A stretch of 56,975 nucleotides of DNA from Armatimonadota bacterium (lineage in GTDB: Bacteria; Armatimonadota; Zipacnadia; UBA1398; JAKPQA01): assembly GCA_029547025.1 (NCBI GenBank), contig JAKPQA010000031.1:1-56975 (forward strand), in the 5' to 3' direction. Shown piece after piece: positions 1 through 56,975 of the stretch (position 1 is the stretch's first letter; each line of letters begins with the position of its first letter). Position numbers and translations under genes: made by a program. The notes under the pieces were generated by a model. It searched no databases and was not told the origin of the DNA. It saw only the letters and a list, made by a program, of their open reading frames with translations.

Positions 1-1
1 G

Positions 2-394
2 GACCATCTCGACGCGGATCACCTGGGCGGTTTCACCGGCGAGGCTTGCTACTACCTGGTGCGGACCATCGTGTCGCCCGAGCAGCGGTCCGCGACCTTG
101 TGCGTCGGGGCCACCGGCCCCTTCGCCGTCTGGCTGAACGGGGAGGAGGCCTACCGTCACGATGCCGTCCAGCCGTGGAGTCAGTTCGGGTTCTGGATCC
201 CGGTCGGCTTGCTCGAGGGCCGGAACCGTCTGGTGCTGAAGGTGGTGCGACAGACCGACGACTTCCGCGTGAGCATGTGCTTCATCAAACCCGACGTGCC
301 CGGCGACAAGACTCGCGGCGTGTCGTTCATCCTTGACTGTTTTGGCGAGTGGCTGGGGGGAACGGCTTGGCCCGTATCCGGCGACCTGCTATGA
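2..394 (+). CDS. C-terminal fragment of a secreted-type beta-sandwich protein (5' truncated by window edge)
   Basis: The frame is open to the left edge, so only the last 130 codons are visible. The visible residues include FAVWLNGEEAYRH and later PVGLLEGRNRLVLKVV. Together these are the usual signature of a galactose-binding-like (jelly-roll) accessory domain in large planctomycete-type glycoside hydrolases and sialidase-like proteins. The VWLNG strand and the L-x-G-x-N-x-L-x-x-KV strand are the recognisable parts. The catalytic part, if any, lies outside the window, so no enzyme is named. The stop codon lies inside the left arm of the inverted repeat that precedes the helicase cassette. The GTG at 59 is internal and should not be taken as the start. 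Confidence 0.6.
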   Translation, partial: DHLDADHLGGFTGEACYYLVRTIVSPEQRSATLCVGATGPFAVWLNGEEAYRHDAVQPWSQFGFWIPVGLLEGRNRLVLKVVRQTDDFRVSMCFIKPDVPGDKTRGVSFILDCFGEWLGGTAWPVSGDLL

Positions 395-395
395 T
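367..395 (+). promoter_or_regulatory. Predicted sigma70-like promoter of the helicase cassette
   Basis: TTGGCC (367-372) and TATGAT (390-395) are separated by exactly 17 bp, a good match to -35 and -10 elements. Transcription would begin near 402, about 26 nt before the ATG at 428. The -35 lies within the end of the upstream coding frame and the -10 overlaps its stop codon. This is a by-eye prediction. Confidence 0.5.
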
Positions 396-417
396 AGTGG
401 GCAACGTATTATCATAG
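389..417. promoter_or_regulatory. Perfect inverted repeat overlapping the -10 (putative operator)
   Basis: CTATGATA (389-396) and TATCATAG (410-417) are exact reverse complements separated by 13 bp, so the arm centres are 21 bp apart, about two helical turns. The left arm contains the predicted -10. The right arm touches the AGGAGG ribosome-binding site (416-421). This geometry suits a dimeric repressor. As RNA it could fold into a weak AU-rich stem next to the RBS. The segment is strikingly AT-rich for this window. An obvious candidate ligand is the HTH domain at the N-terminus of the protein encoded immediately downstream. Confidence 0.5.
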
Positions 418-427
418 GAGGTAGGCC

Positions 428-2806
428 ATGGGCCAGGGCAAGGACTGGGTGACCGTCTACGAGGCCGCTGCTCTTCTGGGCGTGAGCGTCTCAAGCGTGT
501 ACCGGTGGCTCCACGCGGGCAAGCTCCCGGGGGAGCAGGTGGGCGCCCGCGAGTGGCGTGTGCGCCGCTCTGATCTTCCCTCTGTGCCCAACGCGAAACC
601 AGCGCGTGTCTCCGGCCCTCGCGCGTTGGGCCGGGGCGGCGGCATCGCCGCCCGCGTGCATGGCCGTCGCGGCGCCAGACCCCGCCTGGGCCCCTGCCCG
701 TCCGAGGAGCCCGAGCCAGGTTCCGAGGCGTTGTTCGACCAGCGCCACAACGAGGGTCTAGCCCCGTCGAAGGCTCTGCGGAAGCTCCTCGAGAAGGCCT
801 ACGGACCGACGGGCTGCAGCATGAAGAGGCGCGACGTGCTTGCCGCCTTTGGGTACCGGCGTCGGGGTGCCAGAGCCGTCAAGGAGATCGCGGTCTGTCT
901 GGCCGAGCGTGGCGTGCTGGTGTCGGGCAGCCTGGAAGACGGGGGCCTGGACGACCCCCTCACGCTTAGGCGGGACCGGGCCCACTTCGACCCGGGCCGG
1001 CTCGCCGAAGGACTCACGCGCGAGCTCGGCCTGCTCGCCGCCGGAAGGGCGCGAATGGCTTACCGCGACCTGTTGCTGTACTGCGGCTGCACCAGGGATG
1101 GCGACTCTGGGCGCGACGTGGTGCGCAAGGTGCTCCTGGCCGGGCACCTGGTCGTTAGCCCCCCGCTGGGCGCAGCCAAGTCGGGGGATGCGGTGTATGT
1201 GAGAGCGTCGGGCAGTGCCGCGCATGAGACCGAGCCGCGCCGCGAACCCGCCTGCCCGCCGGTGACGGTTGGCCGCAAAGAGGCCGAGGGGTTCGCCGAC
1301 GCCTGGCTCGAGCATCGGGGCCTCGAGTGGCGGAGCGATCAGCAGCGAGAGCTCACGGTGCGCTTCATCGAGGGGCGCGACACGTTCGGCGTTCTCCCGA
1401 CAGGCAGCGGGAAGTCGCTGTGCTTCCAGCTCGCGTCCCAGTGCCTGGAGGAGGATGGCTTGACCCTCGTGGTGTCGCCGCTGCTGGCGCTCATCGCCGA
1501 CCAGACCAAGGGCGAGGAGCCTGGAGTAACCTTCCTCAACAGCACGGTGCCTGGCGACGACCGGCAGCATCGGCGCCAGAACCTGTGGGAGGGTCGCTAC
1601 CGCCTGCTGTACGTTACCCCCGAGCAACTCGGGTCAGAGAGCCTCCTTCGCGTGCTGACAGAGGGCCGAAAGCGCGTGGTGCGGGTGGTCATCGATGAGG
1701 CCCACTGCGTGTCGGAATGGGGGCACAGCTTCCGGGTGGAGTATCTGCTGCTGCGGGACGCGCTTCTCCGCCTGGGGCGCCCTCCTGTTCTGTTGCTGAC
1801 CGCCACCGCGCCTCCCGACGTGCGGAATGATGTAGTGAAACAGTTGGGGGTCACGTTGGAGGTTGATCGAGACGTGGTCCTCGACCACTACCGTAGGGAC
1901 GAGCTCGACGTTGCCGTGGCCCACGTGCGGGGCGCGCGAGCCAAGTATCGCCGCCTCCGGGAGTTCATCAGGGAGCAGGGGCCGAGGGCCCGAGGCATCA
2001 TCTATACGCGCTTCGCCAAGGCCGGGGAAAATGATGATGAGCGCGAGAACTGCGACGAGATCGCCCAGTGGCTGAGCAGCGAGGATCTGGGCGAAGTGGC
2101 GGTCTACCACGGGCGACTGGGGGTCGAGAGCAAGGCTGAGGAACAGCGTCGCTTCACCGACGACGAAGCCCAGATCATCGTCGCGACGAACGCCTTTGGG
2201 CTGGGTATCGACCTGCCGCGGATCGACTGGGTGGTTCACTTCTACATGCCGCCGAGCCTGCTGGACTACTACCAGGAGATCGGGCGCGGCGGGCGAGCGA
2301 TGGATGCGAAGGCAGGCGAGAGGTGCCGTTGTCTGGTTCTGTACGACCCCCAGGACCGGGCCCTGGTGGAGCAGCTTGTGTGGGGGAGTGTGGCATCGGC
2401 GGACAAGATCTCCCAGCGTTTCCGGCAGCTCATTCTGGGGCGGAACGGCCAACACGGCCTGCGCGGGCCTCACGAGGTCCTGTACGACGACGCGCGCAAG
2501 GTGCTCCTGCTGCCGTTCCGGCCCATGCAGACCCAGTACACGGTGCGCATCGGGCACATGCTGGCCCTGCAGGAGATCGGCGTGCTCAAGCGGCGGTCCG
2601 AGAACCTGTTCCGTGGCGGCAACGTGTACGCGCAGTTCGACGTAGCTCGCGAGGAACTGACGGCTGAGGACGAGGCGCAGCTCTACGAGCGGCAGGAGCG
2701 CCGCCGCCAGACGGTCCTCAGCCGCCTCGATGGGATGCAGTGCTTCTGTGAGGCCGACTGCGCGGAGGCGCGGTGGGGCATGCTGGATGAGGTCTTCGGT
2801 CGGTAG
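428..2806 (+). CDS. RecQ-like SF2 DNA helicase with N-terminal excisionase-type HTH
   Basis: The protein has 792 residues. Residues 8-50 form a MerR/excisionase-like helix-turn-helix (VTVYEAAALLGVS, then VSSVYRWLHAGKLPG). An Arg/Pro/Gly-rich linker runs to about 100, and a region at about 105-265 looks like winged-helix material but is not recognised. The RecQ motor follows: Walker A LPTGSGKS (323-330), DEAH (423-426) inside the RecQ-typical DEAHCVSEWGH, LTATAPP (457-463), motif V near 587-597 and motif VI EIGRGGRAMD (617-626). A short cysteine cluster (C772, C774, C778) near the end may be a remnant zinc site. AGGAGG lies 6 nt before the ATG. It is the first gene of a three-gene run. Inference: DNA unwinding in repair or phage defence, perhaps with autoregulation. 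Classical RecQ of Escherichia coli has no such HTH. Confidence 0.88.
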   Translation: MGQGKDWVTVYEAAALLGVSVSSVYRWLHAGKLPGEQVGAREWRVRRSDLPSVPNAKPARVSGPRALGRGGGIAARVHGRRGARPRLGPCPSEEPEPGSEALFDQRHNEGLAPSKALRKLLEKAYGPTGCSMKRRDVLAAFGYRRRGARAVKEIAVCLAERGVLVSGSLEDGGLDDPLTLRRDRAHFDPGRLAEGLTRELGLLAAGRARMAYRDLLLYCGCTRDGDSGRDVVRKVLLAGHLVVSPPLGAAKSGDAVYVRASGSAAHETEPRREPACPPVTVGRKEAEGFADAWLEHRGLEWRSDQQRELTVRFIEGRDTFGVLPTGSGKSLCFQLASQCLEEDGLTLVVSPLLALIADQTKGEEPGVTFLNSTVPGDDRQHRRQNLWEGRYRLLYVTPEQLGSESLLRVLTEGRKRVVRVVIDEAHCVSEWGHSFRVEYLLLRDALLRLGRPPVLLLTATAPPDVRNDVVKQLGVTLEVDRDVVLDHYRRDELDVAVAHVRGARAKYRRLREFIREQGPRARGIIYTRFAKAGENDDERENCDEIAQWLSSEDLGEVAVYHGRLGVESKAEEQRRFTDDEAQIIVATNAFGLGIDLPRIDWVVHFYMPPSLLDYYQEIGRGGRAMDAKAGERCRCLVLYDPQDRALVEQLVWGSVASADKISQRFRQLILGRNGQHGLRGPHEVLYDDARKVLLLPFRPMQTQYTVRIGHMLALQEIGVLKRRSENLFRGGNVYAQFDVAREELTAEDEAQLYERQERRRQTVLSRLDGMQCFCEADCAEARWGMLDEVFGR

Positions 2807-2832
2807 CATGCCACGGCAGGAGGTGGACCCTA

Positions 2833-5646
2833 ATGCCCCGATCGCCGAGATCACCGGAAGACGGCGGCCCGCCCACCGTGCCCGCCCGTACCAAGCTCCT
2901 GCTGCAGGTGCGCGAGACCAGCAAGGGGTTTGAGCACCGCCACTGCCATCTGTCTGACGGCGCATGGGAACCGGACCGCGACTGGAAACCGGGAAGCCTG
3001 GGTGCGAGTGGGCCCGGGGTGTATTCGACGAACATGGAGCGACTCTCGGGCCCACCCGATCTCGAGTGGCCTGCCGCCTGGTCGAAGCTCGTGGTCGCCC
3101 CGCCGCCGACACCGGTTCTCTCGGCACAGAGCCTGCTCGCCGACCTGCTGGCAACGGTGGGAGCGGAGAGGCACCATTGCGTGGTTCTGGAGCCTGAGCC
3201 GCCGCAGTTCGGCCGCTGGCCCAGTGAAGCCCAAGCGCTCGGGAAGCTCGGGGTCCCTCTTCCATGCAAGCCGTATGTGCACCAGGTAGAGGCCCTCGAC
3301 CTGGTCCGCAGTGGGAAGCATGTGGTTATCGCGACAGGGACCGCCAGCGGGAAGAGCCTGTGCTATCAGATCCCGATCTTGTCGAGCATCATGGGTGACC
3401 CCCAAGCGCGGGCTCTGTACGTGGCCCCGACGAAGGCCCTCTGCACCGACCAGCTGGAATCGTGGGGCGGCATGTTGAGCCGCGAACCGATCGACGGGTG
3501 GCTCGTCGAGGGGGAGCTCAGAGGTCAAAGGATCAGGGTGGCCCGGTGCGATGCCGAAACGAAGAGGGCCCGTCGGGGTAACAACGCCAGCAGCGCGAAT
3601 GTGGTGCTGACGAACTCATCTATGCTCAACTGGATTCTGGCCGGCGCGAACAGGAACTGGAAGGAGCTTCTGGGCGGTCTCCGCTTCGTGGTTGTCGACG
3701 AGGTCCACACGGCCCGCGGCGTCGTCGGGTCGAATCTGGCGTGCATACTCCGTAGACTCCGGAGGCTCGTCGACCACTACTCCCTGCACCGGTGCAATCC
3801 GCAGTTCGTTCTGTGCTCGGCCACCATCGGCAACCCGGTTGAGCTGGCGCGGCAGCTGATCGGCGATGGGGCGCCTGTTGCGGCGGTGGAGCGCGACACA
3901 TGCGGACGAGGAAGACGCGTGTTTGCCAGCTGGACGCCTCGGGCCGCGACCCACGGCGGCCGGCGTGTGACCGTGGTGCCTGACCTCGTTGAGGCGCTGC
4001 TGGACCGGAAGGACGGGCCCGTGCAGACCGTGGTATTCCACCGATCTCGGCCCGAGGCGAACATCGTGGCTCGCCAGTGCAAGGATCGGCTCGAGCGTGC
4101 GGGTCGCGACGACCTGGCCGGCGCCCTCAGCGTGTACATATCCAACAGGCTCGGGTCGGTGAAGGAGGAGGAACTGGCGCGCCTGCGGACCGGCGACTGC
4201 CCGGCGGTGTTCGCGACCTCCGCGCTGGAGCTGGGTGTCGACATTGGCGCCCTCTCTGCAGCCATCATCGTGGGCATGCCGCACAGCAGGGCAGGATTCC
4301 GGCAGATGGCCGGGCGCGTGGGCCGCGTCAGCAGCGACTCGCGCGAGGCGCTCATTCTCTACGTCCCGCGGAACAACCCGCTGGACGACTGGTTCGCAGA
4401 GGCCGAGCACTTCGAACAATGCCTGGTGCGAGCGAGGCCAGATGACGTCGTGATGGACCCAGACAACAGCGTGGTCGCGACCCAGCATATCGCGGCCGCA
4501 GCGAAGGAGCTTCCGCTGGATCTGATCGACGACGCGCGCTTCTTTGGGGAGCTTCGCACGAGGGAAGCGTTCGACTCCCTCCGGGCGAACGGGTGGATCG
4601 CGGACCCCGGTGCCGATGGCAAGTACTACTGGCAGGCCCGCGACGAGGACCCGCACAAACGCATTAACGTCCTGGCGTCTCGGGGCAATGCGCAGGTCGA
4701 CATCAAGAGGGGTGGCGGCCAACTCGTGGGCCGGACCGACAACTGGTCCGCACTGTGGATGCTCTTCCCCGGCGCTATCTACGACGATGGGGTCAGGGAC
4801 ACGTATGTCGTCGAGTCTCTGTTCCTGGGCCCGATGGACGTAGGGTCAGGTGGGTCGAGCGCCGATCCCCCTACTGCTTGGGTGCGCCCTGCCAGGCCGG
4901 AAGAGGAGCGCAGCTACACGGTGGCTGAGATCAGCTCTGACCTGACGATCCTGGACGAGTCCGCCCAGTCCTCGGTGTCTGGCGGGCGACTCGCTGTCAG
5001 CCACGGCACCGTTGCGGTCAGGGCAGGACTCACAGGTCGTTACTGGGTGTGCGAGCGGGGCGAGCCAGGATGGTCTGCGGCGGCATCCAGGAAGCTGATG
5101 AACATCCGCTCTTGGCCCCAGGCCATCGACCGGGAGGGCGGGCGCGTCGAGTACAAGGAGCTCGCCTTCGAGACGAAGGCCCTCTGGTTCGAGGTGCCAG
5201 CACACATCCTGGCCGCCATGCCGACCGAGGACGTCGCGGACGACGTCGCATGGGAGCGACAACTCGGGTGGATCCATGGGGCCGAGCACCTCGTGTGCAA
5301 GATGACGGCGGTGCTGCCCGGGTTCTGTGGCGACGATGTTGCTGGACTGTCTGTCTACGGTCACCCTCAGTTGTCCGGCCCGGGCATCTTCCTCTATGAG
5401 GACTGCCCCGGCGGGTCCGGGCTCGTTGACCGCCTTATGGAGGAGGGGGCCCTGGAACGCGTCTTCACGGCGGCGCTCGACGCGGTAGCGGCATGCGACT
5501 GCGCCGATGGGTGCCCGCGGTGCGTTCTGGACCGGCTGTGTGGCAACGCCAACGACTCGCTCAGCAAGCAGGGCGCCGAGGCGGTGCTGCGCGGCCTTCT
5601 CGACGAGATGCGGCACAAGCCGGCCCGAAGAGGGAGGCGGCCGTAG
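2833..5646 (+). CDS. MrfA/YprA-like DEAD/DEAH helicase with C-terminal DUF1998-type cysteine cluster
   Basis: The protein has 937 residues. The first 140 or so are not recognised. The SF2 core has Walker A TGTASGKS (168-175), DEVH (289-292), a CSAT motif III (328-331), and a C-terminal RecA lobe with FATSALELGVDIG and QMAGRVGRV. Near the end, C888, C890, C894, C897 and C903 lie in a CxC-x3-CPxC-x5-CGNAND pattern, the DUF1998 metal-binding cluster known from MrfA/YprA (mitomycin-lesion repair) and from several defence helicases. AGGAGG at 2818-2823 supports the ATG at 2833, 26 nt after the RecQ stop. It is co-transcribed with its neighbours by position. MrfA normally pairs with the exonuclease MrfB, which is not here; a NERD protein follows instead. 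Confidence 0.85.
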   Translation: MPRSPRSPEDGGPPTVPARTKLLLQVRETSKGFEHRHCHLSDGAWEPDRDWKPGSLGASGPGVYSTNMERLSGPPDLEWPAAWSKLVVAPPPTPVLSAQSLLADLLATVGAERHHCVVLEPEPPQFGRWPSEAQALGKLGVPLPCKPYVHQVEALDLVRSGKHVVIATGTASGKSLCYQIPILSSIMGDPQARALYVAPTKALCTDQLESWGGMLSREPIDGWLVEGELRGQRIRVARCDAETKRARRGNNASSANVVLTNSSMLNWILAGANRNWKELLGGLRFVVVDEVHTARGVVGSNLACILRRLRRLVDHYSLHRCNPQFVLCSATIGNPVELARQLIGDGAPVAAVERDTCGRGRRVFASWTPRAATHGGRRVTVVPDLVEALLDRKDGPVQTVVFHRSRPEANIVARQCKDRLERAGRDDLAGALSVYISNRLGSVKEEELARLRTGDCPAVFATSALELGVDIGALSAAIIVGMPHSRAGFRQMAGRVGRVSSDSREALILYVPRNNPLDDWFAEAEHFEQCLVRARPDDVVMDPDNSVVATQHIAAAAKELPLDLIDDARFFGELRTREAFDSLRANGWIADPGADGKYYWQARDEDPHKRINVLASRGNAQVDIKRGGGQLVGRTDNWSALWMLFPGAIYDDGVRDTYVVESLFLGPMDVGSGGSSADPPTAWVRPARPEEERSYTVAEISSDLTILDESAQSSVSGGRLAVSHGTVAVRAGLTGRYWVCERGEPGWSAAASRKLMNIRSWPQAIDREGGRVEYKELAFETKALWFEVPAHILAAMPTEDVADDVAWERQLGWIHGAEHLVCKMTAVLPGFCGDDVAGLSVYGHPQLSGPGIFLYEDCPGGSGLVDRLMEEGALERVFTAALDAVAACDCADGCPRCVLDRLCGNANDSLSKQGAEAVLRGLLDEMRHKPARRGRRP

Positions 5647-5650
5647 GCCC

Positions 5651-7312
5651 ATGGCACGGATGCTCCCCACCAGACTGGCCCGCGACACGAGGAGCGCGGC
5701 GGAGCGGCGCTTCTACGAGGCACTGCAGCACCTGGACGACGAGTTCACCGTCGTCCACTCGTGGAACTGGGAGGGTCTCGGAGGCAAGCCCATGGGCGAA
5801 GCCGACTTCGTCCTCCTGCATCCACGCCTGCCGATGCTCGTCGTCGAGGTCAAAGGGGGTGGGGTCGAGCACTCCGGTCAAGGGTGGTTCTCGATCGACC
5901 TCAGGGGCGGCTGCCATGACATCGGAGACCCCGTGGCACAGGTCAGGGACTCCCAGGGAGCTCTGGTTCGGTTCCTGCGTGCTCGCGCGAGGATCTCGTT
6001 GCCCCGTGTCGGCTACGCCCTGGCGTTTCCAGACCTCGAGAACTGGGGTGCGGCAGTCCCGCCAGGGATCGACCGCGACTGCATACTGACGCGGCCGGAT
6101 CTCCATCGCGGGGCCATCGGGGCATCCATCGGCCGCGCGCTCAAGCACTGGGCCCGGCGCGAAGGACCGGGCTCCCGTTGCCTCGGCTCGGCGGGCGTAA
6201 GGTGCGTCGAGGAGGCGCTGTACCCGACCATCCGGGCCTTGCCCTCACTCCGCGCCACCATCGACGAGGTGCGTCGAGAGGTCCTGCAGGCCACCGATGA
6301 CCAGTGGCGGATTCTGGAGGCGGCGCAGGGCAACCGACGGCTCTTCGTACGCGGTTGTGTGGGCTCAGGCAAGACAGTGCTCGCTCAGGAGCACGCGCGG
6401 CGCATGGCGTCTCAGGGACTCCATGTGCAGGCGTTGTGCTTTAACCAAGCGCTGGCGCGTCACCTCGCCGCTGCGCTAGCGGCCGCCGGGCCGGGTACCG
6501 TATCCGTGAACACCTTCTGGACGTGGGCGAGGGATGTCTGCGCCGCAGCGGGCGATCCTCTCCCTCGGGAGTTCGATGACGCGATCACACGCAAGGTGAT
6601 GCCTCAGAAGCTCCGTGCCGCGCTAGGTTCGGCCACCAAGGCGCCATGGGACGCGCTGGTCGTTGATGAGGGTCAAGACTTCTGGGACGAGTGGTGGGCG
6701 GTGATCGACGAAACCGTTGTGGAGCGCTGGGGGACTCGCCTGTGTGTGTTCTTCGATAGCGAGCAGACCCTGTTCGTCGATACCGCCTCGCGGTTCCTCG
6801 CCAGGCAGTCTCCGGTGCTCGAGCTGACTCGGAACTGCCGGAATCCAGCTCCCGTAGCGACGATGGCGTACGAGCGGGCGGGCGTGCGCCCCATGCCGCT
6901 CTGTACCGTCGGGGGCCCAGAGCCGCTGGTCTCGCGCTGTGCCAGCGAGACCGAAGCGCGGGGTCGACTTCTGCGCATCATCCGCGATGTGGTGGCCGAG
7001 CTGGGCGACGAAGCCGAAGTCGGGTCCGTCGTGCTGCTCTCGCTGCACACCTACGAGAACTCACTGGCCCGACGGATCGCCGGGTCGCTGCCCGTAGGAT
7101 GGACGCTGGCCAAGTGGACCGGTGCCTCGCCGGAATGCGGCCCCAAGACGATCCCCGTCTGCACCATCCAGGCCTTCAAGGGTCTCGAAGCGGATATTGT
7201 GATCGTCGAGCTGGACGTCGACAGTCCGCACTGCACCGCGGCCACGCAGCTTGTCGGCCTGACTCGCTCTACCGGCATGCTCTACGTGGTTGAGTACCCG
7301 TGTGCCGGATAG
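5651..7312 (+). CDS. NERD nuclease domain fused to UvrD-like SF1 helicase/ATPase
   Basis: The protein has 553 residues and starts 4 nt after the preceding stop; GGAGG at 5633-5637 serves it from inside the upstream gene. An earlier in-frame start at 5507 lies in the upstream coding sequence and is not favoured. The N-terminal NERD (nuclease-related) domain shows GEADFVLL (D52) and VVEVKGG (E66, K68), the D...ExK pattern of restriction-like nucleases. The ATPase has Walker A GCVGSGKT (235-242), Walker B VVDEGQDF (337-344), LTRNCRNP (392-399), IQAFKGLEADIVIV (506-519) and a last motif LVGLTRSTGMLYVV (534-547). Family knowledge points to cleavage coupled to translocation. Together with the two helicases it forms a candidate DNA-processing system. 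Confidence 0.82.
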   Translation: MARMLPTRLARDTRSAAERRFYEALQHLDDEFTVVHSWNWEGLGGKPMGEADFVLLHPRLPMLVVEVKGGGVEHSGQGWFSIDLRGGCHDIGDPVAQVRDSQGALVRFLRARARISLPRVGYALAFPDLENWGAAVPPGIDRDCILTRPDLHRGAIGASIGRALKHWARREGPGSRCLGSAGVRCVEEALYPTIRALPSLRATIDEVRREVLQATDDQWRILEAAQGNRRLFVRGCVGSGKTVLAQEHARRMASQGLHVQALCFNQALARHLAAALAAAGPGTVSVNTFWTWARDVCAAAGDPLPREFDDAITRKVMPQKLRAALGSATKAPWDALVVDEGQDFWDEWWAVIDETVVERWGTRLCVFFDSEQTLFVDTASRFLARQSPVLELTRNCRNPAPVATMAYERAGVRPMPLCTVGGPEPLVSRCASETEARGRLLRIIRDVVAELGDEAEVGSVVLLSLHTYENSLARRIAGSLPVGWTLAKWTGASPECGPKTIPVCTIQAFKGLEADIVIVELDVDSPHCTAATQLVGLTRSTGMLYVVEYPCAG

Positions 7313-7508
7313 TGTGGGTCGCGCGGCCGCGAGGGACTGCCTGTGACACCCGCCCCTCGAGGTGCGCCCCGGTGCGCGTCCCTCAAGGCTGACGGGGTTG
7401 GGGGGCAGTGCGGGCCACCGATGGCATGGAATGCCGCAGGCCGAAGCCCCCCCGATGGAGAAGCCCGGCCCGGGCCAGTCCCACGCTGCTTTGGAGACCG
7501 AGAGCGCC
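7313..7508. other. Intergenic spacer after the helicase cassette
   Basis: About 196 bases with no convincing gene. A small GC hairpin (TCGCG-CGGC-CGCGA, 7318-7331) follows the stop of the NERD gene and could help termination, but it has no T-run. The alpha-galactosidase frame is open backward to 7362 with an in-frame ATG at 7455, so part of this spacer could be translated if that start were used. Confidence 0.4.
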
Positions 7509-9569
7509 ATGCAACCTGCACCCAATGAGATGGCACGTGCCGCCGAATGGGCCGCAGCTCTGCGGACGGGAGCCGGCGCGGTCCAGGGCTACCCCATCGG
7601 CGGGACGCTGGGCGGCGAGCCGCTCGAACGCCTCGTCGCCGCCTGGGGTCACTACCACGCGCGTGCCGAGACCGAGAAGGGCTACGCCGTTGAGACCACG
7701 GTGCACCGCGACCCGGCGACGGGACTGAGCATTGGCACTAAGGTCCACGTCCACGCCGACTTCCCAGCCGTCGAGTGGGTCGTGCGGCTCACCAACGAGG
7801 GCGACACGGACACGGGGATCTTCGAGGGCATCCAGGCCCTGGAAGCCGCCCTGCCGCTGGCTGGCGGCGACCCGTGCCGGGTGGTCTATTCGCTGGGGTC
7901 CATGTGCTCGCGGGACGACTTCCGACTGACGGAGCGGCATCTGCGTCCTCGCAGCCATCTGAGGTTGACGGCAGGCTGGGGACGTTCGTCCAGCGAGGTG
8001 CTCCCCTTCTTCAACGTCGACTTCGGGGGGAACGGAATCATCATCGGCATCGGGTGGACGGGAGAATGGGCCGCGCAGTTCTCCCGCGATGAACCCGGGG
8101 GGCTCTCTATCCGAGTCGGAATGGCCCACACGCACCTCAAGCTGTTCCCCGGCGAGGAAATCCGTACGCCGCGGGTGCTCCTGCTGTTCTGGGAGGGCGA
8201 ACCGATCCGCGGGCATAACGCGCTGCGGCGGTTCATCCTGAAGCACCACCGTCCGCGCCCCAACGGGCAGCCGCTGGTCGCCCCTCTGTGCAACGGCAAC
8301 TGGGGCGGCACGCCGGCCGACGTACACCTCGACAACATCAGCCAGATCGCGGCGCACGATCTGCCGTTCGAGTACTATTGGATCGATGCCGAGTGGTTCG
8401 GCAAGCCGGGGCCATGGCCACGCGGAGCGGGCGACTGGACGCCGCGGGCCGATATCTACCCGCAGGGCCTTCGGCCCATCGGAGACGCGGCGCACGCCGC
8501 TGGGCTCAAGTTCCTCCTGTGGGTCGAGCCGGAGCGGGTGGCGCCCGGCACGCCGTGGGCCCGGGATCACACCGAGTGGCTGCTCGAGGTGCCCGAGGGG
8601 CGGGCCGTGACCTGGACGGACTACGGCGACTGGATGTCCACTGAGGACTGGGTGCGGGCGGAGAGCTCGCGGAACCAGCTCAATGCGGGCGACCGGCTGC
8701 TGAACCTGGGTAACCCCGATGCTCTCCAGTTCCTCACTGACTTCCTATCGGACCTCATCAACCGGTTTGGCATCGACTGCCTCCGCCAGGATTCGAACAT
8801 CTCGCAGCTTCTGTACTGGCAGAACGCGGACGCCCCCGACCGCCAGGGGATGGCCGAGATCCGCTACGTCGAAGGGCAGTACGCGCTCTGGGACGCGCTG
8901 CTCGAGCGGCACCCGGGGCTGATCATCGACAACTGCGCCAGCGGCGGCCGGAAGATCGATCTGGAGTCGTTGGGCCGCGCGACGCCCTTGTGGCGCACGG
9001 ACTTCTGCGATCTGAGCCCCGGCCGCGTGGCGGCCCAGTGCCACACGTGGGGCCTGCTGCACTGGATCCCGCTCAACAGCACATCGGTGGGCTACCTGGA
9101 CTCGGTCAGCCGGTACCACCTACGCAGCTCGATGTCCTCGGGCCTTGTGGCTGGGCTGTCGGGTGCGGGCGATGCATCCCAGCCCCCCATCCCCGAAGAC
9201 TACCCCTTCGACCGCGCCCGTGAGCTGCTCATGGAGTATCTGAGCGTGCGGGAGTTCTACTATGGCGACTTCTACCCCCTGACCGAGTACTCGCAGGCCG
9301 AAGACGCCTGGATGGCCTACCAGCTCGACCGCCCCGAGCAGGGCGATGGGCTGGTTGTGGTCCTCAAGCGGCCGGCCAGCCCCTTCACGGAGGCGTTCCT
9401 GCGGCTGAAGGCGCTGGATCCGGCAGTCACCTACCGGTTCGACGACGTGGACGCGGGCACGACCCAGGAGCTAAAGGGCGCCGAGTTGACGATAGACGGC
9501 CTTCGCGTTGAGCTCCTCGACCGTCCCGACTCGGCCCTGATACGGTACGCCGTACGGCTGGAGGACTGA
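7509..9569 (+). CDS. GH36-family alpha-galactosidase-like glycoside hydrolase
   Basis: The protein has 686 residues from the preferred ATG at 7509 (GGAG at 7493-7496). An N-terminal beta-sandwich domain precedes a (beta/alpha)8 barrel carrying EYYWIDAEWFG, KFLLWVEPERV, CLRQDSN with the likely nucleophile Asp428, DNCASGGRKIDLE and a downstream LWRTDF region where the acid/base is expected. These are GH36/clan GH-D hallmarks; the usual KWDxN nucleophile motif reads RQDSN here. No signal peptide is evident, so it is probably cytoplasmic and acts on imported alpha-galactosides. It is the first of three tightly spaced carbohydrate genes (5 nt to the next). Exact substrate specificity cannot be read from sequence. 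Confidence 0.85.
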   Translation: MQPAPNEMARAAEWAAALRTGAGAVQGYPIGGTLGGEPLERLVAAWGHYHARAETEKGYAVETTVHRDPATGLSIGTKVHVHADFPAVEWVVRLTNEGDTDTGIFEGIQALEAALPLAGGDPCRVVYSLGSMCSRDDFRLTERHLRPRSHLRLTAGWGRSSSEVLPFFNVDFGGNGIIIGIGWTGEWAAQFSRDEPGGLSIRVGMAHTHLKLFPGEEIRTPRVLLLFWEGEPIRGHNALRRFILKHHRPRPNGQPLVAPLCNGNWGGTPADVHLDNISQIAAHDLPFEYYWIDAEWFGKPGPWPRGAGDWTPRADIYPQGLRPIGDAAHAAGLKFLLWVEPERVAPGTPWARDHTEWLLEVPEGRAVTWTDYGDWMSTEDWVRAESSRNQLNAGDRLLNLGNPDALQFLTDFLSDLINRFGIDCLRQDSNISQLLYWQNADAPDRQGMAEIRYVEGQYALWDALLERHPGLIIDNCASGGRKIDLESLGRATPLWRTDFCDLSPGRVAAQCHTWGLLHWIPLNSTSVGYLDSVSRYHLRSSMSSGLVAGLSGAGDASQPPIPEDYPFDRARELLMEYLSVREFYYGDFYPLTEYSQAEDAWMAYQLDRPEQGDGLVVVLKRPASPFTEAFLRLKALDPAVTYRFDDVDAGTTQELKGAELTIDGLRVELLDRPDSALIRYAVRLED

Positions 9570-9574
9570 ACCCG

Positions 9575-11227
9575 ATGCTGGCGCTCGCACTGGCTTTGGT
9601 TCTCGCGCCCGGGTCTGATGCGGCCCCGACGCCGCTCGCGAATGCCTCGTTCGAGGAACTGGACGCGGGCGGGGGCCCGGTTGGCTGGCGCGCGGCTGCC
9701 TGGGGGCGAGACGGCGCAGACCTGGCGCGGCTGTGCGGTGTGGCCGAGCAAGACGATGCGCCCTCGGGCGAGCGGGTGGCGAGGATGGACCTCGACGCGC
9801 CGACGTGCACCGCGTGGGCACAGGAACTGAAGGGACTCGAGCCTGGGCAGTGGTACGAGGCGTCGGCCATGGTGCGCTGCCAGGATCTGGAGGGGCAGGG
9901 CTGCCACCTCAACATCGAGTACTGGTATGGCGCGATCAGCTCAGGCTGCCTGGACGCCGAGCACCTGGTTGGCACGCAGGGCTGGACGCGACAGACACTC
10001 CGGTTCCTGGCGCCGGGTAGCGACTACCACTGCAACCTCAGTCTGTTCCAGATCGGTGGCCCCGGCATCGCGTGGTTCGACGACGTGACCGTGCGTCCTA
10101 TTGCGCCGCCCGAGCACGACCTGTCTGGGAGGCGCGCCCTCGACGAGCCGCTCTGGGGCATGTTCACGTGCTATGCCAACTACCTGCACCAGTACGGCGA
10201 GACCATGCGCCAGGCCGGAGTCCACTGGCAGCGCCAGGGCCTCTCGGCCCTAGCACCCGAGCAGCAGGCCGTAGCCGAGAAGTGGGGGATGTCCTTCGAG
10301 GTGTGCATTGACGGCATGCCCCCGGCGGCCGACCCGGCCGACCCTCTCTTTCCGGTGACCTGCCTGCCCGACTACGAGGCCATGCTGGCCGAGCGCCTCG
10401 AGGCGGTCGGGCCCAGTATCCGGTCCTTTGAGTTCTTCAACGAGCCAAACACGCATCTGGGGTGGACGCTGCCTGCGTACGCCGATCTGATCGCCATGGC
10501 CGGCCAAACGATCAAGGCGAAGTGCCCGGGCGTTCTGATCGCCACTGGCGGGTTCGCGCCTCCCGGCGTTGGCTATGCCGAGGCATGCCTGAAGCGCGAT
10601 GACGGACGTGTCATCGACCTGGTGCTGCTGCACCCGTATGCCGTTGACGAGGCACTTGACGCGGCGCTGTTCGGCCTGGCCGACGCGTGTCGGCGCGCCG
10701 GACGACCCGACGTGGCCGTGGCCATCAACGAGACGGGCTGGCCGACGTGGGACCCCGCCACCGGGTGCGACGCCACGAGCCTGTTCGTCTCGGAGGAAGT
10801 GCAGGCGCGCAACATCGTGAAGCTGCACCTCCAGGCACTGGCGCATCGACTCAGCTTCGTCACGCTTCTGGGGTGGAACGACTTCACGGAGCCATCGGAC
10901 CATGCCCGCAACATGGGGCTGGTCCGTGTTGATGGCTCGCCCAAGCCATCGATGGAGGCCTACCGGTTTATGACGGCGACCATCGGGTCCCGGCGCATAG
11001 ACGATTGGACCTACGGGCCGGACGGCACCCGAGTGCTACGCTTCACGGGCAACCCGCCGCTGTTGGTGGTATGGAACGCTCTTCGGGAGGCCGACGTGGC
11101 CCTGGACGTCGGTGACGGCCGAGTGTTCCCGTGCGACATCTACGGTACGCGGCTCACGTCAGCACCCGTGACCGGGTCCATCACGCTACGCGCGGGCGCA
11201 TCGCCCATCTATCTGGTGCCCGCATGA
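9575..11227 (+). CDS. Secreted clan GH-A glycoside hydrolase-like protein with N-terminal carbohydrate-binding-like domain
   Basis: The protein has 550 residues. The N-terminus (MLALALALVLAPGSDAA) is a short signal peptide. Residues about 20-170 look like a CBM4/9-type jelly roll (NASFEELDAGGGPVGW near its start, WFDDVTVRPI at its end). The C-terminal barrel carries FEFFNEPN with Glu290, the expected acid/base, and INETGWPTW with Glu386, the expected nucleophile of clan GH-A (GH5/GH39-like) retaining enzymes. It follows the alpha-galactosidase with only 5 nt between stop and ATG, suggesting translational coupling. The exact GH family and substrate are not assigned. Confidence 0.72.
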   Translation: MLALALALVLAPGSDAAPTPLANASFEELDAGGGPVGWRAAAWGRDGADLARLCGVAEQDDAPSGERVARMDLDAPTCTAWAQELKGLEPGQWYEASAMVRCQDLEGQGCHLNIEYWYGAISSGCLDAEHLVGTQGWTRQTLRFLAPGSDYHCNLSLFQIGGPGIAWFDDVTVRPIAPPEHDLSGRRALDEPLWGMFTCYANYLHQYGETMRQAGVHWQRQGLSALAPEQQAVAEKWGMSFEVCIDGMPPAADPADPLFPVTCLPDYEAMLAERLEAVGPSIRSFEFFNEPNTHLGWTLPAYADLIAMAGQTIKAKCPGVLIATGGFAPPGVGYAEACLKRDDGRVIDLVLLHPYAVDEALDAALFGLADACRRAGRPDVAVAINETGWPTWDPATGCDATSLFVSEEVQARNIVKLHLQALAHRLSFVTLLGWNDFTEPSDHARNMGLVRVDGSPKPSMEAYRFMTATIGSRRIDDWTYGPDGTRVLRFTGNPPLLVVWNALREADVALDVGDGRVFPCDIYGTRLTSAPVTGSITLRAGASPIYLVPA

Positions 11228-11259
11228 TGCCGCGGCCGGCCGCGTGAGAGGTGTGACCC

Positions 11260-12768
11260 ATGGCTCAGCGAGTGTCTGGCCCGGCCCTAGCCCCCCTGCT
11301 CGTGTTCGGGATCGGCTTTCTACTCCTGGAGGTGTCCCCCTTGTCCGCAGCCCCCCGCGAGCCCATTGACGTTGGCACCGAGAAGCAGCTCCTGATGGAC
11401 GGCCGGTTCATCGAGAGCTCCGAGGGGATCACGCTCCGGATGAACCCGGCCCAGAAGACGGGGCCGGCAATCCGCGCCGACAAGCCGTGGGAGAACAAGG
11501 ACATCGGCTTCTGCGTGAGCGTGCTCGAGTATGAGGGCCTCTACCGGATGTGGTACATGGCCCGAACCAACGACGGAGGGCTGCGGTACTGCTACGCCCA
11601 GAGCGCCGACGGTATCACGTGGGAGAAGCCCGAGCTCGGGGTCATCGAGTATGAGGGCTCCACGGCCAACAACATCGTGCTGGATGGCGTGATCGAGACC
11701 ACGGTGTTCCTGGACCTCGTGGCACCACCTGAGGGACGCTTCAAAGCGCTCTCGGTGATGCACTGGCCGGATCCGGAGACGGCGGGGCTCTACGTGCATT
11801 CGTCGCCCGATGGCATCCACTGGACGAAGTCGGAGACCCGCGTATTCCCGTTGTCGCCCGATACCGCCAACCAGGCCTTCTACGACACACGGCTCGGGAA
11901 GTACGTGGCGCACATCCGCATCTGGAACCCTGAGCGTAAGGTGGGGCGCGTGGAGATGGATGATATCACGGCGCCCTGGCCCTACCAGGCCCTGGAGAAG
12001 CCCTACTACATCTGGGGCCCCGAGAGCATCCCCGTACCGAGCGCCGAGGTGCCGACCATGTTCGGCTACGACGAGCGGGACCCGGTGCCATCAGACCACT
12101 ACAACTCGGCCTGTGTGCAGTACCCGTGGGCCGCGGATGCTTACTTCATGTTCCCCTCGGCCTACCGGCACTTTCCGGAGCCTCCCGTAGGGCGCTATGG
12201 CAACGACGGCTACCTCGACATCCAGATGGCGACCAGCCGCGATGGCATCCAATGGACGCGGCTCACGCGCGAGCCCTATGTCGGCCTGGGGATGCAGGGC
12301 GACCCCGATGCCGGCCAGCTCTACATGGCGGTCGGCATGGTTCGCGCCGGCAACCGCATCTTCCAGTACTGCGGCGGCTACCGGTCCACACACGGGGCGT
12401 ATGAGGACGCGGGCCAAGACGGCACCATCTTCCGACTCGAGCAGAGGTTGGACGGATTCGTCTCGGCCGATGCGGCCTATGAGGGCGGCGAACTCGTGAC
12501 GCCACCCATTCGCTTCTCCGGCTCGCGGCTCGTGCTGAACCTGAATGCCGGCGCCATGGGTACCGTCCGTGTGGCACTCCTGGACGCCGAAGGCCACCCG
12601 GTACCGGGCCACGACCTGACCAACTGCGATCCGATGGGCGGGAACCGCGTCGATCAGCCGGTGACGTTCGGCGGGGAAGCTGACCTGAGCGCCCTGCGAG
12701 ACCGGCCGGTGCGGCTGCACTTCCGCATGCGGGCCGCGAAACTGTACGCCTTCCAGTTCGTCGAGTAG
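11260..12768 (+). CDS. Exported five-bladed beta-propeller protein of the GH32/GH43-like superfamily
   Basis: The protein has 502 residues with a signal peptide ending near LSAAP (about residue 30). The repeated blade signature appears as RMWYMARTNDGGLRYCYAQSADGITW, YVHSSPDGIHW and IQMATSRDGIQWTR. Such S-x-DG-x-x-W blades are typical of GH32/GH43/DUF377-type propellers and of a large uncharacterised planctomycete family. The C-terminal 110 residues form a beta-sandwich (RFSGSRLVLNLNAGAMGTVRV). It is 32 nt after the preceding hydrolase, so it probably shares the operon. Whether it hydrolyses, phosphorolyses or only binds glycans is not clear; no catalytic triad was confidently assigned. Confidence 0.65.
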   Translation: MAQRVSGPALAPLLVFGIGFLLLEVSPLSAAPREPIDVGTEKQLLMDGRFIESSEGITLRMNPAQKTGPAIRADKPWENKDIGFCVSVLEYEGLYRMWYMARTNDGGLRYCYAQSADGITWEKPELGVIEYEGSTANNIVLDGVIETTVFLDLVAPPEGRFKALSVMHWPDPETAGLYVHSSPDGIHWTKSETRVFPLSPDTANQAFYDTRLGKYVAHIRIWNPERKVGRVEMDDITAPWPYQALEKPYYIWGPESIPVPSAEVPTMFGYDERDPVPSDHYNSACVQYPWAADAYFMFPSAYRHFPEPPVGRYGNDGYLDIQMATSRDGIQWTRLTREPYVGLGMQGDPDAGQLYMAVGMVRAGNRIFQYCGGYRSTHGAYEDAGQDGTIFRLEQRLDGFVSADAAYEGGELVTPPIRFSGSRLVLNLNAGAMGTVRVALLDAEGHPVPGHDLTNCDPMGGNRVDQPVTFGGEADLSALRDRPVRLHFRMRAAKLYAFQFVE

Positions 12769-12795
12769 ACGGGTGTGGGCGGTCTCGCCGGCGCG

Positions 12796-13242
12796 CTACG
12801 GCTGCGGGGGCGCTGACCCCTGGTCGGCGCGCGAAGACAACTCATTGGCCGCCAGTTGGGCCAGTTTCGTGGTCTCGAACGACTCGCGGAGGGTACTGGC
12901 CAGGCCGCTCCAGAAGCCCCGAGCGGCGCAACTCGCCGACCGGTCACAGAGCGCGGGGTCATCAGTGCAGTCGACGAGCGCCGGCGGGCCCTCGAGTGGC
13001 TCAACCACGTCGAGAACACTGATCTCCGATGGGGGCCGGGTCAGAAGATAGCCCCCTCGTGGGCCGCGAATCGGCCGCACGAGCCCGGCGGCGGAGAGCG
13101 AGGTCATTAGCTCGCGCAGATAGGCCAGGGGGATGTCTTGGCACTGGGCAATGTCCTTCAGGCGAGCCGGAGCGTCGCCATGGCGGATGGCCAGCTCGAC
13201 CATCGCCCGAAGGCCATAGCGCCCTCTGGTGGACATGCGCAA
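12796..13242 (-). CDS. Rrf2-family transcriptional regulator with three cysteines
   Basis: The protein has 148 residues. The N-terminus STRGRYGLRAMVELA, the winged HTH with the PLAYLRELMTSL recognition segment, and RGPRGGYLL are diagnostic for Rrf2. C92, C99 and C105 (C-x6-C-x5-C) lie where IscR and NsrR relatives bind an iron-sulphur cluster, so redox, NO or Fe-S sensing is plausible. An alternative start is Met3 (13236). It converges on the propeller gene with a 27-nt gap and is divergent from the H-X9-DG pair. Its targets cannot be told from position alone. Residues after about 118 lack family features. Confidence 0.9.
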   Translation of the reverse strand: MRMSTRGRYGLRAMVELAIRHGDAPARLKDIAQCQDIPLAYLRELMTSLSAAGLVRPIRGPRGGYLLTRPPSEISVLDVVEPLEGPPALVDCTDDPALCDRSASCAARGFWSGLASTLRESFETTKLAQLAANELSSRADQGSAPPQP

Positions 13243-13377
13243 GGCAGGACCTCGCCTCTCGCCAGTAGTAGGGATAGTCTACCACAACAGTGGGGAACCC
13301 AACCCGGGCTGCAGCGTCGTCATCTGGGTTCCAGTGCACCGTGTCGACCGACGCGACGCTCAAGAGGTGGCGAGAGT

Positions 13378-14313
13378 ATGAACGCTCGAGGCGTCTGGAT
13401 GGGTAGCGGTATGGCCCTATTCGCGGCGATACCGGCTGCGACTCAAGCCCACGCGGAAGCCGACGGGCCCCCTGCGCCGCCGGCGGCCCTGGCCCCAGCT
13501 CCGGCAGGGGGTGAAGTCCTTGAGCGCGCTCTCGCGGACGCCGGTGTGCCGGACGATGTGCGGGCCCTGTTCCGGATCATGGCCCAAGACGACCTGGACC
13601 CGATGGTGCTCCTGCTGCTCACGGCCATGGGCGGCCAAGGGAGGGTCGACGAGGGCCTGATGTTCATGACGGCCCTGATGCGCGGCATGGGCGGCCAGGC
13701 GGGGCGGCCCACAGCGGTCGCGAACGGCGACCAGTTGCTGGTCATCGAGGACGGCGTGATCTACCGCATCGATCTAGCCAAGATGGCCGTCGACGGCCAG
13801 GTGGGCTACCGCCCCAGGAAGGACACAGCCGCCGCGCTCGCCAGGCTCGTGCCGCTTATGGCGGCCCAGGGCGGCGTGCCGGAAGCGCAGCCCGAGGCCG
13901 AGGTGGCCCAGGCGGTGGAGATCACGTGTGTTAGCAACCTGAGACAGCTTGCGATGGGGTGCCTGATGTACGCCCGAGAGCACAATGGCACTCTCATGAC
14001 CGCCGACTGGGTCAACGAGGTTACGCGGCAGACCCAGAACGAAGCGTTGCTGCACTGCCCAGCGGTTCCTGACGATGTACTGGGCTACGCAATGAATGAG
14101 AAGCTGGTCGGCATGGCCCTGGAGGCCGTGGCGGATGCCGATCGTGTGGTGCTGCTGTTCGAGAGGGATCCAGGCGATGGGCCGGCGGTTGGTGGGCCCG
14201 CGGACATGGTGGCGCGGCACGACGGCAACACGGTCGTGGCCTTCGCCGACGGCCATGTGCAGGTCCTCCCGATCGACCAGGCCATGCAGCAGCTCAAGTG
14301 GGACCCCGAATAG
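13378..14313 (+). CDS. Secreted H-X9-DG domain protein, copy 1
   Basis: The protein has 311 residues from the ATG at 13378, preceded by an AGAGGTGG ribosome-binding site. A signal peptide (to about residue 27, AATQAHAEA) is followed by an Ala/Pro-rich segment and a Met-rich helical region. Then comes LLVIEDGVIYRIDLAKMAVDGQVGYRP, and finally a DUF1559-like C-terminus: CVSNLRQLAMGCLMYAREHNG and the H-X9-DG motif (His281, Asp291-Gly292) in the segment ending VAFADGHVQVL. In planctomycetes this motif normally sits in prepilin-like proteins with an N-methylation site; here that pilin N-terminus is absent. The next gene is a paralogue. Function is unknown; an extracellular location is inferred. Confidence 0.75.
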   Translation: MNARGVWMGSGMALFAAIPAATQAHAEADGPPAPPAALAPAPAGGEVLERALADAGVPDDVRALFRIMAQDDLDPMVLLLLTAMGGQGRVDEGLMFMTALMRGMGGQAGRPTAVANGDQLLVIEDGVIYRIDLAKMAVDGQVGYRPRKDTAAALARLVPLMAAQGGVPEAQPEAEVAQAVEITCVSNLRQLAMGCLMYAREHNGTLMTADWVNEVTRQTQNEALLHCPAVPDDVLGYAMNEKLVGMALEAVADADRVVLLFERDPGDGPAVGGPADMVARHDGNTVVAFADGHVQVLPIDQAMQQLKWDPE

Positions 14314-14357
14314 GTGGGCGACGGGATGTGCCCACAGCCCCGAAAGGTGGATGCACC

Positions 14358-15248
14358 ATGATCGCGCGCCTTACGGCACTCTGTGTCGCGGCATCGGTAA
14401 GCCTCGCGCCAGCTCTCGCCCAGGCTCCGGCCGCCGAAGTGGCCCCGGCCGAACCACCGGCGGCTCAGGACGAAGCTGCCCAACTCGAGGCCATGCTTCA
14501 GGAGCTGGGGGCTCCGCCAGACATGCGCGCGCTGTTCACGGCAATGGCGCAGGAGGACGTCGACCCGATGATGCTCATGATGCTGATGGGCATGGCCGGC
14601 GGCCCCGGTGGTGGCGGCGATGGTGACGCCATCGGATTCGCGATGCTCATGCGAGCGCTGGGGTCCCAGGGCAAGCAGCCAACGGCCGTGGCGAACGGCG
14701 ACAAGCTGCTCGTCATCGAGGACGGTGTCGTGTATCGCATTGACCTCAATAAGATGGCAGTCGACGGCCAGGTAGCCTATCGGCCCAAGAAGAGCGCGGT
14801 CGCCGGCTTGGTGAAGCTGCTTCCGCTGATAGCCGGAGCAGCGAGGCCCAAAGCCGAGCAGGCCGCCTGCCTGAGTAACGCGAAGCAGATCGGGCTGGGC
14901 ATAATGATGTACGCTCAGGACCACGATCAGACCCTCCCAACCGAGGACTGGGTCGAGGAGCTCATGCCGTACATCAAGAACGAACAGCTATTGCGGTGCC
15001 CCGCGGCAGGCGATGCGATGCCGGCATACGGGTTCAACGAGAAGCTACTGGGCCTCACGCTCGCGGACATCGCCAAGCCCGCCGAGACGGTCCTGGTCTT
15101 CGAAAAGGACCCCGCGGATGGCACCAATGTGGGCGGGCCCGAGCAGCTCGCCGCCCGCCATGAAGGAAGCGTGGTCATCGGCTTCGCGGATGGGCACGTG
15201 CAGGTCATGCCGCTGGACCAGGTGATGCGGCTGAGATGGGACCCCTAG
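14358..15248 (+). CDS. Secreted H-X9-DG domain protein, copy 2
   Basis: The protein has 296 residues with the ATG at 14358, 44 nt after copy 1. It shares the whole architecture of copy 1: signal peptide (ASVSLAPALAQA), acidic/Ala-Pro stretch, Met/Gly-rich helix (MMLMMLMGMAGGPGGGG), PTAVANGDKLLVIEDGVVYRI, CLSNAKQIGLGIMMYAQDHDQ, and H-X9-DG with His268 and Asp278-Gly279. The near identity of the PTAVANGD...LLVIEDGV segment in both copies indicates tandem duplication followed by divergence. The longer frame that begins at 14298 overlaps the previous gene and is not favoured. No enzymatic function is assigned. Confidence 0.75.
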   Translation: MIARLTALCVAASVSLAPALAQAPAAEVAPAEPPAAQDEAAQLEAMLQELGAPPDMRALFTAMAQEDVDPMMLMMLMGMAGGPGGGGDGDAIGFAMLMRALGSQGKQPTAVANGDKLLVIEDGVVYRIDLNKMAVDGQVAYRPKKSAVAGLVKLLPLIAGAARPKAEQAACLSNAKQIGLGIMMYAQDHDQTLPTEDWVEELMPYIKNEQLLRCPAAGDAMPAYGFNEKLLGLTLADIAKPAETVLVFEKDPADGTNVGGPEQLAARHEGSVVIGFADGHVQVMPLDQVMRLRWDP

Positions 15249-15384
15249 GCCCCGGCGTGGGACTGGTAGACCCGGATCCGGCAGAAATGCGGAAATCTGG
15301 TGTCCCTCTTGCCCGTAGTTTCGGCGATTGGCTAGCGCGAGGCTTGGGGATTGAGGCCCAGAGCTAGCCTGTAGCACCCGGGGC

Positions 15385-15414
15385 TTGCGGAAGTGCTCTT
15401 CCGTATCGTATAAT
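15385..15414 (+). promoter_or_regulatory. Predicted sigma70 promoter of gltBD
   Basis: TTGCGG (15385-15390), an 18-bp spacer, then the exact consensus TATAAT (15409-15414). It is one of very few AT-rich patches in the window. Predicted transcription start is near 15421. Confidence 0.6.
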
Positions 15415-15430
15415 CGCCATAGATACTGTT

Positions 15431-15461
15431 CAGGCCGCCATCCGCAAGGGGGGGCGGCCTG
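15431..15461 (+). promoter_or_regulatory. Stable hairpin early in the gltB leader
   Basis: CAGGCCGCC (15431-15439) pairs perfectly with GGCGGCCTG (15453-15461) around a 13-nt purine-rich loop, about 10 nt downstream of the predicted transcription start. No T-run follows, so it is not a standard terminator. It could stabilise the 5' end, bind a protein or take part in attenuation. Confidence 0.4.
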
Positions 15462-15591
15462 TGCCAACTGCCGCGCATGCCGGCCTCGGTTCCGCTGCGT
15501 CCTGGATTCCCTCCGACGGCGCTCTGGTCCCGCCTACCGGTTCGGCGTCGGTGGCACACAACGTTGTACGTGGAGGATGGGCGACAGCGCC

Positions 15592-20193
<4,602 letters not shown>

Positions 20194-20247
20194 TTCACGC
20201 CCAGACCCGGCGCGTACCCCTCTCGCTGGCACGAACAGGAGACGACC

Positions 20248-21729
20248 GTGGGTAAGCCAACCGGCTTCATGGAATACCAACGCGAACTCCCGGCGGATCG
20301 CCCGCCGCTGGACCGGCTGAGGGACTGGAACGAGTTCCACGGCGCCATGCCCGAGGACGGGCTCCGGACCCAGGGCGCCCGGTGCATGGACTGCGGCACG
20401 CCTTTCTGCCACGCCGGAATCCTGCTTGAAGGTATGGCCTCTGGCTGCCCCATCAACAACCTGATCCCTGAGTGGAACGAGCTCGTCTACCTCGGGCTCT
20501 GGGAGATGGCGCTGGAGCGCCTGCACAAGACCAACAACTTCCCCGAGTTCACCGGCCGCGTCTGTCCCGCTCCGTGCGAGGAAGCGTGCGTCGTCGCCAT
20601 TCACAGCCCCGCAGTAGCGATCAAGAACATTGAGTGCCACGTTATCGAGCGCGGTTTCGCCGAGGGCTGGGTGCGGCCCCGGCCCCCCGCCGTACGGACG
20701 GGGAAGCGGGTGGCTGTCGTGGGGTCTGGCCCATCGGGTCTCGCTTGCGCCGCGCAACTGAACTCCGCTGGTCACTCGGTGACCGTCTACGAGCGCAACG
20801 ATCGCATCGGTGGCCTCCTGGTGTACGGCATCCCGCAGATGAAGCTCGAGAAGCGCATCGTCGAGCGCCGGCTCGACCTCATGCGAGCCGAAGGCATCGA
20901 GTTCATCCCGAACACGTGGGTCGGCCGGGACCTGCCGGCAAGCCACCTGGTTGAGCACAACGATGCCGTGGTTCTGTGCATCGGCGCCACGCGCCCGCGC
21001 GACCTGGCCGTGCCCGGGCGGGAGCTGGCAGGAGTCCATTTCGCGATGGATTTCCTCACGCGGAACACCCGCGCACTGCTGAGCGGGGGAACCAACGGTA
21101 GCCTCATCTCGGCCGCCGGGAAGGACACTATCGTCATTGGCGGTGGTGATACAGGAACCGACTGTGTGGGCACCGCCCTTCGGCACGGCTGCCGCAGCCT
21201 GGCGCAGTTCGAGATCCTGCCCGAGCCTCCGACGGAGCGCGGTCCCGGCAACCCCTGGCCCCAGTGGCGGAAGATCCTCCGCCGCGACTACGGCCAGGAG
21301 GAGGCCCAGGCGCGCTTCGGGCGCGACCCCCGCGAGTACTCCATCATGACCAAGCTGCTCGTCGGCGACGCAAAGCGTCACGTCAAGGAGGTCCACACCG
21401 TCCGCGTGCAGTGGGTACCGGGCGCCGATGGCCGGCTCGAACCACGGGAGGTGCCCGGCAGCGAGCAGATCTGGCCCGCCCAACTTGTGTTGCTGGCCAT
21501 GGGATTCGTGGGGCCCGAGGACGATGTGATCGAGCAGCTCGGCCTGGAGCGGGATGCGAGAACGAACATCCGCGCGGAGTACGGTCAGTACGCCACCAGC
21601 GTCCCCGGTGTGTTCGCCGCCGGCGACGCCCGCCGAGGCCAGAGCCTGGTCGTGTGGGCCATCAACGAGGGGCGACAGGCCGCACGTGAGGTGGACCGCT
21701 ATCTAATGGGGTCGACGCAACTGCCTTAG
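20248..21729 (+). CDS. gltD: Glutamate synthase small subunit (FAD/NADPH-dependent, Fe-S)
   Basis: The small subunit oxidises NADPH and passes electrons through FAD and 4Fe-4S clusters to GltB. The protein has 493 residues from a GTG start, with AGGAG at 20237-20241. The N-terminal Fe-S domain has [23 protein letters not shown] and [11 protein letters not shown]. Then come the FAD-binding Rossmann motif [14 protein letters not shown], the NADPH site [13 protein letters not shown], and the C-terminal FAD closure [19 protein letters not shown]. Length and motif order match the family. It ends 18 nt before the stop of a convergent gene, with no evident terminator between. Confidence 0.96.
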
Positions 21730-21747
21730 CTGGCCAGCCGCTTGGCA

Positions 21748-23925
21748 TCAGTTCACGAGCTTGATGCTGATGCCGCCGCTGGCGATGAGGCCCACGAATC
21801 GCCGGTCTGGTATGGTCACATAGAACGTGTTCCCAATCGGTGCGACGTCGATCACATGCGTGGCGACTCGCTTGCCGTCGACCTTGCGCTCCCCGGCTTT
21901 CGCGCGCACGTCGAACTGGAGCGGCATGACCTGCATCGTCTCCAGGTGGAAGAACTCCGTCTGCGAGTGGCTCCCGGGCGTGAGTGAGACCTGGCTGCAC
22001 CACAGCATCCACGCCATCATGCAGTTGTTCTCGAATACATGGCAGCCCTCAGGTAGCGTGAGGGTCTGGTCGATCGGTGGCCGCCCCGCCTGCCTGCCCT
22101 TGAACTCCACCTTGCGGCCCCCAAACCGGGCACTGATGGAGAACTCGGCGGTGCCGTACACTCCCGAGGATTCCCACGAGATGGGCCGGAGCGTCTCATC
22201 CAGGAGAACGGTGCGATCGGTCTTGAGGGGTTTCGACCCGGGTTTGAGATCCAGGATCGAGGTGACCTTGTAGGCCGCCGGCGCCCTGGCTCTCGAGAAG
22301 CACACGGCCTCGGATCCCATGGTGCGTTCTCCCTGCATGTACACCCATGTGTACGTGTGGTTGAGCTCCCAGGTCAGACGCGGGACAGAAGCCGATGCCT
22401 CCGCACGCGTCACCTCAGTGCGCGGTTCGTACTCCAGCACCCGCACGCGCCTGGGGATGGCGCCCCCCATGCCTTCGAAGCACTTGATGTGCAGCGCCGA
22501 AAGCGAACGAGTCTCGCCGGTCATCGGGTCCACGGGCACCCAGCGATCGCCGCCGACGAACACCTCGACCCAGGCATGCTGCCCGAAGCTACCCGCCAGC
22601 GATGGCGAGTACATTAGCCCGCCGACCAGCTTGGCCGGCACGCCGAGGGCGCGCAGCATGGCCGTGGCCAGCGTCGCGTGTGGCCCACAGTCGCCCGATC
22701 GGGTCGCCAGCGCCCGCTTGGCGGAGGGTGTGTCCGCGATGCGGTCCTTGGCCACATGGCTCTCGACCCAATCGGTGATGGCGCATGCCGCCTCCCAGGC
22801 AGTGGTGGCCCGCCCGGCGACCTCGACGGCTTGGGTGCGGATACCTGCGTCGTCCGACTCGATCATCGGCTCGGGATCCAGGTACCGTCGCACCGTGGCC
22901 GGCAGCTTGCCGGGGACCATCGGCAGCGGCGCCGCGTCTTTGCCATCGTACGCGGTCGATCGGACACGGACTGTGCCACGGATGGTGGTCCCCTCGACCC
23001 GGCCGCCGAACCGCTGCATGGGACTGTCGGTGCACACCGTGGCCCCGGCCCCGGTCGTCACATCGACATCGATCTCGGCCCGGAGCATCGTCACGGCTTT
23101 GATGTCGGCGAACTTCACCTCGGACGGCGTGAAGCGGCTCGCCAGCGGATCCACCGGCTCGGCTCTCTCGGCCTCGGCGATGATCGCCGCGTCGGCGCGC
23201 TCGATCACAGCGTTCTGTGCGGGGATCTCGATCCGCAGCAACTCACCGGTCCCGGCGTCGGCCCAGAGGATGGCCTCGCCTCCCACGGCCACGCGCCGCG
23301 CCTGGACCTGTTGGCCGCCGCGCGTGATCGGCTTCGGCTCCAGTCCCTTGAGCTCGACGCTCTGGGCGACCATGGCCTCGCCCGATACCGCCTGCACACG
23401 GACCAGGTTCCCCGGGCTGGGGGCGAACCGGCGGGCCAGGAGCATCCAGAGGGCAAAGTCGTTCCCGACCATGAAGTAGTGGTTCTCCGGCACCTCGATC
23501 TGGGCCGTGTCCGCCTCAGCGTCTCCGGTGACCTGGCGTTCGAGCCTGAGGATGCTCCCCTCGGGGCGGCACGCGATGCGTGTCTCGGTCTCCCCTTGTC
23601 GAATGGTGGCCTCGTACCCGGTCAGCCGGTCGGAATCCGTGGCGATCCGCACCTCGGACTTCCAACTCATGGGGCGGGGCTGGCCCAACATGGCGATGCG
23701 GAGAACCGTATGGGAGGAGTACACACGAGCGGTCCCGTCAGCATTCCGGACGAGCGATGGGCCTCGGATCTCGGCGTAGCCCGCGAGCGCATCACCGATG
23801 CGGATCGCATAGTAGAGTGCGGGCTCGGCGGCTGAGCCGCCCGCGGGCTTCCCCTCGGCGCGCCGGTGACACCCACCCGACACCACCAAGACCACCAGCG
23901 TGGACAGCAAGCACCATCGCACCAA
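21748..23925 (-). CDS. Exported transglutaminase-like domain protein
   Basis: The protein has 725 residues, starting at TTG (23925) or GTG (23922), both served by a GGAGGG. The N-terminus has a hydrophobic segment followed by SGGC at residues 16-19; this could be a lipoprotein signal although the lipobox is not canonical. A large beta-rich region follows, then a transglutaminase-like (papain-fold) core with Cys413 in TRSGDCGPHA, His450 in GQHAWVEVFVGG and Asp466 in VPVDPMTGE, a complete triad. Relatives hydrolyse or crosslink amide bonds, or act as peptidases. It is the last gene of a minus-strand operon, 39 nt after a giant carboxypeptidase-regulatory-like protein. It may modify surface proteins, which is inference. 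Confidence 0.8.
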   Translation of the reverse strand: MVRWCLLSTLVVLVVSGGCHRRAEGKPAGGSAAEPALYYAIRIGDALAGYAEIRGPSLVRNADGTARVYSSHTVLRIAMLGQPRPMSWKSEVRIATDSDRLTGYEATIRQGETETRIACRPEGSILRLERQVTGDAEADTAQIEVPENHYFMVGNDFALWMLLARRFAPSPGNLVRVQAVSGEAMVAQSVELKGLEPKPITRGGQQVQARRVAVGGEAILWADAGTGELLRIEIPAQNAVIERADAAIIAEAERAEPVDPLASRFTPSEVKFADIKAVTMLRAEIDVDVTTGAGATVCTDSPMQRFGGRVEGTTIRGTVRVRSTAYDGKDAAPLPMVPGKLPATVRRYLDPEPMIESDDAGIRTQAVEVAGRATTAWEAACAITDWVESHVAKDRIADTPSAKRALATRSGDCGPHATLATAMLRALGVPAKLVGGLMYSPSLAGSFGQHAWVEVFVGGDRWVPVDPMTGETRSLSALHIKCFEGMGGAIPRRVRVLEYEPRTEVTRAEASASVPRLTWELNHTYTWVYMQGERTMGSEAVCFSRARAPAAYKVTSILDLKPGSKPLKTDRTVLLDETLRPISWESSGVYGTAEFSISARFGGRKVEFKGRQAGRPPIDQTLTLPEGCHVFENNCMMAWMLWCSQVSLTPGSHSQTEFFHLETMQVMPLQFDVRAKAGERKVDGKRVATHVIDVAPIGNTFYVTIPDRRFVGLIASGGISIKLVN

Positions 23926-23964
23926 CTGCGGCCCTCCATCCGCCGCCAGCGCCCTGTCGCGGCG

Positions 23965-26900
23965 CTAGTCAGACGGAAGCCCAGCGTACACCAAGTCGGG
24001 CACCTCGGTCACGGCCTGGTCCGTCACGGTCACCCTGTGCATGGCCAGCCGAGTCGCGCGCCCGGCCACGAGACTTACCTCGAGCTCGCCCGCGACACGG
24101 GTGGGGACGTCGTAAGTGCCGTCGGGCTCGATGTCCCAGTAGTATGTCGGCGATCCCATCCACTGATCCGCGGAGCAGAGTGCCACCCGCAGTCCAGAAT
24201 GCAGCCCATGGCCCGGCGCGGCGACAACCCTCCCGCGCAGGCGTGGCCACTGCGACGGGCGCACACTCAGTTCCGATGTGAGCGGCGTGACGTCTCCCGA
24301 CCCAGTCAGCGTGCCGTCATGGGCCAGCGCCACCAGCCACACTTGATAGAGGCCCGGGGGCGTGTGGCACAGCTCGACCCAGCCATCCACCAGAGCCATG
24401 GGTCCCGCCAGGCGCGACCCGTTGACCGAGACACCCAGTGGTTGCCCCGGTGCCAAGGGCCGGCTCCTGTCATTCTCGAGTCTGAGCCTCAACGTGGGAA
24501 CCAAGGGCTCGGCTGTCAGCACGAGTCCACCGACGCCGCCCTGGAAGGTGTCCACAACCACGGGTGCGGTCCGCCGGAGCGTACCCCACACCGCCGTAAC
24601 GCTGTACTCACCTGGCTTGAGCCCCTCGATGGCGAACGCACCGTCCGGGCCCGCGTGTACGCGGGCGCACATCGTACCGGCCGGCCATGGCCCACTGGTG
24701 TCCCAGATCTGGGTGGGTTCAGCTACCACGTCGATGCAACTCGTCGCCGGGTCGCCGGGAGGAGTAACGACCCAGCCCGTAATGGCCGGCATGGGTGCAA
24801 GCGAGAGTTCGAGGGGCGGTGGGTCGGTGACCTGCCCTGGGAACTGCCCCCCGCGCGTGTCCAGCATCCGGTTCGCCACCTGGCCGTCGGGCGTCCAAGC
24901 GAGAACGCGCGGCTGGCTCCCCACAACGCCAGGCAGGCTGAACTCGCCGCCGGGCCCGGCGAGAACCTGGTGCGCTGGCGTGGCTCCGTTCTCAGCCCAT
25001 CCGACGATGGCGCCCGCGGCCGGACTGCCGTCGCGCTGGACGACCCGCCCCGTGACGGTGATCGGCGCCGCCTCGTCGGGATCCTCCTCGCGGTCATTCG
25101 GCAGTCGCCCGGTTAGCTCGACCCACTCCATGCCCCCGGGCGTCGGCGACGCCCAGCGCGTCTCGACCCACATGTACGGAAGTGGGTCCAATGGCTGTGC
25201 ACTCACCTCCCAGCGCCCAGGGTACAGCCCATCAAGCACGAACTCGCCCGTGTTGTCCGAGACAGTCCCCCGCCGGAGCCAGGGCCAGAGCGCGAGGCCG
25301 CAACTGGAGGATGCCGAGATGAGGAACGGGCCGGTCTCCGTTCCATCGGGGCTGCAGACTCGACCGGCCACCCGCACCAGTCTCTCCAGTACGGCGACAA
25401 CATGGGCTGACCCGTCGGGCGGAACAACCACGACCGGCGAAACGGCTATCTGTCGCTCCGATCCGTCTGTCTCGAGCGTGTGCGGCGTCTGGGCCACGAA
25501 CATGTATGGGCCGGGCTCCAGTCCCTCGAAGACACACACCCCTTCGGCGTCGGTAGGTGTCGTGCGACCGAAGTCGGCAGCGTCACCGCTCTCGCCTCCG
25601 GGCTGTGCCACCGGGAACACCCATACGCACTGCGAGACCGGCACCCCGTCGGGGGTGATGATCCGCACCGTCGCCCGGCCGCGCGCGGGCCGGCGAGCGG
25701 TGAGCGTGGGCTCAACGGTTGGCCCCTGCGCCGTCACAGGCACACCCCAGCACTGGGCCTCTGAGCCATCGCTGCACCGGAGGCTGAAGCCATACCAGCC
25801 AGGGCTCGTTGCGCGGAGAGTGAGCAGTCCTGTCTCATCGACTGGCCCCTGTGCCACGATGCTGCCTTCGGCGCCGCCGCCCCGTGCCGTCAGTTCGACC
25901 ATCTGTTGGCCAAGGGGTTCCCCGGCCTCCGTAACGAGCCGGACCCGAACTGGAATGCCTTCGCGGCGAGGCAGCCATAGGTCCGGGGCTCTTGTCGTCG
26001 AGTCGCCGGTGACAAAGACCGGCCCCACTCCGTCTCGGCCGCTCTCGGCGCCGATGGCCGCCACAGCGTAGGCGCCGGGCAGGAGACCGGCGATCTCGTA
26101 CGACCCATCTGGGCGTGTACTCGCCTCCGCCAGCACGGCCTGCAGGTCGCTCTCAGGCATGGAGTCACCGGTGGATACGGCCCGACGCACACCGGCCCTC
26201 GGGCGGCGCGGGACGCGGCGGGCAATGTCGGCACTCTGCTGGCGCAGGTACCGCTGCTCGATGGCCACGACGGTGACTCCATCGAGTCCCTGTTCGGTCC
26301 CATGCTCGATGACCCGCCCCACCACCTTGCCGGTGGGCCGCACCGCACGGACCACCACCGGCTCGCGTTCGCCCGGCAACCCAACGTAGAGCGGATGGAG
26401 CGCCACGGTGGCGCCGCCAGCCAGCACGGCAACGGTATGATAGCCAGGCCGCACTCCGGCCAGGGTGAAGCGCCCCGATGCATCCGTCTCGGTGCGGCGA
26501 CCAGTCGTGGAACCAGCCCACGAGGACTCCAGAGGGAGCAGGTCCACCCACACGACGGCACCCGCCAGGGGCTCGCCATCGGCGTTCAGTGCCACCCCGG
26601 TCAGCTCGCCGAGCTCGCCTTCGCTATCAACGGCCGCGTGCCAGACCCGACGGCTCAAAGCACCGGACCAGACATCGACTTCCACCTCATCGCCGGGTGA
26701 CACCATCACGTGCTGGGTCGTGACTCCCGGCCCAGGAGCACTGACCTCATAGAGGCCAGGCGGCAGCAGACCGAAGGTGGCCACGCCTTCGGCGTCGGTC
26801 TGGCGAGTCTCGGTGAGGCTGCCGATCTGCCAGCCCGGCACACCCGAGACGGAGACCATTTGCTCGGGCTGAGGCGTGCCGTCCGCGGTGTGGCACCTGA

Positions 26901-27300
26901 CATGAACGGTGCCTCCCGGTTTCAACCACGCCTCAACGCCCTGGTCGCCGCCCTCCGCAAGCTCCTCGGCCGACAGGACGCACCAGCCCACAGACGGGCA
27001 GATCAGTGCCAGGCCATCGGCGCGCACCGGAACATCACCGTTGGCCGTCTCGGGGAATCGCGTCGTCACCTCCAAACGTCCGTCAGAATCCGTCCGCACC
27101 GAGCTGTACCCTCCAGCCCAATGCCGAGAACTGGTCTGGCGCCAAGCCCAGACGAAGGTCTCGGTGTCAGCCGCCGGAGCCCCGTCCGGCCGGAGCACCA
27201 AGACCACAGCAGCCGTTTCTGGCGCGCCGAGTTGGGCCCACGTGGGCCCGCCCGCCGCGATCATCGACCAAGCCAGCAGACCACCGATGCACCGTACCAT
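23965..27300 (-). CDS. Giant exported protein with carboxypeptidase-regulatory-like repeats (paralogue A)
   Basis: The protein has 1111 residues with a signal peptide ending near PTWAQ (residue 23); GGAGG lies 7 nt before the ATG. It is built of many roughly 80-100 residue beta-sandwich modules with the CarboxypepD_reg (PF13620-like) signature: G-x-V followed by D-x-x-G-x-F/Y-x-L/I-x-G-L-x-P-G-x-Y, for example DGSYEIAGLLPGAYAV, EGVCVFEGLEPGPYMF and DGAFAIEGLKPGEYSV. No catalytic domain was seen. It is clearly homologous to the gene upstream in sequence and domain order, including the last 30 residues (LVAGRATRLAM, EVPDLVYAG). The role is likely structural or adhesive at the cell surface. Operon gaps are 43 and 39 nt. 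Confidence 0.78.
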   Translation of the reverse strand: MVRCIGGLLAWSMIAAGGPTWAQLGAPETAAVVLVLRPDGAPAADTETFVWAWRQTSSRHWAGGYSSVRTDSDGRLEVTTRFPETANGDVPVRADGLALICPSVGWCVLSAEELAEGGDQGVEAWLKPGGTVHVRCHTADGTPQPEQMVSVSGVPGWQIGSLTETRQTDAEGVATFGLLPPGLYEVSAPGPGVTTQHVMVSPGDEVEVDVWSGALSRRVWHAAVDSEGELGELTGVALNADGEPLAGAVVWVDLLPLESSWAGSTTGRRTETDASGRFTLAGVRPGYHTVAVLAGGATVALHPLYVGLPGEREPVVVRAVRPTGKVVGRVIEHGTEQGLDGVTVVAIEQRYLRQQSADIARRVPRRPRAGVRRAVSTGDSMPESDLQAVLAEASTRPDGSYEIAGLLPGAYAVAAIGAESGRDGVGPVFVTGDSTTRAPDLWLPRREGIPVRVRLVTEAGEPLGQQMVELTARGGGAEGSIVAQGPVDETGLLTLRATSPGWYGFSLRCSDGSEAQCWGVPVTAQGPTVEPTLTARRPARGRATVRIITPDGVPVSQCVWVFPVAQPGGESGDAADFGRTTPTDAEGVCVFEGLEPGPYMFVAQTPHTLETDGSERQIAVSPVVVVPPDGSAHVVAVLERLVRVAGRVCSPDGTETGPFLISASSSCGLALWPWLRRGTVSDNTGEFVLDGLYPGRWEVSAQPLDPLPYMWVETRWASPTPGGMEWVELTGRLPNDREEDPDEAAPITVTGRVVQRDGSPAAGAIVGWAENGATPAHQVLAGPGGEFSLPGVVGSQPRVLAWTPDGQVANRMLDTRGGQFPGQVTDPPPLELSLAPMPAITGWVVTPPGDPATSCIDVVAEPTQIWDTSGPWPAGTMCARVHAGPDGAFAIEGLKPGEYSVTAVWGTLRRTAPVVVDTFQGGVGGLVLTAEPLVPTLRLRLENDRSRPLAPGQPLGVSVNGSRLAGPMALVDGWVELCHTPPGLYQVWLVALAHDGTLTGSGDVTPLTSELSVRPSQWPRLRGRVVAAPGHGLHSGLRVALCSADQWMGSPTYYWDIEPDGTYDVPTRVAGELEVSLVAGRATRLAMHRVTVTDQAVTEVPDLVYAGLPSD

Positions 27301-27343
27301 CCGACTACCTCCGATCGAGGCGCACGCCCAGTCACCGGGGCTC

Positions 27344-30300
27344 CTAGCGAGCCACCGGGCCCTCGTAGACCAGATCGGGCACCTCTGCCATCTGCTCCCC
27401 CCGCAGGCTCACCTTGCGCACTGCGAGGCGTGTCGCGCGGCCCGCGACCAAGCACACCTCGAACTCGCCGCCCCCGTCGGCCGCGAGCCGGTAGCTCCCA
27501 TCGGGCCCGATGCTCGCATAGCGCGTCGAGTACCCCAGCCAGTCCCCCTCGCGGCACATGGCGACGCGAAGCCCGCCGTGCAGGGCGAAGCCCTCTGGCA
27601 CCACCACCCTACCCTCGACCCGGTTCGTGGAGGGCTGCTGGACCGTCACCGTGGTAGCCCCGGGTTCCACATCGGCCGAGCCCAGCTGGATCGACCGGTT
27701 GTCCGCGGACTGCCCGTGGAAGCTGTACCGTCCAGGAGGAACGTGGCTGAGAACCAGGTTGCCGGCCACCACGTGAAGATTCCCGGCGATGTGAATGTCA
27801 TGCACGGCCACGTTGACGGAAAGGCCTTGGGCCAGCGGTCTGCCGTCCGCATCCTGGAGCGCGACCCGAAGTTCCGGCACGAGCGGCGGCACGGCCAAGC
27901 TCAGGCCCTCGGCGTCGCCCGCAGCGAGCTCGACGGTGACCGGGGCTGAGCGCACCAGGTTGCCCCAGACGGCCCTGACCTGGTACCGGCCTGGCGCAAG
28001 TCCATGGATTGAGAATGAACCATCAGGGTCAACCGGGACCCGTACGCACGACCCTTCACCCGGCCAGAGCTCCTGAGTGGCCCAATGCCGATCGGCACGG
28101 ACTGCCATCGCCTCGAGCCCCCCGGCTGCCGGGTCCCCGACCTCCATGTGCACACGGCCCCGAATCGACCGGCCGGGCTCGAGCACCAGCTCCAGGGGTG
28201 GAGCGTCGTCCGCATCACCCCGCCGGTCCAGCGATACCCGGGCCGAGACTCCCTCGGGGCTCCACGCGAACAGGCCAGCGTTCCATCGTGGGAGGCCCGC
28301 CAGGACGAAGCGGCCATCCTCCGCCGTGATCGAGTGCTTCGGGACACCCCAGTCGCTGTCGAGGGCGCCCACGACCACGCCGTTCGCCGGGCTCCCATCA
28401 GGCCAGCTCACCTTCCCGGTTACCGTGAGGTACTGCGATGGCTCCGTGGCTCCGGTCGTCTCAACGTCGGAGGCGTCACGCCCAGCCACATCGAGCCATG
28501 TCATCTCCCCCGGTGCCGGCACGACCTCGGTGGAGGGGAAAACGAGACCCTCGGCCGTGTCCCAGGGCTGACACTGCACGCTCCAACGAGCCGGCGGCAG
28601 ACCGTCGAGCACGAACTCGCCCGCCTCGTCGGTGACCACCGAGTGCCGCGACGTGTGGCCCGGCAGCATGCCGTAGCTCTGGTCGGCGGAGACGAAGAGC
28701 CGCGTGAGAACTGAGCCGTCCGGTGCCGTGACGCGCCCCGCGATCCGGCTGCAGGGCTCGAGCACGACCGTCACGCCTGCTGGAGCACCTGGCGCCACCG
28801 GTACGGTGTCGGAGACCCCCATCAGTACACCCAGGCTGTCGGTCCCCGCGGGTGATGGGGTGCGCGCGAGGAATGCGTAGATCCCCGGACGCAGGTCTCT
28901 CAGCTCGCAGCGACCCCGTTCGTCTGCGAAACGGCCGAGGTGGGTCTCAGCAACCACCGCCCCGTGGGCGGGCCGGTAGACAAGCGGAACGACCCACACC
29001 CGGCCCTTGGGCGGGCTGCCGTCTACGTCGAGCAGCTGCACCGTGGCCTCGCCGGGCCCGGGGTCTGACACGGTGAGCGTCACCTCCGGCGCCGTGCCAG
29101 CCGTTGGAACCACCGCACCCCAGCAACTCGCCTGGGCGCCGTTGGCCAGCCGGAGGCTGAACCCATACCAGCCGGGGCCTCGCGCCAGCAAGGTGGCTCG
29201 ACCGGAGCCGTCGGTCGGGCCATCTGGGCGCAGGGTGCCCCCCGGAGGGCCCGACATCGTTGCCACTTCGATGCTCTCGCCAGAGACGGCCTCCCCCGAC
29301 TCGGTAACCAGCCGCACGGCCAGTGGGATGCCTTCGGGTGAGGGAAGGCGCAGGTCGGGCGCCTCGGTCGTCGCGTTGGCCCGGACGGCCATCGGATGGA
29401 GTTCGTCACGGCGCTGCTGCTCATCGATGGCGACCAGAATGTACGCACCCGGCAGGAGACCCCCAATCATGTACCGCCCGTCGGCGTCACTCGATGCCCT
29501 GGGGAGAATGGCGGCCAGGTTCAGGGGCGCCGCTTCGGAGCCCAGACTGCCGGGGCGCACCTCGCGAGTGCGGGTATCGTAATGGACGGCGTGCGCATAC
29601 TGCTGGTGAACCCCGTACACATAGTGTCGCTCGATGGCGAGCACGGTCACCCCCGCCACGCCCTGACCCGACGCCGAATCCACCACTCGTCCCGCGACGC
29701 TGCCGAACTGCCGGGAGACCGTGATCCTGATCGGCTCCCGCTCATCGGGCGGCGGCACGTATAGTGGCCGAAGCGCGACCGTCCTCTCTCCGGACTGCAC
29801 ACCAAGAACATGGTAGCCCTCGAGGACCGAATCGAAGCGGAACGGTCCCGTGCCGCCCGCGATCTCCTGGTGGCGCGGGCTCGACCCCGCCGCCATTCCG
29901 TCGAGAGGGAACACGTCCAGGGTGACGCTCACGGGGCCCGGCGGGCCGTCATCGGCCGCCACCACCACACCCGACAAATCCCCGGCTTCAGGTGTGTGGC
30001 CTGAGGCCATCCGCGGAGCCCCAGTTCCGGAGCCGCCATCGGAGGCCACCCACACATCGGTCGTGACGTCATCACCCGGCGCGAGGACCACGGTCTGGGT
30101 GGCAGTCCGGCCACTTGGGACGTCCAACTCATAGACTCCGGGAGGCAGATCAGCGAAGACCGCGAGACCGTCGGCGCCGGCCTCCCCGGTCCGCGACTGG
30201 CTCCCGACCTCCCAGCCATGCACGCTGCGTAGGGCCACCGAGGTGCCGGCCCGAACGCTGCCGTCGGCGCCGCGGCAACGGGCACGCACCGTGCCCCCTG

Positions 30301-31279
30301 GTTGCAGACGCACCTCTGCTGGTTCGTCCCCCGCTTCGCGAAGTGCGGCAGCGGGGATCACTCCCCACCCGTGGCCCGTGCACACCACTGCCACTACATC
30401 GGCGCGGCCAGCACCCGTACCGCCCAGCTCCGCCGAAGGGAGTCGGATCCTCCCGTCTGCGGTCGTTGTCAGCGGCTGCCCATGCTCGTTCCAGAACGCA
30501 TAGCCCGGATCGCGCCGTGTCCACGCCCTGATCTCGGCGTTTGCCACCGGGGTGCCGTTGGCGTCCAGGATCCGAAGCCCCAGGGCGGGCGCGTGCGGGG
30601 CGCGCAGCTCCAGCAGTTCGTCCGGCTCCCCACTGACTGTGATGACGCCCAGGGCACGCGGTACCTCCGTGCCGTCCACGACGACGGCACCCCATTCGCC
30701 GGGCAGGACGTTCACCAGGACGAAATCCCCGCCGGCCTGCGTGACGGCAACGCGGTAGTCCTGGAGATCGACCTGGCTGCCCACCTGCGCGACATGGGCG
30801 TAGCCGGGGGGGCGGACCAGCGCCACCGTCACCCCAGCCAGGGGCAGACCGTCGGCCTCCGCCGTGAGTCGACCGCGGGTGATGGCCACCGGTGTCAGCG
30901 CGATGTCGACGTTGCAGGGCTGGCCATCAGTGACCACCAACTCCAAGGGCTCGCCCACACGTTCGGCGCCCGCGTAGCAGGCCAGCCGCCATGTCCCCGC
31001 AGGTACGCCGGTCATCTGGAAGCGGCCATCCCTCGGGTCGGACATGGCCACATGCTTCCCGGTGGCGCGTTCCCGATCAGGCACCGTAGGCAGCGTGTCC
31101 GCGAGCGTCGAGGCGGGATCCTCGAGCACGAGAGCGATCATGGGCAGCCCCGGTCCAGCATCGCCCAGCGTAACCCGCCCCGTGATCGTGGCGCCGCCCT
31201 GAGCGGGCGCAGATCCCGGGGCGCACGCAAACAGCGCCAGAAGTACCACCAAGGGGGCAGCTCGCAGATGTCTCCGCAT
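27344..31279 (-). CDS. Giant exported protein with carboxypeptidase-regulatory-like repeats (paralogue B)
   Basis: The protein has 1311 residues, the first gene of the three-gene minus-strand operon. The N-terminus MRRHLRAAPLVVLLALFAC is a signal sequence; Cys19 could be lipidated, but Phe at -2 is unusual, and signal peptidase I cleavage near APAQG is the alternative. It contains a run of carboxypeptidase-regulatory-like modules (DGRFQMTGVPAGTWRL, DGRYMIGGLLPGAYIL, DGSFSIHGLAPGRYQV and others). It is about 200 residues longer at the N-terminus than paralogue A. GGGAGG precedes the ATG at suitable spacing. No enzyme motif was recognised. Inferred location: cell surface or periplasm. Confidence 0.78.
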   Translation of the reverse strand: MRRHLRAAPLVVLLALFACAPGSAPAQGGATITGRVTLGDAGPGLPMIALVLEDPASTLADTLPTVPDRERATGKHVAMSDPRDGRFQMTGVPAGTWRLACYAGAERVGEPLELVVTDGQPCNVDIALTPVAITRGRLTAEADGLPLAGVTVALVRPPGYAHVAQVGSQVDLQDYRVAVTQAGGDFVLVNVLPGEWGAVVVDGTEVPRALGVITVSGEPDELLELRAPHAPALGLRILDANGTPVANAEIRAWTRRDPGYAFWNEHGQPLTTTADGRIRLPSAELGGTGAGRADVVAVVCTGHGWGVIPAAALREAGDEPAEVRLQPGGTVRARCRGADGSVRAGTSVALRSVHGWEVGSQSRTGEAGADGLAVFADLPPGVYELDVPSGRTATQTVVLAPGDDVTTDVWVASDGGSGTGAPRMASGHTPEAGDLSGVVVAADDGPPGPVSVTLDVFPLDGMAAGSSPRHQEIAGGTGPFRFDSVLEGYHVLGVQSGERTVALRPLYVPPPDEREPIRITVSRQFGSVAGRVVDSASGQGVAGVTVLAIERHYVYGVHQQYAHAVHYDTRTREVRPGSLGSEAAPLNLAAILPRASSDADGRYMIGGLLPGAYILVAIDEQQRRDELHPMAVRANATTEAPDLRLPSPEGIPLAVRLVTESGEAVSGESIEVATMSGPPGGTLRPDGPTDGSGRATLLARGPGWYGFSLRLANGAQASCWGAVVPTAGTAPEVTLTVSDPGPGEATVQLLDVDGSPPKGRVWVVPLVYRPAHGAVVAETHLGRFADERGRCELRDLRPGIYAFLARTPSPAGTDSLGVLMGVSDTVPVAPGAPAGVTVVLEPCSRIAGRVTAPDGSVLTRLFVSADQSYGMLPGHTSRHSVVTDEAGEFVLDGLPPARWSVQCQPWDTAEGLVFPSTEVVPAPGEMTWLDVAGRDASDVETTGATEPSQYLTVTGKVSWPDGSPANGVVVGALDSDWGVPKHSITAEDGRFVLAGLPRWNAGLFAWSPEGVSARVSLDRRGDADDAPPLELVLEPGRSIRGRVHMEVGDPAAGGLEAMAVRADRHWATQELWPGEGSCVRVPVDPDGSFSIHGLAPGRYQVRAVWGNLVRSAPVTVELAAGDAEGLSLAVPPLVPELRVALQDADGRPLAQGLSVNVAVHDIHIAGNLHVVAGNLVLSHVPPGRYSFHGQSADNRSIQLGSADVEPGATTVTVQQPSTNRVEGRVVVPEGFALHGGLRVAMCREGDWLGYSTRYASIGPDGSYRLAADGGGEFEVCLVAGRATRLAVRKVSLRGEQMAEVPDLVYEGPVAR

Positions 31280-31610
31280 CCCACCGCGCCTCCCAGTCGG
31301 CTGGCGAACTCGGTAAGCTGTAGTTCGTCACCCGGGTCGAGATTGCCCTGCGTGGCGAGATACTCCGCCCGCACGACCGGCGCCATCGCGTCACCAACAG
31401 TGTATGATGGTCGGCGCCGTTCACAGGTTGCGCGGCGTTGTCCGGGGGCCTTACATGTTGTTGTCACGGGACGACAGGGCGTCGAGGCCGCAACGCGGAA
31501 GAATCCACAAGCCCCAGTACGCGCGCCGACCGGACCGGAGCCGGGGCGGCGCCCACTCGGCCGCAGGAGAAGGGGCCGGCCGGTGGCGCTGGAGTGGGAG
31601 CTGAGCGTTC
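31280..31610. other. Divergent intergenic region between the surface-protein operon and the receiver-domain gene
   Basis: 331 bases without a supported gene. A possible plus-strand promoter lies at 31428-31456. No minus-strand promoter for the giant-protein operon was convincing. No repeats or RNA gene recognised. Confidence 0.4.
31428..31456 (+). promoter_or_regulatory. Possible promoter of the receiver-domain gene
   Basis: TTGCGC (31428-31433) and TTACAT (31451-31456) with a 17-bp spacer. The match is moderate, and the distance to the GTG at 31611 (about 150 nt) is long. Confidence 0.3.
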
Positions 31611-32063
31611 GTGGCATCAAGCGGCGGTTCGTCGGGCTGGAGGCCCGCGCCCCTCGGGGGCGGGTACTCCGCCGCGCGTGACGAGCTCGAGATTCTGGTG
31701 GCAGACGATGTACCCGATGTGCGGCAAGTGATTGCTGATACACTCCGCATGGAGGGCCACCGCGTCACCACCGCCTCCAACGGCGACTCGGCCATCCGAC
31801 TGCTGCGCGAACAGCACTTCGACCTGGTCTTCACCGACCTCAACATGCCTCCGGGAATCAGCGGCTTCGCCCTCATCGCCGCTCTCAGGGAGGTCAACGC
31901 CGAGGTGCCCATCGTGGTCATCTCGGGCACATTCGTCGACCGGGTGAACAACGAGATCGCTCAGAGTGGCACGGTCCTCGGCACATTACGGAAGCCCTTC
32001 CAGCTCCTGGATCTCCTCGACTTCGTCGAACAGGTCCGGCTGCGCAAGCTGGGCGCGGATTAG
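31611..32063 (+). CDS. Stand-alone response-regulator receiver domain protein
   Basis: The protein has 150 residues from a GTG start, the only start found ahead of the receiver fold. The first 25 residues are Gly/Ser-rich and outside the domain. The receiver domain (27-145) has the acidic pair D32/D33, the phospho-acceptor D76 in VFTDLNMP, S105 in VVISGT and the conserved K128 in LRKPF, so it should be phosphorylatable. No DNA-binding or enzymatic output domain follows, as in CheY- or Spo0F-like phosphorelay proteins. No histidine kinase is in the window. It ends 90 nt before a convergent oxidoreductase, with a strong hairpin between. Confidence 0.85.
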   Translation: MASSGGSSGWRPAPLGGGYSAARDELEILVADDVPDVRQVIADTLRMEGHRVTTASNGDSAIRLLREQHFDLVFTDLNMPPGISGFALIAALREVNAEVPIVVISGTFVDRVNNEIAQSGTVLGTLRKPFQLLDLLDFVEQVRLRKLGAD

Positions 32064-32114
32064 GGTCGATTGTGGATCGGCCCCGGCGTGTGCTCCCGCG
32101 CGACACAAGGCGAA

Positions 32115-32142
32115 GCTGGGCCCGGCGGGCGCCGGGCCCAGC
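32115..32142. terminator. Bidirectional terminator-like hairpin
   Basis: GCTGGGCCCGGC (32115-32126) pairs perfectly with GCCGGGCCCAGC (32131-32142) around a 4-nt loop, midway between two convergent stop codons. There is no T-run on either side. Confidence 0.55.
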
Positions 32143-32153
32143 GATGAGACGGC

Positions 32154-33272
32154 TTAGAGCATCGGGAACTGGATGGCGCGATCCTCGGCCGCTGACCGAT
32201 AGCAGCCCTCGAGAAGCTCCGTCAGGTTGCGGCCGTCGCGCACCGTGATGGTCATCTCCGTACCGTCCAGTATGGCCGCAATCCACTGGTCCATAGGGCC
32301 CGGCAGCCCCGGCGGCAGCTCCTTTGGGTGGCTGTCCTCGAGCGCATCTGGTGGGATCTTGTTGCTCTGGACAACCGGCCGCCCCGCCGTGGTCCGAATG
32401 CCCACATACCCCTCAGTGCCGTAGACCTCGATCGGGTTAGGCCCCGCTTGCTGCACCCAGGCACATTCCATCACGGCGAGGGCTTTGCTCTCGAACTCCA
32501 CCACCGCCGCGGCATTGTCGTCGACATCGGGGTAGTTGCCCGTGAACGAGTTCATGCGAGCGACGACTGACTTCGGCGGCCCGCCAAGCCACCGCGTGAT
32601 GTCCACGGTGTGGCAACCCAGGTCGAACAGGCCGCCACCGCCCGCCGCCACGGGGTCGGCGAACCAGCTCGAGTAGCCGCCGAACCAGCGGCCCAGGGCC
32701 GCCGAGTGCGCAATGCGCGTGCGGATGTATGTCACATCCCCGATCAGGCCCTCGTCGACGACCTTCTTCACATACAGGACCTCGTCGGAGCAACGGCTGG
32801 GCAGAGAGATCATGAACTTGAGACCACTCGCCTCGACAGCTTCCACCACCCTGTCCGCGTCCGACGTGGTGATCGTCAGGGCCTTCTCGGTAAAGATGTG
32901 TTTCCGCTTCTCAACCGCAGCGAGGTAGATGTCGTGATGCATGTTCGTCGGTGCGTTGACGACCACGGCATCGATGTCGTCGCGGTCCAGTGCCCGCGCC
33001 AGGTCCGGCTCGAAGGGCACGCCATAGGCCCCGGCCCGCTCCCTGCCCCGGTCCGGGATCTCATCCCATACGACCGACAGGGCCGCGCGCGAATGCCCCT
33101 TGACCTGGTCGGCATAGCCATTGGCGTGAACGTGCGCGAAGCTCAACATCGCCACGCGGACCTTCCCGGCGTTCCCTTCTGCCTGTTGGGCGAACAGCGG
33201 GCCGAGCCGGGTCGCTCCCAGTGCGCCAAGCGTCATACCAATCGCCTCTCTCCGAGTCCAGTGTTGGGGCAT
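32154..33272 (-). CDS. Tat-exported Gfo/Idh/MocA-family oxidoreductase
   Basis: The protein has 372 residues. TRREAIGMTLGALGA at residues 6-20 is a twin-arginine signal, so export in folded form with its nicotinamide cofactor is likely. The N-terminal Rossmann fold begins VRVAMLSFAHVHANGYADQ. The usual EKP motif reads FTEKAL (E129, K130, A131). The C-terminal GFO_IDH_MocA domain includes GGGGLFDLGCHTVDITRWLGG. The family oxidises or reduces sugars and inositols, or performs redox-coupled sugar chemistry; the substrate is unknown. It lies 58 nt downstream of the 1954-residue secreted protein on the same strand and may be co-transcribed with it. Confidence 0.88.
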   Translation of the reverse strand: MPQHWTRREAIGMTLGALGATRLGPLFAQQAEGNAGKVRVAMLSFAHVHANGYADQVKGHSRAALSVVWDEIPDRGRERAGAYGVPFEPDLARALDRDDIDAVVVNAPTNMHHDIYLAAVEKRKHIFTEKALTITTSDADRVVEAVEASGLKFMISLPSRCSDEVLYVKKVVDEGLIGDVTYIRTRIAHSAALGRWFGGYSSWFADPVAAGGGGLFDLGCHTVDITRWLGGPPKSVVARMNSFTGNYPDVDDNAAAVVEFESKALAVMECAWVQQAGPNPIEVYGTEGYVGIRTTAGRPVVQSNKIPPDALEDSHPKELPPGLPGPMDQWIAAILDGTEMTITVRDGRNLTELLEGCYRSAAEDRAIQFPML

Positions 33273-33330
33273 GGTCGTCTCCTCGATGGTCGCGGTTCGC
33301 TCTCACCCGGCGTGCGCCCTCCGCCGGGGC

Positions 33331-36300
33331 CTATTGCTGGGCGATGCAGAAGTGCGTCGTTGGACCCCAATGCCCGGCGCCATCCCGAGCGCGGATGTGG
33401 AAGAAGCGGAACGAGCCGCCGGGAACCTCCACCGCCGTCTGGCGGCCGAGGCCCTCAGGCTGCTCATCTGGGATCGTGCCAGGCTGATCGTCCACAACGT
33501 AGCTGTAGCCGTCGACGCCCGTCGGATCCGTTGCCCGCCACGACAGGGATGCGGGACCCGAGCCCGGCCGGTATGCAGTGAGGTTGTCGATCCAGAAGCT
33601 CGAGCCCAGCGGGGTCTCGATCGAGTTGAAGTCGCCGAAAACCACTCGCGATACATTCAGGGCGCGCACATTGCCGACCACTTGGCGGGCCGCGGCGGAG
33701 ATGTCGAACTTCTCGACCCGATGCCACTTGCCGTCGGCGATGATCCCGGGCAGCCGGGAGACTGCCCCAGTCTCGTTGTCGGTGAACCCTACCAGTACGG
33801 TGCTGCCGTTCACCACGAAGGCGATATCGATCTGGACTCCGGCGGGCACGCAGTAGTCGAACGCCAGGTACGGGATCTGAGCGGCATCGAATGGTGTCTG
33901 GTGAGCCACGACACGCATCGCCTTACCCTCGCGGTAGGTGACCTTCAGACTCCCGCTCCCCGACGCCTTCTCGGCCGGGTCGATCTCCAGTTCTACCCCC
34001 GAGCCCGCCGAGCACTCCCCAAGGGCTCCGTCCGCAGGGGTGCCCTCGAACGGCTCCAAAAAGGCGCAACCATGCGATGACGACTCGACGGCGGGTGCGG
34101 GCGGAGGCGTCAGGTCTTTGCTGTAGTCCATCTTGAAGGCCCACGACAGATCGGTGGCCAGGGGGTTGCCCGCGAAATCCGCGAGGCGGGCCAGGCGCAC
34201 GGGAACGTCCTGCTGGTCACCGAAGACGACCGGTTCGGGTTCCTGTTTCTCTCCCTGCCACAGGAGCTTCCCCGTTGCCGCGTCGTAGCTCATGGAAGGA
34301 CTGGACATGGGGTATTCCCGACCCGCCACACTCAGCACGATTGACGACGGGTCGACTCCCGCCAGGCCCTGGTCCTGCAGTGACACCGCTATCCGCGACG
34401 TGCTCACCACCTCCCCCGGCGCCGGTTCGGGTGCGGAAGCCAGAACCGGGGCGCTATCGAGGAAGCACCGGTGGTGAGTCGTCGGGCCCCAGTTACCGGC
34501 TCCATCGACCAGCCTGACGTGGAAGTACACGTCACCCTCGGGTACCTGCGTGAAGACCGCACGGCTCTCCGCGGTATCGACCACGCTGTCGGGCACCGTG
34601 TCGGGTTGAGTGTTCAGCTCATAGCTGGCGCCAGCGATCCCGGCGGGGTCTGTCGCGTACCACTGGAACGCCAACGACTCCCGGCCGCTGGCCACGGCGA
34701 GGATCCGGAAGTTGTCCAGATGGAAACTGGCGCCCCTCGGGTTGCCGGGCCACCCGCTGCCTCCAATGCGCAGCTCCTGCACCCCATAGCTCTTGAGCCC
34801 CGGGATCTGCTGCCGCATGAGCTCGAACAGCGGCACCTCGGCATGAGCCCACACGCCCTTGGCCTGAACATTGGCCACAGAGCCCAGTGCGGGCCAACTC
34901 GAGTCCGAGTCGGTGAACTTGATCGTGCGGAACGTGCCGTCCGCCAGCTTCACGATCAGGTCGACACGGATCCATTCATCCACCTTGTAGTCGAACGACA
35001 CGAGCCGGTACCGCCCCGCGTCGAAAGGCGTTTGCCGCATATAGGCCTGGAAGGACGGACCCGACTCGGTGCAGTACACCCTGAGACTGGACTCGCCACT
35101 CGCGGCCGTGGTTCGGTCGAGGCCCACGGCCGCGCCATAGCCCGGGACCCCGGCGAACTCGCCCATCGAGTCGGGCCGGTTCGACTCGAAGTCATTGTCA
35201 ACGAGGTAAGCTGCACCCATGGTGATGCTGGGCGCGGGCGGCTCGGTGCGGTCGATTGTGCGGTCAATCGCATACCGGAACGGCCGCAACTGCGGGGGCA
35301 GTCGAAGACCTGCGTAGTCGGCCGCGGCCACGACGGCGACTTCGGCCTGACCCTGGGCCGGCAGCGCCGTCCGGAGCCGCGCCAGGTCCACTCGAACCTC
35401 TTGGGCCACGGGGTCGTAGCTCACCGCCGGATCCTCCGTCGAGTACTCCTCAGTTCCCACGCGAACGCGGATCGATGACGGGTCGATCCCCGAGTCCGCG
35501 TCAGCCAACCCGATGGCCACCACGTCCGCAGCCATGGCCGTGCCGTCGGCCGGTACCGCTCCCCCAAGCTTGGGGTTCTCGCCGTCCACCACGAAGGCGT
35601 GGTGCAGCACCGGCGTCCAGGTGCCATCGGCGCGCCGACCCCGGGCGTGGAGCCACCAGTCGCCCGGCTCGCCGACCTTGGCCACGGCCGCGAGACTGCC
35701 CGCCGCGTCCCGCGCGGCCGCGCCGGGGTCAGTCCCGGGCTTTCGGTCCACCACATAGGCGAACGCTGTGCACTGGCCGGTCGAGTCGGCGATGGTGAAC
35801 TCCGCCTGGCCATCACCTGGCCCATAGAGGCGGAAGTCGTCCAGGTGGTACGTGGCCTGCGCCGGGTTCCCGGTGATCCCAGCCGACAGCAACCGATCCC
35901 GGTAGAACTGCCCGATACGCACCTCGATGATCACGGTGTCCGAGAGCTCGGGGTCGTAGCGGTATAGCCTCCCGCGGAGGTCGAAACTGGCTCGGTGCCA
36001 CTGGTTATCGGCTACCACACCATCGATGGCACCCAGGTACACCTGGCCCGGCAGGCACTGGTCGGGTCCCGTGAAGCGCGCGATGTAGTCCCGGGAGGCG
36101 GTGCGGAACATGAAGTTGAGTTTCAGCTCCGGCCCGATCTTGTAGGCGAAGCTCAGACGCCCGAATTGCCGAGCGTCGAAGTCGGTCGAAACCGCCACTA
36201 CAGCTGCAGAGCCCCCGGCGTTCTCGTTGCACACCGCCAGCGAGGACCCGCCCGAGGCGGCGTCGGTCGAATCCAGCGCCACCACGGCGCCCTGCGCGCC

Positions 36301-39195
36301 GTCGACGCCCGCGAACTCGCCCCGCCCCTGCTCGAAGTCCTGGATCAGCGCCGGATGGGTCGCCGAGACCACTTGCAGAGGGTTCGCTTCGGGTTGGGGC
36401 TGATGGGCCGCGGCCACACGGACCGGGCTCGCCCGCGGCTCCAGTATCTGCCCCGTCTCCCCCCCGTAGACCTTGCACCGGGCCACCATGATCCCGTTGT
36501 CCCACGTCCACACTGCCACGTGTCCGCGGGCAATATCCAGGTCGGCCGGCACTTCGGTGTCCAGGACGAGTCGGTTCTCATAGTACATCCGCAGGCGGTT
36601 GCCCTGCTTCTGTGCCCGGATCTGCCACCACTTGCGGTGAAACTCGTTCGTGGAGAGCATCCCGTCGCTCAGCCGGGGCAGACGGGCGTTGGGGTCAGAA
36701 GTCTCGGCCAGCAGACGGTCGCCACACCGTATCTGCGTGGTCGTGTTCAGAGGACCACCGAGGATGAAGCTGTACCCCGTCGACAGGTTGGCCCCATCGC
36801 CCAGCAGCGTGATGTTCAAGTCATTTGGGTGCTTGTACGAGGCGCCGCCCGAGGCCAAGCCCATCTTGATGGACGCGTACAGCTCCACGGTGACATCGCC
36901 CTGGAACTCGCGCTTCGTCCACATGGCCGCCGGCCCGTCATCGGCAACACCCGAGAACCACGTCCACTGCGGCGAGCACGTCCAGCGGCTGGTGACATCC
37001 CAAATCCCCATCCGAGTGATCCAGTCCACAGGGGCCGACGAGAATGGATAGTCCCGCTGGGCCGACGAAGTCGCCAGCACGTCACTGGGCGGGATGTCCA
37101 GTCCAGCCGGCCATAGCCCGATCTTCGACCCGGTCAGTGGATCGCGGTCCAGATGCACCAGCTTGGGCTCATCCTCGACCGACGCGCTCAACAGCCATCC
37201 CCGCTTGGCCAGCTTCACCTGGGCCGGGAAGGCCACATCCGGAACCACTGTCTGGGCCACGGGCACTCCCTGGCGCGATAGGCCGATCCCCAGGCCGCCG
37301 CCTGGGGCGCCGGAGAGTTCGAACACGTACCCGCTCTCCGCCGACACGCCATCGCTGAGGAGTAGCACGCGCTCGACTTGCTCGGGCGTGCCCACGCCCG
37401 GGACAGTGAGCTCTACGGTGACATCGCCATAGTAGTCGCCCTTGTTCCACCAGACGGCCGGTTGCTGCTCCGGATCACTGGGCGCGATCCAGGAGCCGGC
37501 CACGCTGGCCCATTCGCGCATCGTGTCCTCGCGGGTGAACTGCGCGGTGACGACGGCGGCCTTGTTCTCTTCGGGGACCTCGACACGAACGTCATCGAAG
37601 CGGGCACCGAGCCACCCCATCAGGCCCACCTGGCCCCCCTGAAGCTCACCGTTGATCACCTCAAACGCCTGCTTGCCATCCACAAAGGCGCGGAGCAGGT
37701 CCGCGTCGGCCACCAGCGATAGCGTGGTCCAACCCCCGGCAGGGACACCGACGGGCACCTCGCCCAGCCGCGTGGTCTCACCATCCAGGACTCGAACCAG
37801 CCGGAGCCATGTCGTGGCGCGTTCCCCCGTGGCCGGAAGCCCTCCACCCTCCAGACCGTCCCACTCGAGAACCAGGTGGTTGCGCGTGTCACGAAAGCCG
37901 GCACACAGGCCCCCGGACCCGGCACTCAGATCCACGTCGGCCGAGAACGCGTATCGAGCCCAACCCCCACCGGAAGTAACCAGCACCGACCGAGGCTCGG
38001 CCGTCCGGCAGAGCACATGCTTTCGGCCATCGCCGGATCCCTCGGTGGCCCACCCTTCGCGGCTGCCGACCCATGCCGGCGACGCCCCTCCGGAGAAATC
38101 GTCGCCAAACCGCCGCCACTCACCGACCTCGACGTCATCGAACTTCACCCCGGCCTGGCCCTCGCAGTAGAGCCCGATCTTGCCCCGGGCCAGATCGCGA
38201 AAACCATCGATCGCCAGTATGCGCTGACCATCCACCAGGGCTTCGACACGGCCGTCGCACATGCGGAGCGTCAGACGGTACCACTGCTCCGGGACGAACC
38301 CACCGGCTGCCGAGCCGAGCACGGTCCGGTCTCCGTCTCGGCACAGGATCAGCTGCACTTGGTCCGCGTCATCGGTTGTCGCTAGCTGGGAGGTGATCCG
38401 CAGAAGTAGATAATCGTCGGGATCCGAGTAGTAAGCGACAAGACCCATCGGGTCGTTACTCGCGCCGCGAGCCGCCACACTGACCGAGTAGTCGCTCCAG
38501 AACTCCATCCCGGCAACCACCAGGGCGGGCCCGTCGGCACGCCCTACGTACGCGAACAGGTTCGCCCCCTGAGCCGCCGTCTGACGGGCCTCCGCCGCGG
38601 CGTTTGTCCAGTCCCCCGCCTTCTGGTCCGTCCACTCGCCGCTCACCACCTGCCACAAGTCCCTGGCCTGGCTGTCGGCCTCCCAGGCGAAGTCCTCACC
38701 GAACTCGATGTGCTCATCGATCGGTTGAACCAGCAGCTCCTGCACTACGCCATCCGGGAGCCGGTAGCCCAGGGCCCCCTCGGCCGGAGCGTCGGTATAG
38801 CCCCGAGTGACCAGCGCGCCGTCCACGACGAGGTCCACACGGCCCAGGCGTCGTCGCACTGCCACCCCCACTGGACCCTCGCGCCGGGGAAGTGGCGCGG
38901 CCGGCGACAGAGCGGTTCGTCGGCCGTCGCGCATCGAGAGAACCTGGGCCTGGGTCCCGTCGAGGGCGACCACGAGGCCCTCGGACGCGCCGGTCTGACT
39001 GAGGGCGATCTCACCCCGCAGGTCGGACACGCTGCCGACGCGGAAGCACAGGTCGTACGTGCCAGTCCCGGGATCGTCCAGGAGAGTGAGACCCTCGGGA
39101 GCTTGGCCCAGACACGGAAGTAGGAGCACGAGGAGCGCTAGCACACTGACCACTAGCAACAGCGACTTTCGCCGCGGCGCAATACTCTCAGTCAT
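33331..39195 (-). CDS. Giant modular secreted protein with lectin-like and triplicated carbohydrate-binding-like modules
   Basis: The protein has 1954 residues from the ATG at 39195; a TTG at 39216 extends the frame by 7 residues but overlaps the probable GGAGG, so it is not favoured. A signal sequence (KSLLLVVSVLALLVLLLPCLGQA) is followed by about 900 residues of concanavalin-like/DUF1080-like modules (FGEDFAWEADS, FVPEQWYRLTLRM, KFDDVEVGEW, ARFDDVRVEVP, DVTVELTVPG). The second half is a three-fold repeat of a CBM-like module (DFEQGRGEFAGVDG; DFESNRPDSMGEFAGVPG; PFEGTPADGALGEC), each with an ASGxxSL strand, followed by Ig/fibronectin-like segments with VVDxxPGTxPD and GNWGPTTHH-type ends. 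No catalytic motif was seen. A surface-anchored or released polysaccharide-binding protein is inferred. Confidence 0.7.
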   Translation of the reverse strand: MTESIAPRRKSLLLVVSVLALLVLLLPCLGQAPEGLTLLDDPGTGTYDLCFRVGSVSDLRGEIALSQTGASEGLVVALDGTQAQVLSMRDGRRTALSPAAPLPRREGPVGVAVRRRLGRVDLVVDGALVTRGYTDAPAEGALGYRLPDGVVQELLVQPIDEHIEFGEDFAWEADSQARDLWQVVSGEWTDQKAGDWTNAAAEARQTAAQGANLFAYVGRADGPALVVAGMEFWSDYSVSVAARGASNDPMGLVAYYSDPDDYLLLRITSQLATTDDADQVQLILCRDGDRTVLGSAAGGFVPEQWYRLTLRMCDGRVEALVDGQRILAIDGFRDLARGKIGLYCEGQAGVKFDDVEVGEWRRFGDDFSGGASPAWVGSREGWATEGSGDGRKHVLCRTAEPRSVLVTSGGGWARYAFSADVDLSAGSGGLCAGFRDTRNHLVLEWDGLEGGGLPATGERATTWLRLVRVLDGETTRLGEVPVGVPAGGWTTLSLVADADLLRAFVDGKQAFEVINGELQGGQVGLMGWLGARFDDVRVEVPEENKAAVVTAQFTREDTMREWASVAGSWIAPSDPEQQPAVWWNKGDYYGDVTVELTVPGVGTPEQVERVLLLSDGVSAESGYVFELSGAPGGGLGIGLSRQGVPVAQTVVPDVAFPAQVKLAKRGWLLSASVEDEPKLVHLDRDPLTGSKIGLWPAGLDIPPSDVLATSSAQRDYPFSSAPVDWITRMGIWDVTSRWTCSPQWTWFSGVADDGPAAMWTKREFQGDVTVELYASIKMGLASGGASYKHPNDLNITLLGDGANLSTGYSFILGGPLNTTTQIRCGDRLLAETSDPNARLPRLSDGMLSTNEFHRKWWQIRAQKQGNRLRMYYENRLVLDTEVPADLDIARGHVAVWTWDNGIMVARCKVYGGETGQILEPRASPVRVAAAHQPQPEANPLQVVSATHPALIQDFEQGRGEFAGVDGAQGAVVALDSTDAASGGSSLAVCNENAGGSAAVVAVSTDFDARQFGRLSFAYKIGPELKLNFMFRTASRDYIARFTGPDQCLPGQVYLGAIDGVVADNQWHRASFDLRGRLYRYDPELSDTVIIEVRIGQFYRDRLLSAGITGNPAQATYHLDDFRLYGPGDGQAEFTIADSTGQCTAFAYVVDRKPGTDPGAAARDAAGSLAAVAKVGEPGDWWLHARGRRADGTWTPVLHHAFVVDGENPKLGGAVPADGTAMAADVVAIGLADADSGIDPSSIRVRVGTEEYSTEDPAVSYDPVAQEVRVDLARLRTALPAQGQAEVAVVAAADYAGLRLPPQLRPFRYAIDRTIDRTEPPAPSITMGAAYLVDNDFESNRPDSMGEFAGVPGYGAAVGLDRTTAASGESSLRVYCTESGPSFQAYMRQTPFDAGRYRLVSFDYKVDEWIRVDLIVKLADGTFRTIKFTDSDSSWPALGSVANVQAKGVWAHAEVPLFELMRQQIPGLKSYGVQELRIGGSGWPGNPRGASFHLDNFRILAVASGRESLAFQWYATDPAGIAGASYELNTQPDTVPDSVVDTAESRAVFTQVPEGDVYFHVRLVDGAGNWGPTTHHRCFLDSAPVLASAPEPAPGEVVSTSRIAVSLQDQGLAGVDPSSIVLSVAGREYPMSSPSMSYDAATGKLLWQGEKQEPEPVVFGDQQDVPVRLARLADFAGNPLATDLSWAFKMDYSKDLTPPPAPAVESSSHGCAFLEPFEGTPADGALGECSAGSGVELEIDPAEKASGSGSLKVTYREGKAMRVVAHQTPFDAAQIPYLAFDYCVPAGVQIDIAFVVNGSTVLVGFTDNETGAVSRLPGIIADGKWHRVEKFDISAAARQVVGNVRALNVSRVVFGDFNSIETPLGSSFWIDNLTAYRPGSGPASLSWRATDPTGVDGYSYVVDDQPGTIPDEQPEGLGRQTAVEVPGGSFRFFHIRARDGAGHWGPTTHFCIAQQ

Positions 39196-39383
39196 AGCCC
39201 GCCGGACAGCCTCCAATGGGGAGAACGCGCCAGAAGATCAGCGGACTTCCGTACAATCCGTACCCGACATGCCTTAGACCCGCGGACTCGGCATTTGTTG
39301 GCGCCAACGCCAAGAGGGACACGAAGACCGCCCCGGCCATGCCTCATCGGCCGCGGGACGGTATCGCGGCGAGTCGATCCACC

Positions 39384-39399
39384 CGGTAACATGATACCG
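39384..39399. promoter_or_regulatory. Small palindrome upstream of pyrF
   Basis: CGGTA (39384-39388) and TACCG (39395-39399) flank a 6-bp spacer, an operator-sized symmetric site in the region between pyrF and the divergent giant gene. It could bind a regulator; no family is implied. Confidence 0.25.
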
Positions 39400-39460
39400 C
39401 ACTTGGCCCCCGGGTGCGCCGCCTCGCCTGCCGCCGAAGGGGCCGCCGACGGAGGGCCCG

Positions 39461-40381
39461 ATGAACTTCGCCGACCGACTGTTCCAGCGGGTACGCGATA
39501 CCAACTCCAGGGTCGTGGTGGGCCTCGACCCGGCTTGGGACTCCCTGCCGGACCCGTACCGGGCCGGCCGCGGCCGCGAGGGCCAGGCGCAGTGCGTCGA
39601 GTCCTTCTGCCGCCGGATCATCGACGCCGTCAGCGGACTCTGTGCCGCCGTTAAGCCCCAAGCTGCCTTCTTTGAGGCCCTTGGCGCCCCAGGTTGGTCG
39701 GCACTCGAGGGCGTATGCGCCCACGCCCACGCCGCGGGGATTCCCGTCATCCTCGATGCCAAGCGGGGCGACATCGGCAGCACCAGCGCGGCCTACGCCC
39801 GCGGGCTCTTGATCCCCGCGGGGCCGCTCGATCTGGGCACCAACGTCGATGCGCTGACCGTCAACCCCTACCTGGGCAGCGACGGGATCGGGCCCTTCAT
39901 CGACGCCTGCCGCGCCCACGACAAGGGGTTGTTCGTACTCGTGAAGACATCGAACCCCTCGTCCGCAGAGCTCCAGGACCTTCAGCTGTCGAGTGCCGGC
40001 CGCCCCATGTACGAGGCGGTCGCCTCCGCGGTGTCCTGCTGGGGCGGGGCGCTTCAGGGGGTGCTCGGGTATTCGGCTATTGGGGCCGTCGTCGGGGCCA
40101 CACATCCCGCCGTCCTGGAGGACCTGCGCGACCAGTTCCCCCGAGTGCCATTCCTTGTGCCGGGCTTCGGCGCCCAAGGCGCTCAGGCGGCCGATGTGGC
40201 CCGGGCCTTCGGCCCCGAGGGCCTGGGAGCCGTGGTCAACTCCTCACGGGGGATCCTCTTCGCCTTCACCCAAGAGCCCTACCGGTCCGAATACGGCGGC
40301 GACCGGTTCGACCAGGCCGCGGCCGACGCCTGTAGGCGGATGCGCGACGAGATCAACCTCGCCGCGGACAGGAAATCGTGA
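39461..40381 (+). CDS. pyrF: Orotidine 5'-phosphate decarboxylase (type 2)
   Basis: The enzyme decarboxylates OMP to UMP, the last step of pyrimidine synthesis. The protein has 306 residues, the size of the type 2 (PyrF-like, about 270-310 residue) branch. Key motifs: VVVGLDPAWDSLP, KPQAAFFEALG and the catalytic DAKRGDIGSTSAAYA with the Lys-Asp network, VKTSNPSS, and near the end FLVPGFGAQGAQ followed by NSSRGILFAF for phosphate binding. GGAGG (39451-39455) lies 5 nt before the ATG. It is followed by a secreted NTF2-like protein gene on the same strand after 86 nt. All catalytic residues appear intact. Confidence 0.95.
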   Translation: MNFADRLFQRVRDTNSRVVVGLDPAWDSLPDPYRAGRGREGQAQCVESFCRRIIDAVSGLCAAVKPQAAFFEALGAPGWSALEGVCAHAHAAGIPVILDAKRGDIGSTSAAYARGLLIPAGPLDLGTNVDALTVNPYLGSDGIGPFIDACRAHDKGLFVLVKTSNPSSAELQDLQLSSAGRPMYEAVASAVSCWGGALQGVLGYSAIGAVVGATHPAVLEDLRDQFPRVPFLVPGFGAQGAQAADVARAFGPEGLGAVVNSSRGILFAFTQEPYRSEYGGDRFDQAAADACRRMRDEINLAADRKS

Positions 40382-40467
40382 TTGGCCCTGAAAAGGCGGC
40401 CCGTGTGCGTCGTAGAACGAACAGGCGGGACCAGACCGCCAGACTGCTTCCGGAAGGTTGTGATCGC

Positions 40468-41292
40468 GTGACACTCAGGTCCAAGTGCCTCGTCGGGACG
40501 CTCCTGGCGCTCGTGGCCGCCGGCACGGCTTCCTTCGCACAGGAAGACAACGCCGCGGTCCAGACCGCCATGGACAAAATGCTTGCCGCAGCCACCAAAG
40601 GCGACACGGCGGCACTCAAGGCCATGCTCCATGAAGGATTCGCCGGCGCCGTCGTGACCACGTTCGGCAACCCCACTGTCTGCGACCGAGACGCCTTCGT
40701 CAAGGCCGTCATCGAGCAATCGACAGGGGCTCCGGCCGGACTCACCGTCAAGCTCGACACCACCGAGACGTCCGGCTCACTCACCTTCGTCAAGGCGTCC
40801 GTGCCCGTCTTCGGTAACCAGGGCCCCGCCTTCTGGGCCGTGCTGGCCAAGCAAGGCGAGGAACTGGTCGGCGTGGCCGCGGTGCTCGACATGGAGCCCA
40901 GCCGCACCACCGATGCCGTCAAAGAGAAGCAGAGCCAGGAGCTTGAGGAGGTCCTGGCCGGGGCCATGAACTTCAAGGAAAAGGGGTTTGCCGGCCTCGT
41001 CGACTATCTTTCGCCGGATGCCTGCATTCTGGGGCTCGACATGAACGGTGTGCTCAATACCGTCGCGGGCCGCGATAAGGTCGAGGGCATGGTTGGCGGG
41101 ATACCGCTTCCCGAATCGGTCTCGCTCTCAAACCAGAAAGTGGAGCAAGGCTACGGCCTCGCATCGGCCACCATGGACCTCGATCTCACCATGGGCGGCT
41201 TCAGCATGAAGGTCAAGGCGGCGGCGTACCTCGCCAAGACCAAGGACGGCTGGAAGGTCTTCGCCGCCACGATGATCCCGCAGCAGGGCTAG
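40468..41292 (+). CDS. Secreted NTF2/SnoaL-like protein with two tandem domains
   Basis: The protein has 274 residues from a GTG start with GGAAGG upstream. A signal peptide ends near GTASFAQE (residue 25). The mature part seems to contain two NTF2-like cone folds: residues about 28-145 (AVQTAMDKMLAAATKGDTAALKAML at the start) and about 150-274, which ends with the family-typical strand pair KAAAYLAKTKDGWKVFAATM. NTF2-like domains are small ligand-binding or enzymatic pockets; no catalytic residue set was recognised. A strong hairpin 24 nt after the stop suggests that transcription from pyrF ends here. Function unknown. Confidence 0.6.
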   Translation: MTLRSKCLVGTLLALVAAGTASFAQEDNAAVQTAMDKMLAAATKGDTAALKAMLHEGFAGAVVTTFGNPTVCDRDAFVKAVIEQSTGAPAGLTVKLDTTETSGSLTFVKASVPVFGNQGPAFWAVLAKQGEELVGVAAVLDMEPSRTTDAVKEKQSQELEEVLAGAMNFKEKGFAGLVDYLSPDACILGLDMNGVLNTVAGRDKVEGMVGGIPLPESVSLSNQKVEQGYGLASATMDLDLTMGGFSMKVKAAAYLAKTKDGWKVFAATMIPQQG

Positions 41293-41315
41293 CGCTTCCG
41301 GCTGGCAATCGGTCT

Positions 41316-41348
41316 GCAGACGGGGGCCGGAACTCGGCCCCCGTCTGC
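41316..41348 (+). terminator. Strong terminator-like hairpin
   Basis: GCAGACGGGGGCCG (41316-41329) pairs perfectly over 14 bp with its complement at 41335-41348 around the loop GAACT, 24 nt after a stop codon. It is followed by a mildly T-rich GTGTCTCCTAT rather than a true T-run. The rest of the 41293-41586 gap holds no gene I can support. Confidence 0.65.
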
Positions 41349-41586
41349 GTGTCTCCTATGCATGACCGTCCGCGGCGGCACACGGAGCACCGCCGCACGC
41401 ACAGCGCTGGACCGCGGATGCGCCATGGGCGCGTCGTCGCAGGACGTCTTGAGCACCTGCCCCGTCCGCCCCACCGGGCCGCCAGGCCCGTCACCACGTC
41501 GCGGACGTTCAGGTCGATGCCGATGCACAGACGCATGCGACGGTCACGACACGCGACACGAGTGCTTCCCCGGGTGACCCATGGGC

Positions 41587-42558
41587 CTAGGCCGACCCCT
41601 CGAGGTGAGCCGCAGCCAAGGCGAGCGCCGCCAGATCCCCGACGTCGTCACCCAGTTCGGACGCCACGATGGGACGTCTCTCCGGCATCAGGCCCCCATA
41701 CTCCGCGTAGGCGACTTCGTTGATCCGGTCCAGAAGGAGGTCGCCCGCCCGCACGGCCAGCGTGCCGATCGCCACGAGCTCGGGATCGACCACCTTGATC
41801 AGATTCGCGACACCCGTTCCCATGGCCGCTGCCGCCTCCTGCAGGACCGCCCGCGCATTGGCGTTCCCCTGCCGAGCCAGCTCGCAGAGCTTCTCACACG
41901 GAATCCGGCCCACGCTGTCCACCAGAGGGAGCAGTTCGGTGTCATGGTCGGCGGCCGCTCTCTCGGCGGCGATCGCCTCGATGGCAGGTCCCGACGCATA
42001 GGCCTGAAGACATCCGCGCCGCCCACAGCTGCACTCCCGGCCGTCACGGACAATGGTGACATGACCGATCTCGCCCGCCATTCCGAACGCGCCGCGGAAT
42101 ACCCGGCCATCCGATACGATGCCTCCACCAATGCCCGTGCCCATGGTCATGTAGCAGATGTGCCGGAGTCCCCGCCCGGCACCATAGAGAAACTCGGCCA
42201 CGGCGCCGGCGTTCGCGTCGTTGTCCAGCGCCACCGGGGAGCTCAGGGCATCGCCCAACAGCGAGCCCAAGTCGATGTCGCGCCAGCCGGGGATGTTGGG
42301 CGACGAGCAAAGCCCCGTGCGCGGGTCCACCGGACCTCCATGCGACACCCCCAGGACGGCGACCGACGCGGCCGACACCTGGGCCGACTCCCTCACCAGC
42401 CGGAGCAGATCGATGATGCGACTCACGACACGCTCGGGCCCCTCCTCGCCGCGAGTCGGCACCACGGCCTTGCGGATGATGCGGCCATCCGGTGTCCCCG
42501 CCACCGCTGAGATCTTCGTGCCACCCAAATCGAGCCCGAGCAGTACTGGTTCACCCAA
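41587..42558 (-). CDS. ROK-family sugar kinase (glucokinase-like)
   Basis: The protein has 323 residues from a TTG start at 42558; GGGGAGAGG lies at suitable spacing and the protein begins LGEPVLLGLDLGGTKIS. The ATPase fold shows the phosphate-1 motif LGLDLGGTKIS, the sugar-binding loop LDNDANAGAVAEF with the likely catalytic Asp, and MTMGTGIGGGI. The ROK zinc site is GHVTIVRDGRECSCGRRGCLQAYASG (His plus CxCGxxGC). ROK kinases phosphorylate glucose, N-acetylglucosamine or N-acetylmannosamine; there is no N-terminal HTH, so it is a kinase rather than a repressor. It begins 34 nt after the stop of the 1063-residue exported protein and is probably in the same operon. Confidence 0.92.
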   Translation of the reverse strand: MGEPVLLGLDLGGTKISAVAGTPDGRIIRKAVVPTRGEEGPERVVSRIIDLLRLVRESAQVSAASVAVLGVSHGGPVDPRTGLCSSPNIPGWRDIDLGSLLGDALSSPVALDNDANAGAVAEFLYGAGRGLRHICYMTMGTGIGGGIVSDGRVFRGAFGMAGEIGHVTIVRDGRECSCGRRGCLQAYASGPAIEAIAAERAAADHDTELLPLVDSVGRIPCEKLCELARQGNANARAVLQEAAAAMGTGVANLIKVVDPELVAIGTLAVRAGDLLLDRINEVAYAEYGGLMPERRPIVASELGDDVGDLAALALAAAHLEGSA

Positions 42559-42592
42559 TGCTCCTGAACCCTCTCCCCTGAGCTGCGGCCGG

Positions 42593-45500
42593 CTAGCCCT
42601 GCGGCGTGCTCTGCCCGACCCCGGATGCCAGGGCCTTCGAAACCCGCAGCAACACGTCTGCCCGCGCCATGTCATCGGGCAGCAAAGCCGCCAGGGCCTT
42701 CACCCGGTCGGGAACCGTCGGACCGACCGAACTGATCAGGCCCCCCATCAGTCTATCCGCCTCGTCGCGGTCTGTGACCTGCCGGACTGCCTCGATCGCC
42801 CGGTCCAGCAGATCGGCCCGGGCCGGCGGCCCGGAAGCCAGGGCGCACAACGTCTCAGCTCGGATGGGGGCTGGTAGCTTCTCCACTGCGGCCAGCCCAT
42901 TCGCGGGGTCCAGCCGGAATGCGACCACCGCCGCGTCCCGCGCCGCCGTGGCTGCCAGCTCGGGCTCGACATCCGGGCCCAGCGCCTTGAGCGCCGCCGA
43001 CGCCTGCTCCGCCAGCTCCCGCGAGCGCCCTCCCGCCCCGGGAACCGCAGACAGCTCCCGGGCCACCAGCAGCAGCTGCCGAACCCGCAGGGCAGCCGCC
43101 TGTCCGGCATCCAGGTCTTCGTTCGGGCCGATCTGCTCAGCCAGGTGCGCCGCCTGATCGTAGGGGAAGGACGGCCCCAGGGGGTTCTGCTCAGACGCCA
43201 CCTCGCCGATGGTCATGAGAGCCCGGATTGCCTCGACGGCGTCGAGAGCCCCCACCGCGTAGGCCCAGCTCTGCGCGGTGCTCGGGTCCAGCCGAGCCAT
43301 CGCGATGGAGACATCCGCTCGGGCTCGAGCTTGCTCGACCGGCTCGGGCACGGCGAAGGCTGCCTCGAGCGCCGCCTGCGCTGCCGACCGAGCGGCCTCG
43401 GGGGCCGTGGCCCACCAGGCAGTCACGCAGGCTGTGAGGCGCTGACTGCGTTCATAGGCGTCCTCGATGCGCGCCGCCACCTCCATCGCCCGCTGCCGAG
43501 CCCTCGCCGCCCTCTCCGAGTCGGAGCCGGCCAACGCCCCGGCGACACGCGAGTAGGCCCATGCGGCCGTGTCGGCGGGCTCCGACAGGCCGGCCAACGC
43601 CATGGCTTGGTCGGGAGAAGCCGCCGCGAGATCGGCCACCAGCTCACACCAGGCTGCGGGCGCGAAGGCGCCCACGCCGAGCTCCGACGCCAGGGCGAAA
43701 GCCCGATCGGCAGCCGCGGCCGCCACCCGTCCGTTGCCCGCGCACCCATGGGCCACATAGGCGCACGCCGCTGCCTGCGCACGCTGGTCGGGTAGGCTGG
43801 CGGCGAGAGCGGCAGCTTGGGCCGCCAGCGCGGGAACCCCCTCGGACATGTCGGCCAGGCACCGGGCCCGCAGACCCGCGTCGGTGATCCCCTCGGCGAC
43901 CTCCTCCCCGCCCGGCGTTCCCCGGCGTGCCAACGCCAGCGCCAACGCGGCCCGCACCTCGTCCAGGCTCCGCGCGTCGTGCAGGGTACCGAGACGCGCC
44001 CGGGCCGCCCCCGGCGCCAACGGGGCCAAGGCGATCAACACGTCGGCCAACAGGCGCTCGTCGGCCGCAAAGCCTGAGGCCAGCTCCAGGGCCCTATCGG
44101 GGTCCTGAGTCGCGACGCCCGAGATCACGGCGGCCAGCGCGACCTGGCGCTCGGCCTCGCGGACGACGGACTGCGCCAGATCGAGGCATCCCGCTGCTGC
44201 ATCGGGCGGCGCCGCCGCCAGCGTTTCCGCCAGCACGGCGTCGCGCCGCGTCGGTCCCACGGTCCTCGCCATCGACAGAGCGCCCTGCGAGCTCGTCGGG
44301 GCCAGACGTGGAGCCAGCCGGCCAGCCACCTCGTCACACAGGTCCGCCGAGTCGCCGGCCAACCGGAGCGCCTCGGCGCCCAGTGCCGACGCTTGAGCCG
44401 GGTCACGGATGCACAGGGCCTCAGCGACCCGGCCGAGGCTCAGCGCGGGCACGGCCGATCGCCGGGCGCATTCCGCCGTTCTCGCGGCATCCACGCCAAC
44501 GGCCCGATCCCAGAGGGCTGGTTCGGGCACCCACGGAGCGTCGCCCCCGCCGGGCGTCGGACGTAGAATGTCCTCCAGCACGCCCCACGCCCGGCTGGGA
44601 TCCAGCCCAAACAGCGCCGCCGCGACGTTCTGCAGCACGCTCAAGCGGTCGGTGACTGGCAACTCGGCGGCAGGTAGCGCGTCGCAGTCCACGACCACGT
44701 GGTCCAGCAGGGCGACCGCCCTCGAGCGATCGAAAGCCGCCACCGACTGGGCCAGGACCACGCGCGCCTCGAGCCCGCGCGCCGCCGGCCGCAACGCGCG
44801 GGCGGACTCCAGTGCCTGATCTACCACCGGTCCCGCGGCACGCGCGTCTATGGCCCCGATGGCCCGAACGAGAGCCTGCTGCGTCGCGAAACGCTCTTCG
44901 ACGCGCCGGATCGCCGGCGCCGCGCCCAGGTCGGCCTCCAGCAGCTTCACCGCCCGCACCGGGTCATACGGCCCCAGGGCCACCGCCACCTCGCGGCGCA
45001 GCTCCGCCTGCCGGCCCTTATCCCTCACCCGGTCCAGCAACGCGACGGCCTCATCGAGGTCCTTGCGAGCCGAGTTGTCAGCGGCCTGCCGTTTCACCGG
45101 AACCAGGGCGATCAGGCCACAGACGCGTGACTCAGGGTCCGAGAACGCCTGTACGAGTCTCTGGATTGCTTTCGGGTCGCGCACGGCGCCTCTTGCGGCC
45201 AGCGCGGCCAGCGCGGCCGATTGCCGCGCCTCCTCCGGGATGTACCGCAGCAGCGTCAGGGCCTCCGCCCCTGTCGGTCCCTCGGGCCACCGGGCGAGCC
45301 CGAGGGCCGCCTCCGCCCCGGCCGCGGGAACGCCAAGACAGCCGAGCGCCTGCAACCGGACCTCCGAGGTGCCCGCCGCGCCAGGCAGAGCGATCCGAGC
45401 CAGCGCCCGGTCACGCCCGGACGGCGACTCGATTGCCTGCGCGAGCGGCAACGCTGCCTGCGGCGCCGCATAGGCCAGACGCTCACAGGCCACGCCCAAC

Positions 45501-45784
45501 ACGGCATCACGAACGGCTGCGTCGGCCACCGACGAACGGGCCAGCGAGACACCATCGTGCCCGCCCAAGGAGGCCCCTGCAACAGCCGCCCCGGTCAGCT
45601 CCGGTATCACCTGACCCGCTGATCCACGGGCGGCACAGTCGGCGGCGAACTCCAGGAGGTCGACCACGATCTCCGCATCCGGCGGCGTCTGCGCGCCGGC
45701 TGGCGCCAGCAGGAGCCAGACGGTGACCGCGCCCAGCACGGCCACTTCCCCTCTCGAGCGCACTCGAAGGTCTTGCCTCACCAT
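42593..45784 (-). CDS. Exported alpha-helical repeat protein (HEAT/TPR-like), 1063 residues
   Basis: The start is placed at 45784 because it gives a clear signal sequence (VAVLGAVTVWLLLAPAGAQTPP); the frame is open further upstream to 45889 but without a credible start context. The mature protein is almost entirely Ala/Arg/Leu-rich amphipathic helices in repeats of about 35-45 residues, with recurring D-P/R-x-x-A-x-x-L elements (DPVRAVKLLEADL, DRSRAVALLDHVV, DPSRAWGVLEDIL, DPDRALELASGF). This is an alpha-solenoid scaffold. Such proteins mediate protein-protein contacts; no enzyme motif is present. It is divergent from the pseudo-caspase gene with 200 bp between starts, and upstream of a ROK kinase. 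Partner unknown. Confidence 0.6.
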   Translation of the reverse strand: MVRQDLRVRSRGEVAVLGAVTVWLLLAPAGAQTPPDAEIVVDLLEFAADCAARGSAGQVIPELTGAAVAGASLGGHDGVSLARSSVADAAVRDAVLGVACERLAYAAPQAALPLAQAIESPSGRDRALARIALPGAAGTSEVRLQALGCLGVPAAGAEAALGLARWPEGPTGAEALTLLRYIPEEARQSAALAALAARGAVRDPKAIQRLVQAFSDPESRVCGLIALVPVKRQAADNSARKDLDEAVALLDRVRDKGRQAELRREVAVALGPYDPVRAVKLLEADLGAAPAIRRVEERFATQQALVRAIGAIDARAAGPVVDQALESARALRPAARGLEARVVLAQSVAAFDRSRAVALLDHVVVDCDALPAAELPVTDRLSVLQNVAAALFGLDPSRAWGVLEDILRPTPGGGDAPWVPEPALWDRAVGVDAARTAECARRSAVPALSLGRVAEALCIRDPAQASALGAEALRLAGDSADLCDEVAGRLAPRLAPTSSQGALSMARTVGPTRRDAVLAETLAAAPPDAAAGCLDLAQSVVREAERQVALAAVISGVATQDPDRALELASGFAADERLLADVLIALAPLAPGAARARLGTLHDARSLDEVRAALALALARRGTPGGEEVAEGITDAGLRARCLADMSEGVPALAAQAAALAASLPDQRAQAAACAYVAHGCAGNGRVAAAAADRAFALASELGVGAFAPAAWCELVADLAAASPDQAMALAGLSEPADTAAWAYSRVAGALAGSDSERAARARQRAMEVAARIEDAYERSQRLTACVTAWWATAPEAARSAAQAALEAAFAVPEPVEQARARADVSIAMARLDPSTAQSWAYAVGALDAVEAIRALMTIGEVASEQNPLGPSFPYDQAAHLAEQIGPNEDLDAGQAAALRVRQLLLVARELSAVPGAGGRSRELAEQASAALKALGPDVEPELAATAARDAAVVAFRLDPANGLAAVEKLPAPIRAETLCALASGPPARADLLDRAIEAVRQVTDRDEADRLMGGLISSVGPTVPDRVKALAALLPDDMARADVLLRVSKALASGVGQSTPQG

Positions 45785-45984
45785 AGTCGTTCTGCCTTCG
45801 CCGGAGCCCGCGCCGAACCTGCGTCCAGGCCGCGCAGGGACCGTCACTCGCGGTGCCGAACTGCCGGGTCGCGGTTCTCGTCTCACCATCGGGGAACGTT
45901 ACGCGCCGCCGGGTGTCAGAGAGACTGCGGATGTGCAGTTCTGGCGCGCCGCTCCACTGCAGCCCCGATTTGGAGGCCCACGAG

Positions 45985-47328
45985 ATGCGAGTCGTCCGCC
46001 ACCCGCTCGTCGTCGCCGCGGCCGCGGCCCTGGCACTTCCGGCAACTGCCCAGACGCCCGATGCTGTGGACGGATCCACGTGGGCCATCGTCATCGGGAT
46101 CCAGGTCCACGAGGACGACACGCTCATCCCCAGCCGCAAGGGTGCCTATCAGACCGCCAACGCCATCTACGCCTACATCGCCGACCCGGCCCGGGGTGGC
46201 ATCGGAGCGGATCACACCCGCCTGTTGTGCGAGTTCGGGGCCGATCGCAGATCGATCCAGGCGGCGTTCGAGGAGGTCAGGGGGCTCGCCAAGGACTCCG
46301 ATCGGCTGCTGGTCTACGCCGGTCTGCGCACGGCGCTCGCCGCCGACGCCGACGGAAAGATAACCGGTTACTTTTTGCCCTACGACGCTAAGCTCGACAG
46401 CCTGGCCACTACGGCCATCGCGCCCGCTGACCTGGCCGCCTGGATCTCCGCGGTACCGGCCAGGAGGCGCGTGGTCTTCCTCGATGCCGCGTTCGCCGAT
46501 GCCATCAGAGCACCCGGAGCCGAGAACGCGGCTCCGCCGGCCGACTACCTGAATCTGCTGGGCGCGAGTGCCGCCGTTATCGCGGCCACCGACGGCGCCA
46601 AGCCCGTCCCCGAGGACGGGCTCGAGCACCCACTGCTCGGTTTCTCCCTCTACACCGCCATGCAGGGGCCCGGCGACAAGAACCGGGATGGCAAACTCAC
46701 CTTCGCTGAGTTCCTCCAGCACCATGGCGACACCGTGGCGGCCGTCTACCAGGGACAAGAGGGCAACGCACCCCATCCCTACTCGAACGGCGTCGAACCC
46801 GAGCAGGTGCTGGCCGCCGTCCCCCAGGCCGATCCGCGCTGCCCCGACGGCACGCGCCTGGTCGGAGAGGTCTGTATGGACATGTACGAATCCCCCAACA
46901 AACCAGGGGCCCCCGTCTACAACCCGGGCAATTGGTTCGGCGCAGTGGCCGTCTGCCAGCAAGCCGGTAAGCGCCTGTGCTCGACTCAGGAATGGATGCT
47001 GGCATGCCAGGGCCCGGGGTGGAAGTACCCCTACGGCAACGAGTATATCGACAGCTACTGCAACGTGGGCGACACCGAAGGCCACCTCGAGCGCGTCGGC
47101 TCCCGACCGTTCTGTGTCAGTGCGTGGGGCATCTATGACCTCATCGGCAATGCTCAGGAGTGGGCCGGAACCGAGAAGAAGGAAAACGCTACGGTTCTGG
47201 GCGGCCGGTTCTTCGATGCGCCGGGCGAGAGCATCGGCTGCCGCGAGTCCCTGGTCGCCGGGAACCCGATCCTCGAGGGCGCCGAGCTGGGCATGCGCTG
47301 CTGCATCGAACCCAAGCCGACGGAGTAG
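45985..47328 (+). CDS. Exported pseudo-caspase fused to EF-hand and SUMF1-like domain
   Basis: The protein has 447 residues; TGGAGG lies 8 nt before the ATG. A signal peptide ends near ATAQT (23). Residues 31-228 follow the peptidase C14 (caspase-like) plan: STWAIVIGIQ, DPARGGI, LLVYAGLRT, YFLPYDA, VVFLDAAFAD. Family members have GHG after the VYxSG strand and DAC(Y/F)SG at the nucleophile; here these read GLR (113-115) and DAAF, with Ala169 in place of Cys, so the dyad is absent. Residues 231-242 (DKNRDGKLTFAE) are a canonical EF-hand loop. Residues 285-440 are SUMF1/FGE-like (KRLCSTQEWMLAC, YPYGNEY, GIYDLIGNAQEW) with ten cysteines, but the paired active-site cysteines of true formylglycine-generating enzyme are not evident. 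It is probably a calcium-dependent extracellular binding or regulatory protein; that role is inference. Confidence 0.78.
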   Translation: MRVVRHPLVVAAAAALALPATAQTPDAVDGSTWAIVIGIQVHEDDTLIPSRKGAYQTANAIYAYIADPARGGIGADHTRLLCEFGADRRSIQAAFEEVRGLAKDSDRLLVYAGLRTALAADADGKITGYFLPYDAKLDSLATTAIAPADLAAWISAVPARRRVVFLDAAFADAIRAPGAENAAPPADYLNLLGASAAVIAATDGAKPVPEDGLEHPLLGFSLYTAMQGPGDKNRDGKLTFAEFLQHHGDTVAAVYQGQEGNAPHPYSNGVEPEQVLAAVPQADPRCPDGTRLVGEVCMDMYESPNKPGAPVYNPGNWFGAVAVCQQAGKRLCSTQEWMLACQGPGWKYPYGNEYIDSYCNVGDTEGHLERVGSRPFCVSAWGIYDLIGNAQEWAGTEKKENATVLGGRFFDAPGESIGCRESLVAGNPILEGAELGMRCCIEPKPTE

Positions 47329-47389
47329 CGGCCGGGAGCCCCGGGCCACTCGCCCCTGGAGCCCGGGCGGCGCACGATGACGAACCCGA

Positions 47390-47962
47390 TCACAAGATGC
47401 GGATCTCGATCTCCGGAGTGGCTCCTGGCACCGCCCGGATGCTCAGAATGGAGAACTGTCCGGCCCCGGGGACGAGGGTGATGCTGCTGAAGCTCAGCGC
47501 CGATGGATCGTCTCCTTCGACAACGATGTACACCGCAAAAACCGGTGGGCTGGCCTGCAGGGCCGAACTCAGGAAGGCCAGGGCTTCCGAGTCCAGCTGG
47601 TCCGAGACCGACAGGTTCTGAGCTCCAGCCGGGATGGTTGCCTCGGTGAGCTTCGTGGCACCCGACACCACATTGTCGGCCGTCAGGCCCATGTTCATGG
47701 ACCCGTAGACGCGGACGGTCTGGCTCACGGCCGCTCTGTTCGTCGCGACCATCGAGAACGAGGCCGACGTGAGGCCTCGGAAGTGGCTCTGATACTGCAT
47801 GAACTGCTCGTTGGTCGAGAGATCGATGATCACCCTCTGGAAACCGGTCCGGAGCGATGAACTGCCTGTGCCCAGGTTCACGGACGGCAAGTCCACCTGA
47901 ACCGTGCAGCCCGCAAGCCCTGCTCCGAGGCCGAAAGCCATCGCGAGCAACATGGCGCGCAT
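47390..47962 (-). CDS. Small predicted lipoprotein
   Basis: The protein has 190 residues from the start at 47962, chosen because it places a signal peptide (MRAMLLAMAFGLGAGLAGC) with a canonical LAGC lipobox; the open frame extends upstream to 48040 without a signal. The mature protein is beta-rich (FQRVIIDLSTNEQF, SFSMVATNRAAVSQTVRVYGS, VFAVYIVVEGDD, SSITLVPGAGQFSILSIRAV) and resembles no family I can name. It converges on the pseudo-caspase gene with 61 nt between stops; a 7-bp CCCGGGC stem in that gap could be a weak terminator. Confidence 0.65.
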   Translation of the reverse strand: MRAMLLAMAFGLGAGLAGCTVQVDLPSVNLGTGSSSLRTGFQRVIIDLSTNEQFMQYQSHFRGLTSASFSMVATNRAAVSQTVRVYGSMNMGLTADNVVSGATKLTEATIPAGAQNLSVSDQLDSEALAFLSSALQASPPVFAVYIVVEGDDPSALSFSSITLVPGAGQFSILSIRAVPGATPEIEIRIL

Positions 47963-48079
47963 GTTTCGGTCACCTCGCAGTTCCGGTGTGGGGTCCTGGA
48001 GCTTGGTTCCGACACCGGGTGCACAGCCAGAGGGTTCCACGCCAACGGCTCGGAGTGACCCGGAATCGCTTGTCTGTTT

Positions 48080-49084
48080 CTACCACCAGTTGTGAGCAAG
48101 CGGGGCGCCGCCGGCTACGGGCTGGTTCTCGAATGCCTTATACCGATACGGCTCCGAGAGCTCATCGATGCGGCGGAGGTCGTCCGCGTCCACCTGTTTG
48201 CTCAGCACATCGTACATGGGCTCGAAATGCTCGGGTCGGCTGCCACCCAGGATGGGTGTGGTCACGAAATCCTTGCTCAGAATCCACTTCATCGCCAGCT
48301 GCCCCAGCGTCAGCCCATTGCGCTGGGCTATGGGCTCCAGCTCATCGAGGAGGTCATAGACCTGCGGCGTTAGATGTTTCTGGCCGTAGCCCTGGATCCG
48401 CTCGTACCGACTCCCCTCCGGCAGGGGCTGTCCCCGCCGGTAGGCGCCCGCCAGGATCCCGCCGTGGAGCGGCCCGTAGACCATGGTGGCGATTCCAAAC
48501 CGCTTCGCGAACGGCACAGTCTCCGTCTCGATCACGCGATCGACAATGTTGTACCGGCACTGGATCGATATCAGCGGTTCCCAGTTGTGGAGCGCCGACA
48601 CTCCGAGCATATGGGCCATCTGCCACGCGTAGTGGTTGCAGACACCTATATATCGAACCTTACCTTGCGTCACTAGTGCGTCGAGCGTCGACAGCGTCTC
48701 CTCCACCGGCGACATGTGGTCCGGGTGGTGAAGCTGGTATAGATCGATGTGATCGGTGCGCAGCCGGCGCAGGCTGTCTTCGACGGCACTCATGATGTGA
48801 TAGCGCGAACAGCCGCGTCCGCCAGGGCGGTCGTACATCTTCACCCAGAACTTCGTGGCGATGACGAGCTGGTCACGCACCCCGTGCAGCAGATCGCCCA
48901 TCACCTCCTCGCTGGTGCCCGGGCCGTAGGCGTCGGCCGTGTCGATGAAGTTAATGCCCGCCTCAAATGCCCGGAAGAAGATGGACCGTGACGTCTCGCG
49001 GTCGCAACGCAGGGGGAAGTCCATGGCACCCAGGCACAGGCGAGACACCTCAAGGCCCGAGTTGCCAAAGCGCACATACTCCAT
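48080..49084 (-). CDS. Aldo/keto reductase
   Basis: The protein has 334 residues from the start at 49084 (MEYVRFGNSGLEVSRLCLG), with GAGGAGGG just upstream; a longer frame to 49144 exists but the family N-terminus is at the chosen start. This TIM-barrel NAD(P)H-dependent oxidoreductase has the tetrad elements FIDTADAYG (Asp and Tyr), ATKFW (Lys) and YQLHHPDH (His), and the later cofactor-site segments VRYIGVCNHY, YGPLHGGILAG and TTPILGGSRPEH. The substrate is not predictable. It is divergent from the BadF-type kinase with a 130-bp shared upstream region. Confidence 0.92.
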   Translation of the reverse strand: MEYVRFGNSGLEVSRLCLGAMDFPLRCDRETSRSIFFRAFEAGINFIDTADAYGPGTSEEVMGDLLHGVRDQLVIATKFWVKMYDRPGGRGCSRYHIMSAVEDSLRRLRTDHIDLYQLHHPDHMSPVEETLSTLDALVTQGKVRYIGVCNHYAWQMAHMLGVSALHNWEPLISIQCRYNIVDRVIETETVPFAKRFGIATMVYGPLHGGILAGAYRRGQPLPEGSRYERIQGYGQKHLTPQVYDLLDELEPIAQRNGLTLGQLAMKWILSKDFVTTPILGGSRPEHFEPMYDVLSKQVDADDLRRIDELSEPYRYKAFENQPVAGGAPLAHNWW

Positions 49085-49214
49085 CGAGCACCCTCCTCGA
49101 ACCATGCTGGATACCCGCACGGCCGGTTCGGGGGATTCCCGCACTCGCCCGCCATGTCCTACAATCCAGCTGACGGGGACGGAACCATGCCGGTCTCGGG
49201 AGAGAGGTCTCTGA

Positions 49215-50216
49215 GTGTCTGACCTGCGCTATGTCATGGGGATCGATGGCGGCGGAAGCAAGACGGATGCCGTCCTGATGGATGAGACCGGCGCCGTGGT
49301 GGGCTGGGGGCGCGGTGGCCCGACCCATGCGGGCTTCGAACCCGATGAAGCCGTGCGAGCCGCCGTCCCATCGGCCGTCGCTGCCGCACTGAACGGCCGG
49401 CTGATCCGCGTCTCAGCCATCGTGACCAGCTTCTGTGGCCCCCAGGCCATTGCGGCCGCCCACGAACTCAGCGCCGGCGCCGACGTGCACCCCGTAGGGG
49501 AGACCGACGTAGTCTTCGCCGCCAACCAGGTGGATGCGGGGCTTATCGTGTTGGCCAGCACGGGCAGTGGGGTCCGCGCCCGGAATCGCCAAGGCGAGTC
49601 GGTCCATATGGGCGGATTCGGTCCCGTCATCGGCGATGAGGGCAGCGCCTATGCCATCGGCGTCCGGGCCATCCGTGCGTGCATCTACGCCCACTGGTCA
49701 TCCGAGTGGGACACTTCGCTGCGCGAGCGCGTGCTCGAGGCAACTCACTGCGCGCGCGTCTACGACCTGATCGGTTACTTCCACTATGGCGGATCGACGC
49801 GTCGAGAGGTGGCCGCCCTGGCTCCCCTGGTCGACCAGGAATCCGCGGCCGGCGATCCCGTCGCTGGCCGCATCCTCGCCGAGAGCGCCCGCGAACTCGG
49901 CGTGTTGGCGCTGTGCGCGCTGCGCCGCGCCAACATGCTCGATGCATCCTACCCCATGTTGCCCTCGGGCTCGGTCGCACGAAACAGCGCGGCCTACTGG
50001 AAGGCCATGACGGAGTTTGTGTGTGCATCGGCGCCTCTGATCGAGCCGCAGGCGCCCGGCCCCGCCCCCGCAGTCGGCGGTGCCCTTCTCGCTCTCCGCC
50101 GGCTGGGCGTTGAGTGGACTGGCGATGTTGTGACTCGCGCCCGGACCACGGCGCTCGAATGGTCTCAGCCTAGTGGTCACTCAGGTACGCATACCCCCCA
50201 AGCCGGAGTTTGGTGA
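49215..50216 (+). CDS. BadF/BadG/BcrA-family ATPase, N-acetylglucosamine-kinase-like
   Basis: The protein has 333 residues from a GTG start. The ASKHA ATPase fold shows the phosphate motif VMGIDGGGSKTDAVLMDETG, the second loop VLASTGSGVRARN, and the family-typical GGFGPVIGDEGSAYAIGVRAI. Relatives include eukaryotic-type N-acetylglucosamine kinase and bacterial glucosamine or MurNAc kinases, as well as benzoyl-CoA reductase activators; without a partner reductase the sugar-kinase role is more likely. The last 47 bp overlap the 3' end of the convergent serine hydrolase gene. Confidence 0.85.
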   Translation: MSDLRYVMGIDGGGSKTDAVLMDETGAVVGWGRGGPTHAGFEPDEAVRAAVPSAVAAALNGRLIRVSAIVTSFCGPQAIAAAHELSAGADVHPVGETDVVFAANQVDAGLIVLASTGSGVRARNRQGESVHMGGFGPVIGDEGSAYAIGVRAIRACIYAHWSSEWDTSLRERVLEATHCARVYDLIGYFHYGGSTRREVAALAPLVDQESAAGDPVAGRILAESARELGVLALCALRRANMLDASYPMLPSGSVARNSAAYWKAMTEFVCASAPLIEPQAPGPAPAVGGALLALRRLGVEWTGDVVTRARTTALEWSQPSGHSGTHTPQAGVW

Positions 50217-51570
50217 CTCGGCCGGCCTCATCGACAGTGAACACCGCGTCCTCCCCCTTGCTGCCGCCGTTCTCCATGGTGAACACGTGTTCCGACTTTG
50301 GCGCCAGGCGTAGCAGGTCGTCGAGAGAGTCCCCGACCGTCCGGACCACCATCTTCCCATCCAGAACCATGACCTCGATCTGAGTGCTCCCCACCGGCGC
50401 GCGGTACCGCCCGCAGTATCGGTGCCACTCCGCCGGGGCCTCCTTCGGCTCCGCGGGCTTCCGCCGCTTGCGCGCCCGCGCCACGGCGGGCGCCAGAATG
50501 CCCACCGCCTCCCGCGAGACTTCCCCGGCCATCCCGCGGCCGTTGGTGAACACGGCTACACCGATGCCGAGCTCCGGTAGCAGCAGCAGGTCCGTGGAAA
50601 GGCCTGGTAGCCCACCACCGTGTCCGATCCACCGCGCCCCCTGGGTCCGGCCGAGAGCCCAACCCAGGCCTCGGCCCGATTGGCCGTCGTCCGACACCCA
50701 CTGCACCACCTGCATCTCGCGTATTGAAGACCGCCTTAGTACGCCCTCAGCACCGGCCGGAGGACGGCCCAGGTGAAGCGAGATGAACCGAGCCATGTCG
50801 GCAACACTCGAGTACAGCCCGCCCACGGGGCTGAAGCAGCCCAGCTTCATCTCCGGGCATGGCGGCCCAGCGCCGTCGTCGTCGGCCCACGGGTACAACG
50901 TCGTCACCCGATCCGCCAGGCTGCCGGCGGGTGTGAACGAGCTCGAAACCATGCCCAGCGGTCCAAGAACCTGCTCGCCTACCCACACCTCGTACGGCTC
51001 TCCTGAAGCCCTGGCCACGATGAGGCCCAGAAGGGCGAAGGCCAGGTTCGAGTACTTCTCTTCAGTGAGGGGCGGCACAATCAGCGACATCTGGGGCAGA
51101 CTCGGGAGCAGTTCCTCGATGGAGGGGAACTCGAGGGTCTCCCAGCAGTCGAAAACCGTCTCGCGGGGGAACCCCGCCGTGTGACTCACGGCCTGGCGAA
51201 TGGTGGGCGGCGCCGCGTCGGGGAAGGGGTTCTGGATCCCCAGCTCCGGAATCCACTGTGAGATCGGGTCGTCCAGCCCGAGCTTTCCCTCATCGCGAAG
51301 CCGCACCAGGGCCATGGTCGTGACCACCTTGGTAATCGACGCGAGAGGGTAGAGCGTGTCCGCGTCGGCCGGGCGCCCGGACGCCACATCGGCCCAGCCG
51401 AAGCCCCCCGACCACAGAGTGGCCCCATCGCACACCACTGCGACCGATAGACCGGGGATCCGCCGGTCTTCACGGGTGCACTCGAGGTAGACCTTCGTAT
51501 GCTCCAGTGCCGACAGCACCTCCCGATCCTCCGCGATGGACTCCTGCGGATCGGTTGGCTGCTCTCCCAT
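50170..51570 (-). CDS. Serine hydrolase of the beta-lactamase class C/esterase family
   Basis: The protein has 466 residues from the ATG at 51570. The PF00144-type fold has S78-I-T-K81 (SxxK nucleophile and base), Y173-S-N (YxN) and GHGGG near residue 355 in place of the KTG box. A C-terminal beta-barrel-like domain of about 110 residues follows a basic linker (ARKRRKPAEPKEAP). No signal peptide is apparent. Family members include D-aminopeptidases, esterases and penicillin-binding-like enzymes, and most are not true beta-lactamases. The frame is open far upstream (to 52251) through the neighbouring oxidoreductase in another frame, but that extension is non-coding shadow. It overlaps the convergent kinase gene by 47 bp. 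Confidence 0.88.
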   Translation of the reverse strand: MGEQPTDPQESIAEDREVLSALEHTKVYLECTREDRRIPGLSVAVVCDGATLWSGGFGWADVASGRPADADTLYPLASITKVVTTMALVRLRDEGKLGLDDPISQWIPELGIQNPFPDAAPPTIRQAVSHTAGFPRETVFDCWETLEFPSIEELLPSLPQMSLIVPPLTEEKYSNLAFALLGLIVARASGEPYEVWVGEQVLGPLGMVSSSFTPAGSLADRVTTLYPWADDDGAGPPCPEMKLGCFSPVGGLYSSVADMARFISLHLGRPPAGAEGVLRRSSIREMQVVQWVSDDGQSGRGLGWALGRTQGARWIGHGGGLPGLSTDLLLLPELGIGVAVFTNGRGMAGEVSREAVGILAPAVARARKRRKPAEPKEAPAEWHRYCGRYRAPVGSTQIEVMVLDGKMVVRTVGDSLDDLLRLAPKSEHVFTMENGGSKGEDAVFTVDEAGRVTKLRLGGYAYLSDH

Positions 51571-51667
51571 AGCCGTGCCTCCAGTCGCCGTCTCGCCAGA
51601 CGATCGGGGCCCGCTGCGCGAGGAGGTCCTCACGCCCGCGGCCCTGATCGCTGTCGGTCGTTCCGAC

Positions 51668-52891
51668 CTATCCGATCTTCCAATACTCGTTGATGGGGTC
51701 CTGATAGGCGCTGATCTTGCCGCTGTATACATCCTGCACCCTGACGGGCGCGCCAGCCATGTCCGACTCATACATGGCCAGGCAGATGGCCTTGGCCCTT
51801 TTGGTCGTTTCGGCATCGATCTCAGGTGCCCGCTGCGACAGAATCGAGTCCACGAAGTCCCAGCATTCGAGTGCGACGTCTTCCTCGACACCGTGCGGGA
51901 ACAGCCGGGCCGCCTCGGCCGGGTCCAGCTGGGCCTTGTACTCCTTCTCAATGTCCTCATACGGCTTCGTGGTGCCATCGGCGAACACGATGTCGCCGCC
52001 TTGCTGGAAGGGGTGCATCCACCCGCCCCGATCCCGGGCACTGCCCTCGGAGCCATAGAACAGCTGGGCGGCGACGCCCTCGCCAGGCGCCGAGAACGAC
52101 CACGACCATTGCCCCACGAGTCCGCTGGCGAACCGCAGGCACGACATCCAGGTGTCCTCGACGTCCATGGGCTGCGGACCCAGCTCGGGCGAGTCCAGGA
52201 TCGGGCGCTGGAAGGTCCGCAAGGCGCAACTGACCTCATCCACGTCCCCAAACATGTGGCGGATCATGTCCGCGAAATGGGCTCCCGCGTCGAAGATCAT
52301 GCCACCACCCGTGAGGAGCTTCAGCAGGCGCCACTGCCACGCGTAGGCGTTCTTGTAGGCGTCGCTGCAGAAGTCCCAGTTCGAGTAGCCCTCGACCAGG
52401 AAGAACCGGATGTCGCCGATCATCTTCTTCTCGCACAGAGCCCAGCGCATGGTCCGCGCCTTGATGCCGCGCCGAACCTGTTCGGCCACGGCCACGAACT
52501 TCCCGGCTCTCTTGGCGGCCTCAATGATCAGGTCCGATGCCTTGATGGTGATCCCGCACGGCTTCTCCACCATCACCGGCAACCCGGCCTCGAGACACGG
52601 GATCACGGTGGTGTGGTGGAACGCATGCGGCGTGCAGATGTCCGCGCCATCCAGTGTGGCCTTCTCGACCATCTCCTCCACCGACGCGTACTGCGGCGGC
52701 GTCCAGCCGAACATGTCGCTGACCGTCTTGGCGAAGGCCGCTCGCCGATCCTCGAACTTATCGCACAGGGCCACGATCTCGAATGAGTCGTACCCGGCGT
52801 CCAGCAGCTTGCGGTAACCCTGCAGATGGGCACCCGCGATGCCGCCGGTCCCCACGATGGCGATCTGGGCCTTGCCCGAAGCGTCAGGCAT
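51668..52891 (-). CDS. Gfo/Idh/MocA-family oxidoreductase (cytoplasmic)
   Basis: The protein has 407 residues from the start at 52891. The Rossmann motif is IAIVGTGGIAGAHLQGY (GxGxxG), the conserved dinucleotide/catalytic EKP occurs in VMVEKPCG, and the C-terminal domain contains GGGMIFDAGAHFADMIRHMFGD. There is no Tat or Sec signal, unlike the other family member at 32154-33272, so this copy is cytoplasmic. It likely acts on a sugar or cyclitol with NAD(P). It sits between the serine hydrolase (97 nt downstream) and a sugar-nucleotide-type epimerase (122 nt upstream) on the same strand, compatible with a loose sugar-modification operon. Confidence 0.9.
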   Translation of the reverse strand: MPDASGKAQIAIVGTGGIAGAHLQGYRKLLDAGYDSFEIVALCDKFEDRRAAFAKTVSDMFGWTPPQYASVEEMVEKATLDGADICTPHAFHHTTVIPCLEAGLPVMVEKPCGITIKASDLIIEAAKRAGKFVAVAEQVRRGIKARTMRWALCEKKMIGDIRFFLVEGYSNWDFCSDAYKNAYAWQWRLLKLLTGGGMIFDAGAHFADMIRHMFGDVDEVSCALRTFQRPILDSPELGPQPMDVEDTWMSCLRFASGLVGQWSWSFSAPGEGVAAQLFYGSEGSARDRGGWMHPFQQGGDIVFADGTTKPYEDIEKEYKAQLDPAEAARLFPHGVEEDVALECWDFVDSILSQRAPEIDAETTKRAKAICLAMYESDMAGAPVRVQDVYSGKISAYQDPINEYWKIG

Positions 52892-53013
52892 GGATGTTCC
52901 ACTCCCTGTGGTCCTCATAGATGGCCCAAGGCCGGAGCCTACGTGCGGTCGGCCGGGGCACTGTCAGCGAGTATTCCCGCCGCGCGCCGAGGGTCCTTCG
53001 GGCCCCCGATTGG

Positions 53014-53970
53014 CTAGACCACAAGCTGCCCCGTCTCGAGGAGGTACTCGAGGCACTCGATGTAGATCTGCTCCGTCGTGTAGCGCGGCGCGTAGCCCAG
53101 CAGGCGCTGGGCCTTCTCGATGCTGCAGCAGGGCGAGTGGTCGATGTGGTCCCTGGTGATCGCCCACGCGGGGCCGAGGAGCGTTGCCATCTCATTGTAC
53201 GAGGCGAACTCGATGTTCGGCTCGCGTCCGAACAGCCGCGCGACGAACTTGCAGCACGCAACGAGTGACATCGCGTAGGGCGCCACGCCGCTGAAGGATT
53301 CGCCGAGCGCGGCGTCGCGACGGTCGATCGCCGACTCGAAGAGCTGCGCGAGGTCGTCGGCGTGGACGTGATGGAGCGTTTCGCGCCCCATCTGCGGCAG
53401 ATGCACGACCTCGCCGCGGGCGAGTTTCTCGTAGACGCCGACCCCGTTCCGCGTGCCCTGAGGGTCGATCGGCAGCCACTTCCGGCCCGAGATGTGCCCC
53501 GGATGGATGATGGTGGCCGGGAAGCCCGTGGTGCGGTACCGGCGGATCAGGTCGGCCTCGATAGTGGCCTTGTTGCGGCCGTACTCGTCGATGGGCCGGC
53601 GCTCATCGCTCTCGCGGTAGGGCGTCCGCAGCGCCGGGCCATAGGCCCAGATGGTCCCGCAATGGATGAAGTGGGTGATACGCCCCTCGAAGGCCTCGAC
53701 CATGAGCTGGTTCTGCGCCGGCGCGTAGCAGATGAGGTCGACCACGACATCGGCCTCGATAGACGCCATGCGCTGAGCCCACGTGCCGGCGGCCTCCTCG
53801 GCCCCGCGGTCGGCGACGATCCACTCGACGGCTCCCCACGCCAGCCGCGAGTCGGTGTACTGCGGAGATGGCTTCCGCGCGACCACGGTCACCTCGTGGC
53901 CGCCGAGCACGAGCCGAGGCACCAGGTAGCTCCCGATGTGTCCGGTGCCGCCGATGACAAGGATCCGCAT
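53014..53970 (-). CDS. NAD-dependent epimerase/dehydratase (extended SDR)
   Basis: The protein has 318 residues from the start at 53970 (MRILVIGGTGHIGSYLV), which carries GxxGxxG for NAD binding. The catalytic YxxxK is YGRNK, with an upstream Thr in HCGTIWAYG, and substrate-loop segments IIHPGHISG and HHVHADDLAQLF follow. It belongs to the UDP-sugar epimerase-like or isoflavone-reductase-like extended SDR group; the precise sugar or sugar-nucleotide is not assigned. The open frame upstream to 54144 overlaps the lipB start region and is not used. It is divergent from lipB with 133 bp between starts. Confidence 0.9.
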   Translation of the reverse strand: MRILVIGGTGHIGSYLVPRLVLGGHEVTVVARKPSPQYTDSRLAWGAVEWIVADRGAEEAAGTWAQRMASIEADVVVDLICYAPAQNQLMVEAFEGRITHFIHCGTIWAYGPALRTPYRESDERRPIDEYGRNKATIEADLIRRYRTTGFPATIIHPGHISGRKWLPIDPQGTRNGVGVYEKLARGEVVHLPQMGRETLHHVHADDLAQLFESAIDRRDAALGESFSGVAPYAMSLVACCKFVARLFGREPNIEFASYNEMATLLGPAWAITRDHIDHSPCCSIEKAQRLLGYAPRYTTEQIYIECLEYLLETGQLVV

Positions 53971-54103
53971 CGTCCATGGCCCCTTCCAGCTCCGCGCTGG
54001 CCCTGCCGTGATGCGGTTCCGTAGCAGGGGCCTTACGACCTCGTCGCCGTTCGCTGTGCTACCATCCTCCAGGAAGCCTGCGCGAGGCACGAGGGGTGCA
54101 CCC

Positions 54104-54853
54104 ATGGCCGATTCCGTTGCTCGAGCACCATGCCTGGTCGCCAACCTTGGCCTCGTGCCCTACGACCAGGCGCTCGCGCTGCAGCAGCGGATCCACCAGG
54201 CGCGGGTCGGTGGAGCCGGTCCCGACGTCTTGCTGCTGCTCGAGCACCCACCGACCATCACGCTCGGGCGCAGCGCGCGCGCCGAGCATCTGCTTTCTGC
54301 CCCCGAGCTGCTGGCGCGCAGGGGCATCGCGCTCCACGCGGTCGGCCGCGGGGGCGATGTCACCTACCACGGTCCGGGCCAACTTGTCGGCTACCCGATC
54401 CTCGATGTCTCGACCTACCGCGGCGCGCTGAGCCGGTACCTGCGCGACCTCGAGCAGATGCTCATCGACGTCCTGGCCTCCTTTGGTGTGCGCGGCGAGA
54501 GGGCGGAGGGGCTCACGGGCGTCTTCGTCGGCGGCGCCAAGATCGCCGCCATCGGCGTGCAGGTGAAGCGGTGGGTATCCTTACACGGGTTCGCGATGAA
54601 CGTCTCGACCGACCTGTCGGCTTTCGGCCACATCGTGCCCTGCGGCATCCGCGACCGGGCGGTCACCTCGTTGGCCGAGCATGTCCACCCGGCACCGTGT
54701 ATGGGCGAGGTGGCTCGCACAGTGGTCTCGTCGTTTGCTACAGTGTTCGGGCGCGAAATGACGTGGGGAGCGGGCGCCTCGTGGCCGCAGCACCCCCTCG
54801 CCGACGGGCGGGTCACCGAGGGCCGGCCGCCGACCTGCAGTGATCGCGCATGA
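54104..54853 (+). CDS. lipB: Octanoyltransferase (lipoate-protein ligase B)
   Basis: The enzyme transfers octanoate from acyl carrier protein to lipoyl domains, the first step of endogenous lipoate synthesis. The protein has 249 residues. Hallmarks: LEHPPTITLGRSA, RGGDVTYHGPGQLVGYPI (82-99), the catalytic Lys146 in VGGAKIAAIGV, and Cys180 in HIVPCGI, all intact. A longer frame from 53936 overlaps the divergent epimerase and lacks family similarity. lipA is not in the window. pgi begins 19 nt after the stop. Confidence 0.95.
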   Translation: MADSVARAPCLVANLGLVPYDQALALQQRIHQARVGGAGPDVLLLLEHPPTITLGRSARAEHLLSAPELLARRGIALHAVGRGGDVTYHGPGQLVGYPILDVSTYRGALSRYLRDLEQMLIDVLASFGVRGERAEGLTGVFVGGAKIAAIGVQVKRWVSLHGFAMNVSTDLSAFGHIVPCGIRDRAVTSLAEHVHPAPCMGEVARTVVSSFATVFGREMTWGAGASWPQHPLADGRVTEGRPPTCSDRA

Positions 54854-54872
54854 CGGAAGGTGGTGGTCACCC

Positions 54873-56270
<1,398 letters not shown>

Positions 56271-56299
56271 CGGGCTCAGCCGCGTGCCGAACGGGAGCC

Positions 56300-56313
56300 C
56301 AGGCTTCAGCCTG
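56300..56313 (+). terminator. Small hairpin downstream of pgi
   Basis: CAGGCT and AGCCTG pair around a two-base TC loop, 29 nt after the pgi stop. It lacks a T-run and may be part of the repeat block that follows rather than a dedicated terminator. Confidence 0.35.
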
Positions 56314-56421
56314 CCGGGGCGCGGACGGCCGCGTCCGCGGTTCGACCGTGCCCTGCCCACGCGGAGCAGGCGCTCCGCGCTCCGAGACCGGCTGGTGCTC
56401 ACGCCGGGGCGCGGACGGCCG
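56313..56421. repeat. Two copies of a 19-bp direct repeat flanking a partial 136-bp unit
   Basis: GCCGGGGCGCGGACGGCCG occurs at 56313-56331 and again at 56403-56421. Between them, 56348-56397 matches about 50 bp of the 136-bp unit that is tandemly repeated downstream. The block therefore looks like a mosaic of two interspersed repeat families. A 6-bp hairpin (CGGACG-GCCG-CGTCCG, 56322-56337) sits in the first copy. Confidence 0.6.
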
Positions 56422-56975
56422 CCGGCACTGGATCCGGTCGTTCGTGCCCGCGGGGCTCCCGCCCCGCGCCGTTGCGGTGCCCTGCCCACGCGGAGCAGGC
56501 GCTCCGCGCTCCGAGACCGGCTGGTGCGTACGATCCCATGGCGGGCGAGGATGCCCGCCGGCACTGGATCCGGTCGTTCGTGCCCGCGGGGCCCCCGCCC
56601 CGCGCTGTTGCGGTGCCCTGCCCACGCGGAGCAGGCGCTCCGCGCTCCGGAACCGGCTGGTGCGTACGATCCTATGGCGGGCGAGGACGCCCGCCGGCAC
56701 TGGATCCGGTCGTTCGTGCCCGCGGGGCTCCCGCCCCGCGCTGTTGCGGTGCCCTGCCCACGCGAAGCAGGCGCTCGGCGCTCCGAGACCGGCTGGTGCG
56801 TACGATCCCATGGCGGGCGAGGACGCCCGCCGGCACTGGACCCAGTCGTTCGTGCCCGCGGGGCTCCCGCCCCGCGCCGTTGCGGTGCCCTGCCCACGCG
56901 AAGCAGGCGCTCCGCGCTCCGGGACCGGCTGGTGCGTACGATCCCATGGCGGGCGAGGACGCCCGCCGGCACTGG
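56421..56975. repeat. Tandem array of 136-bp repeats with hairpins
   Basis: The marker GCCGGCACTGG begins at 56421, 56557, 56693, 56829 and 56965, exactly 136 bp apart, giving four complete units and the start of a fifth cut by the window edge. Units differ by a few substitutions. In the first unit, three stems are evident: CGCGGGGC/GCCCCGCG (56449-56468), CGCGGAGC/GCTCCGCG (56489-56508) and GGCGGGC/GCCCGCC (56540-56559). The second stem carries mismatches in later units. The period is not a multiple of three, so long open frames read through it on the minus strand are artefacts. No protein is called here. Confidence 0.92.

Follow-up and report, generated by a model that had tools for sequence, protein, structure and literature searches.

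Why would a bacterium keep a caspase fold whose catalytic residues have been replaced? The question is raised by one gene in the window, the whole 56,975-nucleotide stretch of Armatimonadota DNA analyzed here. A preliminary description had read its product as an exported protein with two dead enzyme folds and a calcium switch, suited to binding, sensing or acting as a decoy. The open reading frame, motifs, and residue and codon numbers reported there are all correct in the translation of 45985-47328, which starts with an ATG at 45985, a short way behind a GGAGG, and ends with a stop at 47328. The gene and its parts are:

45985..47328, + strand: gene for the predicted pseudo-caspase/SUMF1-like protein, 447 aa (open reading frame, full-length orthologues)
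45985..46053, + strand: likely Sec signal peptide, residues 1-23, without a lipobox Cys (read from the sequence)
46081..46737, + strand: caspase-like domain, residues 33-251 (NF047832, genome search, Foldseek)
46315..46332, + strand: YAGLRT, site of the lost catalytic His (alignment)
46489..46491, + strand: codon of Ala169 at the position of the nucleophile Cys, Ser in both orthologues (alignment)
46675..46710, + strand: EF-hand-like Ca2+ loop, residues 231-242, within the caspase domain (Pfam, alignment)
46840..47325, + strand: cysteine-rich SUMF1-like domain, residues 286-447, with ten conserved Cys (Pfam, alignment, profile match)

By sequence and structure model, the protein has a fold of the caspase clan (Peptidase C14 / orthocaspase). 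The NCBIfam caspase model NF047832 matches residues 33-251 with an E-value of 2.2e-9, which is not a chance match, albeit below the curated cut-off (37 bits versus 140), and a Pfam search of the protein (P0001) gave no match to Peptidase_C14. The scaffold motifs that had been noticed, VIGI (36-39), DPARGGI, LPYDA and VVFLDA, are all present. The full-length structure model has a mean pLDDT of 37 and serves as a hint only; for the caspase part alone, the AlphaFold prediction, built from just three sequences, is of moderate confidence over its first 140 residues (pLDDT mostly 65-78). In a Foldseek search with this second model, all 50 PDB matches listed look like caspase-clan structures (best E 8.9e-5), and they include Geobacter GSU0716, plant and yeast metacaspases, MALT1 and caspases.

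The fate of the active site was read from an alignment of the three pseudo-caspases with 27 other caspase domains, 30 in all, drawn from the window's genome and from other Armatimonadota. The register of the catalytic residues is fixed by the active paralogue P0004, which aligns directly with solved metacaspases. The His, the Cys and the N-terminal Asp of the S1 pocket are invariant in 27/27 of the other domains. In the window protein and its two orthologues, from the genomes G003 and G004, these columns read R/T/T, A/S/S and T/Y/Y, respectively. The replacement of both catalytic positions is thereby confirmed, with Ala169 (codon 46489-46491) at the Cys and no His at the His column; the DxC motif still has its Asp (Asp167). 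The earlier reading of GHG as GLR is right about the lost His, but its register, which places Leu114 in the column, needs a one-residue gap; ungapped, the residue is Arg115. Both orthologues have Thr there, or Leu with a gap. No His occurs within residues 77-215 of the window protein, nor anywhere in the caspase domain of the G003 orthologue. The three proteins lack the His-Cys dyad of an active Peptidase C14 protease, and they share the feature that classes them as pseudo-orthocaspases, a p20 domain with a replaced dyad. Retention of the acidic S1-pocket residues, a usual though not strictly defining trait of that class, does not hold throughout: Thr replaces the N-terminal Asp in the window protein, and Tyr replaces it in both orthologues.

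Orthologues with an intact His and Cys, the sign of a recent point loss, were looked for and not found. The two full-length orthologues, in G003 (Armatimonadetes UBA1398; 37% identity) and G004 (Armatimonadia Bin_177; 35%), come from both other genomes sampled for the order, and the remaining genomes sampled from the phylum have none. Searching the genome contigs with the window protein alone gave no match, an alignment query retrieved only the two orthologues and one Myxococcota SUMF1 protein, and the viral contigs searched gave no match. What is conserved is the loss of the dyad and not the residues Ala169 and GLR, for which the orthologues have Ser at the Cys and Thr or Leu at the His. The three pseudo-caspases form one clade (support 100/99) on a long stem of length 1.13. 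The G003 and G004 proteins are 74% identical, and this pair, among three orthologues in total, gives an NG86 dN/dS of about 0.18 overall, 0.22 for the caspase part and 0.13 for the SUMF1 part, values that are approximate with dS near 0.9. The reading frame is unbroken in all three genomes, which span two families. Together, the intact frames, the shared clade and the low dN/dS argue that the catalytic loss is old and that the protein has been maintained; on this evidence it is an old pseudo-caspase rather than the product of a recent point loss. A decaying gene, in which an otherwise ordinary orthocaspase-SUMF1 protein has just lost its catalytic residues, would fit a caspase half that evolves faster (30-33% identity between the orthologues and the window protein, compared with 44% in the SUMF1 part) and escapes Pfam detection. 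It is nevertheless highly improbable in view of frames kept across two families, active-site losses shared by all, and a dN/dS well below 1 in the closer pair.

A canonical Ca2+ loop had been described as connecting the two domains. The loop exists: residues 231-242 (DKNRDGKLTFAE) follow the canonical pattern, which arose in only 8 of 20,000 shuffles. Pfam EF-hand matches are weak (15.7 bits versus a cut-off of 25.4) and cover the loop only, and by this measure the sequence would not count as an EF-hand protein. Its residues fall within the stretch matched by the caspase model and not in a linker, and a loop of the same type was counted from the alignment in 19 of the 26 active caspase domains covered there, among them P0004 (DRDLNGVVTFAE). 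Both orthologues have a one-residue insertion in the loop and altered ligands. The alignment thus presents the putative Ca2+ loop as an inherited feature of the caspase domain, not as a linker switch. A sensor in which Ca2+ at 231-242 alters the relation of the two domains, as the preliminary description proposed, draws on the canonical pattern and its rarity by chance; it is improbable, and a special switch between the domains is unsupported, because the loop is common among the active caspases here and degenerate in the orthologues.

The second half of the protein belongs to the FGE-sulfatase family (PF03781; E 2e-10, 41.2 bits versus a cut-off of 23.3), and its profile matches FGE structures with an E-value of 8e-22. 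Ten of the protein's 11 cysteines fall within residues 286-440, and these ten together with His367 are the only Cys or His columns common to all three orthologues. In a profile alignment to human FGE, the position of Cys336 is taken by an invariant Asp411 and that of Cys341 has no Cys. The observation of ten cysteines without the paired active-site cysteines therefore stands, and the domain lacks the catalytic pair that marks a formylglycine-generating enzyme. In the same alignment, numbered by hand, C324/C439 and C341/C419 coincide with C218/C365 and C235/C346 of human FGE, which are named structural disulfides of that enzyme (PMC4505483). This coincidence suggests that the cysteines of the SUMF1 part are most likely structural. 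The domain groups with a cysteine-rich branch that includes a PEGA-SUMF1 protein encoded by the window's own genome (G000:C80) and, from Myxococcota, a triple-SUMF1 protein (L049). Both share the cysteine pattern but have no caspase domain, and with 45-46% best-segment identity they are the nearest relatives of the SUMF1 half found outside the orthologues. The Myxococcota protein (L049:7992-9722) carries three such domains in tandem.

The phrase 'two dead enzyme folds' is consequently supported for the caspase only; the SUMF1 part belongs to a disulfide-braced branch for which we identified no active ancestor. One could still imagine an enzyme acting through the SUMF1-like part with FGE-, EgtB- or PvdO-type activity and the caspase domain as an accessory, given that the fold family includes FGE, EgtB, OvsA and PvdO and that this is the better conserved half. 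The invariant Asp411 at FGE Cys336, the missing Cys at Cys341, cysteines that look structural and a single His (367) conserved in all three make this rather unlikely. A SUMF1/C-type-lectin protein diversified by a DGR was also considered and rejected: no reverse transcriptase (RVT_1) was matched in the protein's own genome, whose assembly is 96% complete.

An active caspase elsewhere in the genome had been proposed as something to look for, and one was found. P0004 (G000:C100:17034-18902; L003:1438-3381) is the only active caspase detected in the window's genome and its only Pfam Peptidase_C14 match. It is an active-type caspase with FAGHG and FDCCHAG motifs and a hydrophobic N-terminus and, like the window protein, it has a caspase domain with a Ca2+-like loop followed by a SUMF1 domain. 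It differs in its intact His and Cys, a long middle region and a cysteine-poor SUMF1 domain, and the two are 26-29% identical. Such a partner, likewise fused to SUMF1 and likewise with a hydrophobic N-terminus, would fit a decoy or dominant-negative regulator, whose dead domain pairs with the cell's active caspase or competes for its substrates. This idea is weakened, however, because two of the three genomes, G003 (98% complete) and G004 (90%), have no detectable caspase besides the pseudo-caspase. Binding of the same basic substrates is moreover improbable since the S1-pocket Asp is lost, and we consider a decoy unlikely. Of the roles first suggested, binding survives by analogy, while the decoy is weakened and sensing through a calcium switch unsupported. 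Caspase genes also occur in adjacent pairs in another sampled genome (L042, G001:C454; L044, G001:C43), with DUF4384, TPR or PEGA parts and all catalytic residues intact.

The N-terminus of the window protein (MRVVRHPLVVAAAAALALPATAQT) resembles a Sec signal when read by eye, and the protein is probably exported, as had been stated more firmly before. Its gene stands alone between a divergent gene upstream (42593-45889) and a convergent one downstream (47390-48040), neither with a Pfam match. The former (− strand) encodes a 1,098-aa alanine-rich, repeat-like protein and was not detected in the G003 and G004 genomes in a search run without a positive control. The orthologues adjoin a gene for a protein of about 1,200 aa (L040:6707-10276 in G003; L041:3179-6868 in G004), probably exported, in which what look like nucleotidase-type, DsbA-like (CGYC) and multihaem (CxxCH) parts are joined in a single chain. 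A conserved operon partner was rejected, as the window genome's relative of this protein (40%) lies on a different contig (C311). Because the gene neighbours differ between the window copy and the orthologues, the genomic hint of a partner is absent.

We therefore favour, with a probability of about 0.58, a maintained, order-specific extracytoplasmic pseudo-caspase that acts by binding and not by proteolysis. What the sequences show is that three divergent orthologues retain the caspase fold although all of them have lost the catalytic His, the nucleophile Cys and the Asp of the S1 pocket. After export from the cytoplasm, the SUMF1/C-type-lectin-like domain would fold with up to five disulfides and might provide the main surface for ligand contact, because it is the better conserved half. 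The caspase domain could act as a protein-interaction or scaffold module devoid of protease activity, and with the S1-pocket Asp lost it is probably not presenting the old substrate site. An extracytoplasmic binding or adaptor role, in which contact is made mainly through the SUMF1-like domain, is, by analogy, the best remaining reading. More tentatively, and somewhat doubtfully, these proteins may be an order-specific exported family in which a caspase fold minus its dyad and an S1-pocket residue became a receptor-type binding module, coupled to a disulfide-braced SUMF1/lectin-like domain and independent of any active caspase in the cell.

The locus is a clear example, from a phylum that has received little study, of bacteria retaining a caspase fold for a task other than proteolysis, probably outside the cytoplasm. 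As no active caspase was detected in two of the three genomes, it becomes directly testable whether pseudo-caspases in bacteria do no more than regulate their active counterparts. A loop of the calcium type is ordinary in such proteins, as is a SUMF1 domain that lacks the FGE cysteines, and neither gives evidence of special design.

Several known systems invite comparison. Inactive caspase domains have been proposed as dominant-negative or peptide-binding modules (PMC7159879). The EACC1-caspase two-gene conflict system from the same work was rejected here: the 5' neighbour is divergent and without Pfam match, not a co-directional EACC1, and NF047832 scores 37 bits where 140 are required. FGE, SUMF1 and SUMF2 share the fold family of the second half, and four of its cysteines fall where FGE forms its two structural disulfides; compared with FGE, the window protein lacks the catalytic cysteine pair and has six further cysteines. 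Among 9,994 bacterial orthocaspases, 858 carry dyad substitutions, mainly Tyr-Ser or Tyr-Asn, with highly conserved Asp residues in the acidic specificity pocket (PMC6426788), and a knock-out phenotype has been reported for one pseudo-orthocaspase (PMC7889975). As in these proteins, the caspase p20-like domain has other residues at both catalytic positions and is maintained across species; relative to those of PMC6426788, the window protein also lacks one pocket Asp, has Arg/Thr (Leu with a gap) at the His, and belongs to Armatimonadota. Fusions of metacaspase or orthocaspase with FGE-sulfatase domains make up 33 of 671 sequences, one of which, from Trichodesmium, is dyad-negative (PMC3501461). 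They have the same two-domain order, whereas the window protein has a ten-cysteine SUMF1 domain, a caspase domain below Pfam detection and a dead form conserved in one order. The literature thus already describes pseudo-caspases from bacteria, at least one dyad-negative FGE-sulfatase fusion among them, and the window protein is a variant of this kind.
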